This document shows positions 1 to 40,834 of a stretch of 40,834 bases of DNA, one piece after another; position 1 is the stretch's first letter; each line of letters opens with the position of its first letter. The position numbers and the translations under genes were made by a program. This DNA comes from Paracoccaceae bacterium. Lineage in GTDB: Bacteria; Pseudomonadota; Alphaproteobacteria; Rhodobacterales; Rhodobacteraceae. The stretch spans positions 1-40,834 of the forward strand of contig JAJFIC010000108.1 in the NCBI GenBank assembly GCA_021775315.1, read 5' to 3'. The notes under the pieces are model-generated. The model did no database searches, was not told the DNA's origin, and saw only the letters and a program-made list of their open reading frames with translations.

Positions 1-406
1 TTTCTTCGGGAAAACCGTCAAGCAGGCTTTGGCAAAAATCGCGGCACAACGCGGTGTCGATCAGGGTTGGCACGCGCGCCTCACGAAACACCGCGCGGTC
101 TGACGCGCCGGTCATCAATTCCACCAAGGCATTGATTAATAATCCGTCAAGACACAGCAACCCCTTGCGCCCTTCCGGCGTGTCCACCACCACCTGCAAG
201 CCCGGCGCTGGCGCCATTTCCAAAAGGCTTTGCAACGACTGATCTGTTTGCACAAGATCATCAATGCTGGCATCGACATCAAACATCTGTCGCGCCGTTT
301 TGCCAAGTGCGACGTCCAGACACAACCCGGCCTGCGACTGGGTGGGGACCGCTGCCCCCCCAATCGGTCTTAACATTTTCTGAAGGGTAGCGGCCCCGTT
401 ATCCAT
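1..406 (-). CDS. FliM/SpoA-like flagellar motor switch family protein (3' end outside window)
   Basis: The reading frame is open on the minus strand from an ATG at 406 to the window edge, about 135 residues with no stop. AGG lies 5 nt ahead of the start. The residues include a conserved-looking block (VVVDTPEGRKGLLCLDGLLI, then a helix reading NALVELMTG) followed by VPTLIDTALCRDFCQSLL. This resembles the N-terminal half of Rhodobacterales FliM/FliN-type C-ring proteins, whose SpoA domain would lie beyond the edge. I infer a role in flagellar motor switching or an export C-ring, but the diagnostic domain is not visible. No other flagellar gene is in the window. The family call is by resemblance only. 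Confidence 0.5.
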   Translation of the reverse strand, partial: MDNGAATLQKMLRPIGGAAVPTQSQAGLCLDVALGKTARQMFDVDASIDDLVQTDQSLQSLLEMAPAPGLQVVVDTPEGRKGLLCLDGLLINALVELMTGASDRAVFREARVPTLIDTALCRDFCQSLLDGFPEE

Positions 407-525
407 TCAAACCTGACCAATATATCGGTGTTTCAGATCAGATTTTAACGCCAAGGGGTTTACCAAAAGATTTATCAACCGCGCCAAACGACTGGTTTTT
501 CCGCATTTTTTTACGCCAGCATCAC

Positions 526-3198
526 TTAGGCGCGCGGAATAATTACCCTGAATGTCGCGCCAGTGCCACCTGGCAGATATTCAATCGACCCGCCGAGATT
601 GCGCATAATTTCACGGCTAATCGCCAAACCCAAACCGGCGCTGCCCGCAGCCGAAGCATCTGACAGGCGAGAGAATTTTTCAAACACGATTTCGCGGTGC
701 TTTTCGGCGATCCCACTGCCATTGTCCATGAAATCCAACACAATATCACCAACCCTCTGGGTCACTTTGATCCGCAATTCAGGGGCCGGGGCATCGCAAT
801 ATTTGCGCGTGTTGGACACCAGATTGATGAACACCTGCGTCAGGCGATCAAGGTCGGTTGTCAGGTCGACGTTTTCGGCCCTGAGGTTACGGCGGATCGA
901 CAGTTCAAGCCCGCTGACATGGCTTGAAGCCGAAATCGCGCGATCTATCAGCCCGGACAGGCGGCCTTTTTCGCGTTTCAGCGTCACCTGCCCGTTTTCC
1001 AACACGCTAAGGTCAAGGATTTCGTCCAGCAATCTGGTCAGGCGAATGCTTTCCTCAGCGATGATTGACGAGTATTTTTTCGACTGCTCTTGGGTCAAAT
1101 CCTCGCCTTCGCGCAGGATTTCCGAGAACGACCGGATCGAGGTCATGGGCGTGCGCAATTCATGGCTGACCTGGCTAAGAAAGCCGTCTTTCTGGATGCT
1201 CAGCTCGGTCAATTTCTCGTTGACCGTTTGTAATTCCCGCGCGGTCTGGGACAACTCGCGCGACTTTGCCTCAAGTTGTACGGAATGTTCCATAATCTGT
1301 GCCGTCTCGTCCGCCACAGCGATCAGATCTTCGACCGTTAAGGTGCTGCCACCGGTGATCTGTCCGACCATCGCATGTGCGGTCGCGGCCCCAACGGTTC
1401 CGGCCAATTCGCGTTCCAGCCTTGCGACGAAATCCCTTGTCGGGTCTGGCGTATCCGTTGTCTTGCCCTGCTCGTGCGCCGCACTGCGAAACATGGCCGA
1501 GGCGGTTTGACTGCCCATAATCCGCTGGGCCATCACCAGCAAGTCATTGGTGGCCACAGACATCGACGCGGCAGGCCCCTGCCCTGAAGAATGCTCAAAC
1601 ACATTGACGAATTGCACACCTTGCAACCGCTCAAGCGGCGACGGGAAGGTGACCAGGGAAACAACCAGAAACAGGGACGCGTTGACGCCCATGCTCCAGA
1701 CCAGCGCGTGTACCAGCGGGTCCATGTCCACCATGCCAAACAGGGCGCGGGGTTTCAGCATCTCGATGCCAAACGGGCCGTGGGTCAAAACATCAATCGA
1801 CATCAACCAACCGCCCTCAAAACTCGGCAGGAACAGCGTGTAGACCCACAGGAAAAAGCCCGCCGACAACCCGGCAATCGCACCCCGCCTTGTGGCCCCG
1901 CGCCAGAACAACCCACCCAGCAACGCTGGCAACACCTGCGCCACCCCGGTAAAAGCGATCAACCCAATGGACGCCAGCGCCGAAGTGCCGCCGGTAAAGC
2001 GGAAATAGCCATAGCCAAGCGCCAGAATCGCGGCGATGCTGATCCGGCGCGACTGCATCAGGATCACCCGCACATCGCCGGATAATTCCGCATTTTCGCG
2101 GCGCAGATACAGCCAAACCGGCAGCACGATGTGATTTGAAACCATTGTCGACAAAGCAATTGCCGCGACAATCACCATGGATGTTGCCGACGAAAAACCG
2201 CCCAAAAACACCAGCATCGCCAGAAATTCCTGATTATGGGCAATTGGCAAGGTCAGCACGAACAGATCGGGGTTTGACCCTGCGGGCAGTTCGGCCAGCC
2301 CCATGACGGCGATGGGCAGCACAAACAGGCTCATCAGAAACAGATAAAGCGGAAAGGCCCAACTGGCCGTCGCCAGATGGCTTTCGTTTGAATTTTCCAC
2401 CACGGTGACCTGAAACATCCGTGGCAGGCAGATAATTGCCGCGGCTGACAGAAACATCAGGGTGATCCAGCGGCTACCGCGTGCGCTTTCCATGTTGATA
2501 TTAGCGGTCTCAATCCGGCTGAGGATGTCGCTTGGCCCATCAGCAACCCCCCAAACGACGAAAACACCGACGGCCAAAAGCGCGATCAGTTTAACAATCG
2601 CCTCGACCGCGATGGCCATAACAACACCGGGATGTTGTTCATTTGCGTCTAGGTTTCGCGTGCCAAACAGAATGGTGAACACGGCCAGACCAGCAGCCAG
2701 CCAAAAGGCGGTGACCGAAATGTCCGGCGTTGCACCGCCTACGTCAAAGCTGGTGGTGAACACCGAAAAACTAAGGGCGACGGATTGCAGTTGCAGGGCG
2801 ATATAGGGCGTTGAACCCACAACCGCCAACAAGGTGACGATGACCGCCAGCATTGCGCTTTTGCCATAGCGTGATGACAAAAGGTCAGCGATAGAGGTGA
2901 TACGCTGGGTGCGCCCAATGCGGACGAGTTTTCGCAAAAACCACCACCAGCCAACAAACACCAGCGTCGGCCCAAGATAGATCGCCATAAATTCCAGACC
3001 GTTGCGAACGGCCGAGCCAACGGCGCCGTAAAATGTCCAGGCGGTTGAATAAATTGACAGCGACAAGGTGTAGACAAGCGGCGAACGCAGCCAGCCAAGA
3101 TGCCCGCGCTTTGTCTGCCGGTCGGCCATAAACGCGACGCCAAACAAAAAGCTGACATAAAGTGTCGCGACAAGAACGAGGATATTGAACGACAGCAT
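526..3198 (-). CDS. Sensor histidine kinase with N-terminal sodium:solute symporter domain (CbrA/CrbS-like)
   Basis: The protein has 890 residues. Residues 1 to about 560 form a polytopic SLC5/SSS symporter-like domain with many membrane segments. A STAC-like linker and a coiled coil follow (about 580-670). Next come a HisKA domain with phospho-accepting His679 (SHELRTPMTS) and a HATPase domain with N (INLVSNTRKY), G1 (DNGSGI) and G2 (AGLGLAIS) boxes. It has no receiver domain. I chose ATG 3198 because GGGAG lies 8 nt ahead; a longer frame to 3255 lacks such a site. Related kinases (CbrA, CrbS) couple sensing of a small solute or central carbon state to gene expression; whether this one transports anything is unknown. 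It is the third gene of a row with the receiver protein and the small membrane protein upstream. The ligand cannot be read from sequence. Confidence 0.9.
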   Translation of the reverse strand: MLSFNILVLVATLYVSFLFGVAFMADRQTKRGHLGWLRSPLVYTLSLSIYSTAWTFYGAVGSAVRNGLEFMAIYLGPTLVFVGWWWFLRKLVRIGRTQRITSIADLLSSRYGKSAMLAVIVTLLAVVGSTPYIALQLQSVALSFSVFTTSFDVGGATPDISVTAFWLAAGLAVFTILFGTRNLDANEQHPGVVMAIAVEAIVKLIALLAVGVFVVWGVADGPSDILSRIETANINMESARGSRWITLMFLSAAAIICLPRMFQVTVVENSNESHLATASWAFPLYLFLMSLFVLPIAVMGLAELPAGSNPDLFVLTLPIAHNQEFLAMLVFLGGFSSATSMVIVAAIALSTMVSNHIVLPVWLYLRRENAELSGDVRVILMQSRRISIAAILALGYGYFRFTGGTSALASIGLIAFTGVAQVLPALLGGLFWRGATRRGAIAGLSAGFFLWVYTLFLPSFEGGWLMSIDVLTHGPFGIEMLKPRALFGMVDMDPLVHALVWSMGVNASLFLVVSLVTFPSPLERLQGVQFVNVFEHSSGQGPAASMSVATNDLLVMAQRIMGSQTASAMFRSAAHEQGKTTDTPDPTRDFVARLERELAGTVGAATAHAMVGQITGGSTLTVEDLIAVADETAQIMEHSVQLEAKSRELSQTARELQTVNEKLTELSIQKDGFLSQVSHELRTPMTSIRSFSEILREGEDLTQEQSKKYSSIIAEESIRLTRLLDEILDLSVLENGQVTLKREKGRLSGLIDRAISASSHVSGLELSIRRNLRAENVDLTTDLDRLTQVFINLVSNTRKYCDAPAPELRIKVTQRVGDIVLDFMDNGSGIAEKHREIVFEKFSRLSDASAAGSAGLGLAISREIMRNLGGSIEYLPGGTGATFRVIIPRA

Positions 3199-3209
3199 CC
3201 GGCAGCTCC

Positions 3210-3491
3210 CTAACCCGAGCGGGCCGAACCGGCATTTGCGGCCCCGCGCAACCACCGCGACAAAATAAGGGCCGCCACGATCAGCACCAGCCAGACCACA
3301 AACAGATAAATCCCCAACGGCGTGGCGTTTTGGCTGCCAACAGGGGCCGCGTCACTGGCGATAAAGAAAAACGGTAGCGGAAATAACAACACCGCCGCCC
3401 CCAGCAAAGGCAGCAGTTTCGCCGCATCGATCAGGCGTTTCAGGCGATAGCTTTTGAGATCCAGAAATCGAGGGGAATCCGGTACGCTCAT
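3210..3491 (-). CDS. Small two-helix membrane protein of the symporter-kinase operon
   Basis: The protein has 93 residues and two predicted membrane segments (about 26-46 and 60-80) joined by a short polar loop, with a basic N-terminus. Its ATG overlaps the stop of the upstream receiver gene by 4 nt (ATGA), and its stop lies 11 nt before the symporter-kinase start, so the three genes should be co-translated. I do not recognise a named family. The position recalls the small membrane subunits that accompany some SSS transporters (DUF4212 type), so a partner role for the kinase's membrane domain is plausible but is inference only. Confidence 0.7.
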   Translation of the reverse strand: MSVPDSPRFLDLKSYRLKRLIDAAKLLPLLGAAVLLFPLPFFFIASDAAPVGSQNATPLGIYLFVVWLVLIVAALILSRWLRGAANAGSARSG

Positions 3492-3853
3492 GACGCCAAA
3501 GCGCGCACTGCGTCCAGCATTTCAGCATTGGAAAACGGCTTGGTCATGTAATGGCTTGCGCCGAATTGTTCAGCCGCTTCACGATCTTTCGACTGCCCCT
3601 TGGCCGTCAGCATCAATACCGGAAGGGCCTTTGTACCATCGGCTCCGCGCAATTCCTGCAAAATCTCAAACCCACTGCGACCGGGTAACATAACGTCAAG
3701 AATGACCAAATCGGGGGTCGCTGAATTCACCCGCTCAACAGCACTGGTGCCGTCGGAATGCGAGGTCACGCTCCACCCGTCCTGATGCAAAATATAGGTG
3801 ATCGCTTCGATGATATTCGGCTCATCTTCGATCAGAAGGACATGTTTGCCCAT
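3488..3853 (-). CDS. Single-domain response regulator (receiver only)
   Basis: The protein has 121 residues and consists only of a CheY-like receiver: acidic pair E9/D10, phospho-acceptor Asp53 (ILDVMLPG), Thr83 (MLTAKG) and Lys105 (MTKPF). It has no DNA-binding output domain, so it probably acts by protein contact or as a phosphorelay intermediate. I chose ATG 3853 because GGGGGAAG lies 7 nt ahead; an in-frame GTG at 3859 is only 1 nt from that site. It is the first gene of the operon, directly ahead of the small membrane protein and the symporter-kinase, which is its likely phosphodonor. Confidence 0.92.
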   Translation of the reverse strand: MGKHVLLIEDEPNIIEAITYILHQDGWSVTSHSDGTSAVERVNSATPDLVILDVMLPGRSGFEILQELRGADGTKALPVLMLTAKGQSKDREAAEQFGASHYMTKPFSNAEMLDAVRALAS

Positions 3854-3968
3854 CTGCACGCTTCCCCCTTATTTGACTGAGGGGCATCATGTGCGATTAA
3901 GGCGACCTTTGGCAAGGGGCAGCAATGGTTGCGGCTAGCTTTGCGGCGATTTCACTGCTCCTGACGGC

Positions 3969-4466
3969 CTAAACCTCGCCCGGTCCACCTTGCCATTCTT
4001 TCAAAGCGGCATTTGGTTCTGGCTCAACCAGCGGCGCCTGGCCGGGAACCACAAGGGCAATTCCCTGTTCCTTGCGCCGTCCATGATACATTTCGCGCGC
4101 GCCGAAATAAAAGGATACAACTGCACCCAGCAACCACCATAGTGGCTCGGGCACATGGGTAAGCCCTTGCATACGTTGTGAAAAATGTTCCGGCGAAACC
4201 ATTGCATAGACAAACAGCCCTAAAGTTCCGATCGCCAGCGCCGGGCGCGGCAAGCGGTTCAGCCCATTGACGAACCGATCAAACCAGCCGTCACGCGGGA
4301 TCTGAAACTCAAGGCCATGCTGGGCAATTGCAGTCTGAAAGGCGGCTTGGCTTAACACCATTTTTTTCGTCGCGTTGGGGGTAAAAACTTCGGCAACATC
4401 ACTGACAGCCGCGCCAATTTCCGAAACGGCCCCCGACAATCCCAACAATTTTCCAATCAATGCCAT
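3969..4466 (-). CDS. GTA-type holin, 3TM family
   Basis: The protein has 165 residues and resembles the 3TM holins used for release of gene transfer agents (PF11351 type; rcc00556 in Rhodobacter capsulatus). It opens with a hydrophobic segment (MALIGKLLGLSGAVSEIGAA), has one membrane segment at about 75-92 (LAIGTLGLFVYAMV) and another at about 108-122 (LWWLLGAVVSFYFGAREMY), and ends in a charged, proline-rich tail. It would make lesions in the inner membrane that let the endolysin reach the murein. Its start overlaps the endolysin gene by 10 nt, the same endolysin-then-holin order as in R. capsulatus. No capsid or tail gene is nearby, as expected for a release cassette separate from the main GTA cluster. 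Confidence 0.88.
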   Translation of the reverse strand: MALIGKLLGLSGAVSEIGAAVSDVAEVFTPNATKKMVLSQAAFQTAIAQHGLEFQIPRDGWFDRFVNGLNRLPRPALAIGTLGLFVYAMVSPEHFSQRMQGLTHVPEPLWWLLGAVVSFYFGAREMYHGRRKEQGIALVVPGQAPLVEPEPNAALKEWQGGPGEV

Positions 4467-5068
4467 GCGGCGACCCTTTCGTGATGTTCGGCCAACGTGA
4501 AATGAAACCGGGGCGACATGAAAGCCTCGGCCCGGACAATCCAGCCGCCCTTGCCGCCATTGCGGCGACGGGCGAATTTGCGCAGTTTGGGGCGTTTATC
4601 CCCCAGACGGTAATAGTAATTTCGCCGCGCAATGCCATAAGCATCCACCAGATGATCGGGGGCAACACCCGCAGCTTGCTGCGTTGCAAGGATCGTCTGC
4701 GGGCCAATCACGCCATCAACATCGACCTCTAACCCCATGCTACGCAACAGGTTTTGCAAAATCCGAACAGCGCGCGCACCGGCATTGACATACATGTCAA
4801 ACACGCTCGCCTGCAACGGTTCCGGCAGCTTTTCGATGCCAGGGGCCGCAAAATAATGTTGCAGAAAAATCTGTTCAGCATCCTGTGCTGTCAGGGCTTT
4901 AACGTCCCGCACAGTGACCTTGCCATCATTGGTCAAATCCAGCCCAAGACGCCGCATCGTGCCAATGGTGACGCCATGATTGGTCGCGCCCCCGGGATCA
5001 TCCGGGTCGTTCACAAAACCGCCTTCGCGGGCCACAATGTCTTTTGCAATTTGGGTGACGGAAACCAT
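4457..5068 (-). CDS. Holin-associated N-acetylmuramidase (GH108 endolysin), GTA release type
   Basis: The protein has 203 residues with the GH108 signature near the N-terminus: Glu15 in REGGFVND, followed by PDDPGGATNHGVTI. A C-terminal peptidoglycan-binding_3-like part (about 95-180, GARAVRILQN and DGVIGPQT) follows. It should cut murein from the cytoplasmic side after holin opening. No signal peptide is seen, which fits a holin-dependent enzyme. It is the counterpart of rcc00555 of R. capsulatus, which lyses GTA producers. The gene starts 65 nt after ccmE on the same strand. Its GGAG ribosome site lies in the right arm of a hairpin at 5076-5106, which may limit translation. Confidence 0.9.
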   Translation of the reverse strand: MVSVTQIAKDIVAREGGFVNDPDDPGGATNHGVTIGTMRRLGLDLTNDGKVTVRDVKALTAQDAEQIFLQHYFAAPGIEKLPEPLQASVFDMYVNAGARAVRILQNLLRSMGLEVDVDGVIGPQTILATQQAAGVAPDHLVDAYGIARRNYYYRLGDKRPKLRKFARRRNGGKGGWIVRAEAFMSPRFHFTLAEHHERVAAWH

Positions 5069-5075
5069 ATAAACG

Positions 5076-5106
5076 CTCCGGATATCTGCTGAAATGCAGC
5101 CCGGAG
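5076..5106 (-). promoter_or_regulatory. Hairpin overlapping the endolysin ribosome-binding site
   Basis: CTCCGG (5076-5081) and CCGGAG (5101-5106) pair, with an inner CTGC/GCAG stem and a 6-nt loop. On the transcript the downstream arm supplies the GGAG that sits 7 nt ahead of the endolysin ATG at 5068. No T-run follows, so it is a poor terminator for ccmE. It may hide the ribosome site of the lysis gene. The structure is seen; the function is inferred. Confidence 0.4.
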
Positions 5107-5133
5107 AGTCGTCAAAAACGGTTAATAAACTCG

Positions 5134-5586
5134 TTACTCACCGTTCGTTGGTTGGTAAACACCTTGTTCCTTAAGCGCATCTGCCACCTCTTTAGGCATA
5201 TAATCCTCGTCATGTTTTGCAAGGATTTCAGTGGCTTGAAAGGTGTTGTTGACAAGCTTGCCCGTCGCAATCATGCCCTGACCTTCTTTGAAAAGATCGG
5301 GCAGGATGCCTGTATAGCTCACATCCACCGCCGCACCACCATCAGTCACCCGAAACGAGATTGTCTTGCCCTGACCGCGTTTTAGTGAGCCTTCTTCGAC
5401 CAAACCACCAATGCGAAACCGTTCATTCGGTGCCGGCGGCGTTTCGGCCACTTGGCTGGGCGAGCGGAAATAGGAAATGCCGTCTTTCAACGCAATACCA
5501 ATCAACCCGGTCGCCAACGCCAGAAAGACGAAAGCCGCTATAATCAGCTGAATGCGACGCTTCTTTTTCAATCCACCAACGGCCAT
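5134..5586 (-). CDS. ccmE: Cytochrome c maturation protein CcmE (heme chaperone)
   Basis: The protein has 150 residues, normal for CcmE. A basic N-terminus precedes one membrane anchor (about 11-32); a periplasmic beta-barrel OB fold follows. The heme-binding His125 is in the family motif AKHDEDYMP. CcmE receives heme from CcmABCD and passes it to the CcmF/H ligase for attachment to apocytochromes c. The other ccm genes are not in the window. The start lies 7 nt after the argC stop, so it is probably cotranscribed with argC, although the products share no pathway. The GTA lysis pair follows on the same strand. Confidence 0.96.
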   Translation of the reverse strand: MAVGGLKKKRRIQLIIAAFVFLALATGLIGIALKDGISYFRSPSQVAETPPAPNERFRIGGLVEEGSLKRGQGKTISFRVTDGGAAVDVSYTGILPDLFKEGQGMIATGKLVNNTFQATEILAKHDEDYMPKEVADALKEQGVYQPTNGE

Positions 5587-5593
5587 GTGATCC

Positions 5594-6625
5594 TCACGGG
5601 AATAACGGGGCCAGCATCAGCCCCTCGGTTTCGTTTAGCCCCAGCATCAGGTTGGCGTTTTGAATGGCCTGCCCGCTGGAGCCTTTTGTCAGGTTATCAA
5701 GTGCTGAAAACACCATCACACGCCCATCTACACGGTCGGCAATGACACCAAGGTGACAAAAGTTCGAGCCGCGAACATGCCGCGTCGCCGGGGCTTCGCC
5801 CAATGGTAAAACCACGATGAACGGCTCGTCTTTGTACTGTGCAACAAGGGCGGCATGGATCGCCTCGGCTTCGCCTTTGACATAGATCGTCGCCAGAATT
5901 CCGCGATTTTGCGGCAAAAGATGCGGCGCAAAACTGACCCGAACTTCGCGCCCGGCGATTTTGGAAAATTCCTGATCAAATTCCGCCAGATGCCGGTGCT
6001 TGGCGACGTTATAAGCGTGGTAACCTTCGGACACTTCGGAATGCAGCAAGCCTTCTTTAGGGGACCGTCCGGCGCCGGAAACACCGGTTGCCAGATCAAT
6101 GATAATCTCGTCAGGATCAATCACGCCAGCGGCCAGCAGCGGCAAAATTGGAAATTGACCTGTCGCGGCATTACACCCTGTACCGGCAACAAGCCGGGCG
6201 GCGCGGATGTCGTCGCGGTAAAATTCGGTCAGGCCATAAACCGCTTCTTTTTGCAGTTCAAGCGCCACATGTTCGCCCCCATACCATTTTGCGTAAACCG
6301 CTGGATCACGCAGCCGAAAATCCGCAGACAGATCGACGATTTTGACGTTGTCCGGCAATGCCAGAATGACCCGCTGGCTGGTGGCATGCGGCAGCGCACA
6401 GAACACCAGATCAATGCCCGAAAAATCAACGTCTTCAACCTTGCACAGTGTCGGCAAGGACAGATGGCGCAAATGTGGGAAAACGGCAGACATTTCCATG
6501 CCCGCCTTGCGATCAGCGGTGAGGGCGGCAATTTCCATATGCGGATGCGTTGCAATCAAGCGCACAAGTTCGGCGCCCGTATAGCCCGAGGCCCCGAGGA
6601 TGGCGATTTTCTTGATGTTGGACAT
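5594..6625 (-). CDS. argC: N-acetyl-gamma-glutamyl-phosphate reductase
   Basis: The protein has 343 residues. An N-terminal Rossmann fold ([18 protein letters not shown], about 7-24) binds NADPH. Catalytic Cys151 lies in GTGCNAATG, and GVSGAGRS and [10 protein letters not shown] follow. It catalyses the third step of arginine synthesis, reducing N-acetylglutamyl phosphate to the semialdehyde. I chose ATG 6625 because AGGGGA lies about 8 nt ahead; a frame extension to 6682 would overlap the space after murI. The motif differs from the NPGCYPT common elsewhere; I believe this variant is usual in Rhodobacterales. It sits between murI and ccmE on the same strand. Confidence 0.96.
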
Positions 6626-6682
6626 AGTTAAAGTCCCCTGTAGGTCACTTTGCGATGTAGGGTGTTTGGTCAGCGAGTTCAA

Positions 6683-7495
6683 TCACGCCGGGGAAAAACT
6701 AATCTCTCGTCGCAAGAACCGCGTTGCCTGATCTGACACAGAAACCGGATCACCCGTGGTCAGGAATTCCGAGGCCTCGCCCGCGCCAAACATATCAGGA
6801 TGCCGTTTCAGGTAATCTTCCAGACTTTTGGCGACCAGTTTGCCCTGCGAAAAAACCTTGACGCCCTCGCCCAGTGCCGCCTGAAACTCATCCGCCATCA
6901 GCGGATAATGCGTGCATCCCAAAATCGCGGCCTCGGGCTTTGGCATCCGGCGTTGCAACGCATCCACATGGCTGCGCACCAGCGCGCCTGACAGGATCAG
7001 ATCACCGTCTTCCAAGGCGTCAACCAAGCCGCCGCAGGGTTGTGCCTCGACGTCGACACCAATGGCGCGAAAGGATAATTCGCGCTGAAAGGCCCGGCTG
7101 GCAACTGTGGAAGGTGTCGCAAATAACGCCACATGTTTCACGTCCACTTCGCGCGGCGCGGAATTGTCGCCCCATTGGCGTTCCGTCAGGGCCTCGATCA
7201 GTGGAACGAAAACGCCCAGCACACGCTTGCCCTCGGGAATCCAGCCTTCCTGCATACGCCGCAGCGCAGTGGCCGAGGCCGTGTTACACGCCAGAATGAC
7301 CAGATCACAGCCCGCGTCAAACAGGCGGGAAACGCCCGTGCAGGTCAGATCATAAATATCATCTGCGTCGCGCACCCCATAAGGCGCGTGCGCGTTATCA
7401 CCGAAATATACCAGTGGTAAATCCGGCATCAGATCATGGATTTCACGATAAACCGTCAGCCCGCCAAGGCCAGAATCAAAAACACCAACTGCCAT
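6683..7495 (-). CDS. murI: Glutamate racemase
   Basis: The protein has 270 residues. [10 protein letters not shown] opens the protein. The two catalytic cysteines are visible: Cys70 in LACNTAS and Cys194 in GCTHYP. It interconverts L- and D-glutamate and supplies D-Glu for the second residue of the murein peptide in the cytoplasm. It begins 12 nt after the acyltransferase stop and ends 57 nt before argC, in a same-strand row. Length and motifs are ordinary. Confidence 0.96.
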
Positions 7496-7507
7496 CAGAT
7501 TGCCCGC

Positions 7508-8368
7508 TTAAAAATCATACCCGTATTCCTTGGTATTGATTGGTTTTGATGACAGGTTATAGGTCTTTTCCCGCAGGAAATCCATCATCGCAACCGGGTC
7601 TTTCGCATAAGTTGATAATGCCGCCTGATCCAACGGATCGCCTATGGCCACACGAACCGGGCGATTGATCCGACGTTTGAATTCATTGATCAGCAACGCT
7701 GTGCGCATTGTCCGGTTAAGCCGCCCAAAAATCTGAAACCGGCGCGAATTATGCCCTTCAAAAAACACTGGCACCACCGTGGCCCCGGATCTGGCGATCA
7801 TCTTGGCGGTAAATGTGCGCCAAGCCGGATCCATCGGAAAACCGAACATGCGACGCGGCGACGAGACTGAGCCGCCGGGAAACACACCGACAGCGCCATT
7901 TTGTTGCAGATAGGCCAGCGCATCCCGCCGGGTTTGCAGGTTCAGCGCCATGGCATCGCGGGTATCATCAAAACTGATCGGCAGAATGCTGTCGTTGATA
8001 TCTTCGGCTTTGGCAAAAACCTTATGCGCAAGGATACGGAAATCACCACGGGTTCGCGACATGATCTGCCCCAGCATCAATCCGTCCAGAATGCCGTAAG
8101 GATGGTTGGCCAAAATCACGACCGGGCCGGTTTTCGGGATGCTGTCAAGCGAGCCCGAGATCACATCAAGGCTGATCTGATACCGATCCGGCACCACGTC
8201 CCAGAAATTACCACCCTTTGCGACCTCAATGTCATAGCCGCGCGCCTTGCGGATAAGCTTTAGCCGACCGGTGGCATTTTCCACGGTGCGGATCAACAAA
8301 CGGCCACGTCTGGTTCTTGCGGTAATGGCGTACGAGATTTCGCGGGTCGCGGAAAAATGCTTGCCCAT
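7508..8368 (-). CDS. Lysophospholipid acyltransferase family protein (PlsC-like)
   Basis: The protein has 286 residues with acyltransferase block 1 as ANHPYGILDG (His89, Asp95), a later GVFPGGSVSSPRR block with the substrate-binding FPGG, and a hydrophobic strand preceding each. It should transfer an acyl group to a glycerolipid or lyso-lipid at the inner membrane. There are five residues between His and Asp rather than the four of the usual HX4D. This suggests the branch that includes ornithine-lipid or hemolysin-like acyltransferases, not classical PlsC. It is the first gene of the row leading into murI, 12 nt away. The ribosome site is weak. The substrate is not determined. Confidence 0.82.
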   Translation of the reverse strand: MGKHFSATREISYAITARTRRGRLLIRTVENATGRLKLIRKARGYDIEVAKGGNFWDVVPDRYQISLDVISGSLDSIPKTGPVVILANHPYGILDGLMLGQIMSRTRGDFRILAHKVFAKAEDINDSILPISFDDTRDAMALNLQTRRDALAYLQQNGAVGVFPGGSVSSPRRMFGFPMDPAWRTFTAKMIARSGATVVPVFFEGHNSRRFQIFGRLNRTMRTALLINEFKRRINRPVRVAIGDPLDQAALSTYAKDPVAMMDFLREKTYNLSSKPINTKEYGYDF

Positions 8369-8431
8369 AGATGAGAATTTCCAATTGATGATGCAGCCTG
8401 TCGCCTGACTTAGTGCAGAACGCGTTCAATA

Positions 8432-8472
8432 GCCAGCCCCTTAGATGCACCATTAGGCCAAGTGGGGCTGGC
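8432..8472 (-). terminator. Inverted repeat downstream of tryptophanase
   Basis: GCCAGCCCC (8432-8440) and GGGGCTGGC (8464-8472) form a perfect 9-bp stem around a 23-nt loop, starting 15 nt past the tnaA stop. There is no clear T-run, so it may act as a processing or weak termination site. Confidence 0.4.
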
Positions 8473-8486
8473 CATCATGGGCGTTT

Positions 8487-9869
8487 TCAGGTCTGGCGCA
8501 TGCCATCAAGGGGCGTGAACTGGCAGGTGAAATGCCGCATCAGTTTTGGCTCCCAACTGATTTCATACCCCGCCAGCTGGTCCTTTTCCTCGGCCAATTC
8601 GCCAAATGCCTCGATGATGTAATCAGCGTGTGACTGGGTATAAGTCCGCCGTGGAATGGCCAGCCGAACCAGATCCATGGCTGCCGGAATTTCGGGGCCA
8701 TCCGGTTGCCGACCGAACATAACCGTACCGATTTCACAACTGCGCACCCCGCCGACCTGGTAAAGTGCTGCCGCCAATGCCTGACCCGGATAGGCCAGCG
8801 GGGGAATATGGCTCAGCCATTTGCGCGCATCAATGAACACCGCGTGACCACCAGCGGGCTTGACCACCGGCACGCCGATTTTATCAAGCCTTTCAATGAT
8901 GTATTCGTTGGTTTGAATGCGGTAACGCAGATAATCCTCGTCCACGATTTCGCTTAACCCTTGTGCAATCGCCTCCAGATCGCGCCCTGCCAGCCCACCG
9001 TAAGTCGGGAAACCCTCGGTCTGGATCAGCTTCGCGCGGGCTTGTTCCGCCAAGTCGTCATCGTTCAGCGCCAGCCAGCCGCCGATATTGGCAAAGCCGT
9101 CCTTTTTGGCGCTCATGGTCATGCCGTCCGCGACAGCAAAACAATCGCGCGTGATGTCAGAAACCGACCGATCCGCCTGCCCTGCTTCGCGTTGTTTGAT
9201 GAACCAGGCGTTTTCCGCAAACCGACAGCCATCAATGATGAATGGTTTATTATGTGCATGCGCAATGCCTGAAACCGCGCGGATGTTTTCAAGGCTGACC
9301 GGCTGACCACCGCCTGCATTATTCGTGATCGTCAGCATCACACAGGGCACCGAATCCCCATATTCGGCCAAATAGGCCTCAAGACGCGGTAAATCCATGT
9401 TGCCTTTGAACGGATGCAGATTGGCCGGATCCTTGCCCTCGGCGATCACCAGATCATGGGCAAGCGCGCCGCTGGCTTCGATATTGCCGCGGGTCGTGTC
9501 AAAATGCGTGTTGTTGGGAATATTGCGCCCGACACCGCCCATGATCGAAAACAAAATCGCCTCGGCAGCGCGGCCCTGATGGGTGGGAATGATATGTTCA
9601 AATGGCATCAGGTTGTGAATGGCCGCCTTGAAGCGATCAAACGAGGGGGATCCCGCATAGCTTTCGTCGCCGCGCATAATGGCCGCCCATTGGGCCGATG
9701 ACATCGCACCGGTACCGCTGTCGGTCAGCAAATCAATCAGCACGTCGTCGGATTTCAAGCCAAACAGGTTGTAATGGCTTTGTTTCAGCAAGTCCTCGCG
9801 TTCAGTGCGACTGGTCATGCGAATAGGCTCGACCGACTTGATACGAAAGGGTTCAATGATCGTTTTCAT
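8487..9869 (-). CDS. tnaA: Tryptophanase (tryptophan indole-lyase)
   Basis: The protein has 460 residues, is PLP-dependent and is close to E. coli TnaA over its whole length. PLP-binding Lys256 lies in MSAKKDG; THQGRAAE and EGFPTYGGLAGRD are conserved. Two positions separate it from tyrosine phenol-lyase: Ile380 (SCEIG), where tyrosine phenol-lyase has the Arg that contacts the phenol, and His446 (MRHFT), where it has Phe. It should cleave tryptophan to indole, pyruvate and ammonia. I chose ATG 9869 for family alignment and GAGG about 10 nt ahead; an in-frame extension to 9923 has no support. A short reading frame with one Trp codon ends on this start (TGATG), so induction through a leader peptide is possible. 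Confidence 0.93.
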   Translation of the reverse strand: MKTIIEPFRIKSVEPIRMTSRTEREDLLKQSHYNLFGLKSDDVLIDLLTDSGTGAMSSAQWAAIMRGDESYAGSPSFDRFKAAIHNLMPFEHIIPTHQGRAAEAILFSIMGGVGRNIPNNTHFDTTRGNIEASGALAHDLVIAEGKDPANLHPFKGNMDLPRLEAYLAEYGDSVPCVMLTITNNAGGGQPVSLENIRAVSGIAHAHNKPFIIDGCRFAENAWFIKQREAGQADRSVSDITRDCFAVADGMTMSAKKDGFANIGGWLALNDDDLAEQARAKLIQTEGFPTYGGLAGRDLEAIAQGLSEIVDEDYLRYRIQTNEYIIERLDKIGVPVVKPAGGHAVFIDARKWLSHIPPLAYPGQALAAALYQVGGVRSCEIGTVMFGRQPDGPEIPAAMDLVRLAIPRRTYTQSHADYIIEAFGELAEEKDQLAGYEISWEPKLMRHFTCQFTPLDGMRQT

Positions 9870-9952
9870 CAGAGGTTTTCCTCGTTGGACCCCTGAAAAA
9901 CGTGGCAACCCGTAAACACGCAAAGGGGCCAGCGCCGCGGTTGCTCACACAT
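9869..9952 (-). CDS. Putative Trp-containing leader peptide of tryptophanase
   Basis: A 27-codon frame (ATG 9952, TGA 9869-9871) encodes a peptide with Trp8-Pro9 (RRWPLC). It ends on the tnaA start as TGATG, so ribosomes finishing it would meet the tnaA start. It is unlike E. coli TnaC in sequence and has no strong ribosome site. It is proposed because of its position, the single Trp and the exact coupling; chance is a real alternative. Confidence 0.25.
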   Translation of the reverse strand: MCEQPRRWPLCVFTGCHVFQGSNEENL

Positions 9953-10030
9953 GCGTGCCGCGCTCAACGCCCTTTTGGTTGCGCTTTCCCTCTATTCGCT
10001 GGGCTTGATGTTTGTCAAGTCCTGCGCATG

Positions 10031-10059
10031 AAAAAGGGCCAGCCAATGGCCAGCCCTTT
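10031..10059 (-). terminator. Rho-independent terminator of rplM-rpsI
   Basis: AAAGGGC (10033-10039) pairs with GCCCTTT (10053-10059), with an inner GCC/GGC stem. On the minus strand the stem is followed by TTTTT (10035-10031). It lies 21 nt past the rpsI stop. Confidence 0.75.
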
Positions 10060-10079
10060 GTCGTAATGTAATAGCGGGA

Positions 10080-10571
10080 TTAACGCTTGGAGAACTGGAA
10101 GCTCCGGCGGGCTTTGCGCTTGCCGTATTTCTTACGTTCAACAACCCGGCTATCGCGTGTCAGGAAGCCAGCGGCCTTCAGCGCGCCACGCAGCGACGGT
10201 TCATAAAGCTGCAATGCTTTCGAAATCCCGTGCTTGACTGCACCAGCCTGACCCGACAAACCGCCACCCTTAACGGTGGCCATCACGTCGAATTCACCGG
10301 CAACACCAGCCACGTCGAACGGTTGACGCAGAACCATCTGCAACACCGGACGGGCAAAGTACTTTGCCATTTCGCGGCCATTTACGGTCACTTTACCGGA
10401 TCCCGGACGAATCCAGACCCGTGCAACGGCGTCTTTCCGTTTGCCAGTCGCGTAAGAGCGGCCCAGATCATCGCGAACAGGTTCGCGGTGAATAACGGCT
10501 TCCATGACGACCGCATCTTCGCCCGTTACGGCGGCTTGCAGATCTTCGAGAGAATTAATTTGATCGCTCAT
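10080..10571 (-). CDS. rpsI: 30S ribosomal protein S9
   Basis: The protein has 163 residues. The S9 core starts at about residue 40 with [16 protein letters not shown] and ends in the conserved basic tail [17 protein letters not shown], whose C-terminal Arg reaches the ribosomal P site. The first ~38 acidic residues are the N-terminal extension usual in alphaproteobacteria. It starts 3 nt after rplM, the standard L13-S9 pair, and is followed by a terminator. Confidence 0.98.
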
Positions 10572-10574
10572 GAT

Positions 10575-11039
10575 TTAGCCTCTCCGGGTGTTTTTCGGGT
10601 TCATGGATGCAACATCCAGAACTTCGGGGTTTTGGGCTTCGTGCGGGTGGTCAGCACTTGCATAAATCCGCAGGTTGGTCATTTGCTGACGTGACAGCGG
10701 GCCGCCTGGCAACATACGCTGGATCGCTTTGGTCAGAACCCGCTCTGGGAACTTGCCTTCAAGGATCTGCGCTGCCGTGCGCTGCTTGATGCCGCCCGGA
10801 TGGCCAGTATGCCAATAATAGATCTTGCCTGCCCGCTTGTTACCGGTCAGCTGGATCTTGTCCGCATTGATGATGAGGACATTGTCACCCATCTCCAGAT
10901 GCGGCGTGAAGGTTGGCTTGTGCTTGCCGCGAAGACGCATCGCGACGATAGACGCGAGACGGCCCAGAACGATGCCTTCAGCATCGATAATGATCCATTT
11001 CTTGTCGATATCAGCAGGTTTTGCTGTAAAGGTTTTCAT
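10575..11039 (-). CDS. rplM: 50S ribosomal protein L13
   Basis: The protein has 154 residues: [36 protein letters not shown], and the central [11 protein letters not shown] with [11 protein letters not shown] near the C-terminus are L13 hallmarks. It is an early assembly protein of the large subunit. I chose ATG 11039 by family alignment; a frame extension to 11069 is not needed. It is cotranscribed with rpsI (3-nt gap). A promoter-like pair lies at 11100-11127. Confidence 0.98.
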
Positions 11040-11099
11040 GTTTTCACCATTTCGGGCTGTTAACAGCACCCGATTGGCACTGTGTCATGTGATCCGGCG

Positions 11100-11127
11100 T
11101 TTTTACGGGTTTCTGGTGCACGGTCAA
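11100..11127 (-). promoter_or_regulatory. Candidate promoter of rplM-rpsI
   Basis: On the minus strand TTGACC (11127-11122) is followed after 16 nt by TAAAAA (11105-11100), placing transcription start near 11093 and leaving a leader of about 54 nt before ATG 11039. Confidence 0.4.
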
Positions 11128-11175
11128 GTGCAATAAGCTTTGATTTTTCGTGTGTTATCAAGGTCATACAAATTA

Positions 11176-11189
11176 GGTATTATAATACC
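11176..11189. promoter_or_regulatory. 14-bp perfect palindrome containing TATAAT
   Basis: GGTATTATAATACC is its own reverse complement and carries TATAAT on both strands. It lies 9 nt past the thioesterase stop and 137 nt ahead of rplM. It could be an operator or a second promoter -10 element; no good -35 is seen at the usual distance. Confidence 0.35.
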
Positions 11190-11197
11190 CCACAAAA

Positions 11198-11617
11198 TCA
11201 TCGTTTTGGCGGCAGCGCATAAGTCAAACTGGCACGCGCCACCGGCACATCCACCCCGACCGAGTAAATCAGAACATCGCCGACGCTTAACGTTTTGCCA
11301 AGTTTCAGGATGCGGGCCCGGGCGATCAAATCACCCGGTGCCGGTTTGCGCATAAAATCAATCGAACAATTGGTGGTGACCATCATCGCCTCGGGGCCGA
11401 CCATCGACAGGGTCGCCATGTAAAACGCACAATCCGCCAGTGAAAACATCGACGGGCCGGAAACGGTGCCACCGGGGCGCAGATGGCTGTCGTCGATAAA
11501 CATCCGCACGGTTACGCCGTCAGCATGCACCGCCTCGACGTCAAAATGCCCCTCGACTTGTGGAAACTCACGTTCGATCAGTTCGTGCAACTGCTCTATC
11601 GTCATGACCGGTTTCAA
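11198..11617 (-). CDS. PaaI-family hotdog thioesterase
   Basis: The protein has 139 residues and a single hotdog domain. DSHLRPGGTVSGPSMFSLAD matches the active-site helix region of PaaI/YbgC-like acyl-CoA thioesterases; TTNCSIDFMRKPAPGDLIA is the following strand pair. It would hydrolyse an acyl-CoA thioester in the cytoplasm. I chose TTG 11617 because GGGGAAAG lies 7 nt ahead of it; the in-frame ATG at 11605 is about 19 nt away. It is divergent from the enoyl-CoA hydratase-like gene at 11690, so the 72-nt gap holds both promoters and the two may handle the same acyl-CoA pool. Substrate unknown. Confidence 0.86.
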   Translation of the reverse strand: MKPVMTIEQLHELIEREFPQVEGHFDVEAVHADGVTVRMFIDDSHLRPGGTVSGPSMFSLADCAFYMATLSMVGPEAMMVTTNCSIDFMRKPAPGDLIARARILKLGKTLSVGDVLIYSVGVDVPVARASLTYALPPKR

Positions 11618-11689
11618 AATGCGTCTTTCCCCTTGATTACTTCGCCGCTAAACTTGCCGCAACCCAGCTATTATTCAAGAGGCATTTGC

Positions 11690-12481
11690 ATGACAGACCC
11701 AATCCTACTGCGCGACGACAAAGACGCCATCGCGACACTGACGCTGAACACGCCCAAAAGCCTGAATGCCCTGTCCGAAGCAATGATCGCGGCCCTGCAA
11801 GCCCAGTTTGACGCTTTGCGTGAGGATAGCTCGATCCGTGCGGTGATCCTTAAGGGCGTAGGCAAGGCGTTTTGTGCCGGGCATGACCTCAAGGAAATGA
11901 CCGCCGGGCGGCAGGCCAGCGACGCCGGGCGGGCGTATTTCGGTGCGTTATTCACCTCTTGCGCCAAAATGATGACCAGCATTCAACGTCTGCCACAGCC
12001 GGTTATCGCCGAAGTGCACGGCATCGCCACGGCCGCCGGGTGCCAGCTTGTCGCCTCATGCGACATGGCCGTTGCGGCCGAAGGCACGCGGTTTGGTGTC
12101 AACGGCGTCAATATCGGTTTGTTCTGCTCAACACCTATGGTGGCATTATCGCGCAATATTCCGCGCAAGAAAGCCTTTGAAATGTTGTCGACCGGGCAGT
12201 TCATTGAAGCTGCTAAGGCCGAGGAACTGGGACTAGTCAACCGCGTGGTGCCGCATGATGAATTGGAAACCGCAAGCCGTGATCTGGCGACGCTGGTGGC
12301 TGGCAAACTTGGCGCGGCGGTCAAGATTGGCAAGCTGGCGTTTTATGAACAGCTTCAGATGCCAATTGATCAGGCCTACGCCTATACCGGCGATGTAATG
12401 ACCGAAAATATGCTGTATCGCGACACCGAAGAAGGCATCGCGGCTTTCCTTGAAAAGCGCGACCCGACCTGGACGCAATAA
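11690..12481 (+). CDS. Enoyl-CoA hydratase/isomerase family protein, ECHDC3-like
   Basis: The protein has 263 residues and a crotonase fold. The CoA-binding oxyanion segment GKAFCAGHDLKEM (58-70) and ATAAGCQLVASCD (113-125) are clear. The two glutamates of classical hydratase catalysis are absent: Gln119 is at the Glu144 position of rat hydratase and Gly139 at Glu164. The sequence, including NIGLFCSTP, closely resembles vertebrate ECHDC3, a crotonase of uncertain activity. It may be a non-hydratase crotonase (thioesterase, isomerase or binding role). ATG 11690 has AAGAGG about 7 nt ahead; a longer open frame upstream is antisense to the thioesterase. A terminator follows. Confidence 0.9.
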   Translation: MTDPILLRDDKDAIATLTLNTPKSLNALSEAMIAALQAQFDALREDSSIRAVILKGVGKAFCAGHDLKEMTAGRQASDAGRAYFGALFTSCAKMMTSIQRLPQPVIAEVHGIATAAGCQLVASCDMAVAAEGTRFGVNGVNIGLFCSTPMVALSRNIPRKKAFEMLSTGQFIEAAKAEELGLVNRVVPHDELETASRDLATLVAGKLGAAVKIGKLAFYEQLQMPIDQAYAYTGDVMTENMLYRDTEEGIAAFLEKRDPTWTQ

Positions 12482-12502
12482 AACCAGCCTATTGAACGAA
12501 TT

Positions 12503-12540
12503 GGGCCGGAGCCTTTGCAGGTCCCGGCCCTTATTTGTTT
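12503..12540 (+). terminator. Terminator after the ECHDC3-like gene
   Basis: GGGCCGG (12503-12509) pairs with CCGGCCC (12524-12530), with an inner CCT/AGG pairing, followed by TTATTTGTTT. It lies between convergent genes; the T-run serves the plus strand. Confidence 0.7.
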
Positions 12541-13925
12541 CAGCTGATCCGCGTCAGCAGACTGTCCAGTGATGCCTTGGCATCGCCATAGAACATGCGG
12601 GTGTTTTCCTTGAAGAACAGCGGGTTTTCGATGCCCGAATACCCAGTCCCCTGCCCACGTTTAGACACGAACACTTGCTTGGCTTTCCACACTTCCAGCA
12701 CCGGCATGCCGGCGATGGGGCTGTTTGGATCTTCTTGCGCGGCGGGGTTCACGATGTCGTTGGACCCGATAATCATCACCACGTCGGTTTCAGGGAAATC
12801 ATCATTGATCTCATCCATTTCCAGCACGATGTCATAGGGCACGCGTGCCTCGGCCAGCAGCACATTCATGTGACCCGGCAATCGACCCGCAACCGGGTGA
12901 ATGCCAAACCGCACCTCTTTGCCACGCGCACGCAACCGCTTGGTCAACTCGCTGACAGATTGCTGCGCTTGGGCCACCGCCATGCCATAACCCGGCACGA
13001 TGATCACGCTGTCCGCGTCATCCAAAGCCGATGCGACACCGTCGGCATCAATGGCGATCTGTTCGCCCTCGATTTCCATCGCCGGGCCTTTCTGGCCGCC
13101 AAAACCGCCCAGAATCACGCTCAGGAAATGCCGGTTCATCGCTTTGCACATGATGTAAGACAGGATCGCCCCGGAGGAGCCAACCAGCGCACCGGTCACG
13201 ATCAACAGATCGTTGCCGAGCAGAAAACCCGTCGCCGCAGCGGCCCAGCCGGAATAGCTGTTCAGCATCGACACAACCACCGGCATGTCGGCCCCGCCAA
13301 TGGCCATCACCAGATGCGCGCCAACCACAAAGGCAATCGCCGTCATCAGGTATAGCTGCCAGCTAAAGGTATCAGCGCTGGCATCCTGCATATAAAGCAC
13401 CAGCAATACGATGGACGCGCCCGCCATCAGCACGTTCCACACATGCCGCCCCGGCAGGATCAGCGCGTTACCGCTGATCGAGCCTGCCAATTTGGCATAA
13501 GCGATGATCGAACCGGTAAAGGTGATCGCACCGATAAAGACACCGATGAAGATTTCAACCTCGTGAATGACCTCTTCTGCGTCACTGGCAAAATGATGCG
13601 CCGTCAGATCCGAATTGATGCCGATGAAAACCGCCGCCAGACCGACAAAGCTGTGCAATGCGGCCACAAGTTGCGGCATGCCCGTCATCTGAACCCGTTG
13701 TGCGACGATCACGCCAACAACAGCGCCAATCGCCATCATCACGATCAGAACCGCGCCGATATCCATTTGCGGGCCAGAAACCGTGGCCACAATCGCAATC
13801 GCCATACCAACGATGCCATACCAGATCGCACGTTTCGCGCTTTCCTGATTAGACAAACCACCAAGGGCCAGAATGAAAAGAACCGATGCCGCGATATAAG
13901 CGGCTGTTACCAAACCTATGCTCAT
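12540..13925 (-). CDS. pntB: NAD(P) transhydrogenase subunit beta
   Basis: The protein has 461 residues. An N-terminal domain of about eight membrane helices forms part of the proton channel (about 1-260). A C-terminal NADP(H)-binding domain III follows, with [12 protein letters not shown] and [11 protein letters not shown] as nucleotide-binding signatures. With PntA it couples hydride transfer between NADH and NADP+ to proton entry and supplies NADPH. It begins 16 nt after pntA and has GGGGAAAG ahead. Length is as in Rhodobacter. Confidence 0.97.
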
Positions 13926-13941
13926 TTTTCTTTCCCCGCCC

Positions 13942-15513
13942 TTAAGATTTCTGGAACATTTGCAACATGCGCCGGGTTACCATGAACCCGCCGACAACGT
14001 TGATGGTTGCGATTAGAACCGAAATCGCCGCAAGGATCAGAACCAGCTTGTTATCCGAGCCGATCTGCAACAATGCTCCAAGAATGATGATGCCTGAAAT
14101 GGCATTGGTGATCGCCATCAGCGGCGTGTGCAGCGCGTGGCTGACATTCCAGATAACCTGAAAACCGATAAAGACCGACAACACAAACACGATGAAATGC
14201 TGCATGAAACTGGCCGGTGCATATGCCCCGATCAACAGCATTACAGCCCCACCTGCGATCAGCATCAGGGTCTGTTGCATACCGGACTTTTTCATCGCGG
14301 CAGCTTCAAGCGCGCTTTTTTCCTCGGGCGTCAGTTCTGGTGCCGTCGGTTTCTTGGCGGCAATCGCCTGCACTTTTGGCGGGGGTGGCGGGAAGGTTAC
14401 GTCGCCTTCAAAGGTCACCGTCGCACCGCGAATTACATCGTCTTCCATATTATGGACGACAACACCGTCTTTTTCCGGTGTCAGATCATCCATCATATGG
14501 CGGATGTTATTGGCATAAAGTGTCGAGCTTTGCGTCGCCATCCGGCTGGGGAAATCGGTATAACCTACGATGGTCACGCCATTTTTGGTCTCGATTTTCT
14601 CATCCATCACGGTCAGATCGCAATTGCCACCGCGTTCGGCTGCAAGGTCAATCACGACCGAACCCGGCTTCATCGCCTCGACCATATCTTTCAGCCACAA
14701 CTTTGGTGCATCGCGACCGGGGATCAGGGCCGTGGTGATAACGATATCAACCTCGGGCGCCAGTTCGCGGAACTTTGCCAGTTGGGCCTCGCGGAATTCC
14801 GGGCTGGACACGGCGGCATAACCACCTGTGGCCGCGCCATCCTGGGCCTCTTCCGCGAAATCAAGATAAACGAACTCGGCCCCCATGCTTTCGATCTGTT
14901 CGGCCACTTCGGGACGCACATCAAAGGCCAGCGTGATCGCGCCAAGCGAGGTTGCAGCCCCGATCGCTGCCAGACCCGCAACACCAGCCCCGACAATCAG
15001 AACCTTGGCAGGCGGCACCTTACCCGCTGCCGTGATCTGACCGGTAAAGAAGCGGCCAAAGTTATTGCTGGCCTCGATCACCGCGCGATAACCCGCAATA
15101 TTGGCCATCGAGCTTAGCGCGTCCATCTTTTGTGCCCGCGAAATCCGCGGCACCATATCCATCGCGATGTAATTCGCCCCGGCCGATTTCATCAGCTTAA
15201 GCTGGGCTTCATTTTGCGCCGGGTAAAAGAACGAAATGACCGTCTGGCCCTTGCGAACACGCTTTTCCTCAGTAGCGCCTTCAAGGGGGCGCACCTTGGC
15301 CACGATATCTGCGGCCTTCCATAACGCGGCGGCGGTTTTTACAACCTCAACACCGGCGTCTTTGTATTCCTGATCCGAAAACCGCGCGCCCATTCCGGCG
15401 CCCGACTGTATCACGCATTCATAGCCAAGTTTTTGCAGCGCCAAAGCCGATGCCGGCGTCATCGCTACCCGGTTCTCACCGGCAAAGCTTTCTTTTGGTG
15501 TGCCTATCTTCAA
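13942..15513 (-). CDS. pntA: NAD(P) transhydrogenase subunit alpha, one-piece form
   Basis: The protein has 523 residues. The N-terminal NAD(H)-binding domain I (about 1-380) has [22 protein letters not shown], and [16 protein letters not shown] proline-rich linker ([10 protein letters not shown]) leads to four C-terminal membrane helices (about 415-520). The alpha1 and alpha2 parts are fused as in E. coli and R. capsulatus, not split as in Rhodospirillum. The start is TTG 15513: GGGGAG lies 7 nt ahead and the family begins MKIG. pntB follows after 16 nt. An exact CRP-type palindrome lies 53 nt upstream. Confidence 0.97.
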
Positions 15514-15565
15514 AACTGCGCTCCCCTTTTGGTCATTTCCCGATCTCGGCCCGGGCGTTTTTCAA

Positions 15566-15581
15566 TGTGATTCACATCACA
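15566..15581. promoter_or_regulatory. CRP-type binding site upstream of pntA
   Basis: TGTGA-N6-TCACA matches the CRP consensus exactly and extends to TGTGAT/ATCACA. It is centred about 60 nt upstream of the pntA start. AT-rich -10-like sequences lie just beyond it (15591-15605). The rest of the 285-bp gap holds no gene. Confidence 0.55.
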
Positions 15582-15798
15582 TATTCAAACTTTATAATAT
15601 AATAAACCGTTCTACCAATTCACGCAACCACGCAAGGCGATGCTGCATCAATGCGACCACACGTCACGATGCAGACCCTGAACCGTTCATTTGTCCCGTC
15701 GGCTTTAGGCAAATCAGGCCAAAGATGCAATTGTTACTGGGGATAGGTCATGGAATCCGGGAAAATACGGTGCGTAAGGCCCAATTTCAGGTCTGTTT

Positions 15799-16248
15799 TC
15801 AAAGCCACCGGCGGGTTTTGAGGCAAAAGTTCGCGAAGTCTTCGGGAAATGCGGCCGCTAACCCGGCTTCTTCGCCTTCAATGAACCTTTTTGCGATCAC
15901 ACGCATGAATACCGGCACCAGCACCAAACCGACCAACGACCCCAAAAGCAGGGCAACCCCGGCCAGAACCGCCGCATCCGCCAGATAAATAGGATTGCGG
16001 CTGAACCTGTAGGGTCCCTTCGCGATAAAAGCCTTTGGCACATTGCGCGGCACGACGCTGGTTTTGTGGCGGATAAACTGCAAAGCCGCCCAGCCCATCA
16101 GCCCAAACCCCACCAGAACCAGCAACCAGCCCAAGGTGTTCGCAACTGACCCGCCAAACTCAAACGGATTCCAGAGCCTTGATTGTAGATTTAGGATCAC
16201 AAGGAAAAGGAGCAACCAAACTGGTGGCAAATCAATGGCTTTTTTCAT
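15799..16248 (-). CDS. Isoprenylcysteine carboxyl methyltransferase family protein
   Basis: The protein has 149 residues with four predicted membrane segments. The C-terminal half carries the ICMT/PEMT signature: KGPYRFSRNPIYLAD (about 79-93), then an acidic turn EGEEAGLAAAFPEDFANF and a final RR. Such bacterial enzymes use SAM to methylate lipids or small molecules; the substrate is not known. The start lies 28 nt after the aldehyde oxidoreductase stop, so the two are likely cotranscribed. GGATGAG lies ahead of ATG 16248. Confidence 0.78.
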   Translation of the reverse strand: MKKAIDLPPVWLLLFLVILNLQSRLWNPFEFGGSVANTLGWLLVLVGFGLMGWAALQFIRHKTSVVPRNVPKAFIAKGPYRFSRNPIYLADAAVLAGVALLLGSLVGLVLVPVFMRVIAKRFIEGEEAGLAAAFPEDFANFCLKTRRWL

Positions 16249-16276
16249 AGCTTTCTCATCCTGTTACATCCCTTAC

Positions 16277-18007
16277 TTAAGCTATGGAGAACGAGGCATC
16301 TTCGCTGAATTCCTGCATATATCCCTTGACCTCGGCCGCAATCAATCGGGCTGACCGGTTGGTCGGCGGCAAAGGCTCATCAGTGAAAAACGCTGGCAGC
16401 TCATCCTGATCCAGCGTGAAACCGGCGGCTTGATTAAACCTATCTTCCAGCCGCAGGGTTTCCCGGGCAATTTCAATCAGCCAATTGGCATCGACATCAC
16501 AGCCAAACGCGTCGTTGATTGCATCCGCGATCATGGTCCTGTTCTCGTCGGTGACCGAGCGGCCAAAAACGCACAGCCCGAAACTGTCAGCCAGCGCGCT
16601 GTTGATCTGCATCCGATAGCTTTCAGCAGCGACCTCGCGCACCGACAGATCATAGCTGGCAAATGAAGGCGCGTTGCCGGTGGTATGGTCCGCCCCCTGC
16701 GCGGTCACCATCATGGAAATGGCAGTCACTTCGATAATCCTTGGGTCATACGCGGAAATCGCCTGCCCTTTGATCACCGGTACACGCGCCACGTTGAAAT
16801 GCGCCCCGACCCGTTCAGTGCCCTGCGCCAGCAATTGGCCACGCGCAGTACCAGCGGCCAGATCTTTCAGCACGCCGGTCATAAAGCTGACATCACCAAA
16901 ACGCGCCTGCCCAGCCTCCATCAGCACGCCAATCATGCCACCAAGTTCGATCGTATCGACCCCCAGATCATTTGCGATCTCGTTTAGCAGCGCCACCTCG
17001 TCAGGATCACGCAGGCCGCAATTGGTGCCCAGCAACCCGATGGTTTCATATTCAAGAGGGGAAACAACCTCTTGCCCGTCTTTGTTCATGTAAATATTTG
17101 AACATTTGATCAGGCAACCCGGCATACAGGCGTGGCTGGGATCGCCGCCGCGCCCGGTGTTCAACTCATAAATGTAATCCCCGCCCATTTTATGCACGCC
17201 TTCTTCCTTAGAGGTTGCCTGACCGGACGAAAAATTGTCCGTCGGCAATCCCCCCAACGTGTTGGTCAGGTCTGATACCATCGCCGTACCCAGCTTTTTC
17301 ATAGCATTCACAGCAGGGGATTCGCCTAGCAAACGGCCATAAGCCTTGACCGCAGACATGACTTTTTTGCGGTCCTTCATGGTCGGCATCTTGTGCTTGT
17401 CGATCACCACCGCCTTGATTTTCTTGGCACCCATGACGGCGCCAACACCACCACGCGCCGCCAGTCGAGACGGGCGATTTTCACTGTCCGAGATCGAAAT
17501 GCCCGCCAGCAAGCCCTGATATTCGCCAACAGGCCCACAGATCGCCAGCGACGTCTTGTCGCCAAAGGCCTGATGCAGCTTGGCCGCGGTGTCAAAAACG
17601 CCCTGCCCCATATATGGCTCAGCGGAATGAAAGCTGATTTCGCCGTCCTGCGGGATATGAATAACCACCCAATCGTCACTGGCATCGCGAAAGGTGATGC
17701 CAGCAATTTCCAACTGCCCCATCGCAAAAGCGAAAGTGCCGCCCGAATTCGCCTCTTTCACGCCCCCGGTCAGCGGGCTTTTGCAACCAACACTCAGCCG
17801 ATTGGCGTTAGAAAAGTTGGTCCCGGCAAACGGACCCGCCGAAAAGATCAGCGGATTATCCGGCCCCAGCGCGTCTTTATCGGCAACACCTTCTTCCAGC
17901 AACATCCGGGCAATCAGATAACGCCCGCATTCGGCAATTTCCCGTCCCTCCAGTGTGCGCTTGCTGACCTCGCGGTTTTTCAGGTTGATATCGATGAAAC
18001 TGCGCAT
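16277..18007 (-). CDS. Aldehyde ferredoxin oxidoreductase family protein (tungsten/molybdenum bis-pterin enzyme)
   Basis: The protein has 576 residues. The N-terminal AOR domain has KSPLTGGVKEANSGG (76-90). The [4Fe-4S] ligands appear to be Cys294, Cys298 and Cys302 (CMPGCLIKC), with Cys479 (FGLCVF) as the fourth. The first spacing is C-x3-C, where archaeal AOR has C-x2-C. NCGLRDPDEV and GVDTIELG are family motifs. It should oxidise an aldehyde or reduce an acid with ferredoxin; the substrate is unknown. ATG 18007 has GAGGGA 5 nt ahead; a frame extension to 18136 is not supported. It is divergent from a MocA-like gene and followed by the ICMT-like gene. No partner ferredoxin gene is adjacent. 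Confidence 0.9.
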   Translation of the reverse strand: MRSFIDINLKNREVSKRTLEGREIAECGRYLIARMLLEEGVADKDALGPDNPLIFSAGPFAGTNFSNANRLSVGCKSPLTGGVKEANSGGTFAFAMGQLEIAGITFRDASDDWVVIHIPQDGEISFHSAEPYMGQGVFDTAAKLHQAFGDKTSLAICGPVGEYQGLLAGISISDSENRPSRLAARGGVGAVMGAKKIKAVVIDKHKMPTMKDRKKVMSAVKAYGRLLGESPAVNAMKKLGTAMVSDLTNTLGGLPTDNFSSGQATSKEEGVHKMGGDYIYELNTGRGGDPSHACMPGCLIKCSNIYMNKDGQEVVSPLEYETIGLLGTNCGLRDPDEVALLNEIANDLGVDTIELGGMIGVLMEAGQARFGDVSFMTGVLKDLAAGTARGQLLAQGTERVGAHFNVARVPVIKGQAISAYDPRIIEVTAISMMVTAQGADHTTGNAPSFASYDLSVREVAAESYRMQINSALADSFGLCVFGRSVTDENRTMIADAINDAFGCDVDANWLIEIARETLRLEDRFNQAAGFTLDQDELPAFFTDEPLPPTNRSARLIAAEVKGYMQEFSEDASFSIA

Positions 18008-18084
18008 CTCGATCCCTCTTTGAACTTGCCCGAGCCGGGACTTCGTGTGAAGGCTATTAGAAGTCCTCGACAGGCTCAACATAA

Positions 18085-18102
18085 TTGTTTGTGTAGAAAC
18101 AA
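18085..18102. promoter_or_regulatory. Inverted repeat TTGTTT-N6-AAACAA in the divergent promoter region
   Basis: A perfect 6-bp inverted repeat with a 6-nt spacer sits just ahead of the MocA-like start (18108), within the 100-bp gap shared with the divergent aldehyde oxidoreductase gene. It may be an operator; no regulator gene is adjacent. Confidence 0.3.
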
Positions 18103-18107
18103 ATACC

Positions 18108-18737
18108 ATGGACCAAAGCAAAGGCATTTTTAGCATTATTCTGCTCGCAGCCGGGGCCTCCAGCCGGATGCTCGGTGTCGATAAATTGCGGGAACAAATC
18201 GATGGGATTCCGTTACTTGGTCGAATTCACACCGCCTGTCTGGCCAGCCGGGCCGATGAAGTGATTGTGGTTTTGCGCCCGTGTGATGCATTGCGGAGAT
18301 CCACGCTTTCACCGAAAGCGAAGGTGGTCGAAAACCCTGAAAGTGTGCAAGGCATGGCCTCGTCTATCCGGGTTGGGATGACGGCACTTGATGCGCGATG
18401 TCAGGCCGTGGTGCTGGTGCTGGCCGATATGCCCGATGTTACGGCGCAGGATATGAACGCGCTGATGGCGGCCTATGCGCCGGATGTTGGCCGCAGCATT
18501 TGTCGGGCTAAAACCGCTAACGGGGTTGTCGGGCATCCGGTCCTATTCGGCAAAGCGCATTTTGCGGAGCTTGCGGCGCTGCATGGGGATGTCGGCGCGC
18601 GCCCGGTTGTAGCTGCAAATGCAAAGGCGGTGGTTGAAGTTTCAACTAAGGGCGAAGGCGCGCGGGTTGACCTTGACACCCCTGCGGACTGGGCGACCTA
18701 TCGACGCCGCAACATACCGGGGTCAAACGACAACTAA
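18108..18737 (+). CDS. MocA-like nucleotidyltransferase (molybdopterin cofactor maturation family)
   Basis: The protein has 209 residues and an NTP_transf_3 Rossmann-like fold. The nucleotide-binding loop ILLAAGASSRMLG (about 9-21), the metal-binding ADMPDV (about 105-110), and a C-terminal DLDTPADW motif place it with MobA/MocA proteins, which transfer CMP or GMP to molybdopterin. Position beside the aldehyde oxidoreductase suggests it tailors that enzyme's pterin cofactor. The two genes are divergent across 100 bp. The ribosome site is weak. Whether it uses CTP or GTP, and Mo or W, cannot be read. Confidence 0.85.
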   Translation: MDQSKGIFSIILLAAGASSRMLGVDKLREQIDGIPLLGRIHTACLASRADEVIVVLRPCDALRRSTLSPKAKVVENPESVQGMASSIRVGMTALDARCQAVVLVLADMPDVTAQDMNALMAAYAPDVGRSICRAKTANGVVGHPVLFGKAHFAELAALHGDVGARPVVAANAKAVVEVSTKGEGARVDLDTPADWATYRRRNIPGSNDN

Positions 18738-18819
18738 GCGTAGCGTGGCGATTTGCTGCGTGAAACTCGAGCACTCACCCCGCGTGCCCAATTTCTGCGC
18801 CAAATTTTATGGGAACGGC

Positions 18820-19647
18820 CTAGCGAAACAGCAACCGAGACTCGCGTTTGCGCAATGATGGCCGTGCTGACGCATAGTTGCGCCGACCCTTGGCGTGACG
18901 CAGATCCGGGAAAAGTTCAAAAACCTCGTTGCGTTGGGCGTTGCCCAGCCCACCCATGGAATAATCGCCCGGCTGAAAGCTTTCGGTCCATGAACCGTCT
19001 GCCATGATGATCTCATGGTTCCGGAACAGCAGATGGATGTAATAAGTGCCAATGCAATCAATCTGTTGCACGCCCTTGTGGTTTACCAAATGCTTTGCGG
19101 CGACCAGCACTTCTTCTTCGGCAAACAGCAGGCTGGTGCGTTCACTTGACACCAGCATCCGGTGATTTGGTGAAACCATCATGTCGCGTTCTGGCATGTC
19201 CGGGCCAAGCGCGCCCTTGCGGATAAGGACGGGGCGCAGATGCGGCGCGTTCAGTAATTCGCGACCAGACATTGGTTTTTTGCCGATCCAGTTGATTTCC
19301 TGAGGTCCGTTGTCACGCGTGATCACCTGATCACCGGGGCGCAGATCTTGCACCGGAACGGGGCCACGGGTGGTTTCAATCAGTGTATTTGGTGTAAAGC
19401 ACATAACAACCTCATCATCATTATCTTCGCCAGAGCCATCGCCCGAACCATTGTTTTCATCATCTTGCGCGTGACTGCCGTGGTCAGAACCGGCTGAACC
19501 TGAACTTGAGCCACCCGAGCCATCAGCAACTGAACCGTCGTCATCCGAGTCTGAGGCGTAGCGACCGCCAAGGAAGACCACGTCGTCGCCGCTGTTGGCC
19601 GCGTCTGATCCATCCGTTGGTTCAGACTCATCCATGAACTGCACCAT
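18820..19647 (-). CDS. Hint-domain (Hint_2) protein with acidic Gly/Ser/Asp-rich N-terminus
   Basis: With the ATG at 19647 the protein has 275 residues. Residues 10-80 are low complexity, rich in Asp, Gly and Ser. The Hint domain starts at Cys83 (VMCFTPNTLIETTRG) and continues with VQDLRPGDQVIT, MMVSPNHRML and AKHLVNHKG. Hint_2 proteins are abundant in roseobacters and are thought to be secreted and possibly self-processed at the Cys. There is no clear signal peptide. The start is uncertain: ATG 19647, ATG 19635 or TTG 19749 are possible, none with a strong ribosome site. The gene overlaps the end of the upstream small membrane protein gene, suggesting coupling. Confidence 0.8.
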   Translation of the reverse strand: MVQFMDESEPTDGSDAANSGDDVVFLGGRYASDSDDDGSVADGSGGSSSGSAGSDHGSHAQDDENNGSGDGSGEDNDDEVVMCFTPNTLIETTRGPVPVQDLRPGDQVITRDNGPQEINWIGKKPMSGRELLNAPHLRPVLIRKGALGPDMPERDMMVSPNHRMLVSSERTSLLFAEEEVLVAAKHLVNHKGVQQIDCIGTYYIHLLFRNHEIIMADGSWTESFQPGDYSMGGLGNAQRNEVFELFPDLRHAKGRRNYASARPSLRKRESRLLFR

Positions 19648-19951
19648 CGTAATTTGGCAGGATGCGTTTTGGGCGCACGATGCCGGCCCTTGCGGTTCCG
19701 CGCAGGGCTGGATTGTTGGAAACAGTGCGTGAAGTCCGAGCCATATCAAAACGGCCGGAACGCTTGAAACGTCGGCGCATCGTCAAAAAGCCAAAGAGGC
19801 AAACAAACGCGACAATTTCGGAAACTTCGGGGCTTAGGGTCAGTTTAAAACTGGCAGCCAATACCAGAAAGAAAATCGTGAACAGACCGATAAAGCCAGA
19901 AAGACGGGATTGCAGATACTTCTGCGGGGTACGGATACTCAAAACACTCAC
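19628..19951 (-). CDS. Small two-helix membrane protein upstream of the Hint gene
   Basis: The protein has up to 107 residues, with hydrophobic segments at about 18-36 (FIGLFTIFFLVLAASF) and 44-58 (IVAFVCLFGFL), then a basic, Arg-rich C-terminal half. The start is GTG 19951 or TTG 19942; the latter has AGG 8 nt ahead. The stop overlaps the likely start of the Hint gene, so the two are probably translated together. I do not recognise the family. It could anchor or export the Hint protein, but that rests on position alone. Confidence 0.5.
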   Translation of the reverse strand: MSVLSIRTPQKYLQSRLSGFIGLFTIFFLVLAASFKLTLSPEVSEIVAFVCLFGFLTMRRRFKRSGRFDMARTSRTVSNNPALRGTARAGIVRPKRILPNYDGAVHG

Positions 19952-20559
19952 CTTTGCGCGATATGCGCTCCAATGTTGCGGTCACCCCTGAACCTATGAT
20001 TTTTGCCCTTTCCCAGTCGGGCGCTTGAGATTGAACCTAGACAAAGTTTCGCCACATTCAAAGACAAATTTGCAGGAAATGTGTCAATTTACGTTCAAAA
20101 TTAATTCGAGTTATCTATGTTAATCAATCATCTATGCCGTTAACCTAATGTCAATTGTCAACCTGACACCTACAATCATGGGTGTTGTACGGACATTGAC
20201 ATCGCGACGGCAACGATTGTTTCAAAATCGCACAACATCACTACCGATTTCCTGCCATTGACGACGGCCCGTGTTAACGGACCCACCCCCGAAAACCGTG
20301 TCCTATTTGCGTGAAATACCTGATTTTCCGGCACGCAAAACGCCCAAATTGTGGCGTGGCGTGCCTTGTTCAGGCTGTCTGGTGATTCGAAAACTGGCCT
20401 GTGACCGTTTAGAAACGGGGAATCAGGCAGCTTAAAACCTTGCCTTGTCGGCGCAGTTAATGACATTTCTAACGGATTGTCGGTCTCAAAGGATATCGAC
20501 CCGCCCACAAAACGAAGCTGTATCAGCCGCCCGGCTGCACCATGGAAGGTTTTTGTTGA
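19952..20559. other. 608-bp gap without a convincing gene
   Basis: The part at 20040-20170 is AT-rich and probably holds the promoter of the leftward Hint pair. From 20176 the base composition returns to coding-like values, but no frame on either strand has both a start with a ribosome site and a recognisable product. A long minus frame here continues antisense through the P450 gene and is treated as a shadow. Confidence 0.6.
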
Positions 20560-21750
20560 ATGAACACTGAACTTATTGTTGATCTCCGCTCGCCTCGTTT
20601 TGACGAAGATAAATACGGTTATATCGAAGAACTGCGGTCGCAGAGTTTCTTTGCGCGCACACCTGAAAGCGCCGTTGTTTTCTTCAACCAGGAAGACGTT
20701 GCCGAGGTGTTTCGCTGCAAAGATTTCCGGTTCACTTTTAACCTTATTGATGAAACCCGCAGCCCCTATCTGGCCAAGGCCATCCAGCATGAACTGTTGA
20801 ACATGCATGGCCCGCAACACGAGCGGCTGTCGCGTCTGCTGAAACAGGCGTTGCGCGACCGCATTATCGAAGGCATGCGTGAAAACATCACCAAAATCGT
20901 GGATGATCTGGTCACGGCATTCCCCCAGAATGGAGAGGTCGAGTTTTGTGAACACTTCGCCGATCCGCTGCCTGCAAGGGTTCTTGGCCCGATGTTTGGC
21001 GTGCCTTACGACCGGGTGCAGGGCTTTAATGAATGGATCAAAATTGGCGGGCGCAAAGTTGATGCGCTGCAATCCGGCGTCGGGATCGACGAGGTTGAAC
21101 AGGCCAATCGCAGCATCCACACTTATCTGCGCACGTTGCTGGCGGAACGGCGAGATGCCCCCGGTGACGATCTGTTCAGCGAACTAATTCAGGCCGAAAT
21201 AGACGGCGATAAGATGAGCGAGGATGAACTGGTCTATCTGTCCGGCGAATTGGCCTCTGCCGGGGTGGACACAACGCGCACCCAGCTTCCGTTAATCCTG
21301 AACGCGCTTCTGGCGTTTCCTGATCAGATGGCAAAATTGCGCGCCGATCCGGGACTGGCCCTAAGAACGGTGGACGAAGGCATGCGCTATGCGCCGCTGC
21401 CATGGGCCCTTCCCCACGCCGCGACCCGTGATTTCACCTATAAAGGCATTGCGTTCAATGAAGGCGATCTTGCTTTTGCCCTTGTCCCAGCGGCTAACCG
21501 CGACCCGGCTGCGGTCGCGGATCCGCAAAGCTTTGACATTTCACGCGACCGAACCCGCCATTTCGCCTTTGGCTATGGCCTCCACGCCTGCCCCGGCTCA
21601 CAACTCGCCCGAATGGAGATGTCCATCGCACTCGAGGCGCTAACGACCCGGTTTTCAGAGATTTCACTGGCGGCTGAACCCGACTGGGAACCGGGACTGA
21701 AAGGCCGGACACTTCGCAGTCTTCATCTAAAAGTACAGAAGTCCGGGTAG
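20560..21750 (+). CDS. Cytochrome P450
   Basis: The protein has 396 residues, typical of soluble bacterial class I P450s. The I-helix oxygen-activation motif is AGVDTT (234-239), the K-helix ExxR is EGMR (273-276), and the heme loop is FAFGYGLHACPG with axial Cys344. It should hydroxylate a small substrate with electrons from ferredoxin and its reductase, neither of which is encoded nearby. AAGG lies about 10 nt ahead of ATG 20560. The gene stands alone between oppositely oriented neighbours and ends in its own terminator. Substrate unknown. Confidence 0.95.
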   Translation: MNTELIVDLRSPRFDEDKYGYIEELRSQSFFARTPESAVVFFNQEDVAEVFRCKDFRFTFNLIDETRSPYLAKAIQHELLNMHGPQHERLSRLLKQALRDRIIEGMRENITKIVDDLVTAFPQNGEVEFCEHFADPLPARVLGPMFGVPYDRVQGFNEWIKIGGRKVDALQSGVGIDEVEQANRSIHTYLRTLLAERRDAPGDDLFSELIQAEIDGDKMSEDELVYLSGELASAGVDTTRTQLPLILNALLAFPDQMAKLRADPGLALRTVDEGMRYAPLPWALPHAATRDFTYKGIAFNEGDLAFALVPAANRDPAAVADPQSFDISRDRTRHFAFGYGLHACPGSQLARMEMSIALEALTTRFSEISLAAEPDWEPGLKGRTLRSLHLKVQKSG

Positions 21751-21774
21751 AGTTTCCGGCTACCGGACTTTTAC
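21741..21774 (+). terminator. Terminator overlapping the P450 stop codon
   Basis: GTCCGGGTAG (21741-21750) pairs with CTACCGGAC (21760-21768) with one bulged G, followed by TTTT. The left arm contains the P450 stop codon. Confidence 0.7.
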
Positions 21775-21878
21775 CAAGTTCCAGTGATCTTTTTCTCGTT
21801 CGGTCCAATTTTATTTGTCACTTAACAAACCGCCACTTCAATTTCATTGGAACAGACGCCTTGAGAGCGGCCAGAACT

Positions 21879-22271
21879 TCAGCCAGCATAGCTCAGCACA
21901 AGATCACGCAGCGACACAAATCCCAACAGCCCGGCGTCGCCATGCACCAGCGCCCGTCGCCTGCCAAGCTGGGTCAGCAACCGGACAGCATATTTTACGT
22001 TCATATTCGGCACAATAGTCAGGACTGGCTTTTCCATGACTTCATAGACCGAAGTGCGTTCAAATGACCGGTTCACTGCGATCACCCGCGAGGCAATCTC
22101 GTTGACCGTCAGAAAGCCGTATTCATCGCCGGGATGGCGACGGTCAATGACCAACGAGCTGATTTTGTGTTCGCGCATCATGGCCAACGCCTCGTGAATG
22201 TTGGCCAGCCCGTCGATCCGGTGCAGTTCGGTGCGCATAAGTGTATCGACCCTATCGAATGGTTCTTCCAT
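21879..22271 (-). CDS. CBS-domain pair protein of the DUF1538 operon
   Basis: The protein has 130 residues and is just two CBS motifs in tandem (about 10-65 and 72-130): IHEALAMMREHKISSLVI with GFLTVNEI, then KYAVRLLTQLGRRRALV with GFVSLRDL. CBS pairs bind adenosyl nucleotides and gate partner channels or transporters. ATG 22271 has AGGAGG 7 nt ahead and overlaps the PII-like stop by one base (TGATG); a GTG at 22274 is an alternative. As the last gene of a four-gene operon with two DUF1538 membrane proteins, it probably senses ATP/AMP or a similar ligand to control them. That role is inference. Confidence 0.88.
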   Translation of the reverse strand: MEEPFDRVDTLMRTELHRIDGLANIHEALAMMREHKISSLVIDRRHPGDEYGFLTVNEIASRVIAVNRSFERTSVYEVMEKPVLTIVPNMNVKYAVRLLTQLGRRRALVHGDAGLLGFVSLRDLVLSYAG

Positions 22272-22624
22272 CACAGGTCCTCCTTGCTGATATCCTGAAT
22301 TATGCTTTGCATTTGACCCTTCATGCCAATCGCGTCTTCGATGTCGATCTGAAAAGCAACGCCTGTTCCCGGCTTTTCCTCAAACCCACAGGCCGCGGCG
22401 ATCGTCTCCAGTATGTCTCGACTGTTATGTGCTTCGACCAGAAACAGCACCATGTCGCGCTGCCCGGCCAAGGTCAGACCCATAAACGTCTTTTGTGGCG
22501 TCAGCCCTTCACCTCGGGCGCCGGTGATAACGGTGCAACCTGTGGCCCCCTTGGATCGGGCCGCTTCGATGGCCTTGTCGGTCAATTCGTCCTGGGTCAT
22601 CACGATGAGCAGTTTAAACTTCAT
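22271..22624 (-). CDS. PII-like signalling protein of the DUF1538 operon
   Basis: The protein has 117 residues with the ferredoxin-like PII fold: [20 protein letters not shown], a glycine-rich GARGEG segment where PII proteins carry the T-loop, and a C-terminal VAFQIDIEDAIGM strand. It lacks the T-loop Tyr that GlnB/GlnK use for uridylylation, so it belongs with PII-like regulators of transporters such as SbtB. The start overlaps the DUF1538-B stop by 4 nt (ATGA) and GGAGG lies 6 nt ahead. It most likely binds a nucleotide and docks on the DUF1538 proteins; the ligand is not readable. Confidence 0.85.
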   Translation of the reverse strand: MKFKLLIVMTQDELTDKAIEAARSKGATGCTVITGARGEGLTPQKTFMGLTLAGQRDMVLFLVEAHNSRDILETIAAACGFEEKPGTGVAFQIDIEDAIGMKGQMQSIIQDISKEDL

Positions 22625-23430
22625 TCCGGGCCTCCTTCGGGGGTGGAAGTTGTGGGGTTTTTATCCTGTCGCCGTTTCGCCAACCATGCACCGATCTGGG
22701 CATAACCCATAACTGTGATGATAGGAAACAAGCTGGCAAGTGCGATCAGACCGAACCCGTCAAGCAATGCCGAGCGGCCCGGCACATTTGATGCCAATCC
22801 CAGTCCCAGCGCCGCCACCAGCGGTACGGTTACGGTTGATGTTGTCACCCCGCCAGAATCGTAAGCCAAGGGCACAATCATGCGGGGCGCAAACATAGTT
22901 TGGATCACCACGATGGCGTATCCAACGATCATATACATATATAGTGGCGTGCCGCTGACGATGCGAAACGTGCCCACCGACAGGCTTAACGCCACGCCGA
23001 TTGCAACCGCAATACGCAAGCCGTTCGCCTTTACCGCACCGCCCGAAACGTGATCCGCCTTTAGGGCCACGGCGATCAAAGAAGGCTCGGCGATGGTGGT
23101 GGCAAAACCGATAGCAAAAGCAAAAAGATAGGTCCAGTAATAGTCCCCCCAGCCAAGCACAGCATTGGGATCGCCCCCCAGAAACGCAGGGTCAGTCAGT
23201 TGTCGCGCCATCTCAGCACCCAGCGGAAACAGGGCGCGTTCCAGACCGAACAGGAAAAACGCCAACCCCACCACCACGTATAGCAACCCAAACAGCACCT
23301 CGCGAAGATGCGGGATTTTGCGCCGCAATATGCCCATCTGAAATCCCAGAAGCACTGCAACGATGGGGGCCACATCCTTAAGGATGCCGACGAACACTTG
23401 GCTAAGCTCTATGGCCATCGACCAGATCAT
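22621..23430 (-). CDS. DUF1538 membrane protein B
   Basis: The protein has 269 residues with about seven hydrophobic segments. It carries the two DUF1538 hallmarks also present in its neighbour: [11 protein letters not shown] (111-121) and [11 protein letters not shown] (189-199) followed by TVPLV. The two genes are therefore paralogues of similar length, pointing to a heterodimeric membrane complex. The ATG overlaps the upstream stop by 4 nt. I recall, without being able to verify it, that a paired DUF1538 system from Halomonas was reported as a monovalent cation/proton antiporter. The linked PII and CBS genes fit a regulated ion transporter. Confidence 0.88.
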
Positions 23431-24167
23431 GCCGCCACCACCAATCCGAACAGCAACACAAATATGATCGGCATCAGGCTGGCAAAAGCGATCAGGCCAA
23501 AGCCGTCCACCATTGGGTTGCGCCCCTTGATCACCTGCGCCAAGCCCACCCCCAGCGAGGTGACAAGCGGCACCGTGATGGTCGAAGTCGTCACGCCGCC
23601 TGAATCATAAGCAATGCCAATGATCTCGCGTGGCGCAATCGGGGTCAGTGCGACGACCACAACATAGCCGCCAATGATCAGCCAGTGGATTGGCCAGCCC
23701 TTAAGGATGCGAAACACGCCGATAACCAGCGAGGTTCCGACCGACGCCGCCACCGTATAACGCAGCGCGTCGGCATAGGTTTTCTGACTGGCCGGATCAC
23801 TTTCAATAACCCCGGCAGCGGCCATCACGCGCGTGGCCTCTTCGCCCACCGCGATCAACGCAGGCTCTGCCACGGTGGTGCCAAACCCCAACCCGAACGA
23901 GAAAATCAGCAGAACAGGCAGCGACCCGCGCGAGGCCAGTGCATTGGCCAGCGTCTCGCCCAACGGAAACAACGCCATTTCCAGCCCACGGATGAACAGC
24001 GCCAGCCCCAGCAACACGAAACCAAAGCCGATTGCCAGTTCAGTGATATTCTCAAATGGTTGACGCAGAACCACGATTTGGAAGAACGCCACGATGATCA
24101 GAATCGGCGCAAGATCCCGGGCGGTTCCGCTCATCTGGTTGTATAGCGCGCGCGTTGTGCCCGTCAT
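23427..24167 (-). CDS. DUF1538 membrane protein A
   Basis: The protein has 246 residues and is polytopic. It carries [11 protein letters not shown] (97-107) and [11 protein letters not shown] (186-196) followed by ITVPLV. The small, polar, semi-buried motifs suggest ion or substrate coordination within the membrane. ATG 24167 is chosen because GGGAAAG lies 4 nt ahead; a TTG at 24206 would add 13 residues without support. It is the first gene of the four-gene row A-B-PII-CBS, all joined by 1- or 4-nt overlaps. An SDR gene lies upstream on the same strand after 164 nt, probably a separate unit. Confidence 0.88.
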
Positions 24168-24331
24168 CTGTCTTTCCCGGGCCTCTACGACCTGTGCTTT
24201 TTGCAATCATGCGCCCATGACGTGCAAGCAACAAGTGGGAATTTTCCCGCTGGGGCACTGATTTGGTTTCGATCTGTCTTGTGTTCCTCTGATCGCGCCT
24301 AGCGGTCGTAAGTCCTGCGCAACCGGCATTG

Positions 24332-24970
24332 CTATTTGGCGTCTTTATATCCGCCAAGCTGGACGCCGCCCGGGCCGTCCCATGTGTTCGTGGTCGTGGC
24401 ATCGAAAAGGAATTGCGCGACATCCGCGCGTGGGATCAATTTGGCGAATGTGCCGCCCGACCTGAACACGGTGTACTTTCCTGTTCCGGGTTTGTCGGTG
24501 AAACCGGTCGGGCGCACCAAAACATATGGAACCTCGGCTTCGCTGGAAATCAAAATATCCGCCTGATTGTAGTCTCTAAATGTCTTTTTCCCGCCCATAA
24601 GGATCGAAACCATCTTGATAGGCCAAGATGTGCCACTACACCCGAGGCTTGAGATAAAGATGGTTTTTGGTGGGGTTTGACGCGCACGTGCTGCTTCAAG
24701 AACTGAACGCGCCGTGCTTTCCATAATATGCACGTCTTTGGAATTGCCAACGCAACTGACAACAACATCTGCATTCGCAATGACCGCCGCAACATCTGAA
24801 GACTGCGTCGTATCGCCCTTCATAACAGTCAAACCTTCGCATTGTTCCAACTTTGAAGAGTCTCGTACCAACGCCACAACCTGATGCCCTGCTGCCAGAG
24901 CGCGTTTGAGGTAAATGCCGCCAACAGCACCAGTCGCACCTAACAATGCAATTTTGAGTTGTTTTGACAA
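24332..24970 (-). CDS. NAD(P)-binding reductase (NmrA/atypical SDR-like)
   Basis: The protein has 212 residues. The Rossmann motif is LLGATGAVGGIYLKRAL (GATGAVG), with VVALVRDSSKL for the NADP-binding second strand. NADVVVSCVG and KTIFISSLG are the central strands, and YVLVRPTGFTDKPGTG follows. The catalytic YxxxK of classical SDRs is not visible, so it may be a redox sensor or isomerase-like member. The start is TTG 24970, supported by GGGGAGG 5 nt ahead. No operon partner is evident. Function unknown. Confidence 0.82.
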   Translation of the reverse strand: MSKQLKIALLGATGAVGGIYLKRALAAGHQVVALVRDSSKLEQCEGLTVMKGDTTQSSDVAAVIANADVVVSCVGNSKDVHIMESTARSVLEAARARQTPPKTIFISSLGCSGTSWPIKMVSILMGGKKTFRDYNQADILISSEAEVPYVLVRPTGFTDKPGTGKYTVFRSGGTFAKLIPRADVAQFLFDATTTNTWDGPGGVQLGGYKDAK

Positions 24971-25090
24971 TTCTACCTCCCCTTAGTTTCACAAAATGAA
25001 GTCTCGCAATCAAAGACACGGGACAAAGAAGGCGGAACCACTCAGAACCCGAGACATTCCGTGCCGTCGTTCTAAACCTGAGACCCTGCC

Positions 25091-25120
25091 CTAAAAGGCC
25101 CCAATCGAATGGGGCCCTTT
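25091..25120 (-). terminator. Terminator of the peroxiredoxin gene
   Basis: AAAGGCCCC (25094-25102) pairs with GGGGCCCTTT (25111-25120) with one bulge. On the minus strand the stem is followed by TTTT, 7 nt past the stop codon. Confidence 0.7.
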
Positions 25121-25126
25121 GGTCGT

Positions 25127-25780
25127 TTAGCCTTTCAGGCTGGTCATTCGCAGATATGGCAACACCGTTTCAAAATCGCCAAACTTCGCTTTGGCATCCG
25201 CGTCATTGACAGTGGTCGGGATCACCACATCATCACCGACATTCCAGTTTGCCGGTGTTGCAACACCCCGGTTTGCCGCCGTTTGCAGCCCATCTAACGC
25301 GCGCAAAACTTCTGCAAAATTGCGCCCGACGTTCATGGGATATGTCATGGACAGCTTCATTTTCTTGTCCGGGCCGATGATAAAGACCGACCGAACCGTC
25401 TGGCTATCGGCTGGCGTGCGCCCGTCTGGCATGTAAGCCTCGGCTGGCAGCATGTCGAAGGCTTTAGACACAGACAATCCGTCATCCGCAATGATCGGGA
25501 AACCGGCCTTTGCCCCACCAACTTTTTCAATGTCGCCCTTCCACTTCTTGTGATCCTCGACACCATCCACAGAAACCCCGATGACTTTGGTGCCGCGTTT
25601 GGCCCATTCATCAGCCAGTTGCGCGACCGCGCCAAACTCTGTCGTGCAAACCGGGGTAAAGTCCTTGGGATGCGAAAAAAGGATCGCCCAGCTGTCACCA
25701 ATCCAATCATGCAAGGCAAAAGTGCCCTGATCCGTTTCGACGGTCAGATCAGGTATCGTGTCGTTAATGCGCAGGCCCAT
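25127..25780 (-). CDS. Peroxiredoxin, 1-Cys (Prx6) type
   Basis: The protein has 217 residues. The peroxidatic Cys45 is in FTPVCTTE; the C-terminal extension typical of Prx6 (about 170-217) includes GVATPANWNVGDDVVIP. It has no resolving Cys in the usual 2-Cys position. It reduces hydrogen peroxide and organic hydroperoxides with an external thiol. AGGAG lies 7 nt ahead of ATG 25780. It is a single-gene unit with its own terminator. An FNR-type box lies about 180 nt upstream but more probably serves the small RNA there. Confidence 0.95.
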   Translation of the reverse strand: MGLRINDTIPDLTVETDQGTFALHDWIGDSWAILFSHPKDFTPVCTTEFGAVAQLADEWAKRGTKVIGVSVDGVEDHKKWKGDIEKVGGAKAGFPIIADDGLSVSKAFDMLPAEAYMPDGRTPADSQTVRSVFIIGPDKKMKLSMTYPMNVGRNFAEVLRALDGLQTAANRGVATPANWNVGDDVVIPTTVNDADAKAKFGDFETVLPYLRMTSLKG

Positions 25781-25817
25781 GGCGTCGCTCCTTTTAATGG
25801 TTAATCACTCACAGCGG

Positions 25818-25836
25818 GCGACTCTTGCCGAGTCGC
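25818..25836. promoter_or_regulatory. Perfect hairpin upstream of the peroxiredoxin gene
   Basis: GCGACTC (25818-25824) and GAGTCGC (25830-25836) form a 7-bp stem with a 5-nt loop, about 40-55 nt ahead of the peroxiredoxin start. It may be a leader structure or an operator. Confidence 0.3.
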
Positions 25837-25961
25837 ACGCCCCAAGTAGGCCGCAGATTAGGCTTAGCGGCGTGGGTCCTGCAAGAACTACTCGTGGCAT
25901 ATGTTGCGCGGCTGGCCGTCGTGAACAGTCGCTGGATTTTCAGAACCATGCGTCGCATCGT

Positions 25962-25975
25962 TTGACATATATCAA
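25962..25975. promoter_or_regulatory. FNR/FnrL-type box
   Basis: TTGAC-ATAT-ATCAA differs at one base from the FNR consensus TTGAT-N4-ATCAA. Centred 41.5 nt ahead of about 26010, it is placed like a class II activator site for a rightward promoter whose -10 would be TACAAA (25998-26003). Confidence 0.5.
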
Positions 25976-26009
25976 GTCATACAGTCACCAACAGTGGTAC
26001 AAAAACAAA

Positions 26010-26072
26010 TCGATTGAGCATCGATCACTTCCCTATGCCCTGTCTGACTTCGGTTAGGCGGGGCATATTTTT
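26010..26072 (+). ncRNA. Candidate small RNA with strong terminator, predicted FNR-controlled
   Basis: The 436-bp gap 25781-26216 has no plausible plus-strand gene, yet holds a textbook rightward terminator: a 15-bp stem (26034-26048 with 26053-26067) closed by a TTCG tetraloop and followed by TTTTT (26068-26072). Just upstream is a second stem, ATCGAT-TGAGC-ATCGAT (about 26009-26025). An FNR-type box at 25962-25975 with a weak -10 (TACAAA) would place the start near 26010, giving an RNA of about 63 nt. The genes on both sides run leftward, so this terminator serves neither. The 5' end is approximate. Confidence 0.6.
26034..26072 (+). terminator. Rho-independent terminator with TTCG tetraloop
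   Basis: The stem starts TATGCCC and ends GGGCATA, includes three G-U wobbles, and is closed by TTCG; five T follow. It reads rightward only, since the opposite strand lacks a T-run. Confidence 0.85.
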
Positions 26073-26216
26073 GACCTGATGGTCCATCTGAAAAGATGAG
26101 TTTTCAGCAAATAACCAGATGAATCGAACTCGACAGGCGCAGCTATATGCGCCCGTTCGGCGTCACTTCGTCATCTTTTGATCGGGCGTCGCTTATTCTG
26201 AAATCCCGTCCGAAAA

Positions 26217-26759
26217 TCACGCGGTTGAATCCAACGCTGTCAGGCCAAGGATATTGTCGATGTCGGCCACCACCTGCGTCGCCAACCCACCTTCAAATTC
26301 AATCCATTCGCGCTGGTATTCAGAGCGGTAAGCGATAATGACCTGCACCCCAAGGGTCAGCGCCTTTTCTATCGCGCCGCGAAAGCCCCTGCCCTCGCTT
26401 TCGGCCTGCCCAAAGCGGTTGATGATCAGGGTGTCGGTCGCCGCACTCAGGTTTTGTTCGATCTGTTGTGCCAATGCCACCAACGCCTGACGATCCAGAT
26501 GACAGCCTTGTGCCTCTGGCCCGCGGCTTTCGGAAATCGGATGCATGACGCCGGTCGACAGATCCTCAAGGCACATCATGCGGCAATCGCAATCGCTGCT
26601 GCCATCGCCGCGAATTTGCAGCAGGCCAGCCACGCTGCGGCCTTGGCTGCGCAGGCCTTCAGCCACTTTGCGCAGAATTTCATCAATCTCTGCGCCACGT
26701 TCAAAATTCACGCCAATCAGGGCGTGTCGGTTTTGCACGTCGTCAATTAAATCTTTCAT
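26217..26759 (-). CDS. DUF2478 protein linked to molybdenum metabolism
   Basis: The protein has 180 residues. A cysteine group CDCRMMC lies at about 57-63, and TLIINRFGQAESEGRGFRGAIEKAL (about 119-143) is the conserved DUF2478 core, which resembles a P-loop-like NTPase fold without a Walker A motif. DUF2478 genes commonly lie beside molybdate transport or molybdoenzyme genes; here moeA lies 17 nt upstream on the same strand. ATG 26759 has GGAG 7 nt ahead; an in-frame extension to 26810 would overlap moeA. A role in handling molybdenum or its cofactor is inferred from position and family. Confidence 0.82.
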   Translation of the reverse strand: MKDLIDDVQNRHALIGVNFERGAEIDEILRKVAEGLRSQGRSVAGLLQIRGDGSSDCDCRMMCLEDLSTGVMHPISESRGPEAQGCHLDRQALVALAQQIEQNLSAATDTLIINRFGQAESEGRGFRGAIEKALTLGVQVIIAYRSEYQREWIEFEGGLATQVVADIDNILGLTALDSTA

Positions 26760-26776
26760 CTCTTGCTCCAAAACCT

Positions 26777-28036
26777 TCACAGGGCAAAGCCTGCCCCAAA
26801 TCCAAACCAATCCAGCCGATCGCCAGCGGTGACCTTGTCGACATCGCGATCCAACCGCGCCAGACCGTCAGCCGAGATCAGAGGCTGTAACAGGGCTGAT
26901 CCGCCCTGCCCCAATCGCTGCAAAACTGGCTGGCCGTCAGCCGTCAGCCCGGTAATTTTCGCTGGAAAATATTCCACCCGTCCCGGTTTGCGCATCCAGT
27001 CAAACGCCGCTATTCCCGTGGCGGGCCGCAACGAGGTGGGCACGCGCCCGGACAACGCATCAAGACAGGGCCGCACCAGCAGCGTGAACGAAACAAGCGC
27101 TGCAACCGGATTGCCCGGCAGGCCAACAAACAAGGCTTGGCCCAACTGGCCAAACACCACAGGTTTGCCCGGCTTTACGGCCATGCGGATCTGTTCAGGC
27201 GCGCCACCAGCCTGACCAAGCGCTGCGAAAACATGATCTTCTTCGCCGACAGATACGCCGCCGGTGCTCAGGATCAGATCCGCCTCTTGCGCGGCTTTTT
27301 TAAGCGCCGCCGCGATGGCATCGCAATTGTCCGGCAGGATGCCATAATCCAGAACCTGAATGGTGGGGCCTGACAACAAGGCGCGCAGCATCCAGCGGTT
27401 GCTGTCGTGGATTGCCGCCGCACCCAGCGGAGTATCAGGGTCACACAGCTCTTTCCCTGACGAAAAGATCGCAAGCCGAAGCGGGGTTAGTGCGGGGATT
27501 TTGGACTGGCCGGTGGCGGCAAGGATGGCGATGTGGCGCGGGTCAAGCACGCTGCCCGCACGGATAAGCAAATCACCAGCGGCGAAATCTTCACCAGCGC
27601 GGCGGATATTCTGCCCCTTGGCTGTCGTGGTGTGAAACTTCACCTGATCGCCAACGCGCATCGCGTCTTCCTGCATGGCCACGCCAAACGTGCCTTTGGG
27701 AATGGGCGCACCGGTGAAAATCCGGGCGGCCTGGCCTGTGCAGAGCGGTTGATCCTTGGCGCTTTCCCCCGCCGCGATCCGGGCCTGAATGTCATAGCGT
27801 TCAGAAGGTCCTGCTGGCCCCAAAGCATAACCATCAACGGCGGAATTATCGCGCGGCGGCATCGACATTGCAGCGTGGATATCTGCGCCCAGTGTGACGC
27901 CCAAAGCATCCGCTAGCGGCACCGACAGGCTTGCCCCTGTTGGCCGCACCAAGGACAACAACCGGGCGCGGACATCGTCATAGGGCAGCAAATCACCGGA
28001 ATGGCGGTCACAACAGCCGGAAACCACGTCTTTCAT
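26777..28036 (-). CDS. moeA: Molybdopterin molybdenumtransferase MoeA-like
   Basis: The protein has 419 residues. PPRDNSAVDGYAL (60-72) is the MoeA signature; LSTGGVSVGEEDHV and GKPVVFGQLG, then GLPGNPVA, mark the MoCF-fold domain. It inserts molybdate (or tungstate) into adenylylated molybdopterin. An unusual N-terminus holds CCDRH before the conserved start. ATG 28036 overlaps the stop of a 52-codon frame by 4 nt (ATGA); an in-frame GTG/TTG extension to 28105 has less support. DUF2478 follows after 17 nt. With the AOR/MocA pair at 16.3-18.7 kb it may serve the same enzyme type. Confidence 0.93.
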   Translation of the reverse strand: MKDVVSGCCDRHSGDLLPYDDVRARLLSLVRPTGASLSVPLADALGVTLGADIHAAMSMPPRDNSAVDGYALGPAGPSERYDIQARIAAGESAKDQPLCTGQAARIFTGAPIPKGTFGVAMQEDAMRVGDQVKFHTTTAKGQNIRRAGEDFAAGDLLIRAGSVLDPRHIAILAATGQSKIPALTPLRLAIFSSGKELCDPDTPLGAAAIHDSNRWMLRALLSGPTIQVLDYGILPDNCDAIAAALKKAAQEADLILSTGGVSVGEEDHVFAALGQAGGAPEQIRMAVKPGKPVVFGQLGQALFVGLPGNPVAALVSFTLLVRPCLDALSGRVPTSLRPATGIAAFDWMRKPGRVEYFPAKITGLTADGQPVLQRLGQGGSALLQPLISADGLARLDRDVDKVTAGDRLDWFGFGAGFAL

Positions 28037-28191
28037 TCCACCGTTCTTTCGTTCTGGGTTTCGCGTCGCACTGTACCGCAATGCCGCAAGCGGATGATCC
28101 GGCACAGCAACAGCAAACTCAGCGTCTTGTCTAAGGCCCGCATGGCATCAAGCGGAATGACCCAGATCAAGTTGGCGACGGGATCTCGCAC
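28033..28191 (-). CDS. Small hydrophobic protein overlapping moeA start
   Basis: A 52-codon frame starts at GTG 28191 with AAGGA 8 nt ahead and ends at 28033, its TGA overlapping the moeA ATG (ATGA). The peptide begins MRDPVANLIWVIPLDAMRAL, has a leucine-rich stretch (about 26-36) and a basic tail. The ribosome site and exact 4-nt coupling argue that it is translated. The family is not recognised. Confidence 0.45.
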   Translation of the reverse strand: MRDPVANLIWVIPLDAMRALDKTLSLLLLCRIIRLRHCGTVRRETQNERTVE

Positions 28192-28215
28192 AAGCTTGAT
28201 CCTTCAATTGTCGTT

Positions 28216-28335
28216 TTATGGTGCGGACTGGGCGTGTTCCTTCCTCTTTTTCGCCCATCGTTTTCTCTGGGCAGCAGATTTCTTTTCGCGACCGTGTTTG
28301 GTTTTCGGGCCAGTACTCTGACTGACTATTGGCAT
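28216..28335 (-). CDS. Tiny basic protein ahead of the moeA row
   Basis: A 39-codon frame (ATG 28335, TAA 28216) encodes a strongly basic peptide with KTKHGREKK and QRKRWAKKRK. The composition is suggestive of nucleic-acid binding, and it lies 24 nt ahead of the next small frame on the same strand. No clear ribosome site is seen, so it may be chance. Confidence 0.3.
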   Translation of the reverse strand: MPIVSQSTGPKTKHGREKKSAAQRKRWAKKRKEHAQSAP

Positions 28336-28936
28336 GAGCCAGAGGGTTAACGGCTTTGCCCTCAAATATTGATGAATAAATAAGGCAGCTGTGTCTAGTA
28401 CAGTTTCTATCGGTATGAAATACAGGTATTTATTTTGTTGTATCAGGTGCTTACACCAAAATAGTGGCGGACAGACAGGGACATATTGAATTGTGTTATT
28501 TCAATAACTTAAGGCAGTATTAGACAAATCCGACCCCTAGCAAAATCAATGGGTTGCAGGTCAATTGTCTAGAAAATCACTCCGAATATTGGCTACGTTC
28601 CACGGGCAACAGTGTTCGTGGCCCTTGCAATTGACGCATCGAAAGTTCGACTCCCGGAAGAGTGTTTCGGGCAGGTCACAGTCATTAGCGCAAGTCGGGC
28701 TTGAGGTATGTCCATAGGTACCCCTTGGTTGATGCGACACAGGGATGTGCGGGGAGTGGACCGCATAGATGCGACGACGAAATGGATGACAGAGGCCAAG
28801 CTGTTTGATTGAGCTCAAATTTGTCTTTTGCAGAATGCGGGCGTTGAACTGCCATAGGTGAAAGGCGGTAAGCCAACTGCAGTTGCGAACTTCGGCAACC
28901 GCCTCGGTAAAAAAACCGACGCGAACATCATAGAGT
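28336..28936. other. 600-bp gap holding the left end of the tRNA-Ser island
   Basis: There is no convincing gene. It contains the left 18-bp repeat (28464-28481) and copies of the TTAGACAA motif (28520-28527; reverse form 28564-28571). Short overlapping frames at 28561-28876, one cysteine-rich, lack ribosome sites and family resemblance. Confidence 0.6.
28464..28481 (+). repeat. Left attachment site copy (18-bp direct repeat)
   Basis: gtggcggacagacaggga is identical to 39359-39376, the 3' end of tRNA-Ser. It is the expected footprint of site-specific integration by the tyrosine recombinase at the other end. Confidence 0.85.
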
Positions 28937-30094
28937 TCAACGCGCTAAAAAGGCTTCAATTTCGTGTCGCATCGCCATGGCGTCGGCATATCCTTGATCG
29001 ATCATGTCTGTGATATAGCCGTACTCAAACAGCAAATAGCTTTCAATCTGGCCTGAGGTCTGGCTTGATTCCTGCCGCCGAAGGAACCAACGTAAAAGAC
29101 GTGGCATCTCTCTGACATGTTTCATCGCAAGCTCGTCCACATTGACCGACGGGTGGATCGTGAGTGTGTCAATGTGCTTTAGCCCAAGTAGGTCTTTGGC
29201 AGCCGGCTTTGCGTTTTGGAGCGTTTCGTTGTCCCGTGTTAACCGTTCTATATCTGCGTCCAAATTGCTTTGAAAAACGGTATCAAGCGCAAATGCTCCC
29301 AAGTCGCCTAAGGTTGGGTAAGTCGCCGCTTCATTGGAAGTTGCTACATCATTTGTGGCATCGCCCGTGCCGACGATCAGCAGTCGAGTAGCTCCCATGC
29401 GGATTGCAGGTGCCAAGGGCAAAGTGAGGCTCAACATACCGTCTCCGTGGTAGTCGTTGCCGATTTTGACCGCTTCAAACAAAACAGGGAGACCTGCCGA
29501 CGCAAGTCCATGCTCCAACCCTAGCGTGGTTCGAACGCCATCACGCATCACCCGGCGCCATTCTGCAATGTCGCTGGCACCGTCGAAATAGGTAACTGAA
29601 TGACCCGACCTGTAACTTGTGCTGGTCACACCAACTGCCCTGAGGTGGCCACTTCGAATTGCCCTAGATATTTTTCTAAAATCGACCGCTTCATCCAAAG
29701 CGTTCTGCAATGGAGTGGTGTCCAAAAGTGAATGTGGAAGATAACTGGCGAATCTAGGGAGCACGGCAGACAAAGCCAATCCAAAGGCAGTGCGAACTAG
29801 ACTAAGTGGCGAAGAACGAAAAACCTTTTCGGAGTTTAGGTTTTTCCAAAATGCTTCGATCAGTTGAGCCGATTGTGAGAAATTCGCAAACGACGATGAT
29901 ATCCCCAATACATTCAGTGCTCCGACCGACACACCGGATAGGACTTGGAATGGCACAACGCGTGCATGCGTGATCTCAGCCAGCGCTTTAATAACCCCGA
30001 CCTGAAATGCACCTCGGGCACCGCCACCAAGTAGAACAAGGCCAAGAACGGGTTCGGAATGTGTTTTTGGTCGCGTGGCCATACTGGTATCCAT
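28937..30094 (-). CDS. Patatin-like phospholipase
   Basis: The protein has 385 residues. The patatin hallmarks are complete: oxyanion-hole GGGARG (23-28), nucleophile Ser56 in GVSVG, and the dyad Asp218-Gly219 (HGDGML). It should hydrolyse acyl esters of phospholipids. No signal peptide or membrane segment is evident, so it is probably cytosolic. The start may be ATG 30094 or ATG 30082; the latter has GGA at better spacing. It is the last of four leftward island genes after two kinases and a receiver, 149 nt from the nearest. No nucleotide-cyclase-like defence gene is next to it. Confidence 0.9.
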   Translation of the reverse strand: MDTSMATRPKTHSEPVLGLVLLGGGARGAFQVGVIKALAEITHARVVPFQVLSGVSVGALNVLGISSSFANFSQSAQLIEAFWKNLNSEKVFRSSPLSLVRTAFGLALSAVLPRFASYLPHSLLDTTPLQNALDEAVDFRKISRAIRSGHLRAVGVTSTSYRSGHSVTYFDGASDIAEWRRVMRDGVRTTLGLEHGLASAGLPVLFEAVKIGNDYHGDGMLSLTLPLAPAIRMGATRLLIVGTGDATNDVATSNEAATYPTLGDLGAFALDTVFQSNLDADIERLTRDNETLQNAKPAAKDLLGLKHIDTLTIHPSVNVDELAMKHVREMPRLLRWFLRRQESSQTSGQIESYLLFEYGYITDMIDQGYADAMAMRHEIEAFLAR

Positions 30095-30243
30095 TCATCC
30101 AACGCTTAACGACGATGAAACGTTCTCCAAGTTTAGTGCGATATCGCCACAATGTAAGGTATAATCGCTTGGTTGATTATCCCTTGAAACCGTAGCTTCA
30201 GTTAGCCGTTTGCCTAGGCAGCTACCAGATAATTCCGTTGAAT

Positions 30244-32301
30244 TCATTGGCTTGGCAGCGAAAACTTAAAAACCGACCCTTTGCCAAGAACACTGGAGAC
30301 TTCGATCGAACCTCCCTGGCCTTCCACCATCCGTTTCACAATTGACAGCCCAAGCCCAGTCCCGCCCAATTCTCGTGTGTCAGAAGCATTGACTTGGTAA
30401 AACTCATTAAAGACATCTGAGATTTCACTTTCAGAGATACCGCAGCCGGTGTCTTCAACGCTAAACTCAACCATGTCCCCTTTTTTTTGCGTCTTTACGC
30501 TAACAGACCCCACATCGGTGAATTTCAGAGCATTGCCAATAAGATTGATCAGAATTTGTTTCGCACGCACTTCATCCGCGAACAATAACTCGTCACTCGG
30601 CTGGTAGCTCAATCGTAGATTCTTTTCCTTGGCGATGCCTTCGAATTGTTCAACAACGGACTCCACTAAAGGACCGGAAAAAATCATTTGTTTATCAAAT
30701 TTCATTTCTCCAGCATCTGCTTTGGAAAAGTCGAGTATGTCTGAAATCATTGTAAGCAGGTGAGAACCGCTCTGATGAATTCTACCGCTTTGATGATTGA
30801 CCACAGCCAAAACTTTGGTCAACTTCGCTTGAGCTTCAGCAGCATCAAAGGGTGTCGACTCTAGCGACGCTCGCAAATCTTTTACAGCTGGTAATATTTC
30901 GATATTTTGCAATATCTGCGCAAAACCCAACACCATTGTTAATGGTGTCCTTAATTCGTGGCCTAGAGTACTCAGAAAAACCGATTTTGCCTGACTGCCT
31001 TTTTCCGCCGCTTTTTTGGCAAGTACCTGGTCAGTGATATCGATATGAATTCCAACTGTTCCGCCGTTTGCAAGTTTGGATTCCGATACCCTGATCCAAC
31101 GACCATTCGGCAAACAATGCTCGTCAGTTAGGTCCGCCAACTTGTGTCGCTCAAGACGCCACTTTATCCATTCTTCTTTTTGTTCAGTAATTGAAGGATA
31201 TTCCCCCCGCTTCATGCCCTCTCGAATAATATGTTCGAAAGTGACTCCAGGTACGAAAAGATCGGCAGATAGACTATAAATCTCTTTGTATCTTTTGTTG
31301 CTGGCCACAAAAGTACCATCAGCTTCGTAAAGCACAAACCCACCGTCAATGGCCTCAACCGCTCTGGTTAGTATTTGTTCTGCATGTCGCCTTTTTTCAA
31401 ACAGCCACCCTGTGTAGCACGTCAAAAAGAAGAGTACCCCACCGATTAAGAGCAGCTGCAATCGTAAAGGCAAATAATTCTCAGCTCGCGCTGGCCAACC
31501 ACCTTTAGGGATGACACCCATTGTCCACACACCGTTGGGCAAGGTGATATTGGAAAGTAACGGATTGGTTTTGAAAACACGGTCATTTCCAAAAAACACG
31601 GCGGTGTCTGGCCCTTCATTGGTTTTTCTTAAAGCTATTTCTAAGGATTCAGCTTGTGGGCCCGCGTTTGAATAGTTGTCGAGAAAGCCCACGTCGATGA
31701 CGATAGAGACGATGCCCCAAAAGCTGCGTTTCCCCGTCGCCTCATCAATTGGAAACACTGGAGACCTAACGATAAACCCACGCCCTCCCTGCACTAGTTC
31801 AACTGGGCCGTCAAACACCGTGCTATTGAGCCGGCGGGCACGCTCGACTTGTTTGAATTGAACTTCTGAAGTGCGGTAATTGAATCCTAAAACACCCTTG
31901 TTCGGCTGGAGCGGATAAACATATTTAACGACAAAGTCCGGCGCTGCGGCAATGTTGAGAATTGAAGGGTCATCTAGAGTCAGTTGTGCCGCAAGACGCG
32001 CGTAGCGTTCTTGGGAAATGTCAGGGTTGGATTCAATCGTCGCTGCAAACCCACGTATCAACGAAGATTGTTCGATAATATTGCCTTCAAGGTGAGCTTG
32101 AATTGTTCGCGATTCGCTTTCCAATGAAAGCCTAAGGTCACTCAAAAACTTTGCGGTATTGAAACGATCAATTGTTATCCCGGTTGCGATCAGGACTGCG
32201 GCTAAAATCACATAGATCGAAACAAGGAATTTTCTTTGATAAATCCAGATTATTAAAAGATCGAATCTTTCACGAGCCAATTTAAACAGAGCTGTCTCCA
32301 A
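30244..32301 (-). CDS. CHASE-domain sensor histidine kinase
   Basis: The protein has 685 residues. Order: cytoplasmic N-terminus, membrane helix (about 24-45), periplasmic CHASE-type domain (about 60-270; includes VYPLQPNKGVLGFNY and RGFIVRSPVF), second helix (about 290-310), PAS domain (about 330-430), HisKA with His448 (GHELRTPLT), and HATPase (INLIGNALKF, EDTGCGI, GGTGLGLSI). The HisKA helical pair has an inserted stretch of about 30 residues after the H-box. It has no receiver domain. It probably phosphorylates the receiver-only protein encoded 125 nt upstream. The ligand is unknown; CHASE domains bind small molecules. Confidence 0.92.
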   Translation of the reverse strand: METALFKLARERFDLLIIWIYQRKFLVSIYVILAAVLIATGITIDRFNTAKFLSDLRLSLESESRTIQAHLEGNIIEQSSLIRGFAATIESNPDISQERYARLAAQLTLDDPSILNIAAAPDFVVKYVYPLQPNKGVLGFNYRTSEVQFKQVERARRLNSTVFDGPVELVQGGRGFIVRSPVFPIDEATGKRSFWGIVSIVIDVGFLDNYSNAGPQAESLEIALRKTNEGPDTAVFFGNDRVFKTNPLLSNITLPNGVWTMGVIPKGGWPARAENYLPLRLQLLLIGGVLFFLTCYTGWLFEKRRHAEQILTRAVEAIDGGFVLYEADGTFVASNKRYKEIYSLSADLFVPGVTFEHIIREGMKRGEYPSITEQKEEWIKWRLERHKLADLTDEHCLPNGRWIRVSESKLANGGTVGIHIDITDQVLAKKAAEKGSQAKSVFLSTLGHELRTPLTMVLGFAQILQNIEILPAVKDLRASLESTPFDAAEAQAKLTKVLAVVNHQSGRIHQSGSHLLTMISDILDFSKADAGEMKFDKQMIFSGPLVESVVEQFEGIAKEKNLRLSYQPSDELLFADEVRAKQILINLIGNALKFTDVGSVSVKTQKKGDMVEFSVEDTGCGISESEISDVFNEFYQVNASDTRELGGTGLGLSIVKRMVEGQGGSIEVSSVLGKGSVFKFSLPSQ

Positions 32302-32426
32302 TTCACGCCCGCAGGCAAGTGCTGTTTGCTGCAGGTGACTTAGTGCTTTTTACTTCCTCAATACACATAACAGCACGGATTTTTTAAGTCACGCAACCTG
32401 CCATTCATATGGGTATTCAGTCTACC

Positions 32427-32903
32427 TCAACCACCCGCAGTCTTCGGGGTGTCATTATTCGTTCGCGCATCGCTTTTTCCGGGTTTCTGTAGAAACGGAA
32501 TGACGTTGGGCTTGGCTTCCCTGATCGCCTTTTCCCAATGCCCCCGAACTTCACCTGCGAGGGTCATAACGTCAAATGGTTTGATGATAACGGCTATGGC
32601 CCCTTGTTTTTTATACGCCTCAACTTCCTCGGGCTGGGCTTTGGCCGTCATGAATATGGCAGGTACGTTTTCATAGCCCTTTAATTTGCGAAGTTCTGTC
32701 AATGTCTCCGGACCTGTCATCTCTGGCATCATGACGTCAAATAGCAAAAGATCGGGAACAAATTCAGGTGCCTTGGAAAGGGCAGCCGGTCCAGAACTGC
32801 ATTGCACGACTGTGTAGCCGCCAATATTCCCAAGAGCGATACTTGCAATCTCTCGGATATCTGGATCGTCTTCGACGTGCAAAATATTGGTCAATTCAGC
32901 CAT
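32427..32903 (-). CDS. Response regulator, receiver domain with unstructured tail
   Basis: The protein has 158 residues. The receiver has acidic residues E11, D12 and D13, phospho-acceptor Asp56 (LLFDVMMPEM), Thr86 (FMTAKA) and Lys108 (IIKPFD). After about residue 125 comes a polar tail with no known output domain. It is placed between two histidine kinases on the same strand, suggesting it takes phosphate from both, as in a phosphorelay. AGGAG lies ahead of ATG 32903. Confidence 0.92.
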   Translation of the reverse strand: MAELTNILHVEDDPDIREIASIALGNIGGYTVVQCSSGPAALSKAPEFVPDLLLFDVMMPEMTGPETLTELRKLKGYENVPAIFMTAKAQPEEVEAYKKQGAIAVIIKPFDVMTLAGEVRGHWEKAIREAKPNVIPFLQKPGKSDARTNNDTPKTAGG

Positions 32904-32937
32904 GTCATTCCACTCCTATCCTCGTTTATCGTTCCTC

Positions 32938-34281
32938 TTAGCCGATACCCTTGGAATTTGCATATCTCGTTTCTTTGAATTCTTGCTCTACAACATCGGG
33001 GCTTTCTTGCTCTGCCAACTTGAGAGGCAGTTCAAAGAAAAACGTTGATCCGGTGCCAACCTCGCTTATGAACCCGATTGTTCCTTGGTGTCGTTCAACA
33101 ATCACTTTGGTTATGCTCAACCCTAGGCCGGTACCGCCGATTTTTCTTTGATCAGATGAATCGACTTGGGTGAATCTTTCAAAGATAGAGTCTTTTGCGG
33201 CGTCTGGAATTCCCGAGCCATGGTCTCTGACAGAAACCCGTGCACTTGAGCCGTTTAGCGACAGTAACACCTCGATCTGCCCACCTATGGGTGAAAACTT
33301 TGCCGCATTCGACATGAGGTTTGCCATCACCTGCATAAGGCGGTTATTATCTCCGCTCACCATCACAGGTAAATCGACACCAGTTGTATTAAAAAATACG
33401 CCGAGCTTGGTTGCGTACCCCTCATTGGCCTCAACCGCTTCATTGACCAGACGTGAAAGATTGACCGTATCGCTCCGAAGCTCGATCATCCCGGAACTAA
33501 GCTTTTCCACATCCAGAATGTCGTCCACCAGAAACCCCAAACGGTCCGCATTCGTTGCAGCCATATCCAACAACCGTTCGAGTTTATCGGGGTCATTTCT
33601 AATTGCGTCGGTCCTTGTCAGGCCCAAAGCACCTTTGATTGATGTAAGCGGGGTGCGCAATTCATGGCTGACAGTCGAAACAAACTCGGATTTTGCCTTT
33701 TCCGCCTCTTTCCGTTCAGAAATGTCTCTTATGATTGACACAATCCGAGGCTGCTCTCCTTCTGCGTCGATAAACTGGCGCGTGATCTCAATCGATTCCT
33801 GATTTCTGTTAATTGCTTCAAAAGTAATTGCAGGCAAGGCGCCTTTAACCAAAGGTTCAATCGATTTGCGGTACTGCATCTCGTTAAAGTAGTCACCAAT
33901 GTCATTTAGCGTTTTTGTGCGGTATTGGGCCTCGCTCCATCCCAAGTCTCTTCGCGCGGATTTATTCATGTAGCCAAATTTGAGCGTATCCGGACAAGAG
34001 ATGTGGATTTTATCTTGGAGCAGATCAAGGGTTGTTTTGTACTGACGCAGGTCGGCTTCGGCTGCATCCCGTGCCAATGTAAAAGGCCGAATTGCCCAAA
34101 GGTAAATGAGCGGACTGGTGAGCAGGACAAGAAACACTGTGTCAACCAATGGCCAAAACCAAAAATTGGAAGCCCCAAACATCTGAAGGGAATGTGGTGC
34201 TACAAATATAAAGAACATGATCGCAATTTCCACGACAAAGACTATCGCCGTTATTCGAAAAATCGTATTTATGTTCGACAT
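32938..34281 (-). CDS. PAS-domain membrane histidine kinase
   Basis: The protein has 447 residues. Two membrane helices (about 7-28 and 36-58) are followed by a PAS domain (about 75-190), HisKA with His206 (SHELRTPLTSIKGALG), and HATPase (NLMSNAAKF, DHGSGIP, GGTGLGLSI). ATG 34281 has AGGGGA 8 nt ahead; a frame extension to 34386 runs into the XRE remnant and is not supported. It is the first of the leftward kinase-receiver-kinase row, 34 nt before the receiver gene. There is almost no periplasmic part, so it likely senses an internal or membrane cue. Confidence 0.92.
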   Translation of the reverse strand: MSNINTIFRITAIVFVVEIAIMFFIFVAPHSLQMFGASNFWFWPLVDTVFLVLLTSPLIYLWAIRPFTLARDAAEADLRQYKTTLDLLQDKIHISCPDTLKFGYMNKSARRDLGWSEAQYRTKTLNDIGDYFNEMQYRKSIEPLVKGALPAITFEAINRNQESIEITRQFIDAEGEQPRIVSIIRDISERKEAEKAKSEFVSTVSHELRTPLTSIKGALGLTRTDAIRNDPDKLERLLDMAATNADRLGFLVDDILDVEKLSSGMIELRSDTVNLSRLVNEAVEANEGYATKLGVFFNTTGVDLPVMVSGDNNRLMQVMANLMSNAAKFSPIGGQIEVLLSLNGSSARVSVRDHGSGIPDAAKDSIFERFTQVDSSDQRKIGGTGLGLSITKVIVERHQGTIGFISEVGTGSTFFFELPLKLAEQESPDVVEQEFKETRYANSKGIG

Positions 34282-34389
34282 ATTATGGGTCCCCTGAGTT
34301 TGCTCCGGGGCATTATTGACAAACTTTGTGGCAATTTCGTGATTGATGCGAATTTCCAATTTCCGGGCAACGGCCGGCAACAGCACTCA

Positions 34390-34637
34390 TTCCGGCACGA
34401 CGCCGGATTAACTCACGAAGAATTGGGCGCGCCTGCGAGGCCATTTCCAACATTGAGCGCGGCAAAAGTCTGCCGACCTTGGAGACGCTGGCGGCTCTGT
34501 CGGAAACGCTTGAAAAATCGTTGCGAGATTTCTTTCCGACTGGCTCATTTGACGACAATGTGAACCCCAACCGTTTAAAGCTGGAAGCTGAGGTAATGGC
34601 CCTGTTCCGCAGGGGTTGTGTTAGTCCAGCGATTTGA
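34390..34637 (+). pseudogene. XRE-family HTH repressor remnant (frameshifted)
   Basis: On the plus strand one frame reads DAGLTHEELG and, after a frame change near 34430, another reads EAISNIERGKSLPTLETLAA followed by LSETLEKSLRDFF. Together they make most of an XRE helix-turn-helix domain. There is no start for either part and the second ends at a stop at 34637, inside the 3' end of the oppositely oriented hydrolase gene. It is a decayed regulator. Confidence 0.7.
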
Positions 34638-35487
34638 TGAAGTCGTCAACCATGGCCACGATGACCGGCGCCAGAAGTGGGGTGATGACGTGGCCCATAC
34701 CATCGACGATTTCCAGTTTTGCATTCGGGATTAGGGCGGCGATTTCGCGCCCCAGTTCGGGGGGCAGCAGCGTGTCAATCGCGCCGTGGATTACAAAGCA
34801 GGGCAGGTCGACAGATTTCAGCATTTCGCGGCGGTCAGGTGCCGAAATGATCGCAAGAAGTTGGCGATTAACGCCCTCGGAATCATGGGAGCGGTCCCAG
34901 ATTTCCCCGGCTTCATCTACTATGTCTTCTTCACTCATTGGATAGCCGTGGCTTCCCCAGTCATTGTGACCCTGAAGCCAACTGTCCTGTGTCTCCTTCC
35001 GGGTTTGGGGGTATTCAACAAGTTGCGGCAGAAGAGAAACGTCGTTTAGCCGTGCAGCGGTCATAACAATCGTGTCACTGAGCAGTCGGTCGGCATGTTC
35101 GATGGCCAGAAATTGTGCAATTCCTCCGCCCATCGAGATACCGAATATATGCGCTTTGTCGATCTCAAGTGAGTCCATCAAGCCAATGGTGTCATTTGCC
35201 ATATCTAAAGCGGTGTAGGGGGCTTTTGGCATGTCACCAGCCTTGGCTGCGGCCAAAATGTCCTGAGCCTTTCCACTAACACCGTCAGCCGGGCACCGCT
35301 GGGACAGGCCAACATCGCGATTGTCATAGATCACGGTGCGATAACCGAGATTGGAAAAGCCTTGCATGAACTCCTTTGGCCAATGAGCTAGCTGAGTGCC
35401 CAGGCCGCGGATCAGAATGAGCGGAACTCCGTCTTTGGGGCCGTATTCCTCATATTCGAGCATGATGCCGTTGGCTTTGATCTGCAT
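34621..35487 (-). CDS. Alpha/beta hydrolase
   Basis: The protein has 288 residues. Nucleophile Ser118 is in GISMGG, the acid is Asp238 (HGAIDTLLP), and the base is His266 (GMGHVITP). The oxyanion region is IRGLGTQLAHW. It belongs with soluble esterases and lactone hydrolases of this fold; the substrate is unknown. AGGAA lies ahead of ATG 35487. It is the only complete gene between the two remnants and has no clear partner, although the ligase at 36.2-37.7 kb is on the same strand. Confidence 0.9.
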   Translation of the reverse strand: MQIKANGIMLEYEEYGPKDGVPLILIRGLGTQLAHWPKEFMQGFSNLGYRTVIYDNRDVGLSQRCPADGVSGKAQDILAAAKAGDMPKAPYTALDMANDTIGLMDSLEIDKAHIFGISMGGGIAQFLAIEHADRLLSDTIVMTAARLNDVSLLPQLVEYPQTRKETQDSWLQGHNDWGSHGYPMSEEDIVDEAGEIWDRSHDSEGVNRQLLAIISAPDRREMLKSVDLPCFVIHGAIDTLLPPELGREIAALIPNAKLEIVDGMGHVITPLLAPVIVAMVDDFIKSLD

Positions 35488-35662
35488 TTCGTATTTCCTA
35501 TGTTGTGTGGTTATGCATTTGGCCCGCCAGAAAAAGCGAAATACTCCCGGTGCAATTTTCGAGTATCATGTATGCCGTGATAAGCCTCAAGGGGGAAGTC
35601 TCCAATAGCAGACAGCGGTGCATCGCGCAGCTAACGGCAGGTTTGAGCTCGATGCTACTGCG

Positions 35663-35944
35663 TCAACTTTCTGAAACGTGCTTCCGAAAAAGGCTCATCA
35701 GCGATGCGAAGTGTTCGTAGCTCTCTAGGTGGGCAGGCTCGACCCCCTCTGCCTCGATAACTGCGCGGAAGAATTTTCTGGGCGACAATTCTGATCGTTC
35801 AGTCAGGTCTTCTTTCACCTTTGGTGCGAGGCAAAACCCCAATTGGTAGCATGCAGCGTCCAAGAACTTTTGAAGTTGGTTTTTGCGAGTGAGAACCGCG
35901 AAAGTATTCTGTCCTGTCTGAACTAAAACAACGGTCCAATTCAT
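35663..35944 (-). CDS. Hypothetical small island protein
   Basis: From ATG 35944 the frame encodes 93 residues: a beta-like start (MNWTVVLVQTGQNTFAVL), a helical middle (NQLQKFLDAACYQLGF), and a charged C-terminal half (SPRKFFRAVIEAEGVEP). Amino acid make-up looks protein-like, but the ribosome site is weak and I recognise no family. The frame stays open to 36049, next to the IS6 remnant; the longer N-terminus looks unlike a protein. Confidence 0.4.
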   Translation of the reverse strand: MNWTVVLVQTGQNTFAVLTRKNQLQKFLDAACYQLGFCLAPKVKEDLTERSELSPRKFFRAVIEAEGVEPAHLESYEHFASLMSLFRKHVSES

Positions 35945-36061
35945 AATTGGCCACGGTCGACAAGGGCATTGTCCTGTACTTGCTGCCGACGGTCGAACGA
36001 TACGGGATCCGATGTTGGCCACAATCGTCGGGCCTAATTTCAAACCCATCCTGCGGATCGA

Positions 36062-36186
36062 TTAAGAACCAACATCGATCCCGCGTTCGGCCAGCATTTC
36101 CTCAAAATCCCGAAAGCTCAACGGGAAACGAAAATAGAGCCATACGTGATGATCAGAAAAAAAACGGCGGTGGCAAATGTCAGGAG
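36062..36186 (-). pseudogene. IS6-family transposase fragment
   Basis: The minus frame ending at TAA 36062-36064 encodes HVWLYFRFPLSFRDFEEML followed by AERGIDV, the conserved N-terminal segment of IS6/IS26-type transposases. After that it runs into a stop; the catalytic DDE domain is missing. Upstream, the frame extends toward 36186 with a weaker match to the N-terminal helix-turn-helix region. No terminal inverted repeats were recognised. It is a dead remnant. Confidence 0.75.
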
Positions 36187-36229
36187 GCGCCTTCGTTTGG
36201 ATTAATCGACTCTGCGAAAATGCAGGAGA

Positions 36230-37744
36230 TCACAACCACTTCTCCATCTCGTGGCGCTGTATTTTGCCAGTGGTCGAGCGCGGCAGATCATCAAACGCGA
36301 TAAACCGCACCTCTTTGGGCACTTTGTAACCGGCTAGGCTTGCCCGGCAAAGGGTGGCTACGTCGACTTCAGTAAGGCTTTCGTCATGACGCGCGACAAA
36401 GGCGACAGGCACCTCGCCCCAACTCGCGTCCCTTTTGCGGATGACAACTGCGTCGGCAATGCGCCTGTCCGCCAACAAAACACGTTCGATTTCCGCCGGG
36501 TAGACATTCTCGCCGCCTGATTTGATCATGTATTTGGCCCGGTCAACAAAATCTAACAATCCATCTAGGTTGCGCCGGAACAAATCACCCATTCGGAACC
36601 AACCGCTGGAAAAGTCCTTTGCATTCGTCTCAGGCGCGTTCCAATAGCCTGAAAAGACAGTGGGGCCGCGGATCGCCAGTTCGCCGGGCGCGCCTTCAGC
36701 GACGTCGTTTCCATCCCCGTCCACAAGACGCACTTCGCAAAGGGTGCTGATACGTTTGGACAAACTGTAGTTCGAATCGCCAGGCGCAATCAGTCCGGCC
36801 GAGGCGGGCGGCGCTCCGGTTTCGGTAGAGCCGAACGAATTGAGGTAAGGAGCCTTCAGAAGTTGGGTCAGTTCCACCACTTCCTGCCTTGGAACGAGAT
36901 CAGCCATTGCTCCCACGCAAGCGATGCGTTTGAGGATTGGCTTTCGGTCTTTGAGATACCGGATCATCGGCTCAATCGCACCCGGCATCATCACGAACCA
37001 GCTTAGCGAGTGGCGCTCGGCCACGTCGATCATCGCCTCGGGCTGAAAACCGTCGATGACCGCGACGGGCGAGCCGGACATCAACGCCCCAAGCTGCTGG
37101 TCGGTCGAGGCCATGTGGAACATCGGCGCCCAAGCGACAAAGGCGTCTTCTTCGCGGATGCCAACATCAAGGCGCAGGGCGCACATCCGGGCGATCTGGG
37201 CTCGGTGACTGATCAGCGCGCCCTTGGGCAGGCCGGTCGTGCCGCTGGTGTAAAGGATCAAAACCCCGTCTTCAGGATCGACTTTGGGGTTTGGCAGGGC
37301 TGGCGTCGCCGCTTTCAGCAACGCGGGATATTCGGTGTCGAGATTGATCACTGCACAATTCGGCAGGGAGTAGTTCTTCAGCCTTTGTGAGTTGCCTTCC
37401 GACACCAATAGAAGCGTAGGCTCGACCAGCGAAAGGCAATGCTGCAGTTCCGCCTCGGCCAGCCGCCAGTTCTGGCAGGCAAGGATCGCGCCAGTCATGG
37501 CGCAGGCAAGCTGCGCTTCGATATATTCAGGGCGGTTTTCCGACAGGATTGCGACCCGATCGCCGCGCCTGATCCCCTGATCCGCAAAAATCCGGGCCAG
37601 CCGGGTGACACGGCTGTCAAGCTCGCGATAACGGCAAACAGTGCCGTTATGTTCAATAGCCGGGGCATCCGCCTTGCGTCGAACCTGCGCATGAAACAGC
37701 CCGTAAATGGTGGATTTTCCAGATGCGGCGACGCTGTTTTGCAT
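36230..37744 (-). CDS. AMP-dependent acyl-CoA synthetase/ligase
   Basis: The protein has 504 residues with the adenylate-forming signatures: YTSGTTGLPKG (165-175), FGSTETG, GWFRMGDLF, IKSGGENVYPAEIE, and catalytic Lys494 in STTGKIQ. It should activate a carboxylic acid with ATP and pass it to CoA. ATG 37744 has GGGA 8 nt ahead; a TTG extension to 37765 is not needed. It is island cargo with no clear pathway partner. The acid is unknown. Confidence 0.92.
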   Translation of the reverse strand: MQNSVAASGKSTIYGLFHAQVRRKADAPAIEHNGTVCRYRELDSRVTRLARIFADQGIRRGDRVAILSENRPEYIEAQLACAMTGAILACQNWRLAEAELQHCLSLVEPTLLLVSEGNSQRLKNYSLPNCAVINLDTEYPALLKAATPALPNPKVDPEDGVLILYTSGTTGLPKGALISHRAQIARMCALRLDVGIREEDAFVAWAPMFHMASTDQQLGALMSGSPVAVIDGFQPEAMIDVAERHSLSWFVMMPGAIEPMIRYLKDRKPILKRIACVGAMADLVPRQEVVELTQLLKAPYLNSFGSTETGAPPASAGLIAPGDSNYSLSKRISTLCEVRLVDGDGNDVAEGAPGELAIRGPTVFSGYWNAPETNAKDFSSGWFRMGDLFRRNLDGLLDFVDRAKYMIKSGGENVYPAEIERVLLADRRIADAVVIRKRDASWGEVPVAFVARHDESLTEVDVATLCRASLAGYKVPKEVRFIAFDDLPRSTTGKIQRHEMEKWL

Positions 37745-38473
37745 TATTGTTTCCCGCTCAGACAATTCGTGTTGTCAGCCTACAACGTCTCCCAGACTTA
37801 CATCAATCTCCAAGGTGAACACGGCTAAGAGCGGGGGATCGTCAAATTATTTGGGAAAGCTCAAATCTGCGTTTCAGCCACGCGCAATAGATATGGCCGA
37901 AGCTGATGTTGTGCGCTATCCGCAAAAAGACGTTCGGGGGGCAAGTCAAACTGATCTTTTACCCGCCCTGCGGCGTTGGATTAAGCAGTTGGTTGATCGG
38001 ATAGCAGCTTAGTTGCCGGTGCAGAGGTGGGCTGGATGATCAAGGCGAAAGCAAGAGCTACTGCGCGCATTCGGATTTTCCCAATTGTTTGTTTTGAAAA
38101 AATACTTCTAAGGAGAACCAATAGACCGGCCCCATCCACCAAAGCCAGCACTTGTAATGCCGTTTGAAGTTGAAACTTGATATGAATCGAGCGGCCCCAA
38201 TTCAATTACGCGAACAGTGCCGCCGTTCAAACCTATTCGGCCTGCATGTGCTGCCGCCTGGCAAATTGAGGAATCGTCAGTATAGACGTTTGATACACGT
38301 CAGGTGGCATCGATTACATTTACCATCGCGCTAGTGGGATCAAACTGCCTGCAGAAAACGATCCAAACTTTGCCCGCGTCTATGCCGAGGCCGAAGCTGG
38401 CCTAGAAAAGCAAACCGATCGAAATGGACCAGGTACCATAGAGGCCGCGATCAATGCCCTTTATCATTCGGAC
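37745..38473. other. 730-bp stretch upstream of the integrase, mostly decayed DNA
   Basis: It holds short frames without family resemblance, including one ending in a 39-codon stretch on the plus strand (MAEADVVRYPQ..., stop near 38012) and a signal-peptide-like one on the minus strand (MRAVALAFALIIQPTSAPA). The last 180 bp (38294-38473) read as integrase N-terminal sequence without a start codon. Confidence 0.5.
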
Positions 38474-39313
38474 TTGTGGAAAGTTGGTCTGAAACGACCC
38501 ACACAAATTATATACCAGCGTGACCTCAAACGACTAATTGCCAAAGCAGGTCATGTAAAGCTTCGCCATATCAATCGAAAACACATTGAAAGCGACATGG
38601 CAAAACTCAAGCCCAATCCAGCCAACATGCGGCGGCGGGTTTGGCGGAAACTCATGGAATTTGCCGTGCATGAAGGGCTGGTCGAGACTGATCCGACCAT
38701 TGGCATCAGGGGTCGCCTAACCCCAAAAACTGATGGCCACACTCCATGGACAGTCAAAGATATTGCCAAATTCAGGGAATATTGGGCCGTCGACAGCGCG
38801 CCTCGGATCGCTATGGAATTGTTTCAGTGGACAGGTGCGCGGGTTGTCGATGTGATGGTAATGGGGCCAGCCCAAATAACGGATGGCTACCTGTTTTTCA
38901 CACAAGAAAAAACCGGATTCAATTGTACGCTACCGCTGATGATTTTACCGGATGGCATGACCGCACTGCAAACAGACCTGACGCATTTTCAAACGTCAGT
39001 GCGCCACGCCACAGGCCACTTGGTTTGGGTTGTCACCAGTCACGGAAAACCTCGTAGCCAAAAAGGTTTGTCACAATGGTTCAGTGAAAAAGCTAATGAA
39101 GCTGGGCTGGCTACCGACAGAACTGCCCACGGTCTACGAAAGTATCGGGATGTCAGGCTTGCAGAAGCTGGACTGTCAACTCTCCAGATTCGATCTTGGA
39201 CGGGGCAACAAGACCTTAAAACACTAGAGCTCTATATCAGGGACGCCAACCTTCGAGCGGTGCTTGAAGGGCCAAAACAAGAACGAAAATTGTCTAACAA
39301 TACGAAACTTTAG
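38474..39313 (+). CDS. Tyrosine recombinase/integrase of the island, N-terminus damaged
   Basis: From TTG 38474 the frame encodes 279 residues with a full catalytic set: Arg123 (TGARVVD), Lys146 (EKTGF), His219 and Arg222 (HGLRKYR), Trp242 and Tyr254 (LYIRDAN). The SAM-like core-binding domain occupies about 5-75. Protein-like sequence in the same frame continues upstream to 38294 (GGIDYIYHRASGIKLPAE) without a start codon, and a stop precedes it. The true N-terminus appears to be in another frame from about 38266 (LRNRQYRRLIHV), so a frameshift near 38300 is likely. It points at tRNA-Ser, 46 nt away. Confidence 0.85.
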   Translation: MWKVGLKRPTQIIYQRDLKRLIAKAGHVKLRHINRKHIESDMAKLKPNPANMRRRVWRKLMEFAVHEGLVETDPTIGIRGRLTPKTDGHTPWTVKDIAKFREYWAVDSAPRIAMELFQWTGARVVDVMVMGPAQITDGYLFFTQEKTGFNCTLPLMILPDGMTALQTDLTHFQTSVRHATGHLVWVVTSHGKPRSQKGLSQWFSEKANEAGLATDRTAHGLRKYRDVRLAEAGLSTLQIRSWTGQQDLKTLELYIRDANLRAVLEGPKQERKLSNNTKL

Positions 39314-39330
39314 ACAATTACTCTTAATTT
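39288..39330 (+). terminator. Integrase terminator or arm-type site (10-bp inverted repeat)
   Basis: AATTGTCTAA (39288-39297) and TTAGACAATT (39310-39319) are perfect inverted repeats with a 12-nt loop, overlapping the integrase stop codon and followed by a T-rich run. The same octamer occurs near the left end of the island, so it may also be bound by the recombinase. Confidence 0.5.
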
Positions 39331-39358
39331 TCCTTTAATAACAGTGACTTATTTTGAG

Positions 39359-39376
39359 GTGGCGGACAGACAGGGA
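39359..39376 (+). repeat. Right attachment site copy in tRNA-Ser 3' end
   Basis: It is identical to 28464-28481. It covers the encoded CCA end, the 3' acceptor strand and part of the T-stem, the usual core for tRNA-directed integrases; the tRNA stays intact. Confidence 0.85.
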
Positions 39377-39449
39377 TTCGAACCCTGGAGACAGTTCCCC
39401 GCCTACACACTTTCCAGGCGTGCGCCTTCGACCACTCGGCCACCTGTCC
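39360..39449 (-). tRNA. tRNA-Ser (anticodon GGA)
   Basis: The gene has 90 nt, including an encoded CCA. Acceptor GGACAGG pairs with TCTGTCC. The anticodon loop is CTGGAAA on a CACGC/GTGTG stem, anticodon GGA at 39415-39413. A long variable arm typical of tRNA-Ser and the T-arm CAGGG-TTCGAAT-CCCTG follow. It decodes UCC/UCU. It is the integration site of the island on its 3' side. Confidence 0.97.
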
Positions 39450-39664
39450 GTAAACGGGGGTTTAGCCTTGAAGGCGGATCAAGCGCAAGTCCATTTTGAA
39501 CAGATTTCTGTTCTGTGTGGCAACACCCGCTTTGAGGGGTGGGAAATTGGGTTTCAGCGGGCCTGTCAGGGCTGGGCGGCACACATAGCGGGCTTTCGGT
39601 GATTGCGATCCGATAGCATCTCATCGGGCGCAAAGAATGTCAAATAGCCGCCGGAACGGCTGGT

Positions 39665-40384
39665 TCAACTGCCAAGCAGCATGTGCACCCGGCGGTTTTG
39701 CTTGCCCTTGTTTTCGATCTTGCCGATGCGCATCGGGCCTATTTCACTGCTGTTCAGCACATGCGTGCCGCCGCAGGGCTGCAGGTCAATCTGCGTGTCT
39801 TTCGTGCCAATCCTGATCAGGCGCACATGCCCGGCGCCAGTTGGTGGTTTGACGGACATGGTTTTGACCATCTCGGGTTTGGCGGCGAGTTCGGCGTCCG
39901 TGATCCAACTGTCCGTCACATCCAGATCCCGCGCGATCAGGGCGTTCAACGCACCCTCAATCGCTTGTTTGTCTTGGGGCGGTTCCGGCATCATGAAATC
40001 CAACCGGCCTTTTTCAGCCGAGATTTGACCGCCGGTCACCGGCAAAGGGATCACGACCGACAGCAAATGCAACGCCGTATGAACCCGCATGTAGCGATAG
40101 CGGCTTTCCCAATCCAGCGTCTGGGTGATTTCCGCCCCGACTGGTGGAAACACAGCATCCGGCTCCCCCAACAAAACAATCTGTTCACCCTCGCCCTTTA
40201 CGGCCCCGACAACGCTCATGCTGCCGCCGTTCCAATCAAGCCGCCCGATGTCGCCGGGTTGACCACCACCAGTGGGGTAAAACACGGATTGGTCAAGAAC
40301 CACGCCGCCGCGGTCGGAATGGCCGGTGACGATGCCGCTTGCCTGTTTCAGATAAGCGTCTGCGCGGAACAATGCTTTGGTCAT
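39665..40384 (-). CDS. Alanyl-tRNA editing protein, AlaX-like
   Basis: The protein has 239 residues. The zinc ligands of the editing domain are visible: His102 and His106 (RVHTALHLL), Cys204 and His208 (CGGTHV). [12 protein letters not shown] is the conserved N-terminal turn. It is a free-standing homologue of the AlaRS editing domain and removes Ser or Gly mischarged on tRNA-Ala. Its start overlaps the MscS-like gene's stop by 4 nt (ATGA), so they share an operon. Its position beside tRNA-Ser is probably accidental. Confidence 0.94.
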
Positions 40385-40834
40385 TTCTTGCCTCCGAAGT
40401 TTTTGCTCAGCACCTCGCCAATTTCGTCAAGGTTGCGCAAATTGATGTCACGCTGGGCAAACGGAATTTCGATGCTGGCTTCGCGAAAGCGGCGGACAAT
40501 TTCGTAATTCATGTCGGATTTCACGCTCAAGACATAATTCACGTCCTTGAGAATGGCGCGGATTTCGAAATCCATGCTGTCAGCGCCAAAACCCAGGAAA
40601 ACCACGCCCGGATTGGTCCGGTGGTCGACCATTTCATGCGCTTCGGCGATTTCAAGCAAGATGGAGCGCACCTGTTCCGGGTCGCTGTCATAGGCCACGC
40701 CAACTGGCACTTTGACCCGGCCATTCATGTTGCTGTGGGTCCAGTTGGTCACCGTGCCGGATATGAAATCGGCATTTGGGACAACGACCGTGGCGCGGTC
40801 AAAGGTTTCGATTTCGGTTGAGCGGACCGAGATT
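40381..40834 (-). CDS. MscS-family mechanosensitive channel, C-terminal part (5' end outside window)
   Basis: The frame is open to the window edge, giving about 150 C-terminal residues. [22 protein letters not shown], beginning about 3 residues from the edge, is the conserved beta domain of MscS channels, followed by the alpha/beta cytoplasmic vestibule ([13 protein letters not shown], then [14 protein letters not shown]). It would release solutes on osmotic downshock. The membrane part lies outside. AlaX follows with a 4-nt overlap. Confidence 0.9.

What the first reader, a model, noticed from the sequence alone, without database searches (positions are those of the whole stretch)
21879..24167. 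Four-gene overlapping operon: two DUF1538 membrane paralogues with a PII-like and a CBS-pair regulator
Seen: DUF1538-A, DUF1538-B, PII-like and CBS genes run on one strand with overlaps of 4, 4 and 1 nt. A and B share TT(V/I)AEP(A/S)LIAV and [11 protein letters not shown], so they are duplicated halves of a likely heterodimer. Known: PII-like proteins and CBS pairs bind adenine nucleotides and gate transporters. Inferred: a membrane ion or solute transporter under dual nucleotide control, one sensor perhaps reading second messengers and the other energy charge. I recall an unverified report of a DUF1538 pair acting as a cation/proton antiporter; the PII plus CBS arrangement looks undescribed to me.
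Basis: partly seen in the sequence, partly recalled or inferred. Interest (0 to 1): 0.75.

Follow-up and report, generated by a model that had tools for sequence, protein, structure and literature searches.

The report
Ion antiporter operon with two sensors
Four tightly packed genes encode a two-part membrane salt/proton exchanger together with two small sensor proteins that probably switch it on and off; the exchanger type is known, but its regular pairing with these sensors seems not to have been described.

Summary
The operon is real. On the minus strand lie UmpA-like (23427-24167), UmpB-like (22621-23430), PII-like (22271-22624) and CBS-pair (21879-22271) genes, overlapping by 4, 4 and 1 nt. 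The membrane proteins are DUF1538 paralogues, 45% identical, related to (but below NCBI's equivalog cut-offs for) UmpAB, a published heterodimeric Na+(Li+,K+)/H+ antiporter of Halomonas. That paper's main text mentions neither PII nor CBS.

The sensor genes are no accident: PII and CBS follow UmpB in 78 of the 80 best relatives, while the window's own flanking genes appear in 0-3 of 80. PII is linked to DUF1538 in 117 of 126 DUF1538-bearing genomes among 398 of the phylum, and beside fused DUF1538 in Clostridia. CBS is a variable partner: separate UmpA/UmpB genes mostly carry PII+CBS, fused DUF1538 mostly two PII genes or domains.

The PII-like protein lacks the canonical ATP-contacting Lys/Arg and uridylylated Tyr (numbering recalled), so its ligand is open. 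One CBS repeat keeps the nucleotide motif. UmpB's confident model has no significant PDB match.

Best reading: a cation/H+ antiporter gated from the cytoplasm by a PII-like lid plus a second sensor. Regulation is inferred, not shown. New variant of a known kind (PII-gated transporters).

The parts
23427..24167 (-). umpA-like gene, DUF1538 membrane subunit A (246 aa)
   Evidence: PF07556 224 bits and best NCBIfam model NF041627 UmpA 346.6 bits, under its cut-off of 490, both run on the longer TTG frame; start chosen by comparison with relatives
22621..23430 (-). umpB-like gene, DUF1538 membrane subunit B (269 aa), overlaps umpA-like by 4 nt
   Evidence: PF07556 223 bits; NF041628 UmpB 328.9 bits, cut-off 500; AlphaFold2 mean pLDDT 92.8
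22271..22624 (-). PII-like regulator gene (117 aa), overlaps umpB-like by 4 nt
   Evidence: PF00543 35.2 bits, cut-off 25; model pLDDT 84.5 with PII, SbtB and CPII structures among the best PDB matches
21879..22271 (-). CBS-pair protein gene (130 aa from the ATG), overlaps the PII-like gene by 1 nt
   Evidence: PF00571 54.4 bits, two stretches; closest solved sequence CBS-CP12 5nmu, E 3.5e-17

Best explanation
The operon encodes a UmpAB-type monovalent cation/proton antiporter made of two homologous DUF1538 membrane subunits (A and B), together with its own cytoplasmic control unit. Most likely the PII-like protein forms a trimer that docks by its short T-loop on the cytoplasmic face of UmpAB and closes it, as GlnK does on AmtB and SbtB on SbtA (recalled). 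The CBS pair is the second sensor: it binds an adenine nucleotide, probably AMP/ATP, and sets whether the lid sits or lifts, so that H+-consuming cation exchange stops when energy or ion balance is wrong. Shown here: gene content, gene overlap, wide conservation of the PII partner, and the CBS/second-PII alternation. Shown by others for the Halomonas relative: antiport and heterodimer. Inferred: that window UmpAB moves the same ions, that PII and CBS act on it directly, the trimer lid, the ligands and the direction of control.
For: DUF1538 identity and UmpA/UmpB assignment; UmpAB of Halomonas zhaodongensis is a Na+(Li+,K+)/H+ antiporter and heterodimer (PMC5484666). PII and CBS behind UmpB in 78 of 80 UmpB relatives; PII and CBS genes overlap by 1 or 4 nt in 73 of 78; the window's flanking genes in 0-3 of 80. 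Same-strand PII linked to DUF1538 in 117 of 126 DUF1538-bearing genomes of the window's phylum (30 of 30, 27 of 30, 60 of 66), in all 8 DUF1538-bearing genomes of 246 searched from the phylum of G400 (G400 itself may be misbinned), in 20 of 20 inspected of 48 DUF1538-bearing genomes of a further phylum, and in 5 of 5 plasmid records examined of 7 hits, 4 of the 5 Clostridia. PII fold confirmed. CBS repeat 2 motif: S/T in 33 of 34, D/E in 30 of 34.
Against: No interaction, ligand or flux datum for the sensors. The window pair is under the UmpA/UmpB equivalog cut-offs. Canonical nucleotide-contact positions are missing in the PII-like protein. PII-likes of the same subfamily also occur away from DUF1538, beside other genes, and five genomes have a strong one without any DUF1538, so they may have other targets. 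In G084, G093 and G116 the PII-like gene is not beside DUF1538 but elsewhere; L056 and L124 lack a linked PII; in L172, L259 and L260 the PII is upstream on the other strand. No DUF1538-PII or DUF1538-CBS fusion was found. umpAB alone gave antiport in E. coli, so these sensors are not needed for basal activity (PMC5484666).
Confidence: 0.66

Rival explanations
1. The transporter moves another solute (not Na+/K+); PII and CBS regulate that transport. The Halomonas antiport would then be a property of that clade or a side activity.
For: Window proteins are below the UmpA/UmpB equivalog cut-offs. UmpA shows a weak Na_Pi_cotrans match (E 0.014, below cut-off). UmpB's model has no significant PDB match, so the fold gives no substrate clue. 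PII proteins otherwise often gate nutrient uptake (established knowledge).
Against: The charged positions that the paper counts as shared by UmpA and UmpB homologues (3 R, 2 D, 1 E) have likely counterparts among the invariant columns of A3, which include R139, R156, R219, D19, D191, D224 and E115. The only family member whose characterisation I found is an antiporter.
Confidence: 0.2
2. The sensors do not gate the transporter directly. They share an operon only for co-expression and act on something else, for example metabolic enzymes or transcription.
For: Lone PII-likes sit beside ntrB/ntrC-like genes or a flavoprotein dehydrogenase-like gene in some genomes (named by eye); PII away from DUF1538 in G084, G093 and G116.
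Against: Near-constant linkage in several phyla, in both split and fused transporter forms, with an immediate downstream position, frequent overlap, and unshared flanks.
Confidence: 0.12
3. The PII-like protein is a metal or ion sensor (CutA/PII-NG-like) rather than a nucleotide sensor, reading the transported cation or a metal directly; CBS is the only nucleotide sensor.
For: Canonical ATP-contact positions replaced (V/I in 33 of 34 at the Lys position). PII-NG proteins sit beside a CzcABC proton/metal antiporter and one is proposed as a metal sensor (PMC7726332, passages only).
Against: No Cys is conserved and H66 is the only His in the conserved columns. The GxG of the B-loop is kept. Foldseek's best matches include SbtB and CPII structures solved with ATP, ADP or AMP.
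Confidence: 0.15

Closest known systems
UmpAB of Halomonas zhaodongensis (DUF1538; PMC5484666)
   Same: Two overlapping genes for homologous multi-helix DUF1538 proteins; shared conserved charged residues; likely heterodimer and antiporter.
   Different: Window proteins score 346.6 and 328.9 bits against equivalog cut-offs of 490 and 500. The paper's main text has no mention of PII or CBS; the cloned 4.2-kb fragment carried four ORFs, of which ORF4, umpB, is the last named.
GlnK-AmtB (lid mechanism recalled; a PII beside an AmtB-like gene, recognised by me, is in the window's own genome)
   Same: PII protein co-encoded with its membrane transporter; cytoplasmic lid model.
   Different: Transporter is DUF1538; the PII-like protein is 20% identical to the genome's GlnB-type PII, T-loop about 5 residues shorter, no uridylylation Tyr, no canonical K90/R101/R103 (numbers recalled).
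SbtB-SbtA and CPII (PII-like proteins tied to bicarbonate transport; recalled; structures among the best matches)
   Same: PII-like fold lacking canonical features, tied to an ion transporter.
   Different: No C-terminal Cys pair of the SbtB R-loop in the window protein; transporter is DUF1538; a CBS or second PII sensor is added.
PII-NG beside CzcABC (PMC7726332, citing Sant'Anna 2009; passages)
   Same: Non-canonical PII clustered with a proton/cation antiporter.
   Different: CzcABC is a heavy-metal efflux system, not DUF1538. Phylogenetic placement against PII-NG not tested.

Membership tests
DUF1538 (PF07556) | Pfam domain over curated cut-off | tested here: met
   224 and 223 bits against 22.6
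UmpAB antiporter, equivalog (NF041627/NF041628) | Score over the NCBI equivalog cut-off | tested here: not met
   346.6 (<490) and 328.9 (<500), although each is the best model for its subunit
UmpAB antiporter | Na+(Li+,K+)/H+ antiport needing both subunits | not testable with these tools
   Reported for the Halomonas pair
UmpAB antiporter | Two overlapping homologous genes; conserved charged residues | tested here: met
   4-nt overlap, 45% identity, invariant R/D/E columns in 94 A and B sequences
PII superfamily (PF00543) | Pfam cut-off and ferredoxin-like PII fold | tested here: met
   35.2 bits against 25; AF2 model matches PII, SbtB and CPII structures, 246 matches at E<=0.001
Canonical GlnB/GlnK | T-loop Tyr51 and the ATP/2-oxoglutarate residues K58, K90, R101, R103 (numbering recalled) | tested here: not met
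   Alignment with the genome's own two canonical PIIs; V/I at the K90 position in 33 of 34
SbtB | C-terminal redox R-loop with disulfide (PMC10991534, abstract start) | tested here: not met
   No Cys after residue 79 in the 117-aa window protein
PII-NG | Membership of the PII-NG clade; neighbourhood of CzcABC | not tested
   No PII-NG reference was placed in a tree; the ten window proteins scanned around it include no RND/Czc protein
CBS-pair sensor (PF00571) | Two CBS repeats | tested here: met
   54.4 bits, 2 stretches
Adenine-nucleotide-binding CBS pair | G-x-x-[S/T]-x-x-[D/E] ribose motif (recalled) | tested here: inconclusive
   Repeat 2: S/T in 33 of 34 and D/E in 30 of 34. Repeat 1: S/T in 17 of 34

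The most novel reading that the evidence does not exclude
DUF1538 antiporters are a multi-phylum class of transporters with a built-in two-sensor control head: a non-canonical PII, plus a second slot filled either by a CBS pair (mostly with separate UmpA/UmpB genes) or by a second PII domain (mostly with fused UmpAB). The PII has lost canonical ATP/2-oxoglutarate chemistry and reads a different signal, and the transporter fold has no solved relative. This would be the general form of DUF1538 function, with the bare UmpAB known from the literature being only its membrane part.
Probability: 0.45. Interest if true: 0.78.

Novelty: new variant of a known kind. Interest (0 to 1): 0.62.

Why it matters
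Monovalent cation/H+ antiporters set cytoplasmic pH and salt tolerance. A family so far described as two membrane subunits appears usually to come with dedicated sensors, which would mean that its characterised activity is the unregulated state. It would extend PII gating from ammonium and bicarbonate uptake to Na+/K+ homeostasis, offers a clean system (four small genes, an E. coli complementation assay already in use) to find what a PII lacking canonical ligand residues senses, and supplies a target with no significant fold match in the PDB.

Tried and rejected
Chance or local co-orientation: rejected by 78 of 80 conservation against 0-3 of 80 for window flanks. In an all-against-all of flank frames in the 55 longest loci, the three most recurrent (36, 22 and 10 loci) are antisense frames over the operon itself; the next, in 9 loci, is a possible real neighbour.

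CBS as an obligatory partner: rejected; in wide stretches the UmpA-UmpB-PII operons of L234-L240 (7 of 7) and L191 show no CBS.

Canonical GlnB/GlnK: rejected by residues and by two separate canonical PIIs in the same genome.

Internal repeat in DUF1538 by profile comparison of its halves: no support (probability 1.3). Fold relationship of UmpB: Foldseek has no match at E<=0.001, best E 0.62; TM at most 0.23 (by query) or 0.26 (by target) in the 50 rows shown. Half of a heterodimer may be missed.

Direct check in Halomonas: no genome reached NF041627's cut-off in 194, 22 and 116 genomes searched (sets overlap; best 444 bits), so the gene behind umpB of Halomonas zhaodongensis stays unchecked. 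Of 27 further loci, 26 have a PII and 24 a CBS; L261 has neither, L259 and L260 have only an upstream PII on the other strand; the 18 new loci (L263-L280) all have both.

DUF1538-sensor fusions: none among the ORFs scanned. Promoter/terminator scan: no promoter-like site, one terminator-like site against 3.3 in shuffles. Single-protein phmmer against PDB: no hit for PII or UmpB; the PII profile finds three PII chains weakly.

Caveats on counts: PII and CBS profiles were iterated from the window proteins and fetched loci; they missed one Pfam-confirmed PII (Methylocystis), so counts are lower bounds. Genome-search loci were the best-scoring places unless said otherwise. Genomes may appear in more than one collection; one search holds at least six places twice (L031, L036, L037, L045, L049, L056 with L117, L115, L114, L164, L116, L118). 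L036, titled Pirellulaceae, has PII and CBS proteins identical to those of L035 (Anderseniella), so G400 may hold a misbinned contig. Genomes are related; counts are not independent events.
Full report
WHAT IS THERE. On the minus strand, four genes follow each other: UmpA-like 23427-24167, UmpB-like 22621-23430, PII-like 22271-22624, CBS pair 21879-22271. Overlaps are 4, 4 and 1 nt. A longer TTG frame for UmpA (to 24206) exists; the 246-aa ATG form is also the form called in 14 of 70 relatives, and 246 aa is the commonest length overall (17 of 70). Pfam scores: DUF1538 224 and 223 bits (cut-off 22.6), P-II 35.2 (25), CBS 54.4 (24) (UmpA scanned as the longer frame). NCBIfam names UmpA (346.6 bits) and UmpB (328.9 bits) as best models for the first and second protein, but below the equivalog cut-offs of 490 and 500. 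The genome has only these two DUF1538 matches and two other, canonical PII genes at 109 and 102 bits; this PII scores 34.6. The neighbours of those two look like glutamine synthetase and AmtB (recognised by me from the translations). None of the 14 well-known control genomes has DUF1538.

WHAT IS KNOWN OF THE TRANSPORTER. PMC5484666 (abstract, the sections on cloning, phylogeny and discussion, and a term search) reports UmpAB of Halomonas zhaodongensis: two overlapping DUF1538 genes, heterodimer by co-immunoprecipitation, Na+(Li+,K+)/H+ antiport with optimum pH 9.0. The main text has 0 hits for PII, P-II and CBS. The clone carried four ORFs, ORF4 (umpB) being the last named.

CONSERVATION, NEAR. 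The best 80 UmpB relatives in genome contigs (of 360 confirmed; 61-88% identity) were scanned with profiles built from the window genes: 78 of 80 have PII and CBS behind UmpB. L021 ends at the contig edge; L056 lacks both, also in a wider stretch (L242). In L063 the CBS frame is split and UmpA too. PII and CBS genes overlap by 1 or 4 nt in 73 of 78; UmpA and UmpB overlap by 1, 4 or 13 nt in 59 of 70 measurable loci. Six window flanking genes (Hint, P450, NAD-binding, peroxiredoxin, DUF2478, MoeA) are found in only 0-3 of 80 loci. The conserved unit is these four genes.

CONSERVATION, WIDE. In 398 genomes drawn from the window's phylum, 126 carry DUF1538. A same-strand downstream PII is linked in 117 of 126: 30 of 30 loci, 27 of 30 (L130 only a weak 22-bit piece; L125 and L133 cut by contig ends), and 60 of 66 by coordinates. 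The nine exceptions: L124/G245 (no PII), L137/G120 and L147/G236 (contig ends), G084, G093 and G116 (PII-like elsewhere in the genome; stretches L248, L246, L247 show none next door), and G156, G218 and G272 (only DUF1538 fragments matched). Conversely, 13 of the 134 genomes with a PII-profile match have no DUF1538: eight weak ones (E 5.5e-4 to 1.1e-7, probably canonical PII) and five strong ones (84 bits or more: G022, G117, G129, G145, G181; confirmed without DUF1538). In the phylum of G398/G399 (77 genomes, 48 with DUF1538) I inspected the best place in 20 of the 48: all 20 have PII and CBS, two of them (L196, L213) fully seen only in wider stretches L241 and L245; in L245 an extra gene lies between UmpB and PII. 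Second, fused DUF1538 genes in that phylum were not inspected. In the phylum of G400, 8 of 246 genomes have DUF1538 and all 8 have PII next to it, but G400's own contig may be misbinned. In 30 loci from the order of G402 (of 44 genomes with a match among 194), 28 have a downstream PII, L172 an upstream one on the other strand, and L168 is cut by the contig end. Of 27 loci from two families, 26 have a PII, two of them (L259, L260) upstream on the other strand, and L261 none. Of seven plasmid records with a DUF1538 match I examined five; all five have a P-II gene behind DUF1538 (by annotation; L182 by profile), four of them Clostridia. Annotators already call these 'P-II family nitrogen regulator'.

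THE SECOND SLOT. In one table of 228 loci (at least six places are in it twice), a same-strand downstream PII lies in 216. The other 12: L021, L137, L147 and L168 at contig ends; L172, L259 and L260 with PII upstream on the other strand; L213 with PII further on; L056 and its duplicate L118, L124 and L261 without. Where UmpA and UmpB are separate genes (192 loci), 183 have PII: with CBS in 173, with a second PII in 1, alone in 9. Of those nine, wide stretches show a CBS after all in L196 (L241) and none in the other eight (L191, L234-L240). Where DUF1538 is fused (32 loci), 30 have PII: with a second PII in 23, with CBS in 3, alone in 4 (three of them with under 750 nt left). In Clostridia and some others the two PII domains are one protein of 217-253 aa (some lengths are stop-to-stop); the first domain is weak (11-36 bits), and Pfam saw two stretches in one of the three proteins I gave it (L181). 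L194 and L249 are compound operons with a pair and a fused transporter, two or three PII genes and one or two CBS genes. So PII is the constant partner, and a second sensor domain of either kind is usual. Relatedness means these counts are not independent.

THE PII-LIKE PROTEIN. The AlphaFold2 model (34-row alignment, pLDDT 84.5) has the PII fold; the best PDB matches include PII-like TTHA0516, SbtB, archaeal GlnK and CPII at 15-22% identity and TM about 0.54-0.62 by query. Aligned with the genome's own two canonical PIIs it has a T-loop about five residues shorter and lacks the uridylylated Tyr and the basic residues I recall as K58, K90, R101 and R103; the K90 position is V/I in 33 of 34. 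Its own invariant columns include R37-G38-E39-G40, G86-x-G88, E96-D97, G100 and Q104. It should not be assumed to read ATP/2-oxoglutarate.

THE CBS PROTEIN. Two CBS repeats; nearest solved sequence is CBS-CP12. Repeat 2 keeps S/T in 33 of 34 and D/E in 30 of 34 at the motif positions; repeat 1 keeps S/T in 17 of 34. One nucleotide site is plausible, two are not general.

THE MEMBRANE PROTEIN. UmpB modelled with 94 A and B sequences: pLDDT 92.8; helix breaks at A114-E115 (motif TTIAEP) and at 196-200 (just after AYDSGGV), in or beside the two motifs that are largely invariant across A and B. Foldseek against the PDB gives no significant match (best E 0.62). E115 and D191 near the breaks are where I would place the ion site (inference). 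The fold is either new to the PDB or hidden because one half of a heterodimer was searched.

MECHANISM. See best explanation. A PII gene directly behind its transporter is the arrangement of GlnK-AmtB and SbtB-SbtA, where PII trimers cap the transporter (recalled). PII-NG beside CzcABC is the nearest precedent I found of a PII with a proton/cation antiporter (PMC7726332, passages). Direct gating is likely but unproved.

LITERATURE. Searches of the held library: DUF1538 (5 papers), UmpAB (7), DUF1538+PII (1, whose 'pii' is a motif string), PII-like+CBS domain+transporter+genomic context (0), PII-like+antiporter+SbtB (7), PII-like protein+antiporter (12), PII superfamily (35, 30 listed), P-II family nitrogen regulator+antiporter (2), PII-NG (1). 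The DUF1538 and UmpAB lists hold eight different papers; all eight were term-searched for PII and CBS in the main text and none has a passage on PII or CBS with DUF1538. The other papers were seen only as listings, except PMC6790972 (term search, nothing on DUF1538) and PMC7726332. Most subscription papers and preprints are not held and supplements were not searched, so 'undescribed' is limited to these searches.

VERDICT. A real, compact, widely conserved module. Transporter family known; its regular PII partner and alternating second sensor appear unreported in what I could search. New variant of a known kind.

Noticed in passing
L250:888-2027 (-) and L251:1899-3161 (-): Behind fused DUF1538 genes (623 and 652 aa) lie 379- and 420-aa proteins with two or three weak PII-like stretches in one chain (32/25/0.4 and 56/15/14 bits; Pfam confirms one stretch in L251 and none in L250): possibly a covalent PII multimer.
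   Followed up: partly
L187:4275-4607 (-), L186:3900-4274 (-), L188:103-450 (+), L195:3653-4087 (+): PII-likes of the same subfamily away from DUF1538: beside a flavoprotein-dehydrogenase-like gene in some genomes, beside dus-, ntrB- and ntrC-like genes in others (gene names by eye).
   Followed up: partly
L194:1496-5687 (-), L249:2642-7603 (+): Compound operons holding a split UmpA/UmpB pair and a fused DUF1538 gene together, with two or three PII and one or two CBS genes.
   Followed up: partly
window 22621-23430: UmpB model is confident (pLDDT 92.8) yet has no significant PDB match; helices break at or beside the two most conserved motifs.
   Followed up: partly
window 21879-24167: The operon looks patchy near home: one other same-family genome (G235) has DUF1538, while at least 20 same-family genomes, one of them of the same genus (G232), are listed without it (that list is cut short). 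Loss or horizontal transfer is possible.
   Followed up: no
L036:329-2650 (+): Contig titled Pirellulaceae (Planctomycetes) carries PII and CBS proteins identical to those of an Anderseniella MAG (L035): a misbinned contig or a recent transfer.
   Followed up: partly
window 18820-19749 (-): Protein with a Hint_2 domain (PF13403, 192 bits).
   Followed up: no
window 20560-21750 (+): Cytochrome P450 gene convergent with the operon; best NCBIfam model is a cyclodipeptide-synthase-associated P450 subfamily, below cut-off.
   Followed up: no
window 26217-26810 (-): DUF2478 protein gene overlapping the end of a MoeA gene (26777-28105), a molybdenum-cofactor context.
   Followed up: no
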